A stretch of 64,000 bases of DNA. Source: Cupriavidus necator N-1. Lineage in GTDB: Bacteria; Pseudomonadota; Gammaproteobacteria; Burkholderiales; Burkholderiaceae. Where the stretch lies: positions 434,001 to 498,000 of the forward strand of contig NC_015723.1 in assembly GCF_000219215.1 (NCBI RefSeq), read 5' to 3'. Position numbers and translations under genes: made by a program. The notes below the pieces were generated by a model, which did no database searches, was not told where the DNA came from, and worked only from the letters and a program-made list of their open reading frames with translations. Of the stretch, positions 1 through 64,000 are shown one piece after another. How positions within the stretch are numbered: the first letter of the stretch is position 1; every line of letters starts with the position of its first letter.

Positions 1-3000
1 GCCCCATTTCCGCACCGGTTGCGCTGATTGCTGAAATTCCCTCCCGCATCCTTTCTATGCCTTCGTCGAGATCGCCCATTTGCGCCAGCGACCAACCCAG
101 CTGAAACTTACCTTGCGACAGCAGCAAGGGCAGCATGTACTCATCGCAAACTGCAATTTCCCGTGCAGCCCACTGCTTCGCCAGTTCAGGCTCGCCCCGC
201 AAGATATGTGCGAAGCTGCATGCCCAATAGGTCAAAGCGGTCGTCAGTGGATGACGGAGTTCTTGCGCGAGCCCCAGCGCCTCGTCGCAGATCGCCAGTG
301 ATTTGTCCGGGTATCCACGCAGGCACTGAACCAGCGCGGTGAAGCACCGGCAGCACACACCAGGATCATGTCCAGAGTATTTGAATGTCAGCGGGTGGTC
401 TCGCTCTCGCTCGTAAAGGACCATTCCGCTTCTGCTATGAAACTCTGAAGCAGCATATTCCCCCATGAAAAAGCTGTTCGTCCAGAAAAGATGATGCGTC
501 TCGATTTGCATCCCGGGATCATGCGAGCCCGCGGTCAGAGCTGTGCACCGGTTACCAAGTTCGCGGGCGATTTCTGACTCACCACGGATCATCCGATACT
601 GTCCTTCTCCCCGCAGTACGGTGAACAGTTCGCTCTCGTCTCCAAGCTCCTCGCAGAGCGCCCTTGCTCGCGTATACGCGTCAAGGACTTCTTTTGCCGC
701 CCAACCCTTCGCTGCCATCATGGTCACGCCAAGGACCTTTTGATACTCGAGCTCTTGCCTGAGCAGCGCAGGAGAGCGAGGCAACATCCGGATGATCTCG
801 AGCCCTCTGTTCAGGTGATCAACGGCCTGCTGATACGCGAACCGCTGCAGCGCCTTGCCCGCGGATTGGTACAGATAGTGAACAGCCTTGTCCCAAAGTT
901 CGCCAGCAAGCGCGTGATGCGCGAGGAGTTCGACATGCTCGTCAAGACGTTGCGTGTAAAGTTGCTCGATGACGCCCACAAGCTGCACGTGAATAGGGCG
1001 TCTTCGCTCCTTGAGTACGCTTGCATATGCGACTCGATGCGTGAGCGCATGCTTGAAGGTATATTGCTGATGCGGCAACAAGCGGGTCTGATAGAGGAAT
1101 TCAGCCGCTTGCAGATCGGCGAGCAGATCGAGTAGCCGCTCGCGATCGAGATTGGCTATCGGCTCAAGAAGATCGACGGGAAATTCATGGCCGATCACGG
1201 CCGCCATCTGCAGAAGGGCCTTCTGCTGCGCGGACAGGCGATCGATCCGCGAAGCGAGAACTGCATGCACGGTTGATGGAATATCGAACGTGTCTATCGT
1301 TCGCGCCATCTGGTATGCGCCTTTTTGGCCAACCAGTGCGCCCGAATCTGCGAGCGCACGAACGGATTCTTCCAGGAAAAACGGTGTGCATCCCGTGCGC
1401 TCGATCAGGTGACGCCTAAGGGCGGAAAGCTCGCTGCCGTCGCCGAGCAGCGACTGCAGCAGCTGCTTCGCGCCTTCGGTGCCGAGACTGTCCACGTGCA
1501 GCTGGGCAAAATAGCTCTTGCCAGACCATGTGTGCCGATACTCGGGTCGATGGGTCACGAGAAGCATCACGCGTGACGCACCGATGAAGTCGACGAGATG
1601 ATCGAGCACGGCCTGCGTGCCGTCATCGATCCAGTGCAGATCCTCGACAACGAGGATCGATGGGCGGTGCTCACTCGCTCGGATCATGAGAGAGGCAATC
1701 GCTTCGAGTGTGCGCTTGCGCCTTTGCGGCGGAGTCGCCATGTCCCACTGCGGATCATCCGGCGGTAGGTCCAGCATTGCAGCCAGCGCAGGACACGTCC
1801 AGGCGAGCGCCGGGTCGACCGCGTCGACGCCGCGACGAAGCTTCTCGGCGGCCCCATCCAGTGTGTCATGCGTCCCGATGCCGAACCACGTCCGGAGCAG
1901 ATTGGCCAGGGGAAGATAGATCGCGCTCGTGTCGCGCGATGTCGCGCCCGTTTCGAATTTTGTCCACCCGGCCGCCTGTTCCGAGTTGACAAACTCATGC
2001 ACGAGGCGAGACTTTCCCACGCCCGGTTCCCCGACGACGGCGCATACCTGGCCAGCGCTGTGTCCGGCACGCGCAAGCATCCCCTGCAAACTGGCCATCT
2101 CTGTGTCGCGGCCGACAAAATGCGTGAGGCCGCGTACGGTACGAGCGTTCCAGCGAAGACGCAACTCGGACTTTGTCCCCAGCGTGAAGATCTCAAGGGG
2201 GGGCGTCGCACCAGGAAGCGATCTCGCGCGAAGATCCGAAAGTTCGATGAACCCTTCGGCACATCTCGCCGTGTCCGCGCTCACGCCGATCTCTCCGGCC
2301 GCGAGCGCGACATCGATCTGATTCGCGATCTGCGGTACGGAGCCGAGCGCGTCATAGTGCTGCGACCCCTCGTCGCCAATCGTCCGGACGACAGCCTCGC
2401 CGGAATGTACGCCAATTCGCACATCCAGGGATCGCTCAATGAGTGCCGAAATGCGTGCGCGCATCGCGAGCGCTGCATAACAGGCTTCCACCGCATGCTC
2501 TTCGTGTGCGACGGGCGCTCCAAATAGTGCTGTGACACCATCGCTTCTGAGTTGGGTGACGAGGCCGCCGAATCGCTGAACGGAGTCGACCATTGCCTTC
2601 AATACAGCGTCGACGCGCTCAAGTGCCGTCTCCTGATCGATGACGCTGATGGGTTCGCGTACGCGGGCGCAGAGCACACTCAGGTGCTTGCGCTCCGCCG
2701 GCAATGCCGTTGCGCTATCCGCTGCGTAGCCAGCGCGCGACGCAATCCCGGACTGCTTAGCCGGTTCCCCGACAGCCACGGCCGGACCTGCAGGCTCTCT
2801 AGCTCCGCCTGAATCCTGCTGGATTTGAGCAGCCAGACGTTGAGTGCTCTCGGCCGGGGCAATGCCGAGTTCGGTATTGAGCACTCGGACGCATTCCTGG
2901 TACTGGCGGACAGCAGCGTTCCGGCGTCCCGTCCTCGCATACAGCCTCATAAGCAGCGCATGGGCCCATTCGAGTGACGGGTCCAAGGCCAATACTCTGC

Positions 3001-3538
3001 TTGCCGTCGCAATTGCACGATCAAATTCGCCAGATTGTTCGTAATGGCCGACGAGTTCGGTGAACACTTCCACGGCGCGTTCATGAAACCAGCGACGCTC
3101 GATGATCATCCACTGCTCGAACGGTTCTTCACGAAGGCTGAAACCATCGAGTAGGGCGCCCCGATAGAGTGCAACAGCTTTCGACAGGGAGTCAGGAGAT
3201 CGTTCAGTCGCGAGGCTCGTGAATTGCAGCGCGTCGACTTCCACGAACTGTCCGTCAAGCCATATGGCATCCGGCTCCGCGTTCAAGATTGGGGGCGCGT
3301 TCGGCAGGACCCGGCGCAAGCTCGACAGAGTCTGCCGCAAACTGGCCCTTGCCTGCTCTTCCGCACTGCGCTCCCAAAGCACGCTTGCCAGTTGCTCTCG
3401 CGACCGCAGCATCCCCGGCGACAGGGCAAGGTAGGCCAGGATGGCCTTGCTTTTCCTGGTGGGAAAAGCGAGCGATCCATGCTGTCCGGCAAGCCGGACT
3501 TGCAAGCCTCCGAGGACTTCTATCTTGAGCCGGGCCAT
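1..3538 (-). CDS. BTAD / cyclase-like / AAA ATPase / TPR regulator, 3' end outside window
   Basis: The frame is open from an ATG at 3538 to the window edge (about 1179 codons seen). Order seen: an OmpR-like winged helix plus BTAD helices at about residues 1-245; a class III nucleotide-cyclase-like domain at about 290-450; a STAND/AAA ATPase with Walker A GEPGVGKS near residue 502 and Walker B-like ILVVEDLHWID near 629; then TPR-like helices to the edge. In the cyclase domain the usual first metal-binding Asp (LFAD-type motif) is replaced by LCARVREP, so cyclase activity is doubtful; the later SDGVTALFGAP motif keeps its Asp. Proteins of this build are signal-integrating ATPases or transcription regulators; the ligand is unknown. 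No strong ribosome site precedes the ATG, and a TTG at 3568 is an alternative start. Divergent from the diiron gene at 4031. Confidence 0.85.
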   Translation of the reverse strand, partial: MARLKIEVLGGLQVRLAGQHGSLAFPTRKSKAILAYLALSPGMLRSREQLASVLWERSAEEQARASLRQTLSSLRRVLPNAPPILNAEPDAIWLDGQFVEVDALQFTSLATERSPDSLSKAVALYRGALLDGFSLREEPFEQWMIIERRWFHERAVEVFTELVGHYEQSGEFDRAIATASRVLALDPSLEWAHALLMRLYARTGRRNAAVRQYQECVRVLNTELGIAPAESTQRLAAQIQQDSGGAREPAGPAVAVGEPAKQSGIASRAGYAADSATALPAERKHLSVLCARVREPISVIDQETALERVDAVLKAMVDSVQRFGGLVTQLRSDGVTALFGAPVAHEEHAVEACYAALAMRARISALIERSLDVRIGVHSGEAVVRTIGDEGSQHYDALGSVPQIANQIDVALAAGEIGVSADTARCAEGFIELSDLRARSLPGATPPLEIFTLGTKSELRLRWNARTVRGLTHFVGRDTEMASLQGMLARAGHSAGQVCAVVGEPGVGKSRLVHEFVNSEQAAGWTKFETGATSRDTSAIYLPLANLLRTWFGIGTHDTLDGAAEKLRRGVDAVDPALAWTCPALAAMLDLPPDDPQWDMATPPQRRKRTLEAIASLMIRASEHRPSILVVEDLHWIDDGTQAVLDHLVDFIGASRVMLLVTHRPEYRHTWSGKSYFAQLHVDSLGTEGAKQLLQSLLGDGSELSALRRHLIERTGCTPFFLEESVRALADSGALVGQKGAYQMARTIDTFDIPSTVHAVLASRIDRLSAQQKALLQMAAVIGHEFPVDLLEPIANLDRERLLDLLADLQAAEFLYQTRLLPHQQYTFKHALTHRVAYASVLKERRRPIHVQLVGVIEQLYTQRLDEHVELLAHHALAGELWDKAVHYLYQSAGKALQRFAYQQAVDHLNRGLEIIRMLPRSPALLRQELEYQKVLGVTMMAAKGWAAKEVLDAYTRARALCEELGDESELFTVLRGEGQYRMIRGESEIARELGNRCTALTAGSHDPGMQIETHHLFWTNSFFMGEYAASEFHSRSGMVLYERERDHPLTFKYSGHDPGVCCRCFTALVQCLRGYPDKSLAICDEALGLAQELRHPLTTALTYWACSFAHILRGEPELAKQWAAREIAVCDEYMLPLLLSQGKFQLGWSLAQMGDLDEGIERMREGISAISATGAEMG

Positions 3539-4030
3539 GTCGTGCGTGAGGTGAAGCGTCGCTCTCAAAAAGTCTAGTCCGCCCGGCGCGACTTTCACGC
3601 ATCAATGAAGACTGCCCTCCCACCGGTCTTTTGCAGGTCACTTCTTCAGGTTCACCTCGTCCTGAAATGGGTCGGGGTAGGCATAGGCTTGGTTGCCGAC
3701 TCGAATCCGGCCTCAGGTGCAGGCTACCCGGCAAGATGCGGCCGCTTTCATGAGAATTTTTTTTACGGCGTTTTTACGCGACCCCGCCCGCAGTTCACGG
3801 ATTGATGACGTCAGGCAACGATAGTTGGAATCGTGATGTTGCCGTACTCCAAACGTGGCTTACCCGTTCGAAAGGATGGGAAATCCGGGCGGCACCAACA
3901 CGTATGCCAGGCGGCAGATCACGTACCAAGTGCCTCAAACCGCCGCCCGGCGTTCGAACCGTGCAAGGTGGAAGGATAGTCGTCGCTCGCGGCGGCCACG
4001 GGACGTGTGACGTATTGAAGGAGCGTTTCA
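3539..4030. other. Intergenic region between divergent genes
   Basis: 492 bp separate the regulator from the diiron-protein gene. Short open frames here have no ribosome sites and no recognisable family. A T-rich run near 3756-3775 breaks the local GC richness and may be part of the promoter for the rightward gene. I see no RNA gene; a GACTCGAATCCGGCC-like string near 3700 resembles a tRNA T-arm but has no partner arms. Confidence 0.5.
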
Positions 4031-4975
4031 ATGGAAATCATGACTGATGGGCATAGGGTGACTACTACCAACCGCTACGCCAAGTGCATCGCTGCATCCA
4101 AGCGCGTCCGCTGGGACATCGACCGCGACGTAATTCGCGGCCGAAGCTTCGATTTCACGAAGAAGTTTTTGCCAGACGCTCTATCAAAGGTCGATTCTCT
4201 CGCCTTTCTCGGTCACGACGAGCAGCGTCTGCTCAGCCAGATTCAGGGCCGTACGTACGCGAACATGTTCGGTCTCGTCGAACGCTTCATCGCGGCGAAG
4301 GTACTGGAGATGAGCGGCCCATACCGACTCGGCGATCAGAGCGCGCTTGAAGCACTTGTCCGGTTCAGTGATGAGGAAATCAAGCATCAGGAGCTATTTC
4401 GCCGCATCGAGCGCATGTGCGCCGAAGGCATGCCAGCTGGTTATTCGTTCTTGCCGGACGCAAATAGTGTGGCCTCGTTCGTCCTCGCAAAGTCCACCTG
4501 GGCAGTGCTCGCTCTAACCTGTCACATCGAACTCTTCGTGCTCGCGCACTATCGAGGCAGCATCGACGGCGACATGAATTCCTCTGAACTATGGAAAGAC
4601 GTCTTTCTCTATCACTGGCGCGAGGAATCACAGCACGCGATTCTCGATGAAATCGAATGGCAACGCGAAGATGCGAGGCTTTCGCCTGAAGAACGTGACG
4701 CAGCTGTCAACGATCTGATCGAATTGGTCGCCGCCGTGGACGGCATTCTGCAAACTCAGGCTAATGCGGACGCAGACTACTTTGCGATGATCTGCCCACG
4801 ATCGCTGTCGATGGCTGACAAAGATTCCGTGCGCATCGGCCTGCTTGCCGCTTACAGGTGGCAATACATCATTTCCGGAGTGCAGGAGCCCCGCTTCAGT
4901 CAGGCTCTCAGTAGCATGATCACCGGGAGCCAGCTATTCAGAATCGAAACTGCGATGGCACCGATCATGAGCTAG
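4031..4975 (+). CDS. Ferritin-like diiron protein, possible oxygenase
   Basis: 314 residues; the start is supported by AAGGAG eight bases upstream. The sequence is mostly helical and carries the spacing of a complete four-helix carboxylate-bridged diiron site: Glu in LVERFIA (helix A), E-x-x-H in DEEIKHQE (helix B), Glu in CHIELFVL (helix C) and E-x-x-H in REESQHAI (helix D). This is the ligand set of ferritin-like oxygenases of the AurF or stearoyl-desaturase type, but I cannot name the substrate. There is no signal peptide, so it is probably cytoplasmic. It stands alone, divergent from the giant BTAD/ATPase regulator, which is an obvious candidate controller (inference). A perfect 15-bp inverted repeat follows the stop. 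Confidence 0.7.
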   Translation: MEIMTDGHRVTTTNRYAKCIAASKRVRWDIDRDVIRGRSFDFTKKFLPDALSKVDSLAFLGHDEQRLLSQIQGRTYANMFGLVERFIAAKVLEMSGPYRLGDQSALEALVRFSDEEIKHQELFRRIERMCAEGMPAGYSFLPDANSVASFVLAKSTWAVLALTCHIELFVLAHYRGSIDGDMNSSELWKDVFLYHWREESQHAILDEIEWQREDARLSPEERDAAVNDLIELVAAVDGILQTQANADADYFAMICPRSLSMADKDSVRIGLLAAYRWQYIISGVQEPRFSQALSSMITGSQLFRIETAMAPIMS

Positions 4976-4986
4976 CGTGCGCGATA

Positions 4987-5021
4987 TTAGCGGCTGCGAA
5001 CTACACGTTCGCAGCCGCTAA
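4987..5021 (+). terminator. Perfect inverted repeat after the diiron gene
   Basis: Arms 4987-5001 and 5007-5021 are perfect 15-bp complements around a 5-base loop, beginning 12 bases after the stop codon. There is no strong T-run after it, so it may act as a transcript 3' end or RNA-stability hairpin rather than a classical intrinsic terminator. Confidence 0.6.
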
Positions 5022-5256
5022 GCATCGTGAGCTTCGCGACGAAAAGGCGGAGCCAGAATCGCTGGAAACAGCGTTAGCAGCACCGTGCCCCCGGTCAAGG
5101 CTTCCTGCTGGAAACGCGCCATGTCGGGAAAAGCTGCCACGCCCACGCTTGCCGGCAATGGCCCGTTCGATTCAGAAAGGCACCTTCGTGGGGTGGTATA
5201 GACTCAACTCACGCTTCCGCCGTACCCTGGCGGACGATTTCGACGCGAGGTGCATC

Positions 5257-5397
5257 ATGATCCGATTCCTGGCTGCCGCAATACTCTGCGGATTAACGCT
5301 AAGCATGTTCGGTTGCGCCGGCCCGCAGATGGGTGCCGACAATACGCATCGTTTCAACAGCGATCCCTACAACTACGAGTTCAGTCGAAACCTTTAG
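5257..5397 (+). CDS. Very small putative lipoprotein
   Basis: 46 residues from the ATG at 5257, which has GAGG six bases upstream; a longer frame from 5149 lacks such a site. The N-terminus MIRFLAAAILCG is a short hydrophobic export signal and the Cys in SMFGCAG is a possible, not ideal, lipidation site. The mature part, about 26 residues, is polar. Such mini-lipoproteins are common in Burkholderiales, but no function can be read from this one. Alternative: a chance frame. Confidence 0.45.
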   Translation: MIRFLAAAILCGLTLSMFGCAGPQMGADNTHRFNSDPYNYEFSRNL

Positions 5398-5781
5398 CGC
5401 GTTTCCGGCGCGGCGTCCCAGCCGCCAGCCGGCCGCGACACTTGCCAGGACGGTTGGCGCCCGCTGGGGGAGGGCGATTTCATGCGAGGCCGGGTTCAGC
5501 CCGGCCAGCCTACTGCGTTCCTACCACCTTCCCGCTGCGCCTCTCCATCGGCTTGCCGAATCCGCCAGCGCTCCCCGCGGACTTCCAGGCCTGTCCCCCC
5601 CGCACCCTGCTCGTGAACCTGCCCTCCTGACCCGCCCCGGTTCCGCATTCCGGACACCTTTCCAATTGGCGGGACGATTGGGTTAGCGCTTTCCCAGCGC
5701 GAACCCATACCCTTGCTGCGCCGGTGCAAGACCGTGCAAGAACCATATCGTCAAACAGGACGGAACAGCGAGGAGAAACGC
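5398..5781. other. Non-coding leader upstream of porin
   Basis: 384 bp, very C-rich from 5400 to 5660, with no supported gene. The porin promoter and a leader RNA probably lie here; the last part holds a small dyad near 5680-5700. No recognisable riboswitch. Confidence 0.4.
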
Positions 5782-6834
5782 ATGAGAAGAATGGGAGCGC
5801 TCTTGGTAGTGGCGGTGGCAGCGGTGCCGGGCATAGCGGCGGCACAATCGGGGGTGACCATTTTTGGCGTAGCCGATCTCTACACCGAGTATGTCAAATC
5901 CGGGGCAAATCATGTCGCGCGGGTCGAGGACGGCGGGCTGTATCAATCGCGCTGGGGCTTGCGGGGCAAGGAGGAACTGGCGCCGGGACTGTCCACGGTA
6001 TTTACACTGGAGACCGGCCTTGCACTGGACAGCGGCACCGCCCAGCAGGGAGGACGCCTGTTTGGCCGCCAGGCCTGGGTCGGCCTGAGCAGCAAGGACT
6101 GGGGTGCGCTGACGCTTGGCCGGCAGAACACGCCGATCTACTACATCGAAGGGCAGGCGTCGGCCTTCGGCTTCTCGCCGTATGGCCCGCTCGGTCGCCT
6201 GCAGAACGGCGGCCCCGCAGGCAGCAGCCTGACCGCGCGCGCAGACAATTCCATCAGGTACGAAAGTCCCGAACTTGCCGGGCTGCAGGGCAGCGTAATC
6301 TATTCATTCGGCGCCGAGCGGACCAGCGCGCCACGCGACGCCGACCGGCTGGCGGCCGGCGGGCTAACTTATGCTCGCGGTCCGCTGTGGCTGGGCCTTG
6401 CCTACGAACGCACCTACAGCATCGGCGCGGTAACGGATGCCGACCGCGACGAGCGCGCGATCGGCGCCACCTACGAATTCCCTTGGGTGAAGTTGTTCGC
6501 CAACGTACGCCAGGCCACGCGATGGGTGCCAGGGCAGGCGACTCTTAAGGACCGCGGTTTCCACGTCGGCACGACCATTCCCGTGGGAGGCGCTGGACTG
6601 GTACTGCTGGCATACGGCATGCAGCAATCGGTCGGCACGCCGAACCGCGGCCAGCAGGCTTCGATCGGCTACCAGTACTCGATGTCCAAGCGCACAACGC
6701 TCTATGCCAACGCCAGCAAGATCTGGAACACGAACAAGGCCAACTACACATTCTCGAACATCCCCAATGAGGTCACGGCAAGCAGCGTGTCCGACCCGCG
6801 CGGGGTCATGATGGGCATGCGCCATCTCTTCTGA
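5782..6834 (+). CDS. Gram-negative porin (Burkholderiales type)
   Basis: 350 residues from the ATG at 5782 with AGGAGA six bases upstream; an upstream in-frame start would hide the signal peptide. MRRMGALLVVAVAAVPGIAAAQ is a clear Sec signal with an AxA-Q cleavage site. The mature protein begins SGVTIFGVADLYTEY, the usual first strand of trimeric 16-stranded general porins of this order, contains the typical SRWGLRGKEEL and GRQAWVGL segments and ends in an aromatic residue (HLF), the outer-membrane assembly signal. Substrate unknown; the HbpS-like gene follows after 85 bp and a catabolic set lies beyond, so it may admit that substrate (inference). Confidence 0.93.
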   Translation: MRRMGALLVVAVAAVPGIAAAQSGVTIFGVADLYTEYVKSGANHVARVEDGGLYQSRWGLRGKEELAPGLSTVFTLETGLALDSGTAQQGGRLFGRQAWVGLSSKDWGALTLGRQNTPIYYIEGQASAFGFSPYGPLGRLQNGGPAGSSLTARADNSIRYESPELAGLQGSVIYSFGAERTSAPRDADRLAAGGLTYARGPLWLGLAYERTYSIGAVTDADRDERAIGATYEFPWVKLFANVRQATRWVPGQATLKDRGFHVGTTIPVGGAGLVLLAYGMQQSVGTPNRGQQASIGYQYSMSKRTTLYANASKIWNTNKANYTFSNIPNEVTASSVSDPRGVMMGMRHLF

Positions 6835-6919
6835 TGTGCGCACGGACGTGCGCACCGGCCGGTCGCCGTTGCCGGCCAGGTGCCGGCGCGCCGCGATCCC
6901 GTCAAGCATAGGAGAATCC

Positions 6920-7429
6920 ATGAAGCGCTTTACTCTCGCCGTGGCCTTCGGGCTGCATCTGTTCTGCGCGCCGATCGCATCTGCGGCAGGCGTAACCCAG
7001 CTGCAGACCCTGGGCGCGGACGCCGCGGTCCGGCTTACTGATGCCGCCAAACGGTTTGCCGAGGACCGAAAACTTGCCGTCAGCATCGTCGTGGTCGACG
7101 TCTCCGGCCACTTTCTCAGCGGCGTGAGAATGGATGGCGCCCCGTTTGCGACCTTTGACGTCGCGCGCGGCAAAGCCATCGCCTCGGCGGCAACGGGAGG
7201 CGCCTCCGGCGCCGAGCTCGTGAAGCGCTATCAGGCCAATCCCATCGTCTTCGGCCAGATGAGTTCGCTGGTCTATGGCGGGCCGGTCTTTCCGTCGCAA
7301 GGTTCCCTGGGCATCTACGTCGGTGGCCGGCTGGTCGGGGCCGTCGGCGTCAGCGGGGGGCCATCGGACGTGGACGAGGAGATCGGGCGCCGCGGCGTGG
7401 TCGCGATCGGTGCGACTGAGGCACCCTGA
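6920..7429 (+). CDS. Secreted HbpS/GlcG-family protein
   Basis: 169 residues; AGGAGA precedes the ATG at 6920. MKRFTLAVAFGLHLFCAPIASAAG is a Sec signal peptide. The rest is one HbpS/GlcG (DUF336) domain: the SIVVVDVSGHFLSGVRMD and GKAIASAATGG segments and the C-terminal GRLVGAVGVSGG stretch are characteristic. Family members bind haem, corrinoids or small organics and often sit in catabolic operons. It follows the porin in the same direction and is probably co-transcribed. A hairpin lies between its end and the convergent hydrolase gene. Confidence 0.85.
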   Translation: MKRFTLAVAFGLHLFCAPIASAAGVTQLQTLGADAAVRLTDAAKRFAEDRKLAVSIVVVDVSGHFLSGVRMDGAPFATFDVARGKAIASAATGGASGAELVKRYQANPIVFGQMSSLVYGGPVFPSQGSLGIYVGGRLVGAVGVSGGPSDVDEEIGRRGVVAIGATEAP

Positions 7430-7473
7430 GTGGTGCATGCGCCTGGGCGCATCGTTCATGCTTGCGTCATGGT

Positions 7474-7506
7474 CGCGCCTGCCGGCGTATGACACCGGCA
7501 GGCGCG
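7474..7506. terminator. Hairpin between convergent genes
   Basis: Arms 7474-7485 and 7495-7506 form a perfect 12-bp GC-rich stem with a 9-base loop between the HbpS-like gene and the hydrolase, so it can serve both strands. No clear T-run. Confidence 0.55.
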
Positions 7507-7527
7507 CTGTGGGGGCACGCCAGGGCG

Positions 7528-8316
7528 TCAGGGCTCACTACGGCTCTGGATGTCCGACAGGAAGCGCTCGATCCGCGTGGCGAGGTCCACCGGCGTCTCG
7601 TCCATCGGATAGTGTCCTGCGTTGCGGATAACGTCGATGGCCAGATCGAGGAATGCTTTGCCGTACGTCTGCTCCATGATGTCAGCAGTCAGCGACGGGT
7701 CGTGCTCACCGACCAGCAGCAGCGTGGGAACGCTGCTGCCGGCAACTTCAGCAGAGAAGTCGGTGTCGGCCCATGCCCGGAAGTAGGCGGCAAACGCGTC
7801 GGCATCGGCATGCTGCGTCGAGGCCCGGACCATCTTTTCCACCCAATGCCGGCTCAGGCGTTTGCCCGTCGAATTGTCGAGGACCGCGATTCTTGCCGCG
7901 AGCTCGCCGGCGGCACGTTCGAACAGAGCGCGTGCTGGCTTGTCGAACGGCACAGGCGTAGGCGGTACTGGTGTGACGCCGACCATGGCCGTGACGCGTG
8001 CAGGGGCCAGCATGGCGACGGCCTGCATGGCCTTGCCTCCCATGGAGTGCCCGATCAGCGAGAAGCGCTGCCATCCCAGTTCGTCACCAAGCGCCAGCAC
8101 GTCGGCGGCGATCTCCCGCATGTCGAATCTGCCCTGGATCCCTCGCCGGGAACCATAGCCTCGATAGTCGATGAAGGCGTAGGTGAAGCGGTCGCCGTCG
8201 AGCACGTCCACAAAGGGCCCCCATCCGCGTGCATGGCCGAACCAGCCGTGCAAGGCGATGACATGGTTCGGGCCGTTGCCGATGGTGACCACGGCGCCGT
8301 CTTGGTTGTAATGCAT
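7528..8316 (-). CDS. Alpha/beta-fold hydrolase
   Basis: 262 residues; GGAGG precedes the ATG at 8316, whereas the open frame continues upstream without a ribosome site. The N-terminal part has the oxyanion-loop motif ALHGWFGH and the nucleophile elbow GHSMGG (Ser). The acid is probably the Asp in GEHDPS and the general base His is in NAGHYPMDE, giving a full Ser-Asp-His triad. No signal peptide. Esterase or meta-cleavage-type hydrolase are equally possible. It is divergent from the Bug gene at 8588 and probably belongs to the same catabolic unit. Confidence 0.88.
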   Translation of the reverse strand: MHYNQDGAVVTIGNGPNHVIALHGWFGHARGWGPFVDVLDGDRFTYAFIDYRGYGSRRGIQGRFDMREIAADVLALGDELGWQRFSLIGHSMGGKAMQAVAMLAPARVTAMVGVTPVPPTPVPFDKPARALFERAAGELAARIAVLDNSTGKRLSRHWVEKMVRASTQHADADAFAAYFRAWADTDFSAEVAGSSVPTLLLVGEHDPSLTADIMEQTYGKAFLDLAIDVIRNAGHYPMDETPVDLATRIERFLSDIQSRSEP

Positions 8317-8587
8317 TGCGTTTCCTCCGGTCGTCGATGTGGCGCTCCATATTGCATGAGGAGCTGCGGCGCGAGCGGAGTGCCTGTCAAGTTCTTGGAC
8401 AATCCGGTAAGCAGGCGCCGTGCGGCGTCTGCGATCGTCGGCCAGCGTACCGCAATACCGCAGAACGGAGGACGTTTTGGTAAACGGCTCCCCAAATGGG
8501 GAAGCGCCTTGTGTCCGAATCAGTAGAGTATGAGCCCGGGCTGACCCTGTCGCCCACGCATCGCGATTCACAAGGAGACAAGAGTCA

Positions 8588-9634
8588 ATGCAAAGCCGGA
8601 AGCCTCCGTCATTCCTGACCGCCCCTCGGCGCGTGGCCACGCTTGCCGCCATCACTGCGGCCATCACCGCCACACTCGCCGTGGCTGTCGCAGGCCTGCG
8701 GCCCGTCGCCGCCAACGCAGCGGCAGCGGACACGAATATACAGGCCAGCTGGAAGCCTTCGAAGCCTATCGTCTTCATCGTGCCGTTTCCGCCGGCAGGC
8801 ATCAACGACGTGCTGGCCAGGGCCTTGGCGCAGCGCCTGTCGAACGCGCTGGGACAACCAGTCGTGGTGGAGAACCGGCCGGGCGCCAGCGGCAACATTG
8901 GCGCGGAGGCGCTCGTGCGCGCGGCGCCGGACGGTTACACGATCGGCATCCTGAACAGCATCCACGCGGTCAACGCTGCCTTCTACCGCAAGCTGCCCTA
9001 CGATGTGACGCGCGACCTGGTACCTGTGGCGCCGCTGGGCGAGTCACCGCTGGTGCTGGTTACGAACCCGCACACGCCATACAAGTCCGTCCCCGAACTG
9101 ATCGCCTATGCCAAGGCGAATCCCGGCAAGATCAACTATGGCGGCCCGACCAGCTATCCGCTCGAAATGATCAAGACGATGGCCGGTGTCGACATCACCA
9201 ATATTCCTTACAAGGGCAGCGGCCCGACGATCAACGACATGATCGCCGGCCACATCGACCTGGCGACGGGACCGCTGCTGGAGTACATGCCTCATGTGAA
9301 CTCCGGCAAGCTGAAGCTACTGGCCGTCGGCACCGCGAGCCGGCTCAAGGCTCTGCCCAACGTGCCCACTGTGGCCGAGAGTATTCCCGGCTACGACACT
9401 ACCGTCTGGTATGGCGTGTTTGCCCCCAAGGGCACGCCGGCGCCCGTGGTCGAGCGGCTGCGCGGCGAGATCCACGCCATCATGAGCGATGCCGGGATCC
9501 GCGCCAAGCTGACCGGCCTGAGTGTTGACACCGCCTTCAGCCAGACCGGCGTGACCGGCCTGAGCACCCGTCTGACCAGCGAAACGCAGCGCGCGCACCA
9601 GATCGTCGCCAAGACCGGTGGCTACCTGAACTAG
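8588..9634 (+). CDS. Bug/TctC-family periplasmic solute-binding protein
   Basis: 348 residues, with AAGGAGA upstream of the ATG. A long N-terminal hydrophobic export signal (about residues 15-45) precedes the mature domain. Family marks: IVPFPPAGINDVLAR, VVVENRPGASGNIGAE, APDGYTIGIL, ITNIPYKGSGPTINDMIAG and LPNVPTVAES. The Asp and main-chain groups of the first loops bind carboxylates in this family. No partner transporter genes are adjacent, as is usual for these proteins. It starts a rightward run with the cytochrome and the formamidase-like gene. Confidence 0.93.
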   Translation: MQSRKPPSFLTAPRRVATLAAITAAITATLAVAVAGLRPVAANAAAADTNIQASWKPSKPIVFIVPFPPAGINDVLARALAQRLSNALGQPVVVENRPGASGNIGAEALVRAAPDGYTIGILNSIHAVNAAFYRKLPYDVTRDLVPVAPLGESPLVLVTNPHTPYKSVPELIAYAKANPGKINYGGPTSYPLEMIKTMAGVDITNIPYKGSGPTINDMIAGHIDLATGPLLEYMPHVNSGKLKLLAVGTASRLKALPNVPTVAESIPGYDTTVWYGVFAPKGTPAPVVERLRGEIHAIMSDAGIRAKLTGLSVDTAFSQTGVTGLSTRLTSETQRAHQIVAKTGGYLN

Positions 9635-9678
9635 GTCGGGCAATGCCTTGTTGTGAGAATTCCGACGTGAAACATCCC

Positions 9679-10317
9679 ATGGAGCGCCGCCGGCTGTCTG
9701 CCTGCATGCTCGCGTTGTGCGCGCTGGCCGTGCCTTCGCTGGCGCAACCGGCACCGGAGGCAGGCGAATCACGGCCCGCGCGGCTGATGGTGGAGCAGGT
9801 CTGCGCGGCATGCCACGGCAACACTGGCCAGAGCACGCAGAAGGAATATCCCAGCCTGGCGGGCCAGAACGCAGACTACCTGTTCAAGCAACTGCGGCAG
9901 TTCAAGGCCGGTGCCGGCGAGCCAGCACTGCGCCAGGACGCCACGATGGCCGCCGTGGTGCAGAGCATGAGCGAGACGGAGATGCGCGAGGTGGCGCGCT
10001 ACTTTAGTCGCCAGCCACCCGCGCGCGGACAGGCCGCCTTGCCGCACCTGGTCGAGGCGGGCAAGGCCATCTACTGGAAGGGCAATCCGTCCAATCGGCT
10101 GCCGGCCTGTATTTCATGCCATCGGCCGAAAGGGGAAGGCATCGCGCCCGACTTTCCGCGCATTGCCGGCCAGCAGCCGGAATACGTGGTCAGGCAACTC
10201 CACGCGTGGAGATCCGGCACGCGTGGCGGTCCCGGCAAGTTGATGAGCCTTCTGGTGCCGTTGATGACAGACGAGGAGATCGTCGCAGTTGCGCAGAATG
10301 TGGCGCAACTGCACTGA
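9679..10317 (+). CDS. Dihaem c-type cytochrome (c4-like)
   Basis: 212 residues from the ATG at 9679, chosen because it places a Sec signal (MERRRLSACMLALCALAVPSL) at the N-terminus; an in-frame ATG at 9643 is possible. Two haem-c sites, CAACH and CISCH, lie in two similar halves, each followed by a G-Q-N or G-Q-Q motif typical of c4-type periplasmic electron carriers, and each half has a Met that could be the distal ligand. It lies 45 bp after the Bug gene and 70 bp before the Tat-exported protein, which suggests a periplasmic oxidation whose electrons it collects (inference). Confidence 0.88.
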   Translation: MERRRLSACMLALCALAVPSLAQPAPEAGESRPARLMVEQVCAACHGNTGQSTQKEYPSLAGQNADYLFKQLRQFKAGAGEPALRQDATMAAVVQSMSETEMREVARYFSRQPPARGQAALPHLVEAGKAIYWKGNPSNRLPACISCHRPKGEGIAPDFPRIAGQQPEYVVRQLHAWRSGTRGGPGKLMSLLVPLMTDEEIVAVAQNVAQLH

Positions 10318-10387
10318 ACTGATGTGCTGCATTTCGCCGTCCAGCGGGGTGGTGCCGCGGACGGCCCAATCGAAAGGAACCAAAACG

Positions 10388-11524
10388 ATGATGATCGACA
10401 GGAGACATTGGCTGAAGGCTGCCGGCGCCCTCGGCCTGGGAGCCGCGTCGCTGAAGGCGGCGGCGCAGGTGACGGCGGGGCGGAACACGCCGCTTGCTGC
10501 ATCGGACGCCGCTTCGCTCCCCATAGTCAAACCGGGCAAGATCCACCGGATCGAGTCCGCCACCGAGACCGTGCGCGTCGGCATTCTCGACCCCAAGGCG
10601 GCGCCGGTCGCCAGCATCGAGTCGGGCGACCTAGTGATGTATCCCAATACCTGGGTCAACTGGGCCAACGGCGCCTCGTACGGCATGAGCTACGAGGATC
10701 GCGAACCCGTGCGCAAGCGATTTCCGCAAGGGCCGTACTCGAACGTCGGGCCAGTGGAACTGCGCGGGTCGATGCCCGGCGACGTGGTGGAGTGCCGCAT
10801 GGTCAAGCTGCGCCCGATCGGCTGGGGATGGAACTCGGCACCAAAAGGGGTCGGTGCACTGCCGAACGACTTTGCGAAGCCGTACCTGCGCTATTTCAAG
10901 TTTGACGAGAGCCGGCAGTACACCGAGTTCGCGCCGGGTATCCGCATCAAGCTGGCGCCATTCCAGGGCGTGATGGCGGTGCAGCCCGCCGGCGACGAAC
11001 CGGTCAGTGGCATCCTCAGCGGTCCGTATGGCGGCAATCTCGTGTTGCGCGAGCTGGTTGAGGGTACGTCACTGTTCCTACCGGTGCAGCGGCCGGGCGC
11101 GATGATCTGGACCGGCGACTCGCATGCCGCCCAAGGCGACGGCGTGGTCAATCAGACCGCCATCGAAACCGCGATGGAGGACATGCAGATCCAGTATTTC
11201 CTGCACAAGCAGCGGCCCTTGGCCCTGCCGATGGCGGAGACGCCCAGCCACTGGATCATTCTCGGCTTCGGCAAGAATCTCGACGAGGCGCTGGTCGCCT
11301 GCCTGCGGCAGATGCTCAACTGGGTGAGCGCGGCGACCGGCATGGATCCGCATGACGTGTACTCGCTCGCTAGTATCACCTCGGACTTCCGCATCACGCA
11401 GTACTCCAACCAGACGGCTAGCAACTACACGTCGATTCCGGCCAAGACCGTGCACGGCATGCTGCCCAAGGCGGTATTCGACGCGGTCATCCAGGACAAG
11501 CTGTCGCGCTCGCTGCGCGGCTGA
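10388..11524 (+). CDS. Tat-exported acetamidase/formamidase-family protein
   Basis: 378 residues from ATG 10388 (a second ATG follows at once); AAAGGAA lies upstream. The start MMIDRRHWLKAAGALGLGA is a twin-arginine signal, so the protein is exported folded. Family features of FmdA/AmdA are present: GSMPGDVVECRMVKLRP, GGNLVLREL, GDSHAAQGDGVVNQTAIE and SLASITSDFRITQ. Cytoplasmic formamidases normally lack a signal, so the periplasmic location is notable. Two further members of this family lie at 23.3-27.3 kb. The substrate is probably a short amide, but this cannot be fixed from sequence. Confidence 0.88.
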   Translation: MMIDRRHWLKAAGALGLGAASLKAAAQVTAGRNTPLAASDAASLPIVKPGKIHRIESATETVRVGILDPKAAPVASIESGDLVMYPNTWVNWANGASYGMSYEDREPVRKRFPQGPYSNVGPVELRGSMPGDVVECRMVKLRPIGWGWNSAPKGVGALPNDFAKPYLRYFKFDESRQYTEFAPGIRIKLAPFQGVMAVQPAGDEPVSGILSGPYGGNLVLRELVEGTSLFLPVQRPGAMIWTGDSHAAQGDGVVNQTAIETAMEDMQIQYFLHKQRPLALPMAETPSHWIILGFGKNLDEALVACLRQMLNWVSAATGMDPHDVYSLASITSDFRITQYSNQTASNYTSIPAKTVHGMLPKAVFDAVIQDKLSRSLRG

Positions 11525-11534
11525 CCGGCAGCGG

Positions 11535-11583
11535 ATGCCGGGCGGCGTGGGGCGCCTCAGTCGCCGTGCGCGCCGCCCGGCAT
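11535..11583. terminator. Long inverted repeat between convergent genes
   Basis: Perfect 13-bp arms at 11535-11547 and 11571-11583 flank a 23-base loop; the right arm lies in the last codons of the araC-type gene. Suitable as a bidirectional transcript end between the formamidase-like gene and the regulator. Confidence 0.5.
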
Positions 11584-12420
11584 GCCGGTGCGGCGGAACT
11601 CCGACGGGCTAAGCCCCAGGTGCTGGACGAAAAAGCGCGTGAAGTGTCCTTGCGCGCTGAATCCGAGTTGGTGTGCCACGTCCCCGATGCTGGCATGCCG
11701 TTCCGCCAGCAGGCGTGTGGCGATGCCGATTCGGATCCAGTCGAGGTATTGCTGCGGCGAGATGCCCATGCAGGCCTTGAACTGGTGGAAGAGCCGGCTG
11801 CGGGACATGCCCACCGCGCTGGCGACCGTTTCAACGTTGGGGTTTTCCCCGGCGTGGCTGCGTATGTACTCGGTCGCGCGCTTGATCCGGTAGTCCAGCG
11901 GCCTGGTGTTTGCCAGCACTTCGGTCATCGACCGCCGCTGAAGATGGCAGGCCGACACCCTGCGCGCCAGATTCGCGACGGCGGCCTCGCAATCTGCCGA
12001 GCCAATTGCCGAATCGTCGGCCAGATCCCGAGCCAGGCAGGTACCCAGCGCCGTCAGCGATGTGACGGTATCCGCATCCATGCGCACCAGCGCTTTACTG
12101 AAGTGCAGGCCGCCGGCAGGATTGTCGACGCCGAGCGTGCGCCCGAGCCATTCCGGCTCCAGCAGCAAGGCGAGCAGCAGCGAAGGCGAGCCCTCCTTAG
12201 CGCTCTTCGCATGCGTCGACCAGGGATTGATCAGCAGCGCGCAGCCGTCGGTCAGTGTCGCCGGTTGGCCGTCGATCTTGAATGTCGCATCTGTGCCGCC
12301 GATCTTGAAGATCAGATGGAACTCCGCATGCGCATGCGCGACGAGCGGCCCCGATATCCGATGGAGGGTGGCACGGCCGAAGCTGCCGTGGACGATGCGT
12401 ATCTGGCGGTCCTTTGCCAT
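11557..12420 (-). CDS. AraC-family transcriptional regulator
   Basis: 287 residues; GAGGAG lies nine bases before the ATG at 12420. The N-terminal half is a cupin-like sensing domain (HAHAEFHLIFKIGG). The C-terminal 100 residues carry two helix-turn-helix units: ETVASAVGMSRSRLFHQFK and GDVAHQLGFSAQGHFTRFF, closing with the family's GLSPSEFRRTG. It is convergent with the cytochrome/formamidase operon, which it probably controls (inference). A perfect 14-bp palindrome lies 180 bp upstream of its start. Confidence 0.92.
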   Translation of the reverse strand: MAKDRQIRIVHGSFGRATLHRISGPLVAHAHAEFHLIFKIGGTDATFKIDGQPATLTDGCALLINPWSTHAKSAKEGSPSLLLALLLEPEWLGRTLGVDNPAGGLHFSKALVRMDADTVTSLTALGTCLARDLADDSAIGSADCEAAVANLARRVSACHLQRRSMTEVLANTRPLDYRIKRATEYIRSHAGENPNVETVASAVGMSRSRLFHQFKACMGISPQQYLDWIRIGIATRLLAERHASIGDVAHQLGFSAQGHFTRFFVQHLGLSPSEFRRTGMPGGAHGD

Positions 12421-12774
12421 GCAAGTTGTCTCCTCAAGCAAGCCAAGGGGGAATCGTGCCGATGCGCTGCAGGTGGCGGAGCGCGATTTCACTTTCAGTC
12501 AACCGGCGCCCGACCAATCGATGCCGAAGAAGTCGTACAGGAGACAGAGGACCCGTCAGTTCCACACGCTTCGGCGAATCACTCGATAACCCCCAAAAAG
12601 TGCAAACGTTTGCATTCGGTCAGGATTATGTCATGTGTGTGGCAGCCGTCAAGGGAAAGACAGTGCAGTCCCGTCGATTCGGCCGAACGTGAAACAAGGT
12701 CCACACGGGAAGGGGAACGGGCAGGGCGTTGCTAACGATTCCTCGGCGCGCCTGCAGGTGACTTTCCGGCCACG
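12421..12774. other. Regulatory gap upstream of the AraC gene
   Basis: 354 bp without a supported gene. It holds the leftward promoter of the AraC gene and the 3' flank of the Ldh-type gene. The only structured element I see is the palindrome at 12601-12614. Confidence 0.5.
12601..12614. promoter_or_regulatory. Perfect 14-bp palindrome, LacI-type operator-like
   Basis: TGCAAACGTTTGCA is fully self-complementary with a central CG, the form typical of LacI/GalR-family operators. It lies about 180 bp upstream of the AraC-type gene. No LacI-family gene is in the window, so any binding protein is encoded elsewhere. Confidence 0.5.
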
Positions 12775-13821
12775 CTACGCCCAGGGGGCGCGGATGCCAG
12801 CCTGGCTGGCAAGTGCCTCCAGCGCGTCAGCAGTCACAGGCGCCAAGGCAATCCCGTTCGCGCCGCGCTCCCGGGCTTCGGCGTAGCCGCGTTCTCCCGG
12901 CAGCCGCGGAGGACCTTCGACAGAGGCCGGCAGGTTGTGGATGGCCCCAGCGAGCTCGGCCAACTGCGCTTGAAACAGGGAAGGGTCCACCACCTGGGCG
13001 ATATCGATCACGAGCAACCACGCGTTCTGCGTGTGGCGATGACCGGCAGCGGGGGCCAGCAGCGTGGGTGCCAGGATCGGATGGTTGGTCAGCAGGCTGC
13101 AGGCGATCTCGGCCATCAGCGCGAGGCCCGACCCTTTCGGGCCGCCCAGTGGCAGCGGCGTTGTCGCCTGGCGCGCGTCCGTGGTGGGATTACCCATGGC
13201 ATCGATGGCCCAGCCCGGCTCGAGCGGCCGGCCGGTGGCCCGAGCCTGCATCAGCTTGCCGAAGGCAACGGCTCCCGAAGCCATGTCGAACACGATCGGC
13301 TCGCCTAGCCCCGGGCAGGCCATGGACAGCGGAGCAGTTGAGACGCCCGCCACCGAGGCGCCATGGTAGGCCATCAGCGGTGACGAAGCGGCCATTGCCA
13401 TGGCAAACATTCCTGCACTGGCCACATGCGCGGTGTGAAAGCCGAGCGCGCCGGTATGCGTTGTCTCCCGCAAGAGCACCAGGCTCGCCCCGGCCTGGCG
13501 CGCCCCGGCGATAGCTTGCCCGGCGGCAATGCGCATGCCCAGCGCACCGGCGCAGCGATCGCCCTCGACCACGGTCAGGGCTGGCAGGCTTAGCCCCGGG
13601 CGCGGTTGTGCCTGGCCATTCATGTCGCCCGAGGCCAGCCACGCAGTGTACTGCGGGATGCGCGAAACCCCATGTCCGGGCGAACCGCGCAGGTCAGCCC
13701 ATACCAGGCTCTCCGCCACCAGTGAGGCGCCAGGTTCGTGCAGCCCGGCCGATGCAAGTAGTGCCTGTGCGAAGGCTTGCAGCCCGGCTGCGCTGATCAT
13801 GGTCGAGGGGCGCGCAGTCAT
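12775..13821 (-). CDS. Ldh_2-family NAD(P)-dependent dehydrogenase
   Basis: 348 residues; the ATG at 13821 overlaps the stop of the upstream hydrolase gene (ATGA). Belongs to the malate/lactate/ureidoglycolate dehydrogenase family: WADLRGSPGHGVSRIP contains the family's catalytic His, followed by RETTHTGALGFHTAHVA, the VAGVSTAPLSMACPG segment and PLGGPKGSGLALMAEI. Members reduce or oxidise 2-keto/2-hydroxy acids or 2,3-diketogulonate, and the substrate here is open. Translational coupling to the hydrolase suggests consecutive steps on one substrate. Confidence 0.9.
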   Translation of the reverse strand: MTARPSTMISAAGLQAFAQALLASAGLHEPGASLVAESLVWADLRGSPGHGVSRIPQYTAWLASGDMNGQAQPRPGLSLPALTVVEGDRCAGALGMRIAAGQAIAGARQAGASLVLLRETTHTGALGFHTAHVASAGMFAMAMAASSPLMAYHGASVAGVSTAPLSMACPGLGEPIVFDMASGAVAFGKLMQARATGRPLEPGWAIDAMGNPTTDARQATTPLPLGGPKGSGLALMAEIACSLLTNHPILAPTLLAPAAGHRHTQNAWLLVIDIAQVVDPSLFQAQLAELAGAIHNLPASVEGPPRLPGERGYAEARERGANGIALAPVTADALEALASQAGIRAPWA

Positions 13822-14711
13822 GCGGCCCCCAAAGACGCCTGGCGGGCCGGGAAGAACTTGTGCAGCCAGTCCGTGACCAGGTTCAGGACGGCCCGGTTGT
13901 CATCGGAGAAGATGAAATGATCGATCTCCGAGAACAGATGCAGTTCGGCCGGCATCCTGGCGTTGCGGAACAGCCCGATCGACTGGTCTGTAGGGGTGAC
14001 CGAGTCGTCCGCCGGATGCAGCAGCAGGAGCGGACGCGGGGCAATGTTGCCGACCACTGCGTTCGGCCGAAAGCGCAGCATGCTTTCGACCACCTCGAAC
14101 GGGAACTCCATGAAGCTTCCCGCAGGCAGACTGCTGCGCATCTCGGGGGGAATGGGCACGATGTCAAAGCGCGAGACCTGCATCGACTGGCCCGTGGCCA
14201 ACCGGGCACGGCCTTCTTCCACCATTGCCTCGAAGCGCTGCCAGGCGGCCGAACCGGCATGCTGCTGACGCAGCTTTACTTCCCCATCGCCCCATCCGGC
14301 CGATGAGATGCAGGCCACGATGCGAGGGTCAACGCCAGCCGCATAGACCGCCACGGCCGCACCGAAGCTGTGACCCATCACAGCAATCTTCGCGGGCTCC
14401 ACTTCGGGCAGGCTCTGCAAGTAGCTGACCGCGTTGCGGGTGTCGCTCACCTGGTCCTCGCATAGTACCTTGCCGCGCGCACCTTCGCTGTTACCGCAGC
14501 CCCGCATGTCGAAGCGCAGGACCACATAGCCCAGCGACGAAAACAGGCGCGTTGCCAACTGCACCATGCCGTCGTCCTTGTTGCTGCCGAACCCATGGAG
14601 CACGGCGATAGCGGGACGTCGCTCGCCTGCGGCAAGATCGGGGGGTAAATGCAGGGCTCCGGCCAGGCGAAGCCCGTCGGAGTCAAATTTCACAACCGTG
14701 TGCACGCTCAT
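13818..14711 (-). CDS. Alpha/beta hydrolase
   Basis: 297 residues from the ATG at 14711, just behind GGAG; a longer start at 14774 adds a segment that does not fit the fold. Features: AVLHGFGSNKDDG (oxyanion loop), RFDMRGCGNSEG, nucleophile elbow GHSFGAA with Ser, Asp in HPADDSVTP and His in EIDHFIF. This resembles dienelactone-hydrolase or S9-like esterases. The first gene of a two-gene leftward operon with the Ldh-type dehydrogenase (4-bp overlap). Acts in the cytoplasm. Confidence 0.88.
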   Translation of the reverse strand: MSVHTVVKFDSDGLRLAGALHLPPDLAAGERRPAIAVLHGFGSNKDDGMVQLATRLFSSLGYVVLRFDMRGCGNSEGARGKVLCEDQVSDTRNAVSYLQSLPEVEPAKIAVMGHSFGAAVAVYAAGVDPRIVACISSAGWGDGEVKLRQQHAGSAAWQRFEAMVEEGRARLATGQSMQVSRFDIVPIPPEMRSSLPAGSFMEFPFEVVESMLRFRPNAVVGNIAPRPLLLLHPADDSVTPTDQSIGLFRNARMPAELHLFSEIDHFIFSDDNRAVLNLVTDWLHKFFPARQASLGAA

Positions 14712-15015
14712 TTCTCCAAGTTTCGTGGCACACGATGTTGTACGAAATCCGCCTTCCGATGGCTGCCCAAGCATCCACTGACTTACCCGATCGTCCGCTT
14801 ACTTGAGAGGGAGAAAAAGATGGAATGAACGCGCCCCCGCCCCCACGAAGCGGGAGCGGTTCCATTTAGATCTGGGAAGCGAGGCAGGTAGGCGTGCCCC
14901 CTCATCATGAAACGGCATCGCTGTGCCAGAGTGGGGAGTGCCTTTCCTTACAACCAGCAGGCCACCGCCAGCGGGAAGTATTAAACCGGCACGGTATCTG
15001 CCAGCGTCACCTTGG
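14712..15015. other. Intergenic gap
   Basis: 304 bp with no gene. Near 14850-14870 it holds a GC-rich imperfect dyad resembling the C-rich hairpins seen at 23.2 kb. The promoter of the hydrolase/Ldh operon must lie in the left part. Confidence 0.4.
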
Positions 15016-15543
15016 CTATTCCAGGAAGACGTAGTCCGCCCGATACGGCATGCGATTCTCCAGTCCCTCCTGTGTGCAGGCCTGAGGGAGGGCTTGTCCG
15101 CCTAGCGTATTCAGCCGTTGCACGTAACGCGTCCTCGCAAGCAGGCCAGTTCCGCCGGTGCTCGTTGCCTGCAATAGCAAGAGTGGAATACTGTCCGGCT
15201 CCTGAGCATTGGGCGTCTGTCGTAATACCTTGCCGGTCACCTTGCTGCCGTCAGGCGCTTCCCAGGTTGGCCCAGCGTAGTGTTTGACGACGAGTTGTCC
15301 GGTGTCATCCTTCAGGGTTGCTTCCGGGGCCAAAAAGCTCCATAACAACCGGCCGTCGTTCGCACGCTTGCACTGATAAATCTGTACACCGGATGCGTGC
15401 AGCACCGCGATCGTTCCACGCGCGTCGGTGGGTTGGAGTTCGGGCGGAGCCGATATCCTCGGTGTGGTACACGAAACGAGCACGCCTGCCATGCAGAGTA
15501 CAGTAAGATTCGCTTTGCGAAAATGCCGAGAACCTTGCGACAT
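15016..15543 (-). CDS. DUF3455-family lipoprotein
   Basis: 175 residues; AGGAGG is well placed before the ATG at 15543. The N-terminus KANLTVLCMAGVLVSC is a lipoprotein signal with Cys at about residue 25. The rest matches DUF3455: ARGTIAVLHASGVQIYQCK, WSFLAPEATLKD, GPTWEAPDGSKVTGK and an SIPLLLLQA segment. Family members are secreted and of unknown function. Isolated gene, bordered on the left by empty DNA and on the right by the IS island. Confidence 0.88.
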   Translation of the reverse strand: MSQGSRHFRKANLTVLCMAGVLVSCTTPRISAPPELQPTDARGTIAVLHASGVQIYQCKRANDGRLLWSFLAPEATLKDDTGQLVVKHYAGPTWEAPDGSKVTGKVLRQTPNAQEPDSIPLLLLQATSTGGTGLLARTRYVQRLNTLGGQALPQACTQEGLENRMPYRADYVFLE

Positions 15544-15962
15544 TTGGCCTCCTTACCTTAGCCCATGGGAGGATAGTACTTCCCGAGCCACGTTGCCAGT
15601 TGCGTCCGCGCGGGTCCGGACGGTGCCGGCCCGCGGGTGGAGACCATCGGCGAACGAGTCCCGGCGCCCACATGCAAGCATCCGGCGGCTTGCTCTTCGG
15701 TAGCGGCGGTGGTGAGAGCGCCGGCACGGGCGCTTCTGGCCCAAGAAGGGGCCTTGGCCTGGGCTATAGGGGCGTCTCTTCCCGACCGAGGCCGGTGGAA
15801 ACGTCTCTCGAATCGCACCAATGCGCGTCCCCTCCGGGGCGTAGCCTGTCTTATCGAATTTTCGGCTAATCCGGTCGTGGGCGGCGTCGGAACGGGTGCG
15901 AACAGCGCTAATGGGCCCCTGAGCGTGGTCGTCAGCCCCATTTTTTGGGCGCAATTGGGTGC
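15544..15962. other. Gap before the IS island
   Basis: No gene can be supported. Several frames stay open because of high GC but lack ribosome sites and family features. The right part (from about 15785) is probably the non-coding end of the IS1182-type element. Confidence 0.4.
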
Positions 15963-17475
15963 TTACGCACCCACCAGGCGCATGGCCTTCATTGTTTTCG
16001 AGAACCCGAGAATTCGAAGGACGCGCTTCAGGTTGTACGCCAGAACATGCAGGCTCATTTCAGTTCCTACATTCGGTAGCGTGCGCGTCAAGAAGTGCGT
16101 GTAGCCCATCCAATGCTTGAAGGTTCCGAAGACATGCTCGACGGTTCGCCTGCGAACCTTCATTGCATCCGGCGTCTTGTCGAGCCGGCGCTGGACGGCC
16201 TCCAGCACTGCCTCATGCTCCCATCTGGAGATGCGCCGGTACGGACTCGGCGTGCATTGAGACCGCATGGTGCACTGAGGACAAGCACTACTCCAATAGC
16301 GGCGTAACTGCAGTCCATGCTCTTCTCTGGTGAAGCGGTATATCGCACGTTCGCCGGCGGGACATTGATATTCGTCGTCTCGGGCAATGTAGATGAAGTC
16401 CGCCCTATCAAATCGACCTCCCGCCTTCGCGCTGGACGTCGTTGGCTTGGGCAAGATGGCAGCAATGCCCGTATCCGCGCACGCCCTGATCTCCTGCGCA
16501 CTGAAGTAGCCACGATCAGCTATGGCTTTAAGCCTGGTCTTACCCATCGCATCGCGAGCGGCTCGAGCCATCGAGCTGAGTTGCGCCCGATCATTGCCAA
16601 TATTGGTGACCTCATGAGCGACGATCAGATGGTGCTTTGCATCTACGGCCATCTGTACGTTGTAGCCGACCATTCCAGAGCCCTTGCCACTTGTCGCCAT
16701 CAAGCGCGCATCCTGGATCGGTCATCGAGATCTGACCATCTGGCAGCGTCTTGAGCTCTTGCTTTATCTGGTCAAGGCTATGCACCTGCTGACGCAGTTG
16801 CGCAATCTTCTCGCGCAGTCGAGTTGTCTTGAGTTCTATCTCCGCCGGCTGCGTGCGATCCGCAGTCTCCAGCGCGCTCAGATACCGCTGGATGCTTTCC
16901 TCGATTTGCTGCTGGCGCTTGTCGACCTTGCCAGCAGTGAAATTGCGGTCCCGAGTATTGACTGCCTTGAACTTGCTACCGTCGATGGCGACCAAGGCCT
17001 GCGAGAACAACTTTAAATCGCGGCACAGAACTACGAAACGACGGCAGACATTGCGAATGCCCGTGCTGTTATCCCTGCGGAAGTCTGCAATCGTCTTGAA
17101 GTCCGGCGCCAGTCGGCCGGTCAGCCACATCAGCTCTATATTGCGTTGGCATTCGCGTTCTAGACGGCGGCTGGACTGGACCCGGTTGAGGTAGCCATAA
17201 ATGTATATCTTCAACAGGACGGCAGGATGATATGAGGGGCGACCTGTAATCGAAGGATTGGCACCTTCGAACCCGAGCGACTCGAGATCCAACTCTTCAA
17301 CAAACGCGTCGATGATCCTAGCGGGGTTATCCTCGGCGATGAAATCATCGAGGCATTCTGGAAGCAGCGTAGCTTGCTTGCGGCCTTCTCCCTCTATGAA
17401 TCGCTTCATCCGGTCCCCCAATCTGAATGCGTTGATCCAGTCTAGGTGATCGAGACGTTTTCACACACCCTCGAC
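15785..17475 (-). mobile_element. IS1182-family insertion sequence, inactive
   Basis: About 1.7 kb, the usual size of the family. The ends are tentative: the inward-reading right end (complement of 17445-17475) and the left end (15787-15820) share GAGG, then G-AAACGTCTC and a G-A-TC-CACC pattern with gaps, which I take as degenerate terminal repeats. The body is one transposase gene broken by a single-base insertion at 16712/16713. No target duplication was identified. Confidence 0.5.
15963..17409 (-). pseudogene. IS1182-family transposase with a +1 frameshift
   Basis: The first part reads from ATG 17409 (MKRFIEGEGRKQ) through the family's ITGRPSYHPAVLLKIYIYGYL and an N-terminal DDE Asp in VAIDGSKF. 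Near 16712 the frame changes; the second part continues in another phase with GMVGYNVQMAVDAKHH, IADRGYFS and the C-terminal HVFGTFKHWMG, with the acidic residue in RRTVEHVFG. Removing one G of the GG pair (plus-strand CC at 16712-16713) restores DPDARLMATSGKGSG and a full-length protein of about 480 residues. It is either a real inactivating mutation or a one-base assembly error. Confidence 0.88.
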
Positions 17476-17738
17476 CCAATGTTGCCACTGGGCCGTGCGC
17501 ATCGCCAACGGCAGCTTCCCAGATACAACAGTCATCCGCTCGGCCACTTCGGTAATCGAGGATCTGGAGGCAATAGACTCAGAATTGCCGGGAAGCGACG
17601 GTTGCCTCGGAGATCCATAGAGCACTCATCGGCCTTCACGAACGGAACGGACTGGAAGGCGCAATCGACCTGAGCGATCGCGAAACGCCCCGCATAATGA
17701 CGCGGGGTGCCCCTTGTCTGTCGATAATCAGAGAAAGG
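17476..17738. other. Spacer between IS elements
   Basis: 263 bp of probable mobile-element debris. A CCCCGC/GCGGGG hairpin lies near 17688-17707. No frame matches a family I recognise. Joined to 20452 onward it would restore the site before the IS3 insertion. Confidence 0.4.
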
Positions 17739-17746
17739 TGTAGTGG

Positions 17747-18049
17747 TCAAGTTATTTCGGACAGGCAGATAGGTTCTTTTTCTATCGATTTCGCCTCGTA
17801 GGCAGCGGGCGACAGATACCCCAGGGTTGAGTGCAAGCGCACCGGATTATAGAAACCAACGATGTACTGGGTGATGTCGCGCCGTGCCTCGGCGTGGTTG
17901 GCGTATTGACGCTGCCACACGCGCTCCATCTTCAGGTTCAGGAAGAACCGTTCCGTCACCGCGTTATCCCAGCAATTGCCTTTTCGACTCATGCTGCAAA
18001 CAATCTGATGGCGTGCCAGCAAGGTCTGATACTCCGCGCTCGCGTACTG
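17747..18049 (-). pseudogene. IS3 OrfB transposase, C-terminal piece
   Basis: Reads YASAEYQTLLARHQIVCSMS, then GNCWDNAVTERFF with the catalytic Glu of the DDE triad, and ends in the usual HSTLGYLSPAAYE segment. It is the direct continuation of the piece ending at 19505 once the IS30 copy is removed, giving [14 protein letters not shown] without loss of a codon. Confidence 0.92.
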
Positions 18050-19501
18050 GACGGATTCAACCGGTCGTCGCAACACTAGATTGTTGAACAGATTTTAGAT
18101 AGTCGTCCAGGGCTTCGGCAGGTGTCTTCCAACCAAGCGTTTTTCGGGGCCTGGTATTCAGTGCATTGGCAACGGCCTGGATCTCTCGAGCGCTCCAACG
18201 GGATAGGTCTGTGCCTTTTGGAAAGTATTGTCGCAGAAGACCGTTCGTGTTCTCGTTCGTGCCGCGCTGCCATGGACTGTGCGGATCGGCGAAGAATACC
18301 TTTACCCCGGACTCGACGGTGAAGCGGGCGTGATCGGATAGTTCCTTGCCACGATCCCAAGTCAATGACCGCCACAACTGGGCAGGCATGTCGGACACCG
18401 TCTTCTTGAGCGCATTGGCCATCGTGACAGCTCCGTAGCCAGCCAGTGCGGGGCCATTCTTCGTCCGGGGAGTCGACCCATAGCCTTTCTCCCGAGGCAG
18501 GTGGACGAGCATGGTGAAACGGCTTGATCTCTCCACCAGCGTCCCAATAGCAGATCGGTTCAGGCCGATGATCAGGTCACCCTCCCAATGCCCTGGCACA
18601 GCACGATCCTGCGCTTCTGCAGGCCGGCTAGAGATCATCACATCCTCGCTAACATGCGCCCAGGCCTTGGCTTGTGCCCTGGCCCTCGGTACGCGCAACG
18701 CCCGCCCAGTGCGCAGACAGCTGACCAGCTCGCGCTTGAGAGCGCCGCGGCCCTGGATATAGAGCGCTTGGTAAATGGCTTCGTGAGATATGCGCATGGA
18801 TTCATCATCCGGGAAGTCGATCTGCAGCCGATTGGAAATCTGTTCGGGCGACCAGCCATTGACCCATTTGCGGTCACCGCGATGCGGTTTGTTTCTTCCT
18901 TTGAACGGCGCTTGCCGAGGCCCAGAAATTTCACGGCCATCAGCGTCGCAAACCTTGCCCTCCAAACGATCTTGCACATAGTGGCGCAGCCGTGGGTTAG
19001 TCACCAATTTCGACGGTTTGGGTCTTTTGGCAACCAGTTCCGCCTTCCACTGCGCAACTGAAGCCCGATACTCAAGCTGGCCGCCACGAGTTGCAGCGTT
19101 ACGCGTCAGTTCCCGGGAGACCGTTGACGGGCTGCGTCCGATACGGCGAGCGATCTCGCGTACTCCGACGCCTTGGAGCGAAAGTAGCCCAATCTCTTCT
19201 CGCTCCGCGAACGACAAGTACCTACCAGATATAGGGTTCGACATGAAAAGTGGCATACCGCCACGATAGCGGAACCAGCGCGCGCCTACTGCCTGCGATA
19301 CGCCAACCGCCTCTGCTGCCTTCTCACTTGTAATGCCTGTTGCGATTTGCGCCCAGAATCGCCGCTCGATCTCACGCCGATGCGACGGTGCACCTGGAGA
19401 GCGCATCGCTCCTCGCCCTGTCAACTTCTGCATCCACCCCGCTGGCCGTCCCATAAACACCTCCTCGATTAAAGGTGTTGCGACGACCGGTTGAATCCGT
19501 C
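18050..19501 (-). mobile_element. Complete IS30-family insertion sequence
   Basis: 1452 bp bounded by perfect 27-bp inverted repeats (18050-18076 and 19475-19501). A 3-bp target duplication, CTG on the plus strand, is at 18047-18049 and 19502-19504. The insertion is inside IS3 orfB. The perfect repeats and intact transposase indicate a recent, probably still active, copy. Confidence 0.96.
18057..19454 (-). CDS. IS30-family transposase
   Basis: 465 residues from the ATG at 19454, five bases after GAGGAGG. N-terminal helix-turn-helix regions include FAEREEIGLLSLQGVGVREI and RIGRSPSTVSREL. The catalytic core follows: GHWEGDLIIG (first Asp), LTWDRGKEL (second Asp) and SPWQRGTNENTNGLLRQYFP (Glu), then the family's RPRKTLGWKTPAEAL. 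The last codons run into the inner end of the left inverted repeat, so the stop lies inside the terminal repeat. Frame intact. Confidence 0.96.
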   Translation of the reverse strand: MGRPAGWMQKLTGRGAMRSPGAPSHRREIERRFWAQIATGITSEKAAEAVGVSQAVGARWFRYRGGMPLFMSNPISGRYLSFAEREEIGLLSLQGVGVREIARRIGRSPSTVSRELTRNAATRGGQLEYRASVAQWKAELVAKRPKPSKLVTNPRLRHYVQDRLEGKVCDADGREISGPRQAPFKGRNKPHRGDRKWVNGWSPEQISNRLQIDFPDDESMRISHEAIYQALYIQGRGALKRELVSCLRTGRALRVPRARAQAKAWAHVSEDVMISSRPAEAQDRAVPGHWEGDLIIGLNRSAIGTLVERSSRFTMLVHLPREKGYGSTPRTKNGPALAGYGAVTMANALKKTVSDMPAQLWRSLTWDRGKELSDHARFTVESGVKVFFADPHSPWQRGTNENTNGLLRQYFPKGTDLSRWSAREIQAVANALNTRPRKTLGWKTPAEALDDYLKSVQQSSVATTG

Positions 19502-19504
19502 CTG

Positions 19505-20379
<875 letters not shown>

Positions 20380-20538
20380 CTATCTTTTTTCCTCGTCGAT
20401 TCCGGATTGTCCTCCTATCGACCTGTCCGAGGAAATTAGACCACCACAAGGTCGCTTTCGAATGGAAGCTTGAAATTGTGAGAGCTCTAAAGAGTGGGCG
20501 GACAATTCCACTATTTACAAGGAAGCTACTGCGCAGTA

Positions 20539-20700
20539 GGGTTCCTTGGGCGTAAGAGCGATGGCGAGCCCGGCGCCAAGACGATCTGGATCGGCATGCA
20601 GCGAACCATGGACGCCGCGCTCACCATTCAAGCGCTACGGGAAGAGCGTGATTTCTGCATAAGGAAATACCTTAAAGGCCCTCAAGCGTCTGGGCCGTGA
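20539..20700 (+). pseudogene. C-terminal remnant of an IS4-like transposase
   Basis: About 53 codons reading GFLGRKSDGEPGAKTIWIGM followed by QRTMDAALTIQALREERD resemble the C-terminus of IS4/Tn5-type transposases (LGRKGDGEPG-x-x-x-W pattern). No start or catalytic core is present; the upstream side was disrupted by the IS3 insertion. The last codons overlap the end of the convergent lipoprotein gene. Confidence 0.5.
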
Positions 20701-21268
20701 GTAGCCATGCGACCAAGCGGTACTGTTCGACGAGGAAACCCTCGTTCGTGAACCATTCCGCGTAGGGCATCAGACGAACACCCTTCGTTCCAGGATCCTT
20801 AATCTGACTTGCCCCGGCTAGAAACAGTTGCTTGCCATCCGATACCCGCACCATCTCGGTACCGACGCTCATTGCTATCCCTCTGACATCGTTGGCGCCG
20901 ACAGGGACGCTCAACGCATGACGCACTGTGATCTTCAGCTTGGCCGTGGCATGCGAGGCATCATCCGTTAGGCGATATCCCCTGATAGCCAGGTCTTGCT
21001 TTGCCTGACGTTCAATCAACTGAGAAAGGTTGGCTTGCGTGTCCAGTACGTGCTGGATACGGGAGATGGCCTCCGACGCCGTTGCGGGCACCTTTCCAGA
21101 AACTGTATCCACCTCGCGTGCATTTGGGCCGAAGACCGTAGCCTTGGATAGCTGAACAGGTTCCACGTAGACGGAGCCGATCGAGGCCTTCGTCTGTGGA
21201 TCAATGGAGGACGCGGCGCAAGCGGCAAGAGCGGCTGCGGCAAGGGCAACAAAACTGCGGCGAAGCAA
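20672..21268 (-). CDS. Lipoprotein of unknown function
   Basis: 198 residues from TTG 21268, five bases after GGAGG; a TTG at 21280 would start before that ribosome site. LLRRSFVALAAAALAAC is a lipoprotein signal with a good LAAC box. The mature part has a beta-rich central region (TAKLKITVRHALSVPVGAND, SVGTEMVRVSDGKQLFLAG) but matches no family I can name. It stands alone at the right edge of the IS island. Confidence 0.72.
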   Translation of the reverse strand: MLRRSFVALAAAALAACAASSIDPQTKASIGSVYVEPVQLSKATVFGPNAREVDTVSGKVPATASEAISRIQHVLDTQANLSQLIERQAKQDLAIRGYRLTDDASHATAKLKITVRHALSVPVGANDVRGIAMSVGTEMVRVSDGKQLFLAGASQIKDPGTKGVRLMPYAEWFTNEGFLVEQYRLVAWLLTAQTLEGL

Positions 21269-21871
21269 TTTGACCTCCAAAGTTTAGAGTCGGCTAGGAA
21301 TGCTGCACGCTACATTAGCATGAATCTGTGCGCGTCATTAGGCCATCAAAGTGATCAAGTGTGGGGACCTGCGGCTGCTGCGACGAGGAATACTTCTACC
21401 TGAAGGTCAAGGTTACCTTCCCTGGAGTTCCTCGTCGAACCGAAAGAAAGACCACGTCGCGCAGTGATGCGACGTGGCCGGAATTGCTATTTCCCAGAGG
21501 AGGAACGCTCGCGCAGAGCAGCAAAATGCTGGCATAAAAGTGAATCAAAAAGTGGTCGGCAAATTTGGAATCTATTGCGTAAAACACCCTACGATATTTT
21601 GATCTTTGAATCCATTCTTTGCCGCGCGTTCCTGCACCGAAGAACGTCGACATCTGCCAGGGCTCGATTTTCTCCGTCCAAATGCCCACAAAGCGGGTCT
21701 GGCGATCATAGAGTTGCTGCTCGATACCGTTGCCGCCCAAGGTAAGCCCTCTTCGCCGTACCCAACGATACGAACGAGCGCATCCTTGAGCCAGAAACCT
21801 TGCGCATATGCGTCGGTGCCCCACACTCGCGGTTACACTCGAATCCGAGGCCGCTGGCCATCGAATGTCCG
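21269..21871. other. Gap with decayed sequence
   Basis: 603 bp without an intact gene; the promoter for the lipoprotein lies at the left. The middle part is the degenerate coding stretch listed separately. Confidence 0.4.
21396..21826 (-). pseudogene. Unidentified decayed coding region
   Basis: Two minus-strand frames each carry protein-like segments that seem to be parts of one former gene. One frame holds YAQGFWLKDALVRIVGYGEEG; a few codons later the other continues with GNGIEQQLYDRQTRFVGIWT and EKIEPWQMSTFFGAGTRGKE. The aromatic-rich composition differs from chance frames in this GC-rich DNA. I do not recognise the family. It lies beside the IS island, where decay is expected. Confidence 0.3.
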
Positions 21872-22291
21872 TTAGCGTGGCGAATGCCGACGTTTGAGCG
21901 CCCGAGTAATCGCGCGGGCCAACGACGCTTCATGGCCGATATGCGTCAGCCCACGGGACAGACCAACCAACTCTGTACCAGCCCCAAAAAAATAACCGCA
22001 GCCGAAGCTGCGGTTATCCCACCCCACCGGAGCAACACCCCCGGCCACATCAGCTTCCCCACTCATTCCACCGGAAAAATCTCTGCCGCCGTTCGACGTT
22101 CGATCAAACTTCGCCTTGATCATCTCCACCAGGCACCGGATACCAAAGCAAGCATCCGAACATTCGCTTTCCACTTCCAACAGCGCCAGCACCCTGTCCA
22201 ATCCAGCACTGATGCAATCCATGGATTCCCGAAATTCTTCCGGAATAGCGGCCAACACGGTTTGTTGTTTCGACGCGGTTTGTTCCTGCAT
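21872..22291 (-). CDS. DUF1484-family protein with C-terminal read-through
   Basis: 139 residues; AGGAG precedes the ATG at 22291. Residues 1-70 fit DUF1484, including LALLEVESECSDACFGIRCL. The remaining half does not look like the family: it is Gly-rich, and its codons run through an intrinsic-terminator hairpin (21985-22017) that encodes NRSFGCGYFFG. The natural end of the gene was probably just before the hairpin, so an ancestral stop seems lost by point mutation or frameshift. Function of DUF1484 is unknown; it is a small Burkholderiales family. Confidence 0.65.
   Translation of the reverse strand: MQEQTASKQQTVLAAIPEEFRESMDCISAGLDRVLALLEVESECSDACFGIRCLVEMIKAKFDRTSNGGRDFSGGMSGEADVAGGVAPVGWDNRSFGCGYFFGAGTELVGLSRGLTHIGHEASLARAITRALKRRHSPR
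21985..22017 (-). terminator. Intrinsic terminator inside an open frame
   Basis: On the minus strand an 11-bp perfect stem with a TTCG tetraloop (22017-21992) is followed by a run of seven T residues. This is a textbook rho-independent terminator, yet the DUF1484 frame stays open through it. Confidence 0.85.
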
Positions 22292-22334
22292 TGCGAGCTC
22301 CTATCACAGTTGGAAGACCCGCCTGATACCTGCA

Positions 22335-22511
22335 TTAAAAGGGTGGCGGGCCTGACAGCGGGGGTACCAATACCGGCTCATTCACAGAGTAGTCCGGCCA
22401 GCCTTGCGGCTGCCCCGCCCGGCCCGCCATTAACTGAGGGATGTGGGCGTACGACTGTGGCCGCTTGAGACGGCCATCTGGAATGAGATCCGGGTTGGTA
22501 CACCCGATCAC
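22335..22511 (-). CDS. Small ORF overlapping a C4-like RNA
   Basis: 58 codons from GTG 22511 to TAA 22335, reading VIGCTNPDLIPDGRLKRPQS and later QPQGWPDYSVNEPVLVPPL. The last 30 codons coincide with the structured RNA at 22345-22428, so the Pro/Gly-rich C-terminus may be only a by-product of that RNA. Small frames of this kind (Ash/Icd-like) are often annotated over C4-type RNAs in phage-derived loci. No good ribosome site. Either a real micro-protein or an artefact. Confidence 0.3.
   Translation of the reverse strand: MIGCTNPDLIPDGRLKRPQSYAHIPQLMAGRAGQPQGWPDYSVNEPVLVPPLSGPPPF
22345..22428 (-). ncRNA. C4-antisense-RNA-like structure
   Basis: On the minus strand, GGCGGGCC (22428-22421) pairs perfectly with GGCCCGCC (22352-22345), closing an 84-nt element. 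Inside, GGGGCAGCCGCAAGGCTGGCC forms an AGCC-GCAA-GGCT hairpin, and a CCCC near 22360 can pair with the GGGG. This layout matches my memory of the C4 antisense RNA of P1-type phages and related loci. It lies 54 bp upstream of the DUF1484 start on the same strand. Confidence 0.5.
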
Positions 22512-22606
22512 CGTTGTTTCGGTGATGGCTCTAGTGTTCCCATCTCTGTCGTCTGTGGCGATCAGACGATTCGCAATCTTCCGGCGCTTCGTTGTTAGGC
22601 AGTTAC

Positions 22607-23104
22607 CTAGCGAATCCTGTCGAACCCACCAGCGGCCCAGCGCTCGGCGCTGTCGCGCGTCAGCCGAAAGTCGGGCCGCACCTTCACAGTCGCCAGCACA
22701 TCGCCGAAGGAATCCTCAGCCGTGAGCGTGCCGAAGGGCTCGAATTCATCCGGCGTAATGACGAGCTTCACCATCACAGTGCCGGATTCAGACTCGATAC
22801 TGACCTGCTTGTTGAGCTGCGCATGCAATTGCTGCTCATGCCGCCGGATAACCTCTGAAGCGGTCTTGACCAGCGTCTGGTGGGCGGTGGCATCCAGCGG
22901 CTTGGGATCGACCTTGTTTCGCCCCATGGTCCAGGGCCCGACCAGCGCGGGCTCGGCGCTGCCGTCGCGGATCATTTCTACTGCCCAGCCGTCGCCGTCT
23001 TCGTTCTTGATGACGCGGGCGGTCCAACCCTTGTCGCGCCAGAGGCGGGGTTCGTGGATGGCGGTGAATTCGTGCTCCGGCAGAGCGTCGTCGGTGTGGT
23101 GCAT
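22607..23104 (-). CDS. Hypothetical protein
   Basis: 165 residues from the ATG at 23104; the frame is open further upstream but through repeat-like DNA, so this start is preferred. The protein is hydrophilic with no signal or membrane segment; HEPRLWRDKGWTARVIKNED and DGWAVEMIRDG suggest a compact beta-rich N-terminal domain, then a helical middle (QTLVKTASEVIRRHEQQLHA) and a C-terminal VKVRPDFRLTRD segment. No family recognised. Normal codon use for the region. Confidence 0.72.
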   Translation of the reverse strand: MHHTDDALPEHEFTAIHEPRLWRDKGWTARVIKNEDGDGWAVEMIRDGSAEPALVGPWTMGRNKVDPKPLDATAHQTLVKTASEVIRRHEQQLHAQLNKQVSIESESGTVMVKLVITPDEFEPFGTLTAEDSFGDVLATVKVRPDFRLTRDSAERWAAGGFDRIR

Positions 23105-23219
23105 CAATCTCGTGGTACGGGTCGGGGAACCCGCGAGGATACTATAGGGGCCGGAGGAGAGGGCAGGCGGTGGCATACCGACACGCGTCACTTCCTCGAT
23201 GCTCCGGCCCTCACCCCAG

Positions 23220-23243
23220 CCCTCTCCCGCAAGCGGGAGAGGG
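23220..23243. repeat. Palindromic intergenic repeat
   Basis: An 11-bp perfect stem, CCCTCTCCCGC with its complement across an AA loop, set in the context CCCTCACCCCAGCCCTCTCCC. This type of short C-rich palindrome is a widespread intergenic repeat in Burkholderiales and other proteobacteria; a degenerate relative is at about 48030-48060. Confidence 0.6.
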
Positions 23244-23321
23244 AGCGCGCCATTGGTTTGTCTGGAGTCTGTAGCACTTGCCAGCCGTTGGCGAATGGTG
23301 GACAGGTTTAGCCGCGGCCTG

Positions 23322-25685
23322 CTAGCGCCGGGTGAACATCGACTTCCTGATAATGGCGTGCACGCCCCAGTTGCCATTGACCACCTGCGTGATACCAAAA
23401 TCCACCGCAACGGAGATCAGCGCGACCGCCTCGTCTTCACTCAGCCCCTTGACCGACATAAGGAAGCGGCGTGTCTTGCGGAAGGCGTCGCGCATGGCGT
23501 CGTCTAGGGTGGACTTCAGGTAGATGTGGCTCTGCGCCATCTGGCCCAGTTCAGCCAGGTGGTTCGGCGAGCTGAAGCCATGCAAAATCCATTCGTCGGC
23601 GGTTTCCACCAGCGGGTAGCTCAGGTCGGCGAAGGGAGCGTCGCGGTCGATCATGGTGCTCTTGTGCAGGATGAGCTGGAAGTCACCGGTGAGTGAGCAT
23701 TCGATGGCCGTGCCGCACAGCTCGGAGTCTCCCTGGGAGGCATGGGGATCGCCAATCGACAGCAGGGCGCCCGGCACGGCTACCCTGAGATAGACGCTGG
23801 CGCCCCGGGTGACGCGCCAGTTGTCCAGGTTGCCGGCGAAGCTGGAGGGCGGGATGGAGTCGATCAGGCCGTCCTGCGCCGGCGCCACGGCGATGACGCC
23901 GAAGTGGGGGCGGACCGGTATCTCGATATCACGCAGCACGTCGTAGTTCTTGACGATGGTGTCGTGGTCGACTGGCACGCCGGGATAGTCGATGGTCGGG
24001 TGCAGCACGCCGAACGGATCGCGCTGCGGCGTCCAGCGGAAGTTGTAGACCGCGCGCGCACGGCTGTCGGCACGTTCGCAATCGATCTCGAAGACGGTGA
24101 CCACTTCGCGCTCGCGCGGCTCGGTCAGCATGTCGCGATAGTGAAAGCCCCACCAGGTCGCGGCGTTGCTGCCGAAGGCCCTGCCGGCAAAGCGCGGGTT
24201 GCAGCACGGACGCGGGCGCACGTCGAGGATGCGCACCTCCAGCACATCGCCGGGCATGGCGCCGCGCACCGCGACCGGGCCGGTGCAGATATGCACGCCA
24301 AAGCCTTCGCCGGCGCCGCGGCCATAGACCGAGGCGTCGATGGGGCCCGCGCCGCGCCGGTTGACGTTCTTCTGCTCTGCGGTCCAGTGAAAGACGCTTT
24401 CTGCGCCGGCGTCGCCTTCGATCATGCGTTCCCGGTCGTCAGAGGCGTGCTGCGTCAGTGTTTCGATGGTGACGGTGTCGCCGGGCATGACCTCGAGCAC
24501 GGGGGGCAGGTCGTGGCTGAGATAGCCCCAGTGCACGGTCTTGTCCGTGGCCTGCAGCCAGTGGTGTCGGCCTTCCGGGCGGGCGGCATGCGAGCGCGCC
24601 TGGGTGATGGGGACGATGGTAGGCGCCGGTTGCAGGCGCGCAGCAGGGACATCGTTCGCGGGCGCGCCAGGACTGGCGGGAGCACGTTTCGCATGGGCCG
24701 GAAGCCCGCGGGAGACATTCTGCGGTGGGCGATGCTCGGGCGTGTTCGCCGTCTGCTCACGGTAGGCGCGGGGCGAGAGCCCGAACTGTTCGCGAAACGC
24801 GTGGCTGAAGTGCGAAGGGTCGTTGAAGCCCCAGCGATAACAGATGTCGGAGACCGAGAGCTTGTCGTACTGGTGATTCGCCAGGTCGGCCCGGCATCGC
24901 TCAAGCCGGCTGGTGCGCAGGTAGGCGGAAAAGCTGCTGCCGGATTTCTCGAAGAGCTTCTGCAGGTAGCGGGCCGACATGCGCTCGTCCGCGGCGATGG
25001 CGGCGAGGCTGAGTTCCGGCTCGGCAAGGCGTGCGTCGATGCGGCTGCAGACGCGCGCAAAGACGGCCGCGCGCGAGGGCGTCATGTCCGGCGGTGCGCT
25101 GGGCTGGCTGTCGGCCAGCGCGGCGTCAAGGCAGGCGGTGATGGTGTTGTCGAAGGGCTGGATGGCCTTGGCGTTTGCGGACACGATGGTGTCGAAGCTG
25201 GCCGCCATGGACTGGAGCAGGCGGGCAAACAGTTCCGCCGAGTCGCCGCTCAGTACCAGCGCGGAGCGAGGCAAGGGGGCCGTGATGCGTGCGCTGAGCA
25301 ATGCCTGGCCGATATGCACGATCAGCATCCGGAAGCTGGTAGCAAGGGCCAGCCTGCGGGCGGCGTGTTCCGGCACGCAGACCACCTGCCCCGGCCGCAG
25401 CGGTTCACGCAGTTCCGGCGCAGCGAGGTGCGCTTCGCCTTCGGTCAGCATCACCAGCATCAGGCCGCGGCCATCGCCGCTGGTGATGGCCAGCGTCTGG
25501 GGGACCGACGCAATGCAGGTCAGCTCGATGCCCGCGGGGGTGGTCCGGGACTGGATCGTGCCGTGCAGGGTGTGATCGGCGCACAGGCTTTCGCAATGCA
25601 GGCGTGCGGCGCGGAGTTCGTCACGCCAGGCTGCGCCGCGTCGGTTGCGTGGATAGGCTTCGGTGGAAAAACGCAAAAGGTGCAA
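23322..25685 (-). CDS. AraC regulator fused to acetamidase/formamidase domain
   Basis: 787 residues from TTG 25685, five bases after GGGAGG; a TTG at 25712 gives nine more residues. Residues 1-200 form an AraC-type sensing domain beginning LRFSTEAYPRNRRGAAWRDE. Residues about 211-311 are the two-HTH DNA-binding domain (LAAIAADERMSARYLQKLF; VSDICYRWGFNDPSHFSHAF; GLSPRAYREQ). A Pro/Ala-rich linker (312-385) joins a full FmdA/AmdA domain: TVHWGYLSHDLPPVLEV, MPGDVLEVRILDVRP, GDPHASQGDSELCGTAIE and SVAVDFGITQVVNG. The frame is continuous with no frameshift signature. The separate formamidase gene at 26249 is a paralogue of the second half. A regulator that carries its own amidase could sense turnover of the substrate directly (inference). 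Confidence 0.9.
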   Translation of the reverse strand: MHLLRFSTEAYPRNRRGAAWRDELRAARLHCESLCADHTLHGTIQSRTTPAGIELTCIASVPQTLAITSGDGRGLMLVMLTEGEAHLAAPELREPLRPGQVVCVPEHAARRLALATSFRMLIVHIGQALLSARITAPLPRSALVLSGDSAELFARLLQSMAASFDTIVSANAKAIQPFDNTITACLDAALADSQPSAPPDMTPSRAAVFARVCSRIDARLAEPELSLAAIAADERMSARYLQKLFEKSGSSFSAYLRTSRLERCRADLANHQYDKLSVSDICYRWGFNDPSHFSHAFREQFGLSPRAYREQTANTPEHRPPQNVSRGLPAHAKRAPASPGAPANDVPAARLQPAPTIVPITQARSHAARPEGRHHWLQATDKTVHWGYLSHDLPPVLEVMPGDTVTIETLTQHASDDRERMIEGDAGAESVFHWTAEQKNVNRRGAGPIDASVYGRGAGEGFGVHICTGPVAVRGAMPGDVLEVRILDVRPRPCCNPRFAGRAFGSNAATWWGFHYRDMLTEPREREVVTVFEIDCERADSRARAVYNFRWTPQRDPFGVLHPTIDYPGVPVDHDTIVKNYDVLRDIEIPVRPHFGVIAVAPAQDGLIDSIPPSSFAGNLDNWRVTRGASVYLRVAVPGALLSIGDPHASQGDSELCGTAIECSLTGDFQLILHKSTMIDRDAPFADLSYPLVETADEWILHGFSSPNHLAELGQMAQSHIYLKSTLDDAMRDAFRKTRRFLMSVKGLSEDEAVALISVAVDFGITQVVNGNWGVHAIIRKSMFTRR

Positions 25686-25782
25686 TTGAACCTCCCTGGC
25701 ATCACGCTGCAACAGCGAAAACGGGCGGACATTGCTGTCCGCCGCGCATCCAAAGCACTACTTGCGAAGTCCAGGCCATCCG

Positions 25783-25974
25783 CTAGCCGAACAGCAACTG
25801 CCCCCGCATCGCCGCCACCAGTACGAACCCCGCAAACGTGCCAAAGATGGCGAAGATCCCGCCGAGCACGTTCGGGGCCGGTATCGGCGCACGTACCGCA
25901 GTGTAGATAACGCCAGTCACCAAGCCAACGGCTGCGGCCTGCAGCTCGGTGCTGCCCAATGCAATTTCGAGCAT
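25783..25974 (-). CDS. XapX (DUF1427) mini membrane protein
   Basis: 63 residues from the ATG at 25974 (GGGGA upstream); an in-frame ATG at 25992 is possible. Two hydrophobic helices: LQAAAVGLVTGVIYTA and VLGGIFAIFGTFAGFVLVAA, joined by the family's RAPIPAPN turn. XapX proteins are inner-membrane mini-proteins of unknown function, often next to amidase or transport genes. The second of two tandem XapX genes after the formamidase gene. Confidence 0.82.
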   Translation of the reverse strand: MLEIALGSTELQAAAVGLVTGVIYTAVRAPIPAPNVLGGIFAIFGTFAGFVLVAAMRGQLLFG

Positions 25975-26006
25975 GTCATTCCCCAATCTCATGAATTGCG
26001 CGTGAT

Positions 26007-26216
26007 TCAGCGGCTTTCCGGCGGTCGTCCGAAGGCGATGGTCCTGCGCCACGCGTGCACGATCAGATAGCCGATGTAGGTGAAGAGGATGGCGCAGATC
26101 CCGCCGGTGACGTTTGGCGCGGGGATCGGCAGGTTCAGCCAGGAATACAGGGTGCCGGTGACCAGGCCGACGATCAGTGCAACCAGCTCGTTGCGTCCTA
26201 TGTAGACGTATTGCAT
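26007..26216 (-). CDS. XapX (DUF1427) mini membrane protein
   Basis: 69 residues; AGGGAGAG precedes the ATG at 26216. Helix 1 LVALIVGLVTGTLYSWL, the signature LPIPAPNVTGG, helix 2 ICAILFTYIGYLIVHAW, then a basic tail. Similar to its neighbour at 25783 over the whole length, so the pair arose by duplication and may form a hetero-oligomer in the membrane (inference). It starts 32 bp after the formamidase stop and is clearly in the same operon. Confidence 0.87.
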   Translation of the reverse strand: MQYVYIGRNELVALIVGLVTGTLYSWLNLPIPAPNVTGGICAILFTYIGYLIVHAWRRTIAFGRPPESR

Positions 26217-26248
26217 GTGGTTCTCTCCCTTGGTGTTGCGTTGATGGC

Positions 26249-27274
26249 TCAGCCCTTGTCCTTGGGCGGAAAGATCGAACGCGGCATGGTGCAATGGATG
26301 CCCTGGGTGCCATCGACGACCTGCGTCACGCCGAAGTCAGCCGAGACGCTCATGAGCGAATAGGCATCGTCGCGCGAGAGTCCCTGTTGCTCGGTCAGCA
26401 GGTGGATCATGTCGCGGGCCGCGTTCTTGCCGGCTTCATCCAGGTCCTCGTGGAAGCCATGGACGACCCAGCAATCCGGCGTTTCCAGCAGCGGCGACGG
26501 GAAGTGGAAATCCTTGCGCAGGACCACCTGGAACAGGACGTTCAATGAGGCCTCGATGGCGGTGCCGCTGACTTCGCCGTCGCCTTGCGAGATATGCGGG
26601 TCGCCGATCGAGAACAGCGCGCCGTCGACCTGGACCGGGTAGTACATGGTGGCGCCCGCGCCGATGCGCCAGTTGTCGATATTGCCGCCATGCAGGCCGG
26701 GCTCGACGGTGGTGACGCGACCGCGCGCGTCGGGCGCGACGCCAGCGGTGCCCAGGTGCGGGCGCACGGGAACGCGTACGCCGGCCAGCGCGGGCTGCCG
26801 GCAGCATTCCCGGTCATCCACGAGCTTGCCGGGGATGGTCATCTTGCCGGGGTAGTCGAAGGCGTACAGGGCATGCGCGGTGTTGGAGCGCTGGTCCAGC
26901 TCATAGATGGTGACCCGCTCCTTCTCGAACTCTTTGTACAGCTGGCCCCAGTGGGCCGCGGCATTCGCCCCGAAACGGAAGCGCGGAATCATCTGCAGGT
27001 AGCGCACCTCCAGCACGTCGCCGGGCTTGGCGTCTTCGACATAGATGGGGCCGGTCATGATGTGCACGCCGGGGTTGCGGTCGTCGTGGGGAATCGCCCG
27101 GAAGATCTCGCGAATGGCGTCATCCATCATCAGGTCGGGGGCATCGCCGGCATGGTGGGTCACCGCTTCGGCGCGAATGAGGTCGCCGCTTTTCACGGTC
27201 AGGGCGGGCGCCTTGGCGGCATCGAAGTAGCCCCAGTGGACGGTCTCGGGGCGGGCGGGCAGGTCGTGCAGCAT
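26249..27274 (-). CDS. Acetamidase/formamidase family protein
   Basis: 341 residues; GGAGAC before the ATG at 27274. FmdA/AmdA family throughout: TVHWGYFDAAKAPALTVKSG, KPGDVLEVRYLQMIPR, GNIDNWRIGAGATMYYPV, GDPHISQGDGEVSGTAIEAS and VSADFGVTQVVDGTQG. No signal peptide, so it is cytoplasmic, unlike the Tat-exported relative at 10388. The conserved GDPH...QGD segment is the presumed metal and active-site region. First gene of an operon with two XapX genes, followed by the AraC-amidase fusion. Confidence 0.93.
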   Translation of the reverse strand: MLHDLPARPETVHWGYFDAAKAPALTVKSGDLIRAEAVTHHAGDAPDLMMDDAIREIFRAIPHDDRNPGVHIMTGPIYVEDAKPGDVLEVRYLQMIPRFRFGANAAAHWGQLYKEFEKERVTIYELDQRSNTAHALYAFDYPGKMTIPGKLVDDRECCRQPALAGVRVPVRPHLGTAGVAPDARGRVTTVEPGLHGGNIDNWRIGAGATMYYPVQVDGALFSIGDPHISQGDGEVSGTAIEASLNVLFQVVLRKDFHFPSPLLETPDCWVVHGFHEDLDEAGKNAARDMIHLLTEQQGLSRDDAYSLMSVSADFGVTQVVDGTQGIHCTMPRSIFPPKDKG

Positions 27275-27565
27275 GTTGTCTCCATTGTTTTTTTGCAGCC
27301 GTATCCGCAGCCGTTCACCCGGTGAGCGGCTGGATTGATTGAGGTAATCAGGGACACTGGCTATGCGTGATGCTCATGAACCGCCGCGATTGAGAACGGC
27401 GGTTCGTGGCCAGGCAGGGTATGCCTGGTACCGCACGGCAGTCCTTCACGCGCCGCGCGGTGAGTCAATACTAGGAAGAGGGCGTTGCGGGGGAGTAGGG
27501 CGATTCACCCCAAACTCTTGTGTTGCTGCGTACTAAGGTAAACCCTCTCAGGCGACAGCCTCAGT
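27275..27565. promoter_or_regulatory. Leader of the formamidase operon with inverted repeat
   Basis: 291 bp between the histidine kinase stop and the formamidase start, both leftward. A 9-bp perfect inverted repeat (27378-27386 and 27397-27405, loop 10) lies about 105 bp upstream of the formamidase ATG. It could end the kinase transcript or be an operator for the AraC-type fusion. Confidence 0.45.
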
Positions 27566-28888
27566 TCATTGCGCCTCGGGCCATTTCCCCTTGCGGGGAA
27601 AGCGCATATCGAACTCGGTGAACACGTGTTCCTCGGAGCGGCAGCTGATGCTTGCCCCCCAGCTGTTCAGCACCTTCTGGCAAAACGCCAGTCCGATGCC
27701 GGTGCCGCGATGCGCCGGGTAAGAGAAGAAGGGCTGGAACATCCGGGCCAGCACTTGCGGCGGCACGCCCGTGGCGGTGTCGCGGAACACCACATGGACG
27801 GCGTCGGGCCGGACCTCGCAGCGGATATGGATGGTGCCCTTGCCGGCCCGCTTGGTCGCTTCCAGCGCGTTCTTCAGCAAGTTGGTCGTGACCAGCCCGA
27901 ACAACTGGGCGTTGCCCATCACATAAGCGGGGCCAGGCAGGTCGACGGTGACCAGTTCCAGGTCGCTCTGCTCGAACGGAAACCGGCCGACAGCGTCGCG
28001 GATCACACCGCCCAGTTCGAACAGCTCCTGCGTGGCGTTGTCCGGGTTCTTGGAGTTGGCGACCAGCAGTTCAATGCTGTTGCTGATATGGGCCAGGTCT
28101 GACTCCATCCGGGCCACGGCCTGCATCAGACCGTCGCGCAGCGGCGTGTCCTGGTCCAGGGCGGCCGGCAGCCGTGCCTTGAGGCCCCTGGCAGTCATGG
28201 CCAGGCTGGTCAGCGGCGTGCGCAGTTCGTGCGCGACGGTGGCCAGCGCGGCGGCCATCCCGCGCCGTTTCTGTTCGGCCAGCAGCTGGCGGTCCATCTT
28301 GATCACCACCAGCACCGCGATGACAAAGCCGATCACCGGCAACTGCAGCAGTACCGGCTCCCACGGGATTCCGCCCATGGAGTTGCCCGCCAGCACGAAC
28401 AGCGCGATGGCTGCGGCGGCCCCTGAGAACAAGGCAATGGTCGCGAACGCGGTGTTGAAGTGATACAGGATCACCACCGCGATGATGACCGATTCGGCCC
28501 ACACCATGGAGCCGCCATTCTCCAGGTAGAAGAAGATGAAGGCGAACGGCAGGCCTACGGTAATGGCAAAGAGCGCATAGGGTGGCAGCCAGCGCCGGTC
28601 CGAGAAGGCGGAGGCGAACAGCAGCGGCACGAACAGCGCGGTGCAGACCAGGCGCAGCCAGAGGTTTTCATAGGGCTGCGGGAAGATGTAGGACCAGATC
28701 ACGTAGTACAGCGGGTGACCGATCACGCCCAGCGCGCCCACCATCTGGATCCGGCGTAGCCGGATGACGCTCTCCTCGTCCAGCAGGGTGGCCCGCGCGG
28801 CGGTCTCGAACACGGTCTGCCACGCATGGCGGGCGACGCCGGCAAGTGAGGTGCGGCCGTCTTCCGCTTGCGCTACCTTTGCATCCAT
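27566..28888 (-). CDS. lqsS: Membrane histidine kinase, LqsS/CqsS type autoinducer receptor
   Basis: 440 residues from ATG 28888, eight bases after the synthase stop. Residues about 50-225 hold six hydrophobic segments with no large periplasmic loop; GHPLYYVIWSYIFPQPYENL is the hallmark of CqsS/LqsS-type receptors. The kinase core follows: H-box TVAHELRTPL (His), N-box LLKNALEATKRAG, G1 region DTATGVPP (degenerate compared with DxGxG) and G2 box GTGIGLAF. There is no receiver domain at the C-terminus, so it resembles LqsS rather than the hybrid CqsS and needs a separate response regulator, not present in this window. Adjacency to the synthase supports the assignment. Confidence 0.85.
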   Translation of the reverse strand: MDAKVAQAEDGRTSLAGVARHAWQTVFETAARATLLDEESVIRLRRIQMVGALGVIGHPLYYVIWSYIFPQPYENLWLRLVCTALFVPLLFASAFSDRRWLPPYALFAITVGLPFAFIFFYLENGGSMVWAESVIIAVVILYHFNTAFATIALFSGAAAAIALFVLAGNSMGGIPWEPVLLQLPVIGFVIAVLVVIKMDRQLLAEQKRRGMAAALATVAHELRTPLTSLAMTARGLKARLPAALDQDTPLRDGLMQAVARMESDLAHISNSIELLVANSKNPDNATQELFELGGVIRDAVGRFPFEQSDLELVTVDLPGPAYVMGNAQLFGLVTTNLLKNALEATKRAGKGTIHIRCEVRPDAVHVVFRDTATGVPPQVLARMFQPFFSYPAHRGTGIGLAFCQKVLNSWGASISCRSEEHVFTEFDMRFPRKGKWPEAQ

Positions 28889-28896
28889 CTCCAGGA

Positions 28897-30189
28897 CTAC
28901 TCCTCGCGGGAACCTGCCAGCGGCCCGCTTGTGGGATTTTGAGACTTGCGCCGGGCCCGGCGCGTCGAGGACCACTCATCCAGCCGGACTTCGTCGCGGA
29001 TGCTGGCGAGCACGCTGACCAGGCGGTCGATTTCATTGGCGGCAAGTTTCGCATGCAGCGTAAGTCGCATCAATGCCCGATTCTTCGGTGTTGCTGGCGC
29101 ACAGAATACCGCGCCGAAGATCCCGCGGCTCTGCAACGCATCGCGCAGCACCTTGACTTGCGGCTCGGTTCCCGCCTCCAGGCCGATGATCTGCTCGGAG
29201 CCTTCGCCGATGTTGTAGCCCAGTTCGGCAATCGCAGCCCGGGTGTCGCGGGTGATGGCGTGCAGGCGCGCACGGCGCTCATCCGCCGTGGCGACGAAAT
29301 CCGTCACGGCATCGAACCACGCAACCTCATGGCGCAGCAGCCCGGAACTGAAAATGGCCGGCCGGGACTCAACCGCGAAGAAGTCCTTGAAATCGGTCGA
29401 ACACGCAACATAGCCGGCGCGGCCGGCGAACGCCTTGGCCAGCGAGGCCGTGCGGAAGTGTACGCGCTCAGACAGCCCGAGCGCGCGCACCAGGCCGCCG
29501 CCAGACGGCCCATGGGTGCCGAGCGAGTGCGACTCGTCCACCACCAGCACGCAGCCCGACGCCTCTGCCAGGTCCACATAGTCCTCCAGCGGCGCCACGC
29601 TGCCCGTGGTGCTGTAGACCGAGTCCACCATGATCACTCCCGGCCCGAAGCGCTCAAGCTGGCGGCGCACGTGCTCGCAATCGTTGTGGCGCACCGGCAC
29701 GGCCTGCGCGCCCGCGGCGATGATGCCCTCCCACAAGGAGGCATGCCCGTTCATGTCGATATAGACCGGAATGCCGGGGCCGGCAATGCACTGCACCAGG
29801 CCGACGTTGGCGGCCCAGCCGGACTGGGCGATCAGCCCGTCCTCGGCCTGCATCAGGTCTGCGATCTTGCGCTCGACCCGCCGCTGCGGGGTGTCGCCGT
29901 GCTGGAACACGGACGACATCAGCAACTCCGGCTCTTCATTGAGGAAGGCCCGCGCCTGCGCCTGTACCAGCGAGGATTCGCCAAGCAGGCAGAGATAGTC
30001 GTTGCTGCTCAGGTGCAACGCATCGGGCCCGGGCGTGCGTCCGTGAAGCAAATGATCGCCGCCCCAGAGCTTGCCCATCCGCTCGTCGAAATGTTGTGCC
30101 ATCCGCGCCGTGATCCATGGCGGCAGCGTGGGGGCTTTGGCGCGGGAGGCGTGGCGCATCGAGTGCGGAGGCTCGGCTTCGGAGAACAT
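28897..30189 (-). CDS. lqsA: Alpha-hydroxyketone autoinducer synthase (LqsA/CqsA type)
   Basis: 430 residues; AAGGAAAG precedes the ATG at 30189. A PLP-dependent alpha-oxoamine-synthase-fold enzyme. Family-specific motifs: LHGRTPGPDALHLSSNDYL, FQHGDTPQRRVERKIADLM, YIDMNGHASLWEG and DSVYSTTGSVAPL. PLP residues: Asp218 in VVDESHS and the Schiff-base Lys252 in ASLAKAFAG. CqsA/LqsA condense an acyl-CoA with an amino-acid-derived substrate to give CAI-1/LAI-1-type signals. Ordinary KBL or 8-amino-7-oxononanoate synthases lack the HGDTPQ segment. The kinase gene starts eight bases downstream, so the two are co-transcribed. Confidence 0.9.
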   Translation of the reverse strand: MFSEAEPPHSMRHASRAKAPTLPPWITARMAQHFDERMGKLWGGDHLLHGRTPGPDALHLSSNDYLCLLGESSLVQAQARAFLNEEPELLMSSVFQHGDTPQRRVERKIADLMQAEDGLIAQSGWAANVGLVQCIAGPGIPVYIDMNGHASLWEGIIAAGAQAVPVRHNDCEHVRRQLERFGPGVIMVDSVYSTTGSVAPLEDYVDLAEASGCVLVVDESHSLGTHGPSGGGLVRALGLSERVHFRTASLAKAFAGRAGYVACSTDFKDFFAVESRPAIFSSGLLRHEVAWFDAVTDFVATADERRARLHAITRDTRAAIAELGYNIGEGSEQIIGLEAGTEPQVKVLRDALQSRGIFGAVFCAPATPKNRALMRLTLHAKLAANEIDRLVSVLASIRDEVRLDEWSSTRRARRKSQNPTSGPLAGSREE

Positions 30190-31072
30190 CGGCTTTCCTT
30201 CTACAGGTCGGGTAATAGTGAGATCGGTGGCAAGGCTCTGCATGGCGGGGGCGGCAACAGATGCCGTCCGCGCGCGAGGCGGCCGCACCCAGTCCTTCCG
30301 GCGAGGTGCCATTGCTGACAAGTCGGGAGAGTCCTGTTGACGTAGCGACCACTGTGCCAGCCTTAATCAGCGATTGTGACCGGACTTCCACCAATCCAAC
30401 GTCTGTTTGGAGTGGGGGTGCCGGGTTGAGACAGCCGCGTCGTGGCCACATCCTTCGCTAGTCGATTGGCCGATTTCTCACTAAAAAATGCCTTTACCAT
30501 CACTTATGTGATGCTTGCGCTACCTGTTGCGCCGGTCCTTGAGCCCCGGACCGGGCGTGGCTTGCGCTTGGCGGGACCTAGTCAGGCCCGGGACTGCCGA
30601 ATGCTCATCATCAGTCTTGGTGAAGAACGCCCTTTTTGCACGCCCTGTTTCCAGGCAGGCGGCTGCGGCAGCGCGCCATAGCCAGGAATCGGGGCAACAT
30701 GGGATTTGGCACCGAGGGCGGGAAACAAGGGGCTGCCTGGTACGCAGGTTGCGGCCGGCGGCGCTCGCCGCCAGCGTGGGGTGTCTGGCGGCGTGTGGGG
30801 GAGGGGGTGGCGGTGGCTTTGGAGAGGGGGGCGCTGCCCATGGCGCTTCCAGGCTGGTGCCTTTGGCGTTCAGGTACAGGGCAGCAGCGTGCTGCGCGTG
30901 TTCACCTACGCGCCGGGCCTGCCGGTGCCGGCGCGCTCGGCGGCGCTTGTGTCGGGGGCGTCTTACGCCTGGCCTGCTTTGTCGGTCTGGTACTCGGACT
31001 TCTCATAGTCGAAGGTGCCTTTGCGCGAGGCGCCATGCGCTAGCGCATGGCACCCATGCTATCGGCATGAAC
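30190..31072. other. Long upstream region of the quorum-sensing pair
   Basis: 883 bp with no intact gene. The left part is the promoter region of the synthase: an imperfect dyad CCAATCCAAC...GTTTGGAGTGG is at 30391-30415 and CATCAC-TTAT-GTGATG at 30498-30513. From about 30735 to 31008 plus-strand frames show lipoprotein-like (LAASVGCLAAC followed by Gly) and SSVLRVFTYAPGLPVPARSA segments in different phases, probably a decayed gene. Confidence 0.4.
31032..31051. terminator. Perfect 20-bp palindrome
   Basis: GCCATGCGC-TA-GCGCATGGC is fully self-complementary and lies 22 bp past the acyl-CoA dehydrogenase stop on the minus strand. Probable transcript end; no T-run. Confidence 0.5.
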
Positions 31073-32269
31073 TCAAGCCGCGCTACCACCAACCAGCGCC
31101 GCCCCCCGCGCCTCCATCGTCCTGCGCGCAATATTGAGCTGGTGGATCTGCGTCGTGCCCTCATACAGCCGGAACAGCCGCACATCGCGATAGAAGCGCT
31201 CGGCCACGGTGCGCGCCATATACCCGCTGCCGCCGAATACCTGCACCGCGCGGTCGGCCACGCGGCCGGCCATCTCAGAGGCGAACAGCTTGCACATCGA
31301 CGCCTCCATGGTCACGTCCTCGCCGGCGTCGCGCTTGCGCGCGGTGTCGAGCACCAGCGCGCGGGCGGCGTGCAGTTCCGTATTGCTGTCGGCAATCATC
31401 TGCTGCACCAGCTGGTAGTCCGCGATCGGCTTGCCGAACTGCCGGCGCTGCGCCGCGTAGCGGACCATCTCGTCGACCAGCCGGATGGCGGGCCCCACGC
31501 ACAAACCGGCCAGGTTGATGCGCTGCTTGTTCAGCGCCTTCATCGCTGTCTTGAAGCCGACATTGGGTTTGCCGCCGACATTGGGTTTGCCGCCGACGAT
31601 GGCGCTGGCCGTTACGCGGCAGTCCTTCAGGTAGACATCGCCGACCGGCGAGCCGTGCTGTCCCATCTTGCGTTCCGGTTCGCTGGTGCTGAGGCCGGGG
31701 GTGCCGCGCTCGATCAGGAAGGCGCTGATGCCATGGGCGCCCGGCGTATCGGGATCGGTGCGGGCGAACACGGTGAACAGGTCCGCGATCGGGGCATTGG
31801 TGATAAAGCACTTGCTGCCGTTCAGCACGTAGTGATCGCCGTCCTGGCGTGCGGTGGTTTGCAGCGACGTCGCATCGGAGCCGGCTTCGGGCTCGGTCAG
31901 CGCAAAGCAGCCGGTCACCTTGCCGGAGGCCAGTTGCGGCAGATAGCGCTGTCGCTGTGCTTCGGTGCCGTCGGCCACCAGCGATTCGGAGGCGATGCCG
32001 GTATTGCCGCCGAAGCGGGCACGGAACACGGTGGCGGCCTGCGAGACCTCGATGTTCACCAGCGCCAGTTCCTCGGTGGTCAGCCCTGCGCCGCCGTACG
32101 CTTCGGGGATGCTGTGGCCGAACAGGCCGAGGCGGCGCATCTGCTCGACCACGGGCTCGGGTATCACGTCGGTGCGATCGATCTCCGCCTCGAGGGGAAT
32201 GCAGGTTTCGAGCACGAAGCGGCGGATATCGGCCAGCAGCGCTTGCTGGCGGGCGGAGTCGCGGATCAT
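31073..32269 (-). CDS. Acyl-CoA dehydrogenase family protein
   Basis: 398 residues from ATG 32269. Family motifs in order: GLFGHSIPEAYGGAGLT, CFALTEPEAGSDATSLQTTA (flavin and substrate binding), KCFITNAPIADLF, then the C-terminal RRQFGKPIADYQLVQQMIAD, VQVFGGSGYM and RLYEGTTQIHQLNIARR, where the Glu is the likely catalytic base. An in-frame duplication of six residues (VGGKPN twice) lies in the loop after DVYLKDCRVTASAI and comes from an 18-bp tandem repeat. The Bug gene is 41 bp upstream on the same strand, pointing to breakdown of an imported organic acid as its CoA ester. Confidence 0.92.
   Translation of the reverse strand: MIRDSARQQALLADIRRFVLETCIPLEAEIDRTDVIPEPVVEQMRRLGLFGHSIPEAYGGAGLTTEELALVNIEVSQAATVFRARFGGNTGIASESLVADGTEAQRQRYLPQLASGKVTGCFALTEPEAGSDATSLQTTARQDGDHYVLNGSKCFITNAPIADLFTVFARTDPDTPGAHGISAFLIERGTPGLSTSEPERKMGQHGSPVGDVYLKDCRVTASAIVGGKPNVGGKPNVGFKTAMKALNKQRINLAGLCVGPAIRLVDEMVRYAAQRRQFGKPIADYQLVQQMIADSNTELHAARALVLDTARKRDAGEDVTMEASMCKLFASEMAGRVADRAVQVFGGSGYMARTVAERFYRDVRLFRLYEGTTQIHQLNIARRTMEARGAALVGGSAA
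31561..31596. repeat. 18-bp perfect tandem duplication within the acyl-CoA dehydrogenase gene
   Basis: 31561-31578 and 31579-31596 are identical. The duplication adds six residues without a frameshift and looks like recent replication slippage. Confidence 0.95.
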
Positions 32270-32310
32270 GGAAGGTTTCCGGTTGATTGAGTGAGCGTGG
32301 GCGTGTGCGG

Positions 32311-33309
32311 CTACTGTGCCGTGATGCCGGCGGTCTTCAGCACGCCGGTCCACTTTTTGGTTTCGGTATCCAGGAAGCGGTCGAACACGGCGGTGGATTG
32401 CGGTGCCAGGTCCATGCCGAGTTCGGCCAGGCGGCGTGCAGTGGCGGGGTCGGACGTTGCCTGCGCGGCGGCCTCGGCCAGCTTGCGCACCACCGCGTCC
32501 GGCGTGCCCTGCGGCGCGACCAGGCCGAACCACCCGCCCACTTCATAGCCGGGCAGGCGCGCGGCCTCGGCCACGGTTGGCACGTCGGGCATCACGGCTG
32601 AGCGCTTTGCCGAGGTCACCGCCAGCGCGCGCAGCTTGCCGCTTTGCACCTGCTGGCGGGCAATGGCCGAGGTCAGCGCCATCATCGAGACGCGCGCGCC
32701 CAGCAGGTCGCTCATGGCCTCGGGCTGGCCCTTGTAGGGCACATGGGTGAGCTTCACGTGCGTCATCTGCGCCAGCAGTTCCGCCGAGAGATGGTTCGAG
32801 GTGCCGACGCCCGCGCTGGCGTAGGTCAGCGTGCCGGGCTGGCTGCGCGCGGCGTCGAGCAATTCAGGCAGCGTGCGCAGCGGCGACGCGGCCGGCACCA
32901 CGATCACGTTGGGTACGGCACCAATGCCCGCCACCGCGCGGAAGTCTTTGCCACCCTTGCCCTGGATCGACGGGTTCAGCAGCGGCCCGACCACATAGCT
33001 GGGGCTGACCGCCAGCAGCGTATAGCCGTCGGCAGGCGACCGGGCGACGAAGTCCGCGCCGATGGCGCCGCCGGCGCCGGTCTTGTTCTCGACGATGACG
33101 GGCTGCTTCAGCACCCGCGCCATGTTCTCCGCGGTGATGCGGGTGACGGAGTCGACCACGCCGCCCGCCGAGAACGGCACGATGATCCGTATCGGGCGGT
33201 CCGGGAAGCGCGCCGCATTGTCAGGGGCGGCCAGCGCTGGCAGCGGCATCAGCGCGGCGCAGGCCAGCATGCCGGCAGCGAGCCGGCGCAATGGTTGGAT
33301 GGCATCCAT
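32311..33309 (-). CDS. Bug/TctC-family solute-binding protein
   Basis: 332 residues; AAGGAGACAAG before the ATG at 33309. Sec signal MDAIQPLRRLAAGMLACAAL then ALAAP. Family marks: IIVPFSAGGVVDSVTRI, VIVENKTGAGGAIGADFVA, PADGYTLLAV, LTHVPYKGQPEAMSDLLGA, MPDVPTVAEA. It precedes the acyl-CoA dehydrogenase in the same leftward operon; the IclR regulator starts about 125 bp further up and may control both. Typical ligands are small carboxylates. Confidence 0.94.
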   Translation of the reverse strand: MDAIQPLRRLAAGMLACAALMPLPALAAPDNAARFPDRPIRIIVPFSAGGVVDSVTRITAENMARVLKQPVIVENKTGAGGAIGADFVARSPADGYTLLAVSPSYVVGPLLNPSIQGKGGKDFRAVAGIGAVPNVIVVPAASPLRTLPELLDAARSQPGTLTYASAGVGTSNHLSAELLAQMTHVKLTHVPYKGQPEAMSDLLGARVSMMALTSAIARQQVQSGKLRALAVTSAKRSAVMPDVPTVAEAARLPGYEVGGWFGLVAPQGTPDAVVRKLAEAAAQATSDPATARRLAELGMDLAPQSTAVFDRFLDTETKKWTGVLKTAGITAQ

Positions 33310-33432
33310 CTTGTCTCCTTGGGTTGCCTGCGCCGGGGGATTTCCCGCGGCGCGTTTTCATGCGGGCCTCTGGCGGGCCGCTTGTCATTGCCGGCGACAT
33401 CACCGGCAGACTGCATTGCTGCGTCCTGTCGG

Positions 33433-34278
33433 CTAGCGCGCGCAGCTCAGTTCGATCTGCCGCACCGCCTCGCGCAGCCTCGGCGCCACCTCGCGCTCCA
33501 GCATGTTGTCGCGATTGCGCGATGCGGCGATGGTGCAGTTCAGCGCGAACGGGTCTTCGTGCAGCGACTGGCGCACGGGTGCCGCGATCGCGTGGATCTC
33601 TGGCCGCCACTCGCCGCGGCTCAGGCAGTAGCCGTGGGCGCGGAAGTGCTTCTGGTCGTCCGCCCACATCTGGCGCTCAACGTTGAAGCGCTCCGGATCG
33701 TCCACGCGCAGCCGGTTCAGCAGTGCCGTGCGCTCGTCTGCGCTGCAGGCCAGCAAGACCGCGCGGCCGATCGCGCTGGCCAGCAGCGGCCGGGTGCTGC
33801 CGATGTCCGGCTGGTAGAGGTTGCCCGGATCCAGCCGACAACTGTCCACGTACACCACCGACAGCCGCTCGCGCATGCCCAGGTTCACCGTGCAGCCGGT
33901 TTCCCGCGCAATGGCCTCCATATAAGGCCGCGCCACCTGGCGGATCGCCAGCCCGGCCAGCATCGGGTAGGCCAGCGCCAGCACCCCGGCGCCCAGCCGG
34001 TACTTCTGGTTGCCGGGCACGCGGCTCAGGAAGCCGAGCAGCCCCAGCGTGTAGGTCAGCCGCGACACCGTCGCCTTGGGCAGCCCCGTGCGCGCCACGA
34101 TGTCCTGGTTGCCCAGCACCGGGCTGGACGGCGTGAAGGCGCGCAGGACCTCCAGCCCGCGCGCCAGGTTGGTGGCGAACTGGCGGTCGGTGGCCAGTGC
34201 GTCCTCGCTGGCCAGGCCTGGCAGGGGCAGGTGTTCCGGGTTGCGGTCCATGCTGTGCGGTGGTTGCTTGGGTTCCAT
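33433..34278 (-). CDS. IclR-family transcriptional regulator
   Basis: 281 residues from ATG 34278; ATG 34251 is an alternative, neither with a strong ribosome site. Winged HTH: LARGLEVLRAFTPSSPVLGN and VARTGLPKATVSRLTYTLGLL with YRLGAGVLALAYPML. The C-terminal effector domain shows SVVYVDSC, IGRAVLLACS, HGYCLSRGEW, EIHAIAAPV and ALNCTIAAS. Divergent from the CaiB/BaiF gene (125-bp gap) and upstream of the Bug/dehydrogenase operon, so it probably controls both. Confidence 0.93.
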   Translation of the reverse strand: MEPKQPPHSMDRNPEHLPLPGLASEDALATDRQFATNLARGLEVLRAFTPSSPVLGNQDIVARTGLPKATVSRLTYTLGLLGFLSRVPGNQKYRLGAGVLALAYPMLAGLAIRQVARPYMEAIARETGCTVNLGMRERLSVVYVDSCRLDPGNLYQPDIGSTRPLLASAIGRAVLLACSADERTALLNRLRVDDPERFNVERQMWADDQKHFRAHGYCLSRGEWRPEIHAIAAPVRQSLHEDPFALNCTIAASRNRDNMLEREVAPRLREAVRQIELSCAR

Positions 34279-34403
34279 GCTGGGATCCGGGGATGGGGGC
34301 GTCAATGTTGTAGCACGACCGTTCCGCACAGCGAAACCGTACTTGCATCCGAGCCAGCCGCCTGCCACCTTGCAGCAGACGCCAATGCCGCCGGAGGCCC
34401 GCC

Positions 34404-35636
34404 ATGCAAGACCAGGAACACGCTGTATCGCCAGACGCACACTGCACGGGCCCGCTGGGCGGACTGCGCATCCTCGACATGGCCACCGTGGTGGCCGGCC
34501 CGTTTTCCGCCACGCTGTGTGCCGACATGGGCGCGGACGTGGTCAAGCTGGAGCTGCCCGACGGCAGCGATCCGCTGCGTGGGCTGGAGCCGGTTACCGA
34601 GGACCACGCCCTGTACTGGAAGGTGACCAACCGCGGCAAGCGCGGCATCTCGCTAGACGTGCGCACGCCGCGCGGCCGCGAGATCTTCCTGCGCTTGCTG
34701 CCTCAGTTCGATGTGCTGGTCGAGAACTTCCGCACCGGTACGCTGGCGCGGTGGGGGCTGGATCTCGACACCCTGCATGCGGCCAACCCGAAGCTGATCG
34801 TGCTGCGGCTGACCGGCTTCGGCCAGACCGGGCCCGATGCGGCGCGGCCGGGTTTTGCCCGCATCTTTGAAGCCAGGAGCGGCCTTACCAACCTGGCGGG
34901 CACCGCGCAGAGCGGGCCGATGCATATGAACTACCCGGTGGGGGACATGATCGCCGGCCTGTTCGGCGCCTTTGCGATTGCCACTGCGGCGGCAGAGCAG
35001 CGCGCCAGGCCCGGCCAGCGCGGCCGCGAGATCGACCTGGCCGCCACCGAGGCGCTGTTCCGCCTGCTGGACCCGCTGGCCATCGAGTATGAACAGCTGG
35101 GACATGTGCGCCAGCGCGCCGGCAACCGCACCACCTATGCTGCGCCGTCCAACATGTACCGCACCGCGGACGAGATCTGGGTCACGGTAGTGGCCTCCTC
35201 CGACGCCACCTTCCGCCGGCTGGCCGAGGCCATCGGCGCGCCGCAACTGGCGCAGGCGCCGGAATATGCCACCAACGCCGGCCGCGTGCGCAATATCGAA
35301 GCGCTGGACGGCAGCATTGCCGAGTGGTTTGCCGCGCAGCCCTATGCCGCCGTGGCGGCCCGGCTGGAGCAGTGCCAGGTGCCATTCAGCAAGGTATTCA
35401 GCATCGCCGATATCGTCGACGACCCGCAGATGGCGGCGCGCCAGGCCATCGTGCGGCTGCCCGATCCGGACCTGGGCTCGGTGCCGGCGCCATGCGTGGT
35501 GCCGCGCTTCTCGGGCTATGCGCCGCCGTCACCGCGTACCGGGCCGGATGTGGGGGAACACAATGCTGAGGTCTATGGGCAGCTTGGGATCGGGGATGAA
35601 GAGTTGGCCCGGCTGCGGGCAGAGGGCGTGGTCTGA
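34404..35636 (+). CDS. CaiB/BaiF (class III) CoA-transferase
   Basis: 410 residues. Family start GPLGGLRILDMATVVAGPFS with ATLCADMGADVVKLELPDGSD, NRGKRGISLDVRTPRGREIF, VENFRTGTLARWGL and RLTGFGQTGPDAARPGFARI. At the place where formyl-CoA transferase has its catalytic Asp (GFD-type motif) this protein has GFARIFEARSG, as a subset of the family does, so the nucleophile may differ. It would transfer CoA to the organic acid imported by the Bug system before oxidation by the acyl-CoA dehydrogenase (inference from context). Confidence 0.92.
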   Translation: MQDQEHAVSPDAHCTGPLGGLRILDMATVVAGPFSATLCADMGADVVKLELPDGSDPLRGLEPVTEDHALYWKVTNRGKRGISLDVRTPRGREIFLRLLPQFDVLVENFRTGTLARWGLDLDTLHAANPKLIVLRLTGFGQTGPDAARPGFARIFEARSGLTNLAGTAQSGPMHMNYPVGDMIAGLFGAFAIATAAAEQRARPGQRGREIDLAATEALFRLLDPLAIEYEQLGHVRQRAGNRTTYAAPSNMYRTADEIWVTVVASSDATFRRLAEAIGAPQLAQAPEYATNAGRVRNIEALDGSIAEWFAAQPYAAVAARLEQCQVPFSKVFSIADIVDDPQMAARQAIVRLPDPDLGSVPAPCVVPRFSGYAPPSPRTGPDVGEHNAEVYGQLGIGDEELARLRAEGVV

Positions 35637-35639
35637 CAC

Positions 35640-35818
35640 ACCGGGCGCGGGGCTACGCCGTCCGCGCTAGCCCCGGCGCCTATATCGGCATCGGCGCCGG
35701 CGAGAGCGCGGACGATCCGCCGCTGCACAATCCCTACTACGACTTCAACGACCGGATCTTGCCGCTGGGCGCGGCGTATTGGGTGGCGCTGGTCGCGCAG
35801 CAATTGCCGGCCAGATGA
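35640..35818 (+). pseudogene. 3' remnant of an M20-family amidohydrolase
   Basis: The last 59 codons of an M20 (hippurate-hydrolase-like) peptidase remain: SPGAYIGIGAGESADDPPLH then NPYYDFNDRILPLGAAYW and a TGA at 35816-35818. LHNPYYDFND is the well-known C-terminal signature. No start or metal-binding core is present; the piece is joined directly to the CaiB/BaiF stop, so a deletion removed the 5' part. Confidence 0.85.
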
Positions 35819-35828
35819 CCCGCGCCCG

Positions 35829-36410
35829 TCAGGGCAAGCGGGCCGCTTGCGCGAACACATTCAGGAACCCCAGCGCGGGTTGCGCGCTGGCTTGCGCTTC
35901 GATGCTGGCAGCAAGCACCGGCGCCGGCAGCCAGGGATAGGGCAGTGCCGCCTGCAAGGCCGCCAGCGTGACCGCGCCGGGATCGGCGATCGTGTCGATC
36001 CGTTCGATATGGATATGCAGGCTGGCGATACGGTACGTGCCGTCATCGCCGGCGGCAAAGCCCCAGCGGTAATAGCCCTTGCCGACGCGCAAGGCGCTGG
36101 CCGCGGTTTCCCGCATCACCACCAGCCAGGGGATCGTCATGGCGTTGCCGTCCAGCGCCGCGCCAACGTCGCCGATGTAGTAGGTCCGGCAGCGGTCGAA
36201 CGTCTTGGCAAACTCGCTGACCAGCGTCGCAGCAATGGCATCCGCGCCTTCTGCCCTCGGCGGAAAGCTGATGGAGTCGGTATCGATCGAGAAGGTCAGC
36301 GACGCATCCGGAGCGAAGGCTTCGTGGATCAGCGTCGGACGATTGTTGTCCTTGGCCTCGACGTATTGGGCCAGCCGGGCTTTGGCGGTGGCGAGCGGGA
36401 TTGTGTTCAT
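35829..36410 (-). CDS. SnoaL/NTF2-like protein
   Basis: 193 residues from ATG 36410. The first 140 residues have the pattern of the NTF2-like fold: an N-terminal helix (ARLAQYVEAKDNNRPTLIHE), FAPDASLTFSIDTDSISFPP, a helix FAKTFDRCRTYYIGD and strands such as AMTIPWLVVMRETA and GYYRWGFAAGDDG. The extra C-terminal 45 residues are less typical. Such proteins are isomerases, hydrolases or binding proteins; no catalytic residues can be assigned with confidence. Divergent from the MarR gene, which probably regulates it. Confidence 0.75.
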   Translation of the reverse strand: MNTIPLATAKARLAQYVEAKDNNRPTLIHEAFAPDASLTFSIDTDSISFPPRAEGADAIAATLVSEFAKTFDRCRTYYIGDVGAALDGNAMTIPWLVVMRETAASALRVGKGYYRWGFAAGDDGTYRIASLHIHIERIDTIADPGAVTLAALQAALPYPWLPAPVLAASIEAQASAQPALGFLNVFAQAARLP

Positions 36411-36521
36411 GCTGGACTCAAGGGTATGGGTTGAAAGGCGGGGGGGGCGCTGAGGTGTTGCGGCGAGTTTGTTAGAATTTGGCACAAAGCTTGTATCAAA
36501 AGCTAAGTGGACATACCGCCG

Positions 36522-37064
36522 ATGGCAACGACTCCTGCAAACAAGAACCTGACCGTAACGCATCCGGCGTGCCTGGTCGACGGCTCGGACCGTGAGTTCC
36601 GGCACCTGGTGAATGGCCTGCTGCCATTTGCCGCGCGCCTGCTGTCCGTGCGCGACGGCTTTGGCGGCCTGATCGGCCTGACAGGGGTCCAGTACTCGCT
36701 GATCCGCTCGATCCTGCACCTGTCGCAGCAAGGCGAGGTGACGGTCAACCAGCTCGCCGACCATCTGCACCTGAGCGGCCCGTTCATCACCATCGAGACC
36801 GGCAAGCTCAAGAAGCTGGGGCTGATCGACAAGAAGGCCCATCCCGAAGACAAGCGCAAGATGCGACTCACCATCACCGCCGCCGGGACGCGTCTGCTCA
36901 ATGAACTGCTGCCCGTGCAGCAGCAGATCAACGACGTATTGTTCGACGGCGTTTCCCGCACCGAATTCAAGGTGCTGTGCTCGGTGGTCGACCGGCTGGT
37001 CGCCAACGGCGATCGCGCCGCGCTGGATCTCGAACACCTGCAGGCGCGCCGGCAGAAAGGCTAG
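36522..37064 (+). CDS. MarR-family transcriptional regulator
   Basis: 180 residues from ATG 36522 (a GTG at 36507 is possible). Central winged [42 protein letters not shown] then [20 protein letters not shown] with the wing Asp-x-Arg (DKRK). The N- and C-terminal helices would dimerise. It overlaps the 3' end of iscS by 4 bp tail to tail. Divergent from the SnoaL-like gene across about 110 bp. Confidence 0.93.
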
Positions 37065-38284
37065 TGCGCGGCCCACTGCACCGTGCCGACATCGATGCCT
37101 TCCTGGTGCATCTCCCATAGCGGGCTCAGTTCACGCAGGCGGGTAACGGTCTCGCTGACCTGCCGGATGACTTCGTCCACCTCTGCCTCGGTGGTGTAGC
37201 GCCCCAGCGTAAAGCGGATCGAGCTATGCGCCAGCTCGTCGCTGCGGCCCAGCGCCCGCAGCACGAACGAGGGCTCCAGCGAGGCCGAGGTGCAGGCCGA
37301 GCCCGACGACACCGCCACGTCCTTGATGCCCATGATCAGCGATTCGCCTTCGACATAGTTGAAGCTGATGTTCAGGTTGTGCGGGATACGGTGCGCCAGG
37401 CTGCCGTTGACGTAGACCTCGTCCAGCCGCGACAGCCCCGCCAGCAGCCGGTCGCGCAACGCGCCCACGCGGCGCGCTTCCTCCGCAAGTTCCAGCTTTG
37501 CCAGCCTGAAGGCCTCGCCCATGCCCACGATCTGGTGCGTCGGCAGGGTGCCTGAGCGCATGCCGCGCTCATGCCCGCCGCCGTGGATCTGCGCCTCGAT
37601 GCGGATGCGCGGCTTGCGCCGCACGTAGAGCGCGCCGACGCCCTTGGGGCCATAGACCTTGTGCGCCGTCACGGTGAGCAGGTCGATCTTCAGCGCTTCC
37701 AGGTCGATGGCGATCTTGCCGGCGGCCTGCACCGCATCGCAATGGAACACCACGCCCGCAGCGCGGCAGAGCTCGCCGATCTGCGCGACTGGCTGGATCA
37801 CGCCGATCTCATTGTTGACCATCATCACCGACACCAGGATGGTGTCCGGCCGCATGGCCGCGCGCAGCGCGTCAAGGTCGACCAGGCCGTCGGTGCCGAC
37901 GTCGAGATAGGTCACCTCGAAGCCCTGCCGTTCCAGCTCGCGGCAGGTATCGAGCACGGCCTTGTGCTCGGTTTTGACGGTGATGATGTGGTTGCCCTTG
38001 CCGCGATAGAAATGCGCCGCGCCCTTGATCGCCAGGTTGTTGCCCTCGGTGGCGCCGGAGGTCCAGATGATCTCGCGCGGGTCCGCATTCAGCAGCGCCG
38101 CCACATGCGCGCGCGCGGCCTCGACCGCCTCTTCCGCCTGCCAGCCGTAGTAATGGCTGCGCGATGCGGGGTTGCCGAACTGCTGGTGCAGGTAGGGAAC
38201 CATCTTCTCGACGACCTGGGGGGCGACCGGTGTCGTCGCGCTGTAGTCCATGTAGATCGGAAGGGTCTTCGGCTCGGATTGCAT
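37061..38284 (-). CDS. iscS: Cysteine desulfurase IscS, stand-alone copy
   Basis: 407 residues from ATG 38284, preferred because AGGA is then properly spaced; ATG 38293 is the longer option. PLP enzyme that moves sulfur from L-cysteine to Fe-S cluster scaffolds and tRNA thiolation. Seen: [38 protein letters not shown], the Schiff-base Lys in [12 protein letters not shown], the catalytic Cys in [14 protein letters not shown] and the IscS-type tail [19 protein letters not shown]. No iscR, iscU or hscA lies beside it, so it is either a second copy or detached from the isc operon. Confidence 0.95.
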
Positions 38285-38293
38285 AGCGCTCAT

Positions 38294-38654
38294 TCCTGGA
38301 GGCGGATGTGGGGACGACCGTGGGCAAAGCGTACCCGGTGGTCAAGGAAAGTGGGGCCGAGTCTAGCACCGGGTAGCGGCCGTTCGCGGCGGTGCCATGC
38401 TGCCGGTAGGGTTGCTTGACGCGCGGACAGCTGCAATTCCGGCCGCGTGGCGATACCTGTCCGCTAGCCGGAAAACCTTGTCCGGCAACGGTTTCCGGAC
38501 TTCATTGAGTCTCCTCGGGAGGCTGTCCGGCTCCGCACTCTAGGGTTTCCACCAACTTGAATGGCGTTGTTTTATAGCATTCAATAAAACCTAAATTACA
38601 AAGGTAAATAAACAAAGTAACCGGTTGGATGAGAACACTTGTGTAGGAGTCGTG
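38294..38654. promoter_or_regulatory. AT-rich regulatory region of the monooxygenase operon
   Basis: Between the divergent iscS gene and the flavin reductase gene. The segment 38560-38640 is sharply AT-rich and contains GTTTTAT-N8-ATAAAAC (38569-38590), a perfect 7-bp inverted repeat about 65 bp before the reductase ATG. It is a likely operator or promoter of the ten-gene operon. Confidence 0.5.
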
Positions 38655-39200
38655 ATGGCTGAGTCATCTGTTGGTCAGGGCGTCAAAGCGGACGCCGAAG
38701 CGGACGCAGAAGCGCACCGCCGCTTCAGGAATGCGTTGGCGATGTTTGCAACAGGCGTTGCCGTGATTACCGCGCCGCGCGAAGAAGGGCTGCCGGTCGG
38801 CATCACGGTGGCGTCGTTCAACTCGGTATCGCTGGACCCGCCGCTGGTGCTGTTCTCGGTGGACCGCCGCTGCCTGAGCCTGGGCGACCTGCGCAGCGCG
38901 CGGCGCTATGCCGTCAACGTGCTGGCCGAGGCGCAGCAGGATATCTCGAACCGCTTCGCCAGGGCCAATTCCGGCAAGTGGGAAGGCATCGGTTTCAGCA
39001 AGCGCAACGAGGACAGCCACGTGCTGCTGCCGGACGCGCTGGCCACCTTCGAGTGCGAGCCCTATGCCATGCACGACGGCGGCGACCACGTGATCTTTAT
39101 CGGGCGGGTGGTCCGTCACCAGGCCCGCCAGGACGGCCGGCCCCTCATCTTCTTTGGCGGCAAGTACCGGGCACTGGAAGACAGCCCGGCCGCCGCCTGA
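38655..39200 (+). CDS. Flavin reductase (HpaC-like) of two-component monooxygenase
   Basis: 181 residues; AGGAG lies five bases before ATG 38655 (a TTG at 38625 is less likely). The flavin-reductase-like split-barrel fold: FRNALAMFATGVAVITAP, GITVASFNSVSLDPPLVLFS, RYAVNVLAEAQQDISNRFA, then the C-terminal DHVIFIGRVVRH and PLIFFGGKYRAL. It would supply FADH2 using NAD(P)H to the oxygenase encoded 36 bp downstream. First gene of the operon. Confidence 0.92.
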   Translation: MAESSVGQGVKADAEADAEAHRRFRNALAMFATGVAVITAPREEGLPVGITVASFNSVSLDPPLVLFSVDRRCLSLGDLRSARRYAVNVLAEAQQDISNRFARANSGKWEGIGFSKRNEDSHVLLPDALATFECEPYAMHDGGDHVIFIGRVVRHQARQDGRPLIFFGGKYRALEDSPAAA

Positions 39201-39236
39201 ATCCACAAGAACAGACAGTCAGCACAGGAGAACGAC

Positions 39237-40721
39237 ATGATCAAGACCGGTAATCAGCACATTGTCATGCTGCGCGATGGGCGCGAGGTGTACCTGGACG
39301 GCAAGCGGGTGACGGATGTCACCAGCCACCCGGCCTTCCGCAACTCGATCCGCAGCTACGCCAACCTCTACGACTTCCAGGCGCAGCCCGGCAATGTCGA
39401 CAAGATGACCTTCCAGCCAGCGGGCACCGACCGGCGCGTCAGCCGGATCTGGGAGCTGCCGACCAGCTACAACGAGCTGGTCGAACGCCGCCAGATGCTG
39501 GAAGCCTGGACCGAGCTGCACTACGGCTTCATGGGCCGCTCGCCCGACCACGTGGCCTCTTGCATCTCGGGCATGTACATGGGCATCGATGTCTTCGAGC
39601 AGGCCGATCCGGCACGTGCCGGCGCGCTGCGCGACTACTACCGCTATGCCCGCGACAATGACCTGTTCCTCACCTATGTGATCGTCAACCCGCAGGCCAA
39701 CCAGTCCAAGTCCGCGCACGAGCAGGAAGACAAGTACCTGGCCGTGGGCATCGTCGACCAGGACGCGGAAGGCATCACCGTGCGCGGCGCCAAGATGCTG
39801 GCCACCAGCGGCATCATGGCCAACGAGGTCTTCTGCAGCTGCATCCAGCCGCTGCGCGAGGGCGACGAGATGTATGCGCTGTCCTTCGCGGTGCCGATGA
39901 ACACCAAGGGGCTGAAGGTGATGTCGCGCAAGTCGTATGAAGCTAATGCCACCTCGGTGTTCGACAACCCGCTGGCCAGCCGCTTTGACGAGAACGACGC
40001 GGTGCTCTATTTCGACGACGTCAAGGTGCCGTGGGAGCGCATCTTCGTCGCGGGCGACGTGGGCTTGTGCGCCAGGCAATTCCACGCCACGCCGGCGCAC
40101 GTCTACCAGAACTACCAGTGCCAGGTGCGGCTGATGGTGAAGCTGCGCTTCCTGGTGGGCCTGGCGCACCGCATCACCGAGATCAACGGCACCAGCAGCT
40201 TCCCGCAGGTCAGGGAAATGCTGGGCCAGCTGGCCGCAGAGGCGGGCATGGTCGAGGCCTGGGTCTACGGGATGGAAGCCAAGGGCCAGGTCGGCAAGCA
40301 CGGCTACTTCGTGCCGGACCGCAGCATGCTGTACGGCTCGCAGGTGGTGACCCAGCAGCTCTACGGCAAGGTGCTGGCCACGCTGCGCGAGCTGGCCGGC
40401 GGCGGCATGATCATGCTGCCGTCGAGCATCGAGGATTTCGCCAATCCGTCCCTCGCCGGGATCATCGCCAAGACGCAGAAGTCGCCGGTGTGCAGCCCGG
40501 AAGAGCGCGTCAAGTTCTTCAAGCTCGCCTGGGACGCGGTCGGCTCCGAGTTTGCTTCGCGCCACAACCAGTACGAGATGTTCTATGCCGGCGCCACCTT
40601 CGTCACCAAGGGCCATGCCTATCGCACCTACGACTGGCAGAACGCATCCGGCCTGGTCGACAACATGCTCGGCAGCTATTCCCTCGAAAGCGAACTGGCC
40701 AAGCTGCCGCAGGCCGCCTGA
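39237..40721 (+). CDS. HpaB-family FADH2-dependent monooxygenase
   Basis: 494 residues; ACAGGAGAACGAC precedes the ATG. Member of the 4-hydroxyphenylacetate 3-hydroxylase family: FMGRSPDHVASCISGMYMG, LTYVIVNPQANQSKSA, GAKMLATSGIMANEVFCSC, FDDVKVPWERIFVAGD, YQNYQCQVRLMVKLRFLVGL and FYAGATFVTKGHAYRTYDW. Family members hydroxylate phenols or N-heterocycles with reduced flavin and O2, e.g. HpaB, TftD, HadA and PvcC. The neighbouring genes (cupin, amidase, Liv importer) are not those of 4-hydroxyphenylacetate breakdown, so the substrate is probably different. Confidence 0.94.
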   Translation: MIKTGNQHIVMLRDGREVYLDGKRVTDVTSHPAFRNSIRSYANLYDFQAQPGNVDKMTFQPAGTDRRVSRIWELPTSYNELVERRQMLEAWTELHYGFMGRSPDHVASCISGMYMGIDVFEQADPARAGALRDYYRYARDNDLFLTYVIVNPQANQSKSAHEQEDKYLAVGIVDQDAEGITVRGAKMLATSGIMANEVFCSCIQPLREGDEMYALSFAVPMNTKGLKVMSRKSYEANATSVFDNPLASRFDENDAVLYFDDVKVPWERIFVAGDVGLCARQFHATPAHVYQNYQCQVRLMVKLRFLVGLAHRITEINGTSSFPQVREMLGQLAAEAGMVEAWVYGMEAKGQVGKHGYFVPDRSMLYGSQVVTQQLYGKVLATLRELAGGGMIMLPSSIEDFANPSLAGIIAKTQKSPVCSPEERVKFFKLAWDAVGSEFASRHNQYEMFYAGATFVTKGHAYRTYDWQNASGLVDNMLGSYSLESELAKLPQAA

Positions 40722-40766
40722 CTTCCCGCACCTTTCCCAATTCCCGCATCGAACACGGAGATCGAC

Positions 40767-41147
40767 ATGGCAATCACCAAACTTCACGACGAGTTCCACA
40801 CCCTGGACCTGGAGTCCGGCTGGGAGGTCCCCCACGGCTATCCGTCGGGCATCCAGCAGAAGATCCTGTCCGGCTCGCTGGACGAGAACGGCCGCAGCGG
40901 CAGCCGTACGCGCCTGCTGCGCTTCCAGCCCGGCGTGTTCACCACCTCGCCCTTCGTGCATGAGTACTGGGAAGAGGTCTACCTGCTCAGCGGCGACCTG
41001 ACTGTCGGCAACGACGCCAATGGCAAGGGCGGCGAAGCCTTCGTCCCCAACACCTACGCCTGCCGCCCGCCCGGCGCCTTCCACGGCCCGTTCAAGTCCG
41101 ACGGCGGCTGCATGCTGCTGGAGATCCACTACTACGACCCGGCCTGA
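40767..41147 (+). CDS. Small cupin-domain protein
   Basis: 126 residues, one cupin barrel. SRTRLLRFQPGVFTTSPFVH then EYWEEVYLLSGDLTVG is motif 1, with His and two Glu as possible metal ligands; motif 2 is TYACRPPGAFHGPFKSDGG with its His. This fits ChrR-type or dioxygenase-like cupins. Placed between the oxygenase and the amidase it may act on the ring-oxidised intermediate (inference). Confidence 0.85.
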   Translation: MAITKLHDEFHTLDLESGWEVPHGYPSGIQQKILSGSLDENGRSGSRTRLLRFQPGVFTTSPFVHEYWEEVYLLSGDLTVGNDANGKGGEAFVPNTYACRPPGAFHGPFKSDGGCMLLEIHYYDPA

Positions 41148-41149
41148 TC

Positions 41150-42493
41150 ATGGAAGCGACCATCGCAACCGCGCAGCGCCAGCTTGCCGCGGGCAGTGCC
41201 AACGCGCTGTCCTTGCTGGCGTCATGCGTCGAACGTATCTGCAATCCCGGCAGCGAAGGCGCGCGCGTATTCCCGCATGGCGTGAGCATGGCGGCGCGCA
41301 AGCAGGCCCAGGCCAGCGACATGCTGCGCGAGCAAGGCGTGGTCGGGCCGCTGGCGGGCGTGCCGGTATCCGTCAAGGACCTGTTCGACGTGCAGGGCGA
41401 CGTGACCCGCGCCGGCGCACGTGTGCTGCCGGAGCGTGCGGCCAGTGCCGACGCGCCGGCCATCGCGCGCTTGCGTGCGGCGGGGGCGGTGTTTGTCGGA
41501 CGCACCAATATGACCGAGTTCGCCTACTCGGGCGTCGGCATCAATCCGCACTACGGCACCCCACGCAATCCCTACGACCGGCAAGCCGGCCGCATTCCGG
41601 GCGGCTCGTCGTCAGGCGCTGCGGTGTCGGTGACCGACGGCATGGCCCTGGCGGCGATCGGCTCGGACACCGGCGGTTCGTGCCGGATCCCGGCGGCATT
41701 GTGCGGCATCGCTGGCTTCAAGCCCACGGCGCGGCGCGTGCCGCTGCAGGGCACGGTGCCGCTGTCGCCCAGCTATGACTCGGTGGGCTGCCTGGCCAAC
41801 ACCGTGGCGTGCTGCGCCGCCATTGATGCCGTGATGGCAGGCGAGGCGCCGCCCGCGGGGCCGGCGCCGCTGGCCGGGCTGCGCCTGGCGGTGCCCAGCG
41901 GGCTGGTGCTGGAAGGCATGTCGGACGAGGTGGCCGAGGTCTTCAGCCGCACGCTGCGCCGGCTGTCCGCGGCGGGCGCGCTGCTGCAGGACGTGAGCTT
42001 CGACAGCTGGGACCAGCTGGCCGGCATCGGCGCGAACGGCGGCCTGGTCGCAGCGGAAGCCAGTGCCTGGCACGGCAGCCTGCTGGCTGAGCAGGCCGAT
42101 CGCTATGACCCGCGCGTGCTGTCGCGCATCCGGCTGGCTGACGGGCAGCGTGCCGCCGACTACCTGCGCATGCTGCAGCGCAGGGGCGAGCTGTGCCGGC
42201 AGGCCGATGCCGAGCTGGCGGGCTTCGACGCCGTGGTCCTGCCCACCGTGCCGGTCGTGGCGCCGCGCATCGCGAACCTGGACGACGACGAAGCCTTCTT
42301 CCGCACCAACCGGCTGCTGCTGCGCAACCCGGCCATCGCCAACATGCTCGACCTGTGCGCGCTGTCGGTCCCGTGCCATCGCCTGGGCGACGCACCGGTG
42401 GGACTGATGCTGTTCGGGCGCCACCTGTCCGACCGCAGGCTGCTGGCCATCGGCATGGGCATCGAGGCGGCATTGCGGCACGAGCGGGGCTGA
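41150..42493 (+). CDS. Amidase-signature family amidase
   Basis: 447 residues, starting 2 bp after the cupin stop. The Ser-Ser-Lys catalytic machinery is complete: Lys76 in VSVKDLFD, the Ser run 153-155 in GGSSSGAA, and nucleophile Ser177 in SDTGGSCRIPAALCGIAGFK. Hydrolyses an amide bond to acid and ammonia. AtzF, GatA and indole-acetamide hydrolases belong here, and the substrate cannot be told. In this operon it probably acts on the amide imported by the Liv-type transporter or on the ring-opened product. Confidence 0.93.
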   Translation: MEATIATAQRQLAAGSANALSLLASCVERICNPGSEGARVFPHGVSMAARKQAQASDMLREQGVVGPLAGVPVSVKDLFDVQGDVTRAGARVLPERAASADAPAIARLRAAGAVFVGRTNMTEFAYSGVGINPHYGTPRNPYDRQAGRIPGGSSSGAAVSVTDGMALAAIGSDTGGSCRIPAALCGIAGFKPTARRVPLQGTVPLSPSYDSVGCLANTVACCAAIDAVMAGEAPPAGPAPLAGLRLAVPSGLVLEGMSDEVAEVFSRTLRRLSAAGALLQDVSFDSWDQLAGIGANGGLVAAEASAWHGSLLAEQADRYDPRVLSRIRLADGQRAADYLRMLQRRGELCRQADAELAGFDAVVLPTVPVVAPRIANLDDDEAFFRTNRLLLRNPAIANMLDLCALSVPCHRLGDAPVGLMLFGRHLSDRRLLAIGMGIEAALRHERG

Positions 42494-42540
42494 GCCCCCG
42501 CAGCACTACAGAAGTACCCATAACTACAGTGGAGACAACA

Positions 42541-43767
42541 ATGCCTGATATCCGTACCGGCGCCGCCGTACTGGCCTGCGCCACCCTGTTCGCGGCGACT
42601 GCTTCCGCAGCCGACCCGGCCCCCATCAGCGACGGCGTGGTCAAGATCGGTGTGCTGACCGACATGTCGTCGATCTTCTCCGACATCGGCGGCAAGGGCT
42701 CGGTGGTGGCCGCGCAGATGGCCGTGGACGATTTCGGCGGCAAGGTGCTGGGCGCCCCCATCCAGGTGGTCAGCGCCGACCATCAGAACAAGACCGACGT
42801 CGCCGCCACGCTGGCGCGCGGCTGGCTCGACAACCAGAAGGTCGACGTGATCCAGGACGCGCTGCCGTCCTCGGTCGCGCTGGCCGTGTCCAACCTGGGA
42901 AAGCTCAAGCACAAGATCGTCATCGCCAGCGGTGCCGGCACCACGCGCCTGAGCAATGAAGACTGCTCGCCCTACACCATCCAGTATTCGTACGATACGT
43001 ACGCCTTTGCCGCCAACACGGTCAAGGCGCTGGCCCGGCGCGGCGACAACAGCTGGTACTTCCTGACGGTCGACTACGCCCTGGGCGCGTCGCTGGAGAA
43101 GGACGGCACCGAGGCGCTGTCCAGTGTCGGCGGCACCCTGAAGGGCAAGGCCAGGCATCCGATCAACTCCGCCGACCTGTCGTCCTACCTGCTGCAGGGA
43201 CAGTCCTCGGGCGCGAAGGTGATCGGGCTGGCCAACGCAGGCGCCGACACGGTCAATGCGATCAAGACCGCTGCCGACTTCGGCATCAACACCGCGGGCA
43301 AGCAGAAACTGGCCGGGCTGCACATGTTTATCAGCGACATCCACAGCCTGGGGCTGCAAGCCGCGCAGGGCATGACGCTGACGACATCGTTCTACTGGGA
43401 TCGCGACGACGCCACGCGCGCCTGGTCGCAGCGCTTCTTCGAGAAGACCGGACGCATGCCAACGCTTGTGCATGCCGGCGTGTACTCGTCGACCACTCAC
43501 TATCTGAAAGCGATCCAGGCCGCGCGCACCGACGACAGCGATGCCGTGCTGGCGCGCATGCGAGAGACCCCGGTCAATGACTTCTTCGCGAAGAACGGCA
43601 CGATCCGCGCCGATGGCCTGATGGTGCACGACATGTACCTGGTCGAAGTGAAGCGGCCGCAGGAGTCGAAGCGGCCGTGGGACTACTACAAGATCAAGAC
43701 CGTGATCCCCGCGAGCGAGGCGTTCCGCCCGCTCAGCGCCAGCGCCTGCCCGCTGGTCAGGAAGTAA
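42541..43767 (+). CDS. Liv-type ABC substrate-binding protein
   Basis: 408 residues; GTGGAGACAACA before the ATG. Sec signal MPDIRTGAAVLACATLFAAT ending ASAA. Periplasmic type I binding fold of the branched-chain amino acid/amide class: VKIGVLTDMSSIFSDIGGKG, AAQMAVDDFGGKVLGAPIQV, VDVIQDALPSSVALAVSN and SWYFLTVDYALGASLEKDG. It should give specificity to the LivG/F/H/M genes two genes downstream; its ligand is presumably the operon's substrate. Confidence 0.93.
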   Translation: MPDIRTGAAVLACATLFAATASAADPAPISDGVVKIGVLTDMSSIFSDIGGKGSVVAAQMAVDDFGGKVLGAPIQVVSADHQNKTDVAATLARGWLDNQKVDVIQDALPSSVALAVSNLGKLKHKIVIASGAGTTRLSNEDCSPYTIQYSYDTYAFAANTVKALARRGDNSWYFLTVDYALGASLEKDGTEALSSVGGTLKGKARHPINSADLSSYLLQGQSSGAKVIGLANAGADTVNAIKTAADFGINTAGKQKLAGLHMFISDIHSLGLQAAQGMTLTTSFYWDRDDATRAWSQRFFEKTGRMPTLVHAGVYSSTTHYLKAIQAARTDDSDAVLARMRETPVNDFFAKNGTIRADGLMVHDMYLVEVKRPQESKRPWDYYKIKTVIPASEAFRPLSASACPLVRK

Positions 43768-43834
43768 GCCCATATCCCTCACCGAGGTCGGCATTCCAGC
43801 CGGCGCTCCACCCCATTGCAGAGAGCAACCGATC

Positions 43835-44524
43835 ATGAAGACCCTTACCTTTGAACTTGACAGCCGCCAGGGCAAGTCGCAACGCACCGTCACCATCCAC
43901 CAGCTCATCGTGGCGGGCTGGACCGGCCGCGACGTCGAAGCCATGGAAGCCCACATCCGGGAACTGGAAGAACTGGGCGTCAAGCGCCCGCCCTATACCC
44001 CGGTGTTCTACCGTGTGGCTGCGCAACGCCTGGGGCCGGCCCCGGAGATCCAGGTCAGCGGCGAGGCCAGCAGCGGCGAAGCCGAGTTCCTGCTGGTCCG
44101 GGACGGCGATGACATCCTGGTGGGCATTGCCTCGGACCATACCGACCGCGAAGCCGAGACCTACGGCATCACCGTGTCCAAGCAGATGTGCGAGAAGCCC
44201 TGTGCATCGGCCTTGTGGCGCCTTTCCGAGGTGGAAGGCCACTGGGACCAACTGGTGCTGCGCTCCTACGCCACCATCGACGGCGAGCGCGTGCTGTACC
44301 AGGAAGGCCCGGTGACCGCCATGCGCTCCCCGGCGGACCTGCTGCAGCGCTTCTGCGGCCATGGCGGCGAGTTCGGCGAAGGCTCTGCGATGCTGTGCGG
44401 AACACTGCCCGCGATCGGCGGCATCCGCCCGGCCGAGCGCTTCGAGATCGAGCTGGAAGACCCGGTGCTGGGGCGCACGCTGCGCCACGCCTACGCGGTC
44501 GCTGCGCTGCCCGTGGCGGGCTGA
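43835..44524 (+). CDS. DUF2848 protein
   Basis: 229 residues from ATG 43835 (GAGAGCAAC upstream). Matches DUF2848: VTIHQLIVAGWTGRDVEAME, LGVKRPPYTPVFYRVAAQRL, LVGIASDHTDREAETYGIT and MCEKPCASALWRLSEVEGHW. The C-terminal AMLCGTLPAIGGIRPAERFE segment recalls fumarylacetoacetate-hydrolase-like folds, so a hydrolase or decarboxylase of a ring-opened intermediate is possible, but function is not established. It sits inside the transporter gene set. Confidence 0.85.
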   Translation: MKTLTFELDSRQGKSQRTVTIHQLIVAGWTGRDVEAMEAHIRELEELGVKRPPYTPVFYRVAAQRLGPAPEIQVSGEASSGEAEFLLVRDGDDILVGIASDHTDREAETYGITVSKQMCEKPCASALWRLSEVEGHWDQLVLRSYATIDGERVLYQEGPVTAMRSPADLLQRFCGHGGEFGEGSAMLCGTLPAIGGIRPAERFEIELEDPVLGRTLRHAYAVAALPVAG

Positions 44525-44573
44525 GCATGCCGCGCCATCCCCACTGCCACGGCAGCGCCACGGAGTCACGGCC

Positions 44574-45347
44574 ATGCACCACGACCTGATACTAGAGACC
44601 CGCAACCTCGGCAAGGCCTTCCGCGGCTTTACCGCGGTGAGCGACGTCAACCTGCGGGTACGCCGCGGGTCGATCCATGCCTTGATCGGCCCCAACGGCG
44701 CCGGCAAGACGACTTGCTTCAACCTGCTCACCAAGTTCCTGGAGCCGACCACCGGCACCATCCTTTTCAACGGCATCGACATCACCCGTGAAAAGCCCGC
44801 GCAGATCGCGCGGCGCGGCGTGATCCGTTCGTTCCAGATCTCGGCGGTATTTCCGCACCTGACGGTGATGGAGAACGTGCGCATCGGGCTGCAGCGGCAG
44901 CTCGGCACGGCGTACCAGTTCTGGCGCAGCGAGCGCTCGCTGGACGTGCTCAATGACCGCGCCATGGAGCTGCTCGAACAGGTCGGCCTGACCGAGTTCG
45001 CGCAGACGCTAACGGTGAACCTTCCATACGGCCGCAAGCGCGCGCTGGAGATTGCCACCACGCTGGCAATGGAGCCCGAGCTGATGCTGCTCGACGAACC
45101 CACGCAGGGCATGGGCCACGAAGACGTGGACCGCGTCACGCAGCTGATCAAGAAGGTCTCGGCTGGCCGCACCATCCTGATGGTGGAGCACAACATGAGC
45201 GTGGTCTCGTCGATCGCCGACAAGATCACCGTGCTGCAGCGTGGCGCGATCCTGGCCGAAGGGCCGTATGCGGAAGTTTCGAAGGATCCGCGCGTGATGG
45301 AGGCCTACATGGGCACCGTTGACGCGGAACTGCAGGGCGCGCACTGA
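44574..45347 (+). CDS. livG: Branched-chain-type ABC transporter ATP-binding protein LivG
   Basis: 257 residues from ATG 44574 (GGAG eight bases upstream). Walker A LIGPNGAGKTTCFN, the ABC signature region in LPYGRKRALEIATTLAMEP (degenerate), Walker B ELMLLDEPTQGMG, switch His in MVEHNMSVV. Size and the EKPAQIARRGVIRSFQIS segment fit LivG. It pairs with LivF and drives import through LivH/LivM. Confidence 0.93.
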   Translation: MHHDLILETRNLGKAFRGFTAVSDVNLRVRRGSIHALIGPNGAGKTTCFNLLTKFLEPTTGTILFNGIDITREKPAQIARRGVIRSFQISAVFPHLTVMENVRIGLQRQLGTAYQFWRSERSLDVLNDRAMELLEQVGLTEFAQTLTVNLPYGRKRALEIATTLAMEPELMLLDEPTQGMGHEDVDRVTQLIKKVSAGRTILMVEHNMSVVSSIADKITVLQRGAILAEGPYAEVSKDPRVMEAYMGTVDAELQGAH

Positions 45348-45364
45348 GCCGGGAGACCAATGAG

Positions 45365-46090
45365 ATGACGACATCCAACACACCCGCGCTCGAGATCAGG
45401 GACCTGCACGCCTGGTACGGCGAATCGCACATCCTGCATGGCGTTGACCTCACCGTGAACCGCGGCGAAGTGGTCACGCTGCTGGGCCGCAACGGCGCTG
45501 GCCGCACCACCACGCTGCGCGCGATCATGGGACTGACCGGCACGCGCAAGGGCTCGATCAAGGTCAATGGCCACGAGACCATCAGCCTGCCCACGCACAA
45601 GATCGCGCACTACGGCATTGGCTATTGCCCCGAAGAACGGGCGATCTTCTCCAGCCTCTCATGCGAAGAGAACCTGATGCTGCCGCCGGTGCTGAAGGGC
45701 GCCGACACCAGCAAGGGCATGAGCGAGACCGATATCTACGAGATGTTCCCGAACCTGAAGGAGCGCCGCCAGAGCCAGGGCACGCGTCTTTCCGGCGGCG
45801 AGCAGCAGATGCTGGCGGTCGGGCGCATCCTGCGCACCGGCGCCAACCTGCTGCTGCTCGATGAAATCTCGGAAGGGTTGGCACCGGTGATCGTGCAGGC
45901 GCTTGCGCGCATGATCCTGATGCTCAAGCAGAAGGGGTACACGGTGGTGATGGTGGAGCAGAACTTCCGCTTTGCCGCGCCGCTGGCGGACCGCTTCTAC
46001 GTGATGGAGCACGGCAGCATCGTCGAGCGCTTCGCGGCCAATGAGCTGCAGGCCAAGATGCCGGTGCTGCACGAACTGCTGGGCGTATAA
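45365..46090 (+). CDS. livF: Branched-chain-type ABC transporter ATP-binding protein LivF
   Basis: 241 residues. The Walker A reads GRNGAGRTTTLRAI: the usually invariant Lys is Arg here (codon CGC at about 45501-45503). Other motifs are intact: RLSGGEQQMLAVGRIL, LLLLDEISEGLAPV and MVEQNFRFA. LivF proteins often have atypical residues, and the Arg may lower or change nucleotide binding while LivG supplies the main ATP site. Starts 17 bp after livG. Confidence 0.93.
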   Translation: MTTSNTPALEIRDLHAWYGESHILHGVDLTVNRGEVVTLLGRNGAGRTTTLRAIMGLTGTRKGSIKVNGHETISLPTHKIAHYGIGYCPEERAIFSSLSCEENLMLPPVLKGADTSKGMSETDIYEMFPNLKERRQSQGTRLSGGEQQMLAVGRILRTGANLLLLDEISEGLAPVIVQALARMILMLKQKGYTVVMVEQNFRFAAPLADRFYVMEHGSIVERFAANELQAKMPVLHELLGV

Positions 46091-46100
46091 GGAGCGACTC

Positions 46101-46985
46101 ATGAATCTGTTTGAAATCCCGCTCCCGGCGCTGCTGTCGCAGCTGTTGCTCGGGCTCGTCAACGGCGCCTTCTACGCCATGCTGAGCCTGGGCCTGGCCG
46201 TGATCTTCGGGCTGCTGAGCGTCATCAACTTCGCGCACGGTGCGCTCTTCATGCTGGGCGCGGTGCTGGCGTGGGCCGGCATGACCTATGCGGGGCTCAG
46301 CTACTGGGCGATGCTGCTGCTGTCGCCGCTGGTGGTGGCCGCGCTGGGCGTGGTGATCGAGAAGACCATGCTGCGCTGGATCTACAAGCTCGACCATATC
46401 TACGGCCTGCTGCTGACGCTGGGCATTACGCTGGTGGTCGAAGGCATCTTCCGCTCGGTTTATGGCGTGTCCGGGCTGCCCTATGGACCGCCCGAGGCGC
46501 TGCAGGGCGCCTCCGACCTCGGCTTCATGCGCTTGCCTAATTACCGCGTGTGGGTGGTTGGGGCATCGCTGGCGGTCTGCCTGTCGACGTGGTACGTGAT
46601 CGAGAAGACCAGGCTGGGCGCCTACCTGCGCGCTGGCACCGAGAACGCCAAGGTGGTCGAGGCGTTCGGCGTCAACGTGCCGCGGATGGTGACGCTGACC
46701 TATGGCTTCGGCGTGGCGCTGGCCGCGTTTGCCGGGGTGCTGGCCGCGCCGGTCATGCAGGTATCGCCGCTGATGGGCCAGAACCTGATCATCGTCGTGT
46801 TCGCGGTGGTGGTGATCGGCGGCATGGGCTCGATCATGGGTGCGATCCTGACCGGCTTGGGGCTGGGCGTGATCGAAGGGCTGGCCAAGGTGTTGTACCC
46901 GGAAGCATCTTCCACCGTTGTCTTCGTCATCATGGTGGTGGTGCTGTTGTTGCGCCCGGCAGGGCTGTTCGGAAAGGAGAAGTGA
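46101..46985 (+). CDS. livH: ABC permease LivH
   Basis: 294 residues; AAGGAG precedes the ATG at 46101. Eight or so membrane helices, with the family's NGAFYAMLSLGLAVIFGLLS, VINFAHGALFMLGA and NAKVVEAFGVNVPRMVTLTY (the coupling-helix region) and MGSIMGAILTGLGLGVIEGL. Its stop overlaps the livM start (TGATG). Forms the inner-membrane channel with LivM. Confidence 0.94.
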   Translation: MNLFEIPLPALLSQLLLGLVNGAFYAMLSLGLAVIFGLLSVINFAHGALFMLGAVLAWAGMTYAGLSYWAMLLLSPLVVAALGVVIEKTMLRWIYKLDHIYGLLLTLGITLVVEGIFRSVYGVSGLPYGPPEALQGASDLGFMRLPNYRVWVVGASLAVCLSTWYVIEKTRLGAYLRAGTENAKVVEAFGVNVPRMVTLTYGFGVALAAFAGVLAAPVMQVSPLMGQNLIIVVFAVVVIGGMGSIMGAILTGLGLGVIEGLAKVLYPEASSTVVFVIMVVVLLLRPAGLFGKEK

Positions 46986-48001
46986 TGAGCGGACAATCTA
47001 TCGCCGCAATCGGCGTACGGCAGCAGCAGGTGGCGGGGCGCCTGCCAAAGCAGGTGATATACGGCGTGGTGCTGGCGTGCCTGCTGGCCGCGCCACTGGC
47101 CGGTGCGTATCCGGTGTTCGTGCTCAAGGTGCTGTGCTTCGCGCTGTTTGCGTGCGCCTTCAACCTGCTGATCGGCTATACCGGGCTGCTGTCGTTCGGC
47201 CATGCGGCCTTCTTCGGCGGCGCTGGCTATGCCGCCGGCCATGCCTTGAAGGTCTGGGGCGTGACCCCGGAAATCGGCCTGATCCTGGGCACCGCTGCGG
47301 GCGCGCTGATCGGCTACGTGGTGGGCTCGCTGGCCATCCGCCGGCAGGGCATCTACTTCTCGATGATCACGCTGGCGCTGGCGCAGATGCTGTTCTTTAT
47401 CTGCCTGCAAGCGCCGTTCACCGGCGGCGAGGACGGCCTGCAGGGCATCCCGCGCGGCAAGCTGTTCGGGGTGCTGCCGCTGTCGGACGACCTGACGCTG
47501 TACTACGTGGCGCTGGCGATCATCGTGGCCGCCTTTGCGCTGATCGTGCGCACGGTGCATTCGCCGTTCGGGCAGATCCTGAAGGCGATCAAGGAGAACG
47601 AGCCGCGCGCGGTGTCGCTTGGCTATGACGTCGACCACTTCAAGCTGACCGCCTTCGTGCTGTCGGCGGCGCTGTCGGGGCTGGCCGGCTCGGTCAAGGC
47701 ACTGGTGCTGGGCTTCGAGACGCTCAGCGACGTGCACTGGTCGATGTCCGGCATGGTGATCTTGATGACGCTGCTGGGGGGCCTCGGCACGCTCACCGGG
47801 CCGATTATCGGCGCGTTTGTTGTGATCGCGCTGGAGAACAAGCTTGGCGAACTGGGCGGCTACCTTGCGGCGGTGACGGGCATCGACTGGTTCAACGGGC
47901 TCGGTGAATCGGTGTCGATGGTGACGGGCATCATCTTCATCGTGTGCGTGCTGACCTTCCGCAAGGGGATTGTGGGGAGTTTGGGGCGCGGACCCGAATG
48001 A
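46985..48001 (+). CDS. livM: ABC permease LivM
   Basis: 338 residues; ATG 46985 shares a base with the livH stop, indicating translational coupling. LivM features: NLLIGYTGLLSFGHAAFFGG, RRQGIYFSMITLALAQML, GQILKAIKENEPRAVSLGYD (coupling helix) and GLGTLTGPIIGAFVVIALEN. Nine or so membrane helices. Last gene of the operon; C-rich repeat-like DNA follows at 48020-48065. Confidence 0.94.
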   Translation: MSGQSIAAIGVRQQQVAGRLPKQVIYGVVLACLLAAPLAGAYPVFVLKVLCFALFACAFNLLIGYTGLLSFGHAAFFGGAGYAAGHALKVWGVTPEIGLILGTAAGALIGYVVGSLAIRRQGIYFSMITLALAQMLFFICLQAPFTGGEDGLQGIPRGKLFGVLPLSDDLTLYYVALAIIVAAFALIVRTVHSPFGQILKAIKENEPRAVSLGYDVDHFKLTAFVLSAALSGLAGSVKALVLGFETLSDVHWSMSGMVILMTLLGGLGTLTGPIIGAFVVIALENKLGELGGYLAAVTGIDWFNGLGESVSMVTGIIFIVCVLTFRKGIVGSLGRGPE

Positions 48002-48080
48002 GGCGAAACCCGTCCATGCCCCTAGTTCTCTCCCCTCTCCCCTAAATGAGAGAGGGGGGAAAACATCTGCAAGTTCAGGC

Positions 48081-49349
48081 TCAGGCCTTGGCCAATGCCA
48101 GCGACGCACCCGGCGCGACTGCCAGCTTCGCGCCGAGATGCTGGTAGACAATCCCCGCCACCATATCCGCAGTCACCGCCGACAAGGTCCACCCCAGGTG
48201 CCCGTGCCCGGTGTTGTAGAAGATGCATGCCGTCCGCCCGCGCCCCACACGCGGCAGCATATCCGGCATCATCGGCCGCAGCCCGGCCCAAGGCACCACG
48301 CTGCGCGTGCTGACGCCGGGGAAGCACTGCTGCACCCATTCCACCAGCGGGCGGATGCGGTCGGCGCGGATATCGCGGTTGTAGCCATTGAACTCGGCAG
48401 TGCCGGCCACGCGGAAGCGGTCGTCGCCCAGGCGGCTGGTGACCAGCTTGGTTTCGTCGTCGAGCAGGCTCACCACCGGTGCCGCGGCGCGGCTGGCTTC
48501 GTCGGTCAGGTTGACCGTGATCGAATAGCCCTTGACCGGATAGATGTTGACGCGGTCGCCCAGCCCCGCGGCCAGTGCGCGGCTGGCGGTGCCGGCGCAG
48601 ATCACGGCGCCGTCGAAGGTGGAGCTGGCCGTGTCGGCGCCGTCCTGAACGGTCACGGTGGCGCGCCTGCCGTCGGTCTTCACCGCCCGCACGTCCTGGC
48701 CGTACAGGCAGCGCACGCCTAGCCGATCGATGGCCGCGGCCAGGCCGCTGGTGAACTTGTGGATGTCGCCGGTGGAATCGCTCTCGGTGAAATAGCCGCC
48801 ATAGTAGGACCCGGCCAGCGTCGGCTCGATCGCGCGCATCTCCTCGGGCGTCACGGCGCGGCGCTCCAGCCCGCCCTGCGCCAGCAGCGCTGAGACCCGG
48901 CCGGCATGGTCGAAGCCGGCCTTGTCGCGGTAGATATGGAGGATGCCTTCCTTCTTCAGGTCGAAATCGATGCCTTCCTGCGCCGCCCAGTCGAACAGGT
49001 GCTCACGCGCGGCGATGGCCAGGCGCGCGGTCTCGATGGTGTTACGGCGGTAGTGGGGGATCGCGGCGATGAACTCGGCGAACCAGGACAGCTTGTGCCA
49101 GCTGGGCCGGGGATTGAGTAGCAGCGGGGCGTCGTTGCGCAGCATCCATTTCATGCCCTTGACGATGGTCGACCAGTGGGTCCAGACCTCGGCGTTGGAG
49201 GCCGACAACTGGCCGCCGTTGGCGAACGAGGTCTCCATGGCGGCATAGCGGTGCCGCTCGAACAGCGTGACGGAGAATCCGCGCCGGGCCAGCGCGTAGG
49301 CCGTGGTGACACCCGTGATGCCACCGCCGATGACAGCGATTGATTTCAT
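48081..49349 (-). CDS. dadA: D-amino-acid dehydrogenase / glycine-oxidase-like FAD enzyme
   Basis: 422 residues from ATG 49349. FAD-binding Rossmann start IAVIGGGITGVTTAYALARR with the second-strand Glu in TLFERHRYAAMETSFANGGQ (DadA-like). C-terminal DAO signature: VVPWAGLRPMMPDMLPRVGR and NTGHGHLGWTLS, where the Arg of GLRP and the Gly/His loop bind the substrate carboxylate and flavin. It oxidises a D-amino acid or glycine to the oxo-acid and ammonia. A tandem glycine riboswitch directly upstream argues that glycine, or an amino acid derived from it, is the physiological substrate. Confidence 0.9.
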   Translation of the reverse strand: MKSIAVIGGGITGVTTAYALARRGFSVTLFERHRYAAMETSFANGGQLSASNAEVWTHWSTIVKGMKWMLRNDAPLLLNPRPSWHKLSWFAEFIAAIPHYRRNTIETARLAIAAREHLFDWAAQEGIDFDLKKEGILHIYRDKAGFDHAGRVSALLAQGGLERRAVTPEEMRAIEPTLAGSYYGGYFTESDSTGDIHKFTSGLAAAIDRLGVRCLYGQDVRAVKTDGRRATVTVQDGADTASSTFDGAVICAGTASRALAAGLGDRVNIYPVKGYSITVNLTDEASRAAAPVVSLLDDETKLVTSRLGDDRFRVAGTAEFNGYNRDIRADRIRPLVEWVQQCFPGVSTRSVVPWAGLRPMMPDMLPRVGRGRTACIFYNTGHGHLGWTLSAVTADMVAGIVYQHLGAKLAVAPGASLALAKA

Positions 49350-49404
49350 GATCTGCAGGTTCCAGGAACGTCGATGGTGGGAGCCCGGACGCAATATGCG
49401 TGGC

Positions 49405-49615
49405 GGACGCCCCCTCTGTTCTGGACCTGAGAGATTCACGACACCCGGCCGCCAGGGCGGGGTACGCTTGCTCCTTCGGTATGCCGGCGGACGATAGCGT
49501 CCGGCATTCTTCAGAGTGCACTGACTGGTGATGCCGGTCCTTTTGCCTGAGAGTTTCCGGGGCGGTTGCTCCTTCGGCGCTGTGCGCGGCGGGCGCCGCG
49601 ATAGTCTCTCCCTGC
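49405..49615 (-). promoter_or_regulatory. Tandem glycine riboswitch
   Basis: On the minus strand two aptamers follow one another. Aptamer 1 (about 49613-49531): GGAGAGACTAT, CGCCGAAGGAGCAACCGCCC, CTCTCAGGCAAAAGGACCG. Aptamer 2 (about 49512-49405): GGACGCTATCG, ACCGAAGGAGCAAGC, AATCTCTCAGGTCCAGAACA. CCGAAGGAGC and CTCTCAGG are the family's conserved cores in both copies. The element ends about 55 nt before the start of the FAD enzyme gene. Such switches usually turn genes on when glycine is plentiful. Confidence 0.93.
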
Positions 49616-49833
49616 ATCACATTGGCTTGACGCCAATCAGGGCAATGTAGTGACAAGGTCCGACGTTGGATATGCGGGTTAACACTTAGGCGGCCTGCCG
49701 CCCGCGTCGCTATGTCGCATCGGCCTGCGTCCCCATGCCCCATAAAATGTCAGCGCTCGCTCTCGGGGAGAAGCGCCGTATGCTGCGCTCAGGTGGAGTG
49801 AGCCAAAAAAAAAGACGACAACAAGGCTTTCCA

Positions 49834-52110
49834 GTGAAGAAAAATCGCATTGCACTGGCCGTTTCGGCGGTACTGATGGGCCCCGCCGTCGCCGCCGCCC
49901 AGGTGGTGGACGCGCTCGAGCCGCTGCAGGAGGTGGTGGTCTCGGCCAAGTCGGAGCGCGGCGAGACGCCGGCCATACCGCCCAACACGCCCTCGCCGGC
50001 CTACGGCATCAGCAGCCGCCGCATGGCCGACTTCAATGTGGTGAACACGGAAGACGCCCTCAAATACGCGCCCAACCTCGCCGTACGCAAGCGCTTCATC
50101 GGCGATATGAACTCGATCATCTCGGTGCGCAGCACCAGTTCGCGCCAGTCGGCGCGGGGGCTGGTCTATGCGGACGGCCTGCTGCTGTCCAACCTGCTGG
50201 GATCGGACTTCAGCTTCCCGCCGCGCTGGTCGCTGGTCAACAGCGCTGAGATCGAGCGCATGGATGTGCTGTACGGCCCGTATTCGGCGCTGTATCCCGG
50301 CAACTCGCTGGGTGCGACGGTGCTGATCACCACGCGCACGCCGGAGAAGTTCGAGGGCGATGCCAGCGTGCAGCTGTTCACGCAGCGCTTCAGCCTGTAC
50401 GGCACGCACGACAACTTCAACGGGGTCCACGCCAACGCCTATGTGGGCGACCGCGTCGGCCCGTTCTCGTGGCTGGTCAGCGTGGACCGGCAGGACAGCA
50501 AGAGCCAGCCGCTGAGCTTCTATACCGCGGCGCGCTCCACGGCCCGTGCCACTTCCGCCGACAAGCCGGTCACCGGCGCCCACTTCGACCAGGACCAGAC
50601 CGGCCGCGACCGCGTGGTGATGGGCGTGAACAGCGAGGGCGTCACGCATACCGTGCAGGACCAGCTCAAGCTCAAGCTTGGCTACGACATCACCAATACC
50701 CTGCAGGCGCAGTTCACTGCCGCCTACTGGCAACAGGACCGCTCCAGCGCCACGGGCAGCTACCTGCGCGATGCCAGTGGCAACGTGGTGTCGAACGGTC
50801 CAGTGAATATCGGCGGCTACGAGTATGTGATTCCCGCCAACGCCTTTGCCCCGAGCAATGGCGAGGACGCGCGCTGGCTCTATGGCCTGTCGCTGCGCAC
50901 GCGCAACGAGACCGGCTGGAATTTCTCGGGCGTGGCGTCGCTGTTCGACGTCAGCAAGGACATCAGCCGCAGCGCCAACACCGTTGGCAGCGGGCCGGGC
51001 ACGGTGACCTATGGCGACGGCACCGGCTGGCGCACGCTCGACCTGAAGGCCGACTACCGCCCGCAGCAGCTGCAGGGCGGGCACTGGGTCACGTTCGGCT
51101 ATCACTACGACAACTACCGGCTGAGCAACACCACCTACAACACCTCGGACTGGCAGGCGGCCACCATCACCGCCTTCAACAACGCCTTTGCCGGCAAGAC
51201 CGAGACCCAGGCGCTGTATGCGCAGGACGCCTGGTACTTTGCCGAGGACTGGAAGCTGATCCCCGGCGTGCGCTACGAACACTGGCGTGCCTATGACGGC
51301 AGCCGCAGCCAGCCCGGCGCGGATATCGGCTACCCGGTGCGCAGCGAATCCAACTGGTCGCCCAAGCTGGCGCTGGAGAAGGCCTTCGGGCAGGACTGGC
51401 TGGGCCGGTTGTCGCTGGGCCAGGCCTATCGCTACCCGACTGTCAGCGAGCTGTTCCAGGGCCGCATCACCGGGACCGCGCTGATCAACAACGATCCCAA
51501 CCTGCGGCCAGAGCGGTCGTTCTCGAAGGACTTGACCTTCGAGCGCACGTTGGATTCGTCGTACTTCCGGGTCTCGGTGTATGAGGACGATATCCGCGAT
51601 GCCCTGGTCAGCCAGACCAACACCACGGTATTCCCGACTGTCACCAGTTTCCAGAACGTCGACCGCGTGCGCACCCGCGGCATCGAGCTGGCCTATGACG
51701 CGCGCGATGTGTTCGTCAGCGGCTTTGACCTGTCGGCCAGCGGGGCCTACAACCATTCGAAGACGCTTGAGAACGCCAACAACCCGGCCTCGGTGGGCAA
51801 GTACTTCTACCGCATCCCCAAGTGGCGGGCCAACCTGATGGGAACCTATCGCATCACGCCGGCCTGGGCCGGCACGCTGGCCATGACCTATTCGGGGCGG
51901 CAGTACAATACGCTCGACAATTCCGACGTCAATCCCGACACCTTCGGCGGCACCAGCAGCTTCCTGACCTTTGACGTCAAGGTGACGTACAGGCCCGCGA
52001 AGAACGTGCGCCTCGGGCTTGGCATCGACAACCTCACCGACCAGCGCTACTACGTCTACCACCCGTATCCGGGCCGGACGTTCTACGCCGAGGCGAAACT
52101 TTCCTTCTGA
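49834..52110 (+). CDS. TonB-dependent outer-membrane receptor
   Basis: 758 residues from GTG 49834 (AAGG upstream), which gives the signal MKKNRIALAVSAVLMGPAVAAA; an ATG at 49780 is possible. TonB-box-like EVVVSAK follows. Plug domain: VNTEDALKYAPNLAVRKRFI, SRQSARGLVYADGLLLSNLL, AEIERMDVLYGPYSALYPGN and GATVLITTR. The 22-strand barrel ends in the receptor signature GIDNLTDQRYYVYHPYPGRT and the terminal AKLSF. Imports a metal chelate, siderophore or other nutrient. The two downstream genes follow closely and one is Cys/His-rich, favouring a metal ligand (inference). Confidence 0.94.
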   Translation: MKKNRIALAVSAVLMGPAVAAAQVVDALEPLQEVVVSAKSERGETPAIPPNTPSPAYGISSRRMADFNVVNTEDALKYAPNLAVRKRFIGDMNSIISVRSTSSRQSARGLVYADGLLLSNLLGSDFSFPPRWSLVNSAEIERMDVLYGPYSALYPGNSLGATVLITTRTPEKFEGDASVQLFTQRFSLYGTHDNFNGVHANAYVGDRVGPFSWLVSVDRQDSKSQPLSFYTAARSTARATSADKPVTGAHFDQDQTGRDRVVMGVNSEGVTHTVQDQLKLKLGYDITNTLQAQFTAAYWQQDRSSATGSYLRDASGNVVSNGPVNIGGYEYVIPANAFAPSNGEDARWLYGLSLRTRNETGWNFSGVASLFDVSKDISRSANTVGSGPGTVTYGDGTGWRTLDLKADYRPQQLQGGHWVTFGYHYDNYRLSNTTYNTSDWQAATITAFNNAFAGKTETQALYAQDAWYFAEDWKLIPGVRYEHWRAYDGSRSQPGADIGYPVRSESNWSPKLALEKAFGQDWLGRLSLGQAYRYPTVSELFQGRITGTALINNDPNLRPERSFSKDLTFERTLDSSYFRVSVYEDDIRDALVSQTNTTVFPTVTSFQNVDRVRTRGIELAYDARDVFVSGFDLSASGAYNHSKTLENANNPASVGKYFYRIPKWRANLMGTYRITPAWAGTLAMTYSGRQYNTLDNSDVNPDTFGGTSSFLTFDVKVTYRPAKNVRLGLGIDNLTDQRYYVYHPYPGRTFYAEAKLSF

Positions 52111-52135
52111 GCACGTGAACAGGCTGACCACACCC

Positions 52136-53356
52136 ATGCAAGGCGTTTGCCCCAGTTTCCGTCTGATCGTTGCCGGGCTGATGGCCTGCGCCGCGCTGGC
52201 CGCGACCGCGCAAACGCACGGCGATCACGCCGGCCACGGCAGCCAGGCCAAGACCGCGAAGATGAGCGAGCTGGGCACCGGCGCGGCCTTCGATCGCGAG
52301 GGCAAGCTGTGGGTCGCCTACAAGGACGGCCCTTACGTCGCGGTACGTGCATCGACCGACTACGGCCGCAGCTTCGGGCCGGCGCAGCATGTCAACAGCG
52401 TGCCGGAGCAGGTTGCCGCCGATCACGAAAGCCGGCCCAAGGTGGCCGCGGGGCGCGACGGCGAGATCTACGTCACCTGGACCCAGCCGCTGCCCAAGCC
52501 GTGGACCGGCTTTATCCGCTTTGCGCGCTCCACCGATGGCGGCAAGTCGTTTGCCGAACCGCTGACGGTGCATGCCAACCGCGACCAGATCGCACACCGC
52601 TTCGACGCCATCGCGGTGGACAACGCCGGGCGCGTCTTCGTCAGCTGGATCGACAAGCGCGACGTGGTTGCCTCCGAGGCGCGCAAGCAGCCGTACACCG
52701 GCGCCGCGGTCTACTACGCGGTCTCGGCCGACCAGGGCAAGACCTTCCAGGGCGACTACAAGATCGCCGACCAGTCGTGCGAATGCTGCCGCATCGCGCT
52801 GTCGCCCACGCCTGACGGCAAGATGCTGGCGCTGTGGCGCCATGTATTCCCGCCCAACGCGCGCGACCACGCGCTGGCGCTGCTGGGCACCGACGGCAGG
52901 GCCACGCCGATGCAGCGCGCCACCTTCGACGACTGGCGCATCGACGCCTGCCCGCACCACGGCCCCGGCGCTTCGGTGGCGCCCGATGGCACGGTGCATA
53001 TGGTCTGGTTCAACGTGCGCGAAGGCAAGCCCACGGTCTCGGTGGGGCGCTGGAAGGACGGCAAGCTGCTGGCACAGCGCCCGCTGGACGACCCGCGCGC
53101 GCAGCATGCCGATATCGTCGCGCTGAAGGACAACGAGATCGCGGTGACATGGAAATCGTTCGACGGCCAGCAGACACGCCTGTCGGCGATGTTGTCGCAA
53201 GACGGCGGCAAGACCTGGCAGACGCGCAAGCTTGCCGGCACGGAGCGCGACTCGGACCAGCCGCACTTGCTGCAGCATGCGGGCCGCGCCTACGTGCTGT
53301 GGCGTACCGAGGCCGAGGGCTTCCAGGTGTTCCCGCTGGGCAAGGAGGGCGCATGA
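52136..53356 (+). CDS. Secreted BNR-repeat (sialidase-fold) protein, Cys/His-rich
   Basis: 406 residues from ATG 52136; a GTG at 52115 is possible. Signal peptide FRLIVAGLMACAALAATAQ. The mature start THGDHAGHGSQAK is a His cluster. Several Asp-box-like repeats (STDYGRSFG, STDGGKSFAE, SADQGKTFQG, SQDGGKTWQT) indicate a beta-propeller of the exo-sialidase superfamily. A CECC motif (DQSCECCRIALSP) and CPHHGPG are unusual and could bind metal. No sialidase Arg triad or Glu-Tyr pair could be assigned, so sialidase activity is doubtful. It lies 26 bp after the receptor and overlaps the thioredoxin-fold gene. Confidence 0.82.
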   Translation: MQGVCPSFRLIVAGLMACAALAATAQTHGDHAGHGSQAKTAKMSELGTGAAFDREGKLWVAYKDGPYVAVRASTDYGRSFGPAQHVNSVPEQVAADHESRPKVAAGRDGEIYVTWTQPLPKPWTGFIRFARSTDGGKSFAEPLTVHANRDQIAHRFDAIAVDNAGRVFVSWIDKRDVVASEARKQPYTGAAVYYAVSADQGKTFQGDYKIADQSCECCRIALSPTPDGKMLALWRHVFPPNARDHALALLGTDGRATPMQRATFDDWRIDACPHHGPGASVAPDGTVHMVWFNVREGKPTVSVGRWKDGKLLAQRPLDDPRAQHADIVALKDNEIAVTWKSFDGQQTRLSAMLSQDGGKTWQTRKLAGTERDSDQPHLLQHAGRAYVLWRTEAEGFQVFPLGKEGA

Positions 53357-53850
53357 TGCCATCCCGCCGCAAGCTGCTCGCCGCTGCCGTCCTGACCCTG
53401 GCGATGACTGCCGCCAATGCCGGCAGTGCGCCGGCCGAGCGCGTCGCCGTGTTCGCATCGGCCACCCAGCTGGCAGCCAGCCAGCAGGGCAAGCCCTTTG
53501 TGCTGGTGGTGTGGTCGCTCGACTGCGTCTATTGCAAGCGCAACTTCGACGCCATCGGCAAGCTGCGCGCGCAGCACCGGGACCTGCGCGTCGTCACGCT
53601 GGCGACGGACAACCCCGACGCGCTGCCACAGGTGCAGCAACTGCTCCAGCGCGTCAGGCTGACGCGCAACGCGTGGGTGTTCGGGCACGAGCCGCAGGAG
53701 CGGTTGCGCTATGCGGTCGATCCGGACTGGATGGGCGAGATGCCGCGCACCTACTTCTATCGCGCCGATGGCCAGCGGCAGGGCGTGTCCGGCGTGATCA
53801 GCGACGCCGACTGGGGCAAGCACCTGCGCTGGGCCGGCATCGCCGGCTGA
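53353..53850 (+). CDS. Periplasmic thioredoxin-fold protein
   Basis: 165 residues; ATG 53353 overlaps the upstream stop (ATGA), with GGAGGG before it. Signal MMPSRRKLLAAAVLTLAMTA then ANAG. Thioredoxin/TlpA-like domain with CVYC active site in VVWSLDCVYCKRNFD and the cis-Pro region EMPRTYFYRADG. It would keep thiols reduced or pass electrons in the periplasm, a natural partner for the Cys-rich BNR protein encoded just before it (inference). Confidence 0.88.
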   Translation: MMPSRRKLLAAAVLTLAMTAANAGSAPAERVAVFASATQLAASQQGKPFVLVVWSLDCVYCKRNFDAIGKLRAQHRDLRVVTLATDNPDALPQVQQLLQRVRLTRNAWVFGHEPQERLRYAVDPDWMGEMPRTYFYRADGQRQGVSGVISDADWGKHLRWAGIAG

Positions 53851-53875
53851 GGCTGCGCCGGGAGCGGCTGCCCGT

Positions 53876-54865
53876 TCAATCCGGCTTGATCCCCGCGCGC
53901 GCAATGATCGGCTTCCAACGCTGCTGTTCCTGCGCGATAAAGCGCGAGAACTCCGCCGGCGTGTCGCCCACCACAATCGCCGCATCCGCGCTCAGGCGCT
54001 CGACCGACGACTTGCTCTTCACAGCTTTCGCGGTGGCGTCCGCCAGCTTGTCGGCGGCCGCCTGGGGCAGAGACGCCGGTGCCAGCAGGCCATACCATTG
54101 CGTCATTTCGAAGCCGGGATAGCCTTGTTCGGCAACCGTCGGCACGTCAGGCAGCTGGGGAATGCGCTGGGTCGTGCCGGTGGCGATGCAGCGCAACTTG
54201 CCGGCCTTGATGAACTGGATGATCGCCGGTGCGCCGACGGCGGCCGCGTCCAGCCGCCCCGACAGCAGGTCGGTGATCTGCGGGCCGCTGCCGCGATACG
54301 GCACATGGGTGATGAAGGTGCCGGTCGCGGCCTTCAGGTATTCAAAGGCCAGGTGGCCGGCGCTGCCGTTGCCGGCCGAACCGTAGTTCAGCTTGCCGGG
54401 TTTGCTCTTGGCCAGCGCCACGAACTCCTTCAGGTTCTTCGCGGGCACGTCGGGGTGGACCACATACAGGCTCGGCACCTTCGACAGCAGCGAGATCGCG
54501 CGGAAATCCTTGATGGGGTCGTAGGGCAGCTTCGGGAAGATAAACGGATTGACCGCCAGCGTGCCGATATGGCCGAGGATCAGCGTGTGGTTGTCATCGG
54601 CGCGCGCGACTTCGCCCATCGCGATATTGCCGGCCGCGCCGGGCTTGTTCTCGACGAAGACTGACACGCCAAGCAGCTTGGTCAGCTCCGCCGCGGTGGA
54701 GCGCGCCACGATCTCCGAGCTGCCGCCCGGCGCGAACGGCACCACCAGCCGGATCGGCTTGGCCGGCCAGGCCTGGGCACGCGCCAGCGTTGGCGCCAGC
54801 GCGCACGCGCCCAACGCGGCGGTGGTCTTGAGCAGATGGCGGCGAAGGGGATTGATCGAGGTCAT
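53876..54865 (-). CDS. Bug/TctC-family solute-binding protein
   Basis: 329 residues; CAGGAGAAAAAC precedes the ATG. N-terminus INPLRRHLLKTTAALGACAL resembles a Tat signal (RRHLLK), ending TLARAQ. Family segments: RLVVPFAPGGSSEIVAR, VFVENKPGAAGNIAMGEVA, ITHVPYRGSGPQITDLLSG, LPDVPTVAEQGYPGFEM. It lies 61 bp downstream of another Bug gene and is the third gene of the GntR-led unit. Two binding proteins in one operon suggest two related ligands. Confidence 0.94.
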   Translation of the reverse strand: MTSINPLRRHLLKTTAALGACALAPTLARAQAWPAKPIRLVVPFAPGGSSEIVARSTAAELTKLLGVSVFVENKPGAAGNIAMGEVARADDNHTLILGHIGTLAVNPFIFPKLPYDPIKDFRAISLLSKVPSLYVVHPDVPAKNLKEFVALAKSKPGKLNYGSAGNGSAGHLAFEYLKAATGTFITHVPYRGSGPQITDLLSGRLDAAAVGAPAIIQFIKAGKLRCIATGTTQRIPQLPDVPTVAEQGYPGFEMTQWYGLLAPASLPQAAADKLADATAKAVKSKSSVERLSADAAIVVGDTPAEFSRFIAQEQQRWKPIIARAGIKPD

Positions 54866-54926
54866 GTTTTTCTCCTGAAGGTTCTGTAGCTGGGCCGTGG
54901 TGGGGCAGGGGCGGTGCTGGCGGGTG

Positions 54927-55907
54927 CTATTCGGGCTTGATGTTGCCGTCCCGGATGACCTTGGCCCATAGCCGGGTCTGCCCGTCGATGAATTGCCGTG
55001 CCTGTGCTGGCGGCGCAGCCACGACCTCGCCGCCCAGCTCGGCCACGCGTTGCCGGATCTCGGGGCTGGTCATGACTTTCTGCAGGGCGTCAGCGAGCTT
55101 CGCTGCGATCGGGTCCGGCGTTGCGGCGGGCAGGAAAGCCGCGTTCCATTCATAGACCTCGTAGCTCGCCACGCCGGCTTCCTGCATGGTGGGCACGGAC
55201 GGCAATGCCTGGGTGCGGGCATGGCTGGTCACTGCCAGCGGCTTGAGCTTGCCGGCCTTGATGTGCTGCAGGCTCGACGCCACGTTGGCAAAGAACAGCG
55301 GCACCTGGCCGGCGATGACATCGGTCATGGCGGGGCCGCCGCCCTTGTAGGGCACATGCAGTAGGTCGACTCCCGCGCGCTGTTCGAACAGCACGCCCGC
55401 CAGATGCTGCGCCGAGCCATTGCCCGAGGACGCAAAGGCGACCGAGCCTGGCTTTTGCCTGGCCATGGCCATGACGTCGCTGACCTTGCTGGCAGGGAAG
55501 CTCGCCGTGGCCACCAGCACATTGGGATAGCGCGCCAGCACGCCGACCGGCCGGAAGGCCTTGTCCGGATCGTAGGGCAGGCGCGGATAGAGGCTGGGAT
55601 TCACCGCATACGAGGAGGCATCGACCATCATCGTGTAGCCGTCCGGCGCCGCCTTGGCGACATAGGCTGCACCGATCTGCCCACCGGCACCCGGGCGGTT
55701 CTCGACGATCACGGTCTGGCCCAGCTCGCGCCCGAGACCCGGGGCGATCAGCCGTGCCATCAGGTCCGCGCCGCCGCCCGGCGGATACGTCACCACGATC
55801 GTGATGGGGCGTGCCGGCCAGGCCGCGGCGGTGTCGGCGGCCTGCACCAGCGTGGTGGTGGTGATCATGGCAGCGATCGTGGCGGCGATCGCGTGGCGTG
55901 CGTGCAT
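54927..55907 (-). CDS. Bug/TctC-family solute-binding protein
   Basis: 326 residues; CGAGGAGACAGACCC before ATG 55907; the frame stays open upstream but lacks a signal there. Signal MHARHAIAATIAAMITTTTL, cleaved after VQA or VQAA. Family segments: ITIVVTYPPGGGADLMARL, VIVENRPGAGGQIGAAYVA, APDGYTMMVD, LLHVPYKGGGPAMTDVIAG, LPSVPTMQEAG. It begins 26 bp after the GntR stop. Confidence 0.94.
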   Translation of the reverse strand: MHARHAIAATIAAMITTTTLVQAADTAAAWPARPITIVVTYPPGGGADLMARLIAPGLGRELGQTVIVENRPGAGGQIGAAYVAKAAPDGYTMMVDASSYAVNPSLYPRLPYDPDKAFRPVGVLARYPNVLVATASFPASKVSDVMAMARQKPGSVAFASSGNGSAQHLAGVLFEQRAGVDLLHVPYKGGGPAMTDVIAGQVPLFFANVASSLQHIKAGKLKPLAVTSHARTQALPSVPTMQEAGVASYEVYEWNAAFLPAATPDPIAAKLADALQKVMTSPEIRQRVAELGGEVVAAPPAQARQFIDGQTRLWAKVIRDGNIKPE

Positions 55908-55933
55908 GGGTCTGTCTCCTCGGGTGCGGTCCG

Positions 55934-56683
55934 TCAGCGGACGTCCGCGGTATAGCGAAAGGCAAAGGCGTCGCCCCGCGTCAGCCGGTATTCGATGCAG
56001 CTGCCGCCCAGGTCGAAGGCATGCCGGGTCACGACCGCGCACGGGTGCGCATCCGGCAAGTCCAGCAAGGCGGCCTCGTCTGCTGCTAGCGTGCGGAAGG
56101 TCACTTCATCAACGGCGCGATGGACCGTAATGCCGCAGGCGCTGCCCAGCAGCGGGTAGAGCAGGTCGCCCCATTGCACCGGCGGGAGTTGCTGCAGGGC
56201 CTCGCAGCGCGGCAGCGGCAGCCAGATCGATTCCAGCAGCCGGGGCGTGTCATCCAGCCAGCGGCGGCGTGAAATTGCCAGCCCGCGTGCACCCGTCGGC
56301 AGCCCGAAGCGGGTTGCCATGGCCTTGTCCAGGCGCACGGCGCGGCACGACAGGATTTCCGAGCGCGGCACCGCCGGCGCGCCATCGGCGCCGCCGAAGC
56401 GGAAAAACCGCATCAGGCTGGCCCCGCTCAGTCCCTTGCGCACGAAGGTGCCCTTGCCCTGCACGCGCTCCAGCAGGCCCTGCTGGACCAGCACGGCGAT
56501 GGCCTGCCGGATGGTGCCCAGCGCGATGCCGAACTCCTTGGCCAGCGCGCCTTCCGCAGGAATGGCGCTGCCGGGCGCCCACGCGCCCGAAACGATCCTT
56601 GCCTGCAGTTCCGCCGCAATCTGGCCGTAGCGGCTCAGGCCCGCGGCGGTGGTTGTAGTCTGGAACAGCGCGTTGTCTGGCAT
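55934..56683 (-). CDS. GntR-family (HutC/UTRA) transcriptional regulator
   Basis: 249 residues. N-terminal winged HTH: YGQIAAELQARIVSGAWAPG, IPAEGALAKEFGIALGTIRQ, AIAVLVQQGLLERVQGKGTF. C-terminal UTRA ligand domain: AMATRFGLPTGARGLAISRR, ESIWLPLP, AVDEVTFRTLAADEAALLDL and YRLTRGDAFAFRY at the end, typical of the HutC subfamily. Divergent from the amidohydrolase gene; a perfect 14-bp palindrome between them is its likely operator. First gene of the leftward unit with two Bug proteins. Confidence 0.94.
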   Translation of the reverse strand: MPDNALFQTTTTAAGLSRYGQIAAELQARIVSGAWAPGSAIPAEGALAKEFGIALGTIRQAIAVLVQQGLLERVQGKGTFVRKGLSGASLMRFFRFGGADGAPAVPRSEILSCRAVRLDKAMATRFGLPTGARGLAISRRRWLDDTPRLLESIWLPLPRCEALQQLPPVQWGDLLYPLLGSACGITVHRAVDEVTFRTLAADEAALLDLPDAHPCAVVTRHAFDLGGSCIEYRLTRGDAFAFRYTADVR

Positions 56684-56717
56684 GCCGAACCCGTGCTAAA
56701 TTGATGTCAATGCCGAT

Positions 56718-56731
56718 GTCCTCTAGAGGAC
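56718..56731. promoter_or_regulatory. Probable GntR operator
   Basis: GTCCTCTAGAGGAC is a perfect 14-bp palindrome 35 bp upstream of the GntR start and 77 bp upstream of the amidohydrolase start. The position in a divergent promoter region and the full symmetry fit a dimeric repressor site. Confidence 0.65.
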
Positions 56732-56808
56732 TAGAATACTGACGCGGGTTCGGATGCCATATCCGGATATACCCGCGCCACTGAGCCGCGCCACGGAGGG
56801 ACTGACTG

Positions 56809-57663
56809 ATGAGCAAGCGCGCATTGCCGCTGGTGGATACCCACTTCCACGTCTTCGATGCCGGAGTGGCCGCGCCATCGGCCCGCTACCGGCCGCCCTA
56901 TGCCGCCGACCTGAAGGGCTGGCACGTCCGGCTTGCAGAACTCGGAGAGCTGTATGGGGTAGTGGTGCAGCCCAGCTTTCTCGGCACCGACAATGCGGCG
57001 CTGCTGGCCGCGCTGCAGGCCATGCCCGGGCGCTTGCGCGGCGTCGCGGTGGTCGACCCGGAAGTGACGGACCAGGAACTGGCCACATTGCACGGCGCCG
57101 GCGTGCGGGGCATCCGCCTGAACCTGTATGGCGATCCGGACTGGCTGCGCATTGCCACCGCGCCGTGGCGCGGGCTGTTCTCCCGGATCGCCGGGCTGGG
57201 CTGGCATGTCGAACTCCATACCAGCAACGGCGATGGCGCCATGGTGCTGGCGCAGCTTGACGCGGCCCTTGGCGATGCCGGCGCGCCGGTCGTGCTTGAC
57301 CACTTTGGCCGGCCCGGCCCCGCAGGAACCGCGGATGCGATCTTCGACGTGGCCACTGCCGTGCGCGCGCGCCGCCAGGTCTGGGTGAAGATCAGCGCGC
57401 CGTACCGGCTTGCATCCCCTCAGGACTGGCACGGGCTTGCGCAGCGATGGCGCGAAGTCGTGGGCGATGACCGCTTGCTGTGGGGCAGCGACTGGCCATG
57501 GACCAATCACGAGGCGCCGGCTCGGGTCGACGAGTGCCGGATGCTTGCCGCATGGCCGGGACAAGGGGCGTCCGGTGACAGCGAGGAGGCCGGCGCGGCC
57601 TTGTCCGCTGCGCTCCGGTGGCGCAACGCCGCAGCGTTGTACGGGTTTGCGGTGAAGGGATAG
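56809..57663 (+). CDS. Amidohydrolase-2 family metal-dependent hydrolase
   Basis: 284 residues. TIM-barrel amidohydrolase of the LigI/ACMSD type: HxH metal site in LVDTHFHVFDAG, His in WHVELHTSNGDG, the VVLDHFGRPGPAG strand, and the final Asp in LLWGSDWPWTNHE. Members are lactonases (e.g. pyrone dicarboxylate) or decarboxylases. Regulated by the divergent GntR protein and probably works on the compound taken up by the neighbouring Bug proteins (inference). Confidence 0.92.
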   Translation: MSKRALPLVDTHFHVFDAGVAAPSARYRPPYAADLKGWHVRLAELGELYGVVVQPSFLGTDNAALLAALQAMPGRLRGVAVVDPEVTDQELATLHGAGVRGIRLNLYGDPDWLRIATAPWRGLFSRIAGLGWHVELHTSNGDGAMVLAQLDAALGDAGAPVVLDHFGRPGPAGTADAIFDVATAVRARRQVWVKISAPYRLASPQDWHGLAQRWREVVGDDRLLWGSDWPWTNHEAPARVDECRMLAAWPGQGASGDSEEAGAALSAALRWRNAAALYGFAVKG

Positions 57664-57685
57664 CGGGCGACTTGCGCCGCCGGCG

Positions 57686-58606
57686 TCAGTCCAGCGCGAG
57701 CACCGCGGGAATCGCCTCCACCAGCAGATCGATCGTCACCCTCAGCTTGTGCGGCAGGAAACGGGTGCGCGGCCACACCAGGTGCAGCGGGGTCCGGATG
57801 ACGGAGGCTTGCGGCAGTACGCGCACCAGCGTGCCCTGGTCCAGCGGCTGCCGCACCAGCCACAACGGGACATTGACCAGGCCCGCGCCACGTATGGCTG
57901 CGGCGGCGATGGTGTCGATATCGTCAAAGCCGAGACGGTGCGCCAGTTCCGGCCGCGCGATATTGCCGTCGGGACCGGCAAGTGACCAGGGCACGGACTC
58001 GCCGCCATGCATGTAGACGAGGCAGCGGTGCGAGGCCAGGTCGGCAATGCTGGCCGGCGTGCCATGCTTGCGCAGGTACCCGGGCGCGGCGCAGAGCACC
58101 ATCGCCTGCATGCCCAGCGGACGTGCCACCAGCATGTCGCTGTCCGGCAGGCGCCCGCTGCGGATGGCCAGGTCGATGCCGTCGTCAGCAAAGTCGACCA
58201 GCCGGTCGGTGAAATTCCCTTCCAGCCGCAACTGCGGATGACGGTCCGCCAGCTCCAGCAGCAGCGGCGCCACATGGTGGCGGCCGAACACCACCGGGGC
58301 GCTCACGCGAACCCGGCCGGCCGCTTCCCTGCGCCCGGCTTCGAGCATGAGCTGGGCGGCATCCAGGTCTTCCAGCGCCTGGGCACAGCGTTCATAAAAG
58401 GCCTGGCCGTCGTCGGTCAGCGCCAGGCTGCGCGTGGTGCGCACGAACAGGCGCGTGCCGACGCGTGCCTCAAGCCGGGCGATGGCCTTGCCGATGGCCG
58501 AGCGCGTCAGCCCCAGGCGCGCCGCGGCCTGGGCAAAGCTGCCGGCCTCCGCGGCGGCCACGAAGGCGGAGATCCCGGCCAGCCGGTCATGGGTAATTGG
58601 TTCCAT
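57686..58606 (-). CDS. LysR-family transcriptional regulator
   Basis: 306 residues from ATG 58606. HTH: SGISAF-type start HDRLAGISAFVAAAEAGSFA, AAARLGLTRSAIGKAIARLE, VGTRLFVRTTRSLALTDDGQ. The effector domain shows GRVRVSAPVVFGRHHVAPLL and DGIDLAIRSGRLPDSDMLVA, as in the CrgA/DmlR-like subgroup. Divergent from the oxidoreductase gene at 58699 with 92 bp between the starts, so it most likely controls that gene. Confidence 0.94.
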   Translation of the reverse strand: MEPITHDRLAGISAFVAAAEAGSFAQAAARLGLTRSAIGKAIARLEARVGTRLFVRTTRSLALTDDGQAFYERCAQALEDLDAAQLMLEAGRREAAGRVRVSAPVVFGRHHVAPLLLELADRHPQLRLEGNFTDRLVDFADDGIDLAIRSGRLPDSDMLVARPLGMQAMVLCAAPGYLRKHGTPASIADLASHRCLVYMHGGESVPWSLAGPDGNIARPELAHRLGFDDIDTIAAAAIRGAGLVNVPLWLVRQPLDQGTLVRVLPQASVIRTPLHLVWPRTRFLPHKLRVTIDLLVEAIPAVLALD

Positions 58607-58698
58607 AGGATCTACATGGGAAGGACATCGATTGCCCAATGGATCTGTCAGGGAATCAGTATAGTGGGTTCACCGTTTTCAACAGACCGGAGTACCCC

Positions 58699-59712
58699 AT
58701 GACGTCCTCCATGCAACGCTGGCAACTGTCCGCTTTCGGCCGCAACAACCTGCGTCGCGTCGACGCGCCCATTCCCGTGCCCGGTCCCGGCGAGGTGCTC
58801 GTGCGGGTCCATGCAGTGGCCCTGAACTACCGCGACCTGCTGATCATCCAGGACGGCATGGGCATGCCCGTGCAGCCGCCGCTGGTTCCCGGGTCGGACA
58901 TGCGCGGCGAGGTGGTGGCGATTGGCGAAGGTGTAGCCGACTTTGCCCCTGGCGACGCCGTGATCAGCACCTTCTTCACCGGCTGGCTCGATGGCGTTCA
59001 GCCGCGCCGCAGCATGCCGCTGGGCGTGCCTGGTCCCGGCATGCTTTCGGAGTACGTGGTGCTGGCAGAAGATTCGCTGGTGTCGGCCCCGCGCACGCTC
59101 GACGCCGCGCAGGCCAGCACCCTGACCTGCGCCGGCCTGACGGCCTGGCAAGCCCTGGCCGAGGCCACGGTGACGCGGCCCGGCGACACCGTCGTGGTGA
59201 TCGGCACCGGCGGCGTGGCCCTGTTTGCCGTGCAGATCGCCCGCGCACAGGGTGCGCGCGTGATCGTGGTGTCCGGCAGCGACGACAAGCTGGCGCGCGT
59301 GCAGGAGCTGGGCGCGGCGCATGGCGTCCATCGCGGCCGCACCGCTGACTGGCCGGCTGCCGTGCGCGAGCTGACCGGCGGCCGCGGTGCCGACCATATG
59401 CTGGAACTGGCTGGCGGAGACAACTTCGGCCGGTCGCTGGCCGCGCTGGCGCAGGGCGGCCGGATCTCGGTGATCGGCAACCTTCAGGGCGATGAGCTGC
59501 GCGCCAGCGTCTATCCGGTGCTGCATGGCCGCGTGACCGTGCAGGGGATCGGCGTGTCGCACCGGCGCGCGCTGCAGGACCTGGTGCGTGCCGTGGACTG
59601 GCTGGGGCTGCGCCCGGTGATCGAGCGCGAGTATGACTTCGGGGACTTGCCCGCGGCGCTCGACCACCTGGAACGCGGGGCCTTCGGCAAGGTGGTGGTG
59701 CGGCTGCGCTGA
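58699..59712 (+). CDS. Quinone-oxidoreductase-like MDR alcohol dehydrogenase
   Basis: 337 residues; CGGAG precedes ATG 58699. Medium-chain dehydrogenase fold: PGEVLVRVHAVALNYRDLLI, VPGSDMRGEVVAIGEGVADF, CAGLTAWQALAEATVTRPGD, cofactor site VVVIGTGGVALFAVQIARAQ. The structural-zinc Cys cluster of classical alcohol dehydrogenases is absent, so a zinc-independent reductase of the QOR type is likely. Under the divergent LysR gene. Substrate unknown. Confidence 0.92.
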   Translation: MTSSMQRWQLSAFGRNNLRRVDAPIPVPGPGEVLVRVHAVALNYRDLLIIQDGMGMPVQPPLVPGSDMRGEVVAIGEGVADFAPGDAVISTFFTGWLDGVQPRRSMPLGVPGPGMLSEYVVLAEDSLVSAPRTLDAAQASTLTCAGLTAWQALAEATVTRPGDTVVVIGTGGVALFAVQIARAQGARVIVVSGSDDKLARVQELGAAHGVHRGRTADWPAAVRELTGGRGADHMLELAGGDNFGRSLAALAQGGRISVIGNLQGDELRASVYPVLHGRVTVQGIGVSHRRALQDLVRAVDWLGLRPVIEREYDFGDLPAALDHLERGAFGKVVVRLR

Positions 59713-59728
59713 GGCGCGGGCCGGACTG

Positions 59729-60424
59729 CTATTTGCGAGCCTTGCCGCGCGCGCTCTTTTTGGCCGCGGCGGCGCGCGCCGCTTCTTTCTCGGCCGCCGC
59801 CGCTGCGCCCAACTGCTCCAGCCAGGACATGCCCTCGACATAGGACAGGAAATGCCGCAGGTATTCCGGCGAGGTCTCGCGCATCAGCGACAGCGAACGA
59901 TGCACGAGATGGTCGGTATTGAGCGGCCCGGCATTCTCCGGCACGCGTTCCAGCGACAGGCGGAAGTGCTGCTCGACGCTGACCCTGGCCCAGGTTTCGC
60001 GGAAGTAGTCGGCCAGGGCATCGACCAGCGGCGCGTTGGACTGGGGGGCGTGTGCCGGCACCGGCGCGGGCGACCGTGCATCGTTCGAGGCGACCGCGAC
60101 GGCGGGCCTGGCGCGCGCGGTGATGTCGTGCACGAGTGCGCCAAGCGCGCTGGCTGTCGGGCTGGACGTTGGCGTGGACGGCGCGCCACCATCGGCAATA
60201 TCGCTATCGTTGCCTGTGTACCGCTGCACGATGGCTGCATACGCGGCGGCCAGACCTCGCAGGCGCTCATCCAGCAGGCCCCGCACCGCGCCACTGTGTC
60301 CGGCGCAGCGACGGGCCAGCGCCTCCATCAGGCGGAAGCGCACGGGATCGGCCTGGTCGGCGCCGCTGGCCTGCCAGGCGTCCAGTTGCGCGCGGATATC
60401 GGCTGCCACGTCGAGGCTAGCCAT
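59729..60424 (-). CDS. DUF2894 protein of the DUF802/OmpA cluster
   Basis: 231 residues; its start overlaps the ompA-like gene by 8 bp. Matches DUF2894: DPVRFRLMEALARRCAGHSG, PLVDALADYFRETWARVSVE and the C-terminal LNTDHLVHRSLSLMRETSPE with YLRHFLSYVEGMSWLEQL. A low-complexity middle (residues 75-125) and a basic Ala/Lys tail (AAAKKSARGKARK) frame these. No signal or membrane helix, so it is cytoplasmic. Function unknown; always to be viewed with its two upstream partners. Confidence 0.88.
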   Translation of the reverse strand: MASLDVAADIRAQLDAWQASGADQADPVRFRLMEALARRCAGHSGAVRGLLDERLRGLAAAYAAIVQRYTGNDSDIADGGAPSTPTSSPTASALGALVHDITARARPAVAVASNDARSPAPVPAHAPQSNAPLVDALADYFRETWARVSVEQHFRLSLERVPENAGPLNTDHLVHRSLSLMRETSPEYLRHFLSYVEGMSWLEQLGAAAAAEKEAARAAAAKKSARGKARK

Positions 60425-61064
60425 GCGGCTTCACCGTGCCCGCGGTCACGCGCGGCACCGGCGAGATCTCCACGCGCCGGTTCTTCGCGCGGCCCTCGGC
60501 ATCGGCATTCGGTGTCACAGGCTGCTGCGAACCGAAGGCGGCCGAGAACACCGAGGTGGGCGGGATGCCGGCATCGATCAGGGTGCGGGTCACGGTCAGC
60601 GCGCGCTGCGCCGACAGCTCCCAGTTGTCGGCAAAGCGGCGATTGCCTTCGCGCACCTGCTGGTCGTCGGTAAAGCCGCTCACCATCAGGATCTCGTCGC
60701 GGCTGCGCAGGTAGGCTGACAACGGTTGCGCCAGGCTTTTCAGCAGATCGCGGCCGTCAGGTTGCAGCTGGTCTGAGTTGAGCGCAAACAGCACGTTGCC
60801 GCTGATGCCGATGCGCCCGTTCACCAGCGTCACGCGGCCGGCCGCCAGCGGCCCCGCCAGCGCCTTTTCCAGCGTCTCGCGGCGCTGTGCTTCCTCCTGC
60901 CGCTGCTTCACCTCGGCTTCCAGCCTGGCCGACAGTTCCATCTGCACGCCGATGACCCCCAGCAGGACCAGCACGAACGCGCCCAGCAGGACCGACATCA
61001 GGTCGCCAAAGACCGCCCACGCGGGAACGGTCGGCTCAACGCCGGCGTCAAGGTCCTCTCTCAT
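60417..61064 (-). CDS. MotB/ZorB-like OmpA-family protein
   Basis: 215 residues; the ATG overlaps the DUF802 stop by 4 bp. One N-terminal membrane helix, PAWAVFGDLMSVLLGAFVLVL, with an Asp at its start in the position of the ion-binding Asp of MotB, TolR and ZorB. A short coiled coil (about 45-75) leads to an OmpA-C peptidoglycan-binding domain: GNVLFALNSDQLQPDGRDLL, VSGFTDDQQVREGNRRFADN, AFGSQQPVTPNADAEGRAKN and RRVEISP. Thus it is the stator-anchor type partner of the MotA-like DUF802 protein. Confidence 0.9.
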   Translation of the reverse strand: MREDLDAGVEPTVPAWAVFGDLMSVLLGAFVLVLLGVIGVQMELSARLEAEVKQRQEEAQRRETLEKALAGPLAAGRVTLVNGRIGISGNVLFALNSDQLQPDGRDLLKSLAQPLSAYLRSRDEILMVSGFTDDQQVREGNRRFADNWELSAQRALTVTRTLIDAGIPPTSVFSAAFGSQQPVTPNADAEGRAKNRRVEISPVPRVTAGTVKPHG

Positions 61065-64000
61065 GCCGCCTCTGCGCTGGGCGCTTGCTGGCCGGCGCGC
61101 TGCTGCAGGTCCTCAAGGATCTGCTTTTGCGACAGCATGCTCAGGTCGACGACTTCGCGCGCCTGCGCCACGTAGTAGGCCAGTTGCTCGTCGCTGCGCG
61201 TCATCGACTTGTCCAGCGCGACCTCGATGCGCTGCAGGTGGTCGATCAGCTTGCCGTTGGATTCGCTGAACAGCTGCACCGCCACGCCAAAGGCCTCGCC
61301 CAGGCTCGCGACTTCGACCGCGCTGCCGGTGACCTGCGAGGCGATGTCGGTGAGCTTGCCGGTTTCGGATTCGACCTTGTCGGTAAAGCGCGTGCCGACG
61401 CGGTCCAGCAGGTCCGCCGTGGTGGCGACCAGGGTGTCGACCACGCTGCGCTGCTCAGTGGAGGCATGATTCACGGCATCGAGCAGCGTGCCCAGCGTTT
61501 CCAGCATGCGGCTGCGTTCTTCCAGCATGGCGTTGTCGCGCGCCATGCCGTCGGTGAGCTTTTCGCGCAGTTCCGCGATGACCTCCGCGGCGGCCTTGGG
61601 CGCTTCGGATGCGGCCTGCATCAGGTGGGCAACTTCGGCGATGGTGCCGGTGGCCTGGGCCTGCGCCTGGGCTGCCATGTCGCGCGCGGTGACGGCCAGC
61701 GTCTCGCAGATTTCCTGCTGGCGGCTGACGGTGTGTGCGCTGGCCTGTTCCCATTCCTGGCGCAGCGATGCGGCCATGGTGCCGAGCGTATCGGTCCAGG
61801 CAGCCATGCGTTGCGCGTCCTGCGATGCCAGTTCCGCCTGCAATGTGGTGGCGGCCTTGGGTGCCTCGGCCGCAGCTTGCACCAGGCGGTCGATTTCGGC
61901 GAGGGTGGTGCTGGCATGCGCCTGCGTCTCGGTCGAGATCGCGCGCGCGGTCTGCGCCAGCGCCTCGCAGATCTCCTGCTGGCGGGTGGCGGCGTGCGTG
62001 CTGGCCTGTTCCCACTGCTGGCGCAGCGTGGCGGCGATGGTGCCGAGCGTATCGGTCCAGCTGGCAAAGCGCTGTTCATCGCGCGCAGCCAGCTCGGCCT
62101 GCAGCGCAACGGCCGCCTTCGGGGCGTCCGTTGCAGCCTGCACCAGACGGTCGATCTCAGCGAGGGTGCGACTGGCATGCGCCTGGGTCTGGGTCGAGAT
62201 GTCGCGCACGCTCTGCGCCAGCGTCGTGCTGATCTCGTCCTGGCGGCTTACCGTATGCGCGTTCAGCTGTTCCCACTCCTGGCGCAACGCGGCCGTCATA
62301 GTGCCGAGCGTATCGGTCCAGGCGGCGAAGCGCTGTGCATCGCGCGAAGCCAGTTCCGCCTGCAGCGCGACGGCCGCCTTCGGCGCGTCCGACGCGGCTT
62401 GCACCAGGCGGTCGATTTCCGCGAGGGTCTGGCTGGCATGCGCCTGGGTCTGGGCCGAGATCTCGCGCACGCTCTGCGCCAGCGTCGTGCTGATCTCGTC
62501 CTGGCGGCTTACCGTATGCGCGTTCAGTTGCTCCCACTCCTGCCGCAACGCGGCCGTCATGGTGCCGAGCGTGTCGGTCCAGGCGGCGAAGCGCTGTGCA
62601 TCGCGCGAAGCCAGTTCCGCCTGCAGCGCGACGGCCGCCTTCGGCGCGTCCGAAGCGGCTTGCACCAGGCGGTCGATCTCCGCAAGGGTCTGGCTGGCAT
62701 GCGCCTGGGTCTGGGCCGAGATCTCGCGCACGCTCTGCGCCAGCGTCGTGCTGATTTCGTCCTGGCGGCTTACCGTGTGGGCGTTCAGTTGCTCCAACTC
62801 CTGGCGCAAGCCAGCCGTCATGGTGCCGAGAGTATCGGCCCAGGCCGACAGGCGCTGCGCGTCGTGCGCGGCCAGTTGCGTCTGCAGCCCGGCATGCGAC
62901 TCGCCCACGGTGCGCACCAGTGTCGCAGCCTGTTCGCCGATCGCGACCGCGGCGGCCGTCAGGGCCTGCTGGTTGTCGCTGGCGAGCTTCTCGCCGGTAC
63001 GCTCCTGGCGCGACAGCGCCTCGCGCCATGCGTCGGCAGCGCTGGCGGCAGCCGTGTCGAGACGGGTGGCGACACCGTCCAGCAGCCCGGCCGAACGTTG
63101 TTCGAAGGTCTGGGCAAAGCCGTCGAGGGACGTGCGCAGGTCCGCTGCCAGTGCCTCGCTCGCGCGTTGATGCCCGGCCAGCGCCTGGTTCCACGTATCC
63201 GCGACGCCCGCGGTGGCGCTCTCGAAGCGGCTCGATACCCCATCCAGATGCTGTTGCACGGCGTGGGTCACGGTGTCGCGCAAGGCCGTGGTTTCGCGTG
63301 CCAGGCCCGCCATGGTCGCGTCCACCGCAGGCTGGATCGCTGCGCTTGAGGCGCGGGCGCTGTCGGCAATGCTGTCCTTCAGCGATTGCTCCACCGAAGA
63401 CGCCAGGCGCGTGTAGACCACTTCGGTCTTGCCGTGGAAGGCGTCCTGGCTGGCGGCCAGGCGCTCGGTCAGGGCCTGGTTCTGTTCCGCCATCGTGGTC
63501 ATCATGGCCTGCATGCGCTCGACCAGTGCCGGCATCACGTCGGCTTGGCGCTGCAGCAGCCGGAACGCTTCATCACGCTGGTGGCCGCGCGAGTAGGGGC
63601 GCAGCGTGGTGGCGATGCGGGCGTCCAGCGCCTGCGCGGCCTGGATCCGCTCGCCCCGGCACAATGCCGACAACAGCCCCAGCATCGCGGACGTGGCCAC
63701 GCCCGCGACCGAGGTGCCGAACGCAAAGCCCAGGCCCTTGACCGGTGCGGCCAGCGAGGCGCGGATGGCCTGCAGGTCGGTGGCGGTCTCCAGCGCGATG
63801 CCGGTGCCGCGCAGGGTCGCCACCATGCCCAGGAACGTGCCCAGCATGCCCAGCAGCACCAGCAGCCCGACCAGGTAGGGTGTCAGCGCGGGGCCGGGCA
63901 GGCCGACGCGCTCGCCTTCCACGCGCAGGCGGGCGCTGTCGCGCAGGCTGGGATGCAGCCGTTCCAGCCAGCTGCCAAGGCTGGCCGGCGCTTCGGACAG
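61061..64000 (-). CDS. DUF802 MotA/ZorA-like protein with giant repeat tail, N-terminus outside window
   Basis: The frame is open to the window edge (980 codons to the stop at 61061), so the start is missing. Two membrane helices: TPYLVGLLVLLGMLGTFLGM, carrying the GLLGTFLGMV-like motif of MotA/TolQ/ExbB channels, and GLGFAFGTSVAGVATSAMLG. A cytoplasmic tail of about 850 residues is helical and coiled-coil-like and contains five copies of an 87-residue repeat (61582-62886). The end, SMLSQKQILEDLQQRAGQQA, is typical of DUF802. With the MotB-like partner it should form an ion-driven inner-membrane complex with a long intracellular tail. Confidence 0.88.
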   Translation of the reverse strand: MSEAPASLGSWLERLHPSLRDSARLRVEGERVGLPGPALTPYLVGLLVLLGMLGTFLGMVATLRGTGIALETATDLQAIRASLAAPVKGLGFAFGTSVAGVATSAMLGLLSALCRGERIQAAQALDARIATTLRPYSRGHQRDEAFRLLQRQADVMPALVERMQAMMTTMAEQNQALTERLAASQDAFHGKTEVVYTRLASSVEQSLKDSIADSARASSAAIQPAVDATMAGLARETTALRDTVTHAVQQHLDGVSSRFESATAGVADTWNQALAGHQRASEALAADLRTSLDGFAQTFEQRSAGLLDGVATRLDTAAASAADAWREALSRQERTGEKLASDNQQALTAAAVAIGEQAATLVRTVGESHAGLQTQLAAHDAQRLSAWADTLGTMTAGLRQELEQLNAHTVSRQDEISTTLAQSVREISAQTQAHASQTLAEIDRLVQAASDAPKAAVALQAELASRDAQRFAAWTDTLGTMTAALRQEWEQLNAHTVSRQDEISTTLAQSVREISAQTQAHASQTLAEIDRLVQAASDAPKAAVALQAELASRDAQRFAAWTDTLGTMTAALRQEWEQLNAHTVSRQDEISTTLAQSVRDISTQTQAHASRTLAEIDRLVQAATDAPKAAVALQAELAARDEQRFASWTDTLGTIAATLRQQWEQASTHAATRQQEICEALAQTARAISTETQAHASTTLAEIDRLVQAAAEAPKAATTLQAELASQDAQRMAAWTDTLGTMAASLRQEWEQASAHTVSRQQEICETLAVTARDMAAQAQAQATGTIAEVAHLMQAASEAPKAAAEVIAELREKLTDGMARDNAMLEERSRMLETLGTLLDAVNHASTEQRSVVDTLVATTADLLDRVGTRFTDKVESETGKLTDIASQVTGSAVEVASLGEAFGVAVQLFSESNGKLIDHLQRIEVALDKSMTRSDEQLAYYVAQAREVVDLSMLSQKQILEDLQQRAGQQAPSAEAA
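61582..62886 (-). repeat. Five tandem 261-bp repeats in the DUF802 gene
   Basis: The marker GTGCCGAG recurs near 61779, 62040, 62301, 62562 and 62823, exactly 261 bp apart. Each unit encodes 87 residues with the pattern DAQR-AAWTDTLGTM, LRQEWEQ, HTVSRQ-EI, QTQAHAS-TLAEIDRLVQA, APKAA. The central copies are almost identical in DNA, the outer ones have diverged, so the central copies duplicated recently. Confidence 0.95.

Follow-up and report, generated by a model that had tools for sequence, protein, structure and literature searches.

A Zorya type III operon in Cupriavidus necator N-1, near-fixed among large-genome Burkholderiaceae and with a repeat-bearing ZorA tail

The gene cluster at the end of the window (the whole stretch of 64,000 nucleotides analysed here, bases 434001-498000 of one of the four contigs of the 8.48 Mb Cupriavidus necator N-1 genome) is almost certainly an ordinary copy of the described Zorya type III system. 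The operon is complete, has the order zorG3(DUF3348)-zorA3-zorB3-zorF3(DUF2894), and is cut by the window end. Three of the genes are co-directional on the minus strand: zorA3 (61061..64000) encodes a DUF802 protein of 1045 aa in full and runs off the window end, its start lying outside at ~64198; zorB3 (60417..61064) encodes a MotB-type subunit of 215 aa; and zorF3 (59729..60424), supported by its ORF, Pfam and PADLOC, encodes a DUF2894 protein of 231 aa that is predicted to be all-helical. The overlaps among these three genes noticed in the first-pass annotation are real, i.e., 4 bp between zorA and zorB (61061-61064) and 8 bp between zorB and zorF (60417-60424), and the DUF3348 gene that it proposed to seek in the next few kb was found just past the window end (zorG3, 64209-64949), 10 bp upstream of zorA. 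We interpret a 754-aa plus-strand frame opposite zorA (61085-63349) as spurious, a product of GC-rich repeats. The system is already known; what merits further attention is its near-fixed distribution and seemingly modular tail.

All four proteins matched the PADLOC models of type III, i.e., ZorA3 (PDLC00650; E = 0, 1499 bits), ZorB3 (PDLC00651; 2.1e-116), ZorF3 for the DUF2894 protein (PDLC00652; 5.8e-74) and ZorG3 for the DUF3348 protein (PDLC00656; 9.6e-96), and the models of types I and II gave far weaker matches. Pfam identified DUF802 in two stretches of ZorA (1.7e-30), OmpA in ZorB (7.4e-18), DUF2894 (PF11445) in ZorF (1.6e-68) and DUF3348 (PF11828) in ZorG (7.3e-99), the first three of these well above their family cut-offs. 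The ZorA/ZorB plan recognised from the sequence at first pass was right.

Type III was named by Payne et al. 2021 (PMC8565338) from 6,401 cases of a Zorya gene pair with DUF3348 and DUF2894 genes on either side; the pair is printed there as zorBC, and the discussion of the same paper gives ZorA, ZorB, ZorF and ZorG. Our locus has all four genes in common with that system and shows no qualitative difference from it, and PMC11890865 likewise assigns to type III a Zorya core accompanied by DUF2894 and DUF3348. The text of the 2021 paper uses ZorF for DUF3348 and ZorG for DUF2894, PADLOC-DB 2.0.0 has the two names reversed, and the PADLOC names are used here. The DUF2894 and DUF3348 proteins are termed 'proposed regulators' (PMC8565338), and no function beyond this was found for either in the literature searched, which speaks for the suggestion in the first-pass annotation that DUF2894 in place of ZorC/D/E may mark an undescribed motor. 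We reject that suggestion, because the gene set is the published type III definition and the PADLOC models match all four proteins, and regard it as scarcely credible.

According to PMC8565338, the cloned type III operon of Stenotrophomonas nitritireducens lowered plaquing in E. coli; for each of the three systems tested, at least one phage plaqued less well on the E. coli host, and cultures did not collapse with PVP-SE1 at MOI <0.1. These type III phage assays concern one operon, from a different genus, expressed from a plasmid (PMC8565338). For Burkholderia cenocepacia K56-2, significant changes during phage infection were reported in the initial one or two genes of the operons predicted as Zorya I and Zorya III, and a Variovorax strain has been named as carrying Zorya III by prediction only. 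The literature searched yielded no mechanistic work on Zorya type III and, for this type, no phenotype of a deletion in its native host.

The transmembrane (TM) helix of ZorB carries the ion-site Asp, D21 in the motif GDLMSVLL, and the protein has a periplasmic OmpA-type domain, in agreement with the MotB-type helix, key Asp and OmpA domain that had been ascribed to this partner. D21 was kept in 148/148 rows scored (135 distinct). ZorA has four TM helices and a long cytoplasmic tail, and residues 1-66, which include TM1 and TM2, fall beyond the window end (helices assigned by eye). T121, T162, S163 and S170 of its head were kept in all 145 rows scored, four short fragments being left out. The OmpA domain of ZorB matches MotB/PomB/Pal structures and, going by its family, would bind peptidoglycan.

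A TM Asp and an OmpA-type domain are also found in the B subunits of MotAB and PomAB, as would be expected if the locus encoded a flagellar or Tol/Ton-like stator set. However, the best NCBIfam match of ZorB was PRK09040 (392 bits vs a cut-off of 194); the MotD model gave 90 bits (cut-off 283), and the listed MotB/MotD/MotS models all scored far below their own cut-offs. In NCBIfam, ZorA matched ZorA models at scores under their cut-offs and a single aminotransferase family, with no MotA, ExbB or TolQ among the matches, and its PADLOC matches were likewise ZorA models. The very long ZorA tail and the DUF2894 and DUF3348 partners are further differences from MotAB/PomAB, and we consider a stator set very improbable.

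Zorya types I and II, in comparison, share with this locus the ZorA/ZorB core, the Asp in the ZorB TM helix, the OmpA-type domain, the Ser/Thr residues in the ZorA TM helices and the long ZorA tail. Unlike in those types, ZorC/D/E were not detected here when the nine neighbouring proteins were scanned against PADLOC at 1e-5, and the ZorC family was not found in this genome. The accessory proteins also differ, being predicted helical without a recognised fold, and the tail core of type III spans 260-860 aa, whereas PMC11890865 describes little size variation of the components within type I or within type II.

An enzymatic effector hidden in DUF2894 or DUF3348 was considered and rejected. The model of ZorF from this window (mean pLDDT 73.7, pTM 0.41) and that of a ZorG relative from locus L019 (mean pLDDT 76.7, pTM 0.73) were both all-helical, and are weak to moderate models, too weak to exclude an enzymatic fold. 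Neither protein matched a PDB fold (Foldseek, E ≤ 0.001), a PDB sequence (E ≤ 0.1) or another Pfam family. With both predicted helical and without a fold match, no effector is visible.

Types I and II are 5:2 motors in which the tail, the Asp and peptidoglycan binding are needed (PMC11890865). By analogy with their solved complexes, five ZorA3 around two ZorB3 would form an ion-driven rotor. We propose that when a phage disturbs the wall, the OmpA domain of ZorB would grip peptidoglycan, ions would flow, and the ZorA ring would turn together with its bundled tail, which would be ~100 nm long if the 677-residue tail core were one helix. ZorF and ZorG, helical and not enzyme-like, might dock on or gate this tail, a step with less support. 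Because no nuclease or helicase was recognised in the operon, the protective agent would be either the motor itself, via ion flow and growth arrest, or a host protein recruited to the tail. Taken as a whole, a complete Zorya III operon acting as an ion-driven motor is probably the best explanation of the locus. The family membership of all four proteins, the invariant ion-site residues, the gene order, the distribution and the tail architecture point to it, although near-fixed presence and ordinary neighbours are unlike a typical phage-defence gene. A further point against it is that ZorA had no sequence match to solved motor chains, the sole match at E ≤ 1 being a coil-like one to apolipoprotein A-IV. 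For the last step we lean, tentatively, towards ZorF and ZorG regulating from the tail, and the motor, or else a host protein, carrying out the protective act.

The tail of the DUF802 protein is indeed very long, as had been noted, and holds a 261-bp (87-aa) tandem repeat of five copies with 84% matches (61588..62888), which forms part of the tail coil (approximately residues 437-870). Across 107 non-redundant tails, self-similarity peaked at lags 87, 55, 22, 33 and 29, and the tail looks to be a hendecad-type (11-residue) coil because its hydrophobicity has a period of 3.665 residues. The tail core, measured from one conserved anchor to another, is 260-860 residues long (677 here). A ladder of 87-aa steps has rungs at 329, 416, 503, 590, 677, 764 and 851, and five of the seven rungs were present in at least two named genera. 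On this ladder were 67/141 tails, 63/132 distinct tails and 48/107 non-redundant tails; on a 29-aa ladder the corresponding counts were 76/141, 71/132 and 54/107. Nine of the 141 tails are exact duplicates, reflecting an overlap between the named and unnamed sets; seven of 148 rows had been dropped (five shorter than 600 aa, one matching poorly at its C-terminus and one lacking an anchor). The 87-aa period is independent of the lengths, coming from the tandem repeat in the window, whereas the 29-aa period was chosen after the lengths were seen. Among periods of 20-120, the fullest residue class was most enriched at 87 (48/107, without correction for shared ancestry), and the Rayleigh value on distinct lengths was low (0.243 at 29). 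The 17 tails whose identity at lag 87 reached 35% or more were all on the 87-aa ladder, as were 31 of the other 90; lag 87 was outside the twelve best lags in those 90, so the visible 87-aa repeat is a minority feature. A strict length ladder is rejected, with more than half of the non-redundant tails off the 87-aa rungs. We read these patterns as a tail that may grow and shrink by whole modules with the helix register kept. Natural variants often differ by whole modules, which would give a direct handle on the role of the ZorA tail.

To return to distribution, DUF2894, DUF3348 and a high-scoring ZorB3 were detected in 51 of 60 Cupriavidus genomes, and the same nine genomes lacked all three. 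The laboratory strain Cupriavidus metallidurans CH34 also has zorB. DUF3348 was found in 137 of 200 Burkholderiaceae genomes; the Zorya I marker ZorC (which we take to be the EH_Signature family) was in 14 of 200 in a draw at the same settings. Among the 135 genomes of 5.0 Mb or more with listed sizes, 127 had DUF3348 (127/154 in the worst case, which adds 19 genomes that have no DUF3348 and no listed size), and many of the printed absences were in small genomes. Further out, DUF2894 thins to 21/299 genomes of the order and 26/396 of the phylum, two of the latter below the family cut-off. The first-pass annotation had raised strict presence in all relatives; the operon is carried by 47 of the 54 good Cupriavidus genomes and by most of the large-genome Burkholderiaceae sampled, not by all. 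Copy number was nearly always one per genome. BLAST recovered all four genes in 66 of 68 sampled operons, each in the order G-A-B-F; of the remaining pair, a contig end truncates one, and the other has a ZorF that BLAST missed and the DUF2894 profile found. Among 80 named loci, ZorF was beside ZorB in all 80 and ZorG was found in 75, the available stretch in the other five starting inside zorA.

This prevalence, the nearly constant single copy, the metabolic and regulatory neighbours (see below), and the grouping of 12 Cupriavidus operons into one clade (support 96) would also fit a resident envelope motor with a housekeeping role, e.g., in wall sensing or repair, whose over-expression incidentally yields an anti-phage effect. 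We judge this reading unlikely, though not negligibly so. The genomes lacking the operon sit among carriers, and the operon is therefore dispensable: on the rpoB tree, eight of ten such genomes that were placed (three of the eight being Cupriavidus) are inside or beside carrier groups, a pattern expected from secondary loss, and the remaining two (G719 and G726) form a weakly supported branch of their own. The operon is usually kept and can be lost. Protection against phage by one operon (PMC8565338) and the transcriptional response of another to infection also stand against a purely housekeeping role.

Inheritance bears on the same question. In trees of 40 genomes (ZorG, ZorA head and ZorB vs rpoB DNA), 13 of the 37 splits of the operon tree recurred with rpoB DNA, and of its 21 strong splits 4 were in conflict. 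The 12 Cupriavidus genomes formed one clade in the rpoB DNA tree, as in the operon tree, and not in the rpoB protein tree. Of eight other genera with at least two members, only g358 and g346 were clades in the operon tree, vs seven with rpoB DNA and six with rpoB protein. Purely vertical descent is rejected, given the strong-split conflicts and the few genera recovered as operon clades. The operon has probably moved between lineages outside Cupriavidus because its tree conflicts with rpoB there, which again speaks against a housekeeping envelope motor.

We profiled the genomic context for defence genes and found no convincing one among 98 neighbours at 25 loci (drawn from 292 candidates at 73 loci, some of which may be false reading frames), nor among the nine neighbours here. 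The only matches at E ≤ 1e-10 were GlgB-like (2) and Csa3-like (1), and a defence island was rejected on this basis; the scanned neighbours were metabolic and regulatory. A shared neighbourhood was rejected as well: no flanking cluster was shared by more than 15 of the 80 loci, and of the neighbours of this locus searched by BLAST the most widespread were TctC-type receptors (17/80), which belong to a large paralogous family. No partner pathway thus shows, counter to the expectation for a resident envelope motor.

Returning to the Zorya III motor, we put forward, as a conjecture held with reserve, that it could be a wall-sensing motor resident in the lineages of Burkholderiaceae and their relatives and not a mobile defence cassette. 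It would be kept in nearly every large genome; its rod would evolve in whole coiled-coil modules (87 residues, ~13 nm) with the helix register preserved; and anti-phage protection would be one output, via the motor or a host partner, of an operon without a recognisable effector. In the published type III accounts we found no mention of quasi-fixed presence in large-genome Burkholderiaceae, of 87-aa tail steps, or of loci scanned without defence-gene neighbours. A gene set tallied in the thousands as a 'defence system' (6,401 cases in PMC8565338) is near-fixed among the large genomes of a single family. Defence counts for that family may be inflated as a result, or the operon may have an everyday role besides.

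Carriage on phages or plasmids was considered and rejected as well: DUF2894, the only family searched among phages, was absent from 50,697 phage records, and ZorB was detected at E ≤ 1e-40 in 27 plasmid records of 366 kb to 3.5 Mb, 20 predicted to be non-mobilizable and seven mobilizable. Judging from their size, we read most of these plasmid records as chromids or megaplasmids.

The names ZorF and ZorG are exchanged between the text of Payne et al. 2021 (PMC8565338) and PADLOC-DB 2.0.0. A match to the DUF2894 family above the cut-off was also detected in the control genome of Corynebacterium glutamicum, a host remote from the usual ones.

An open frame of 754 amino acids lies on the plus strand at 61085–63349, antisense to the zorA repeats, and we take it for a shadow frame of GC-rich DNA rather than evidence for a gene. 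Among the relatives' operons, DUF3348 is broken into two frames on contig C87 of one sampled genome (G052, whose assembly is 86% complete), and the zorA frame is apparently interrupted at two of the compared loci (L025 and L077); both the split and the breaks look like frameshifts or assembly errors.

Inspection by eye showed several genes for tripartite-tricarboxylate receptors (TctC/Bug-type) no more than about 25 kb from the operon, at 54927–56042 in the window and at 4572–5549 and 10662–12089 in another compared operon locus, L008; each of them has a regulator gene nearby.
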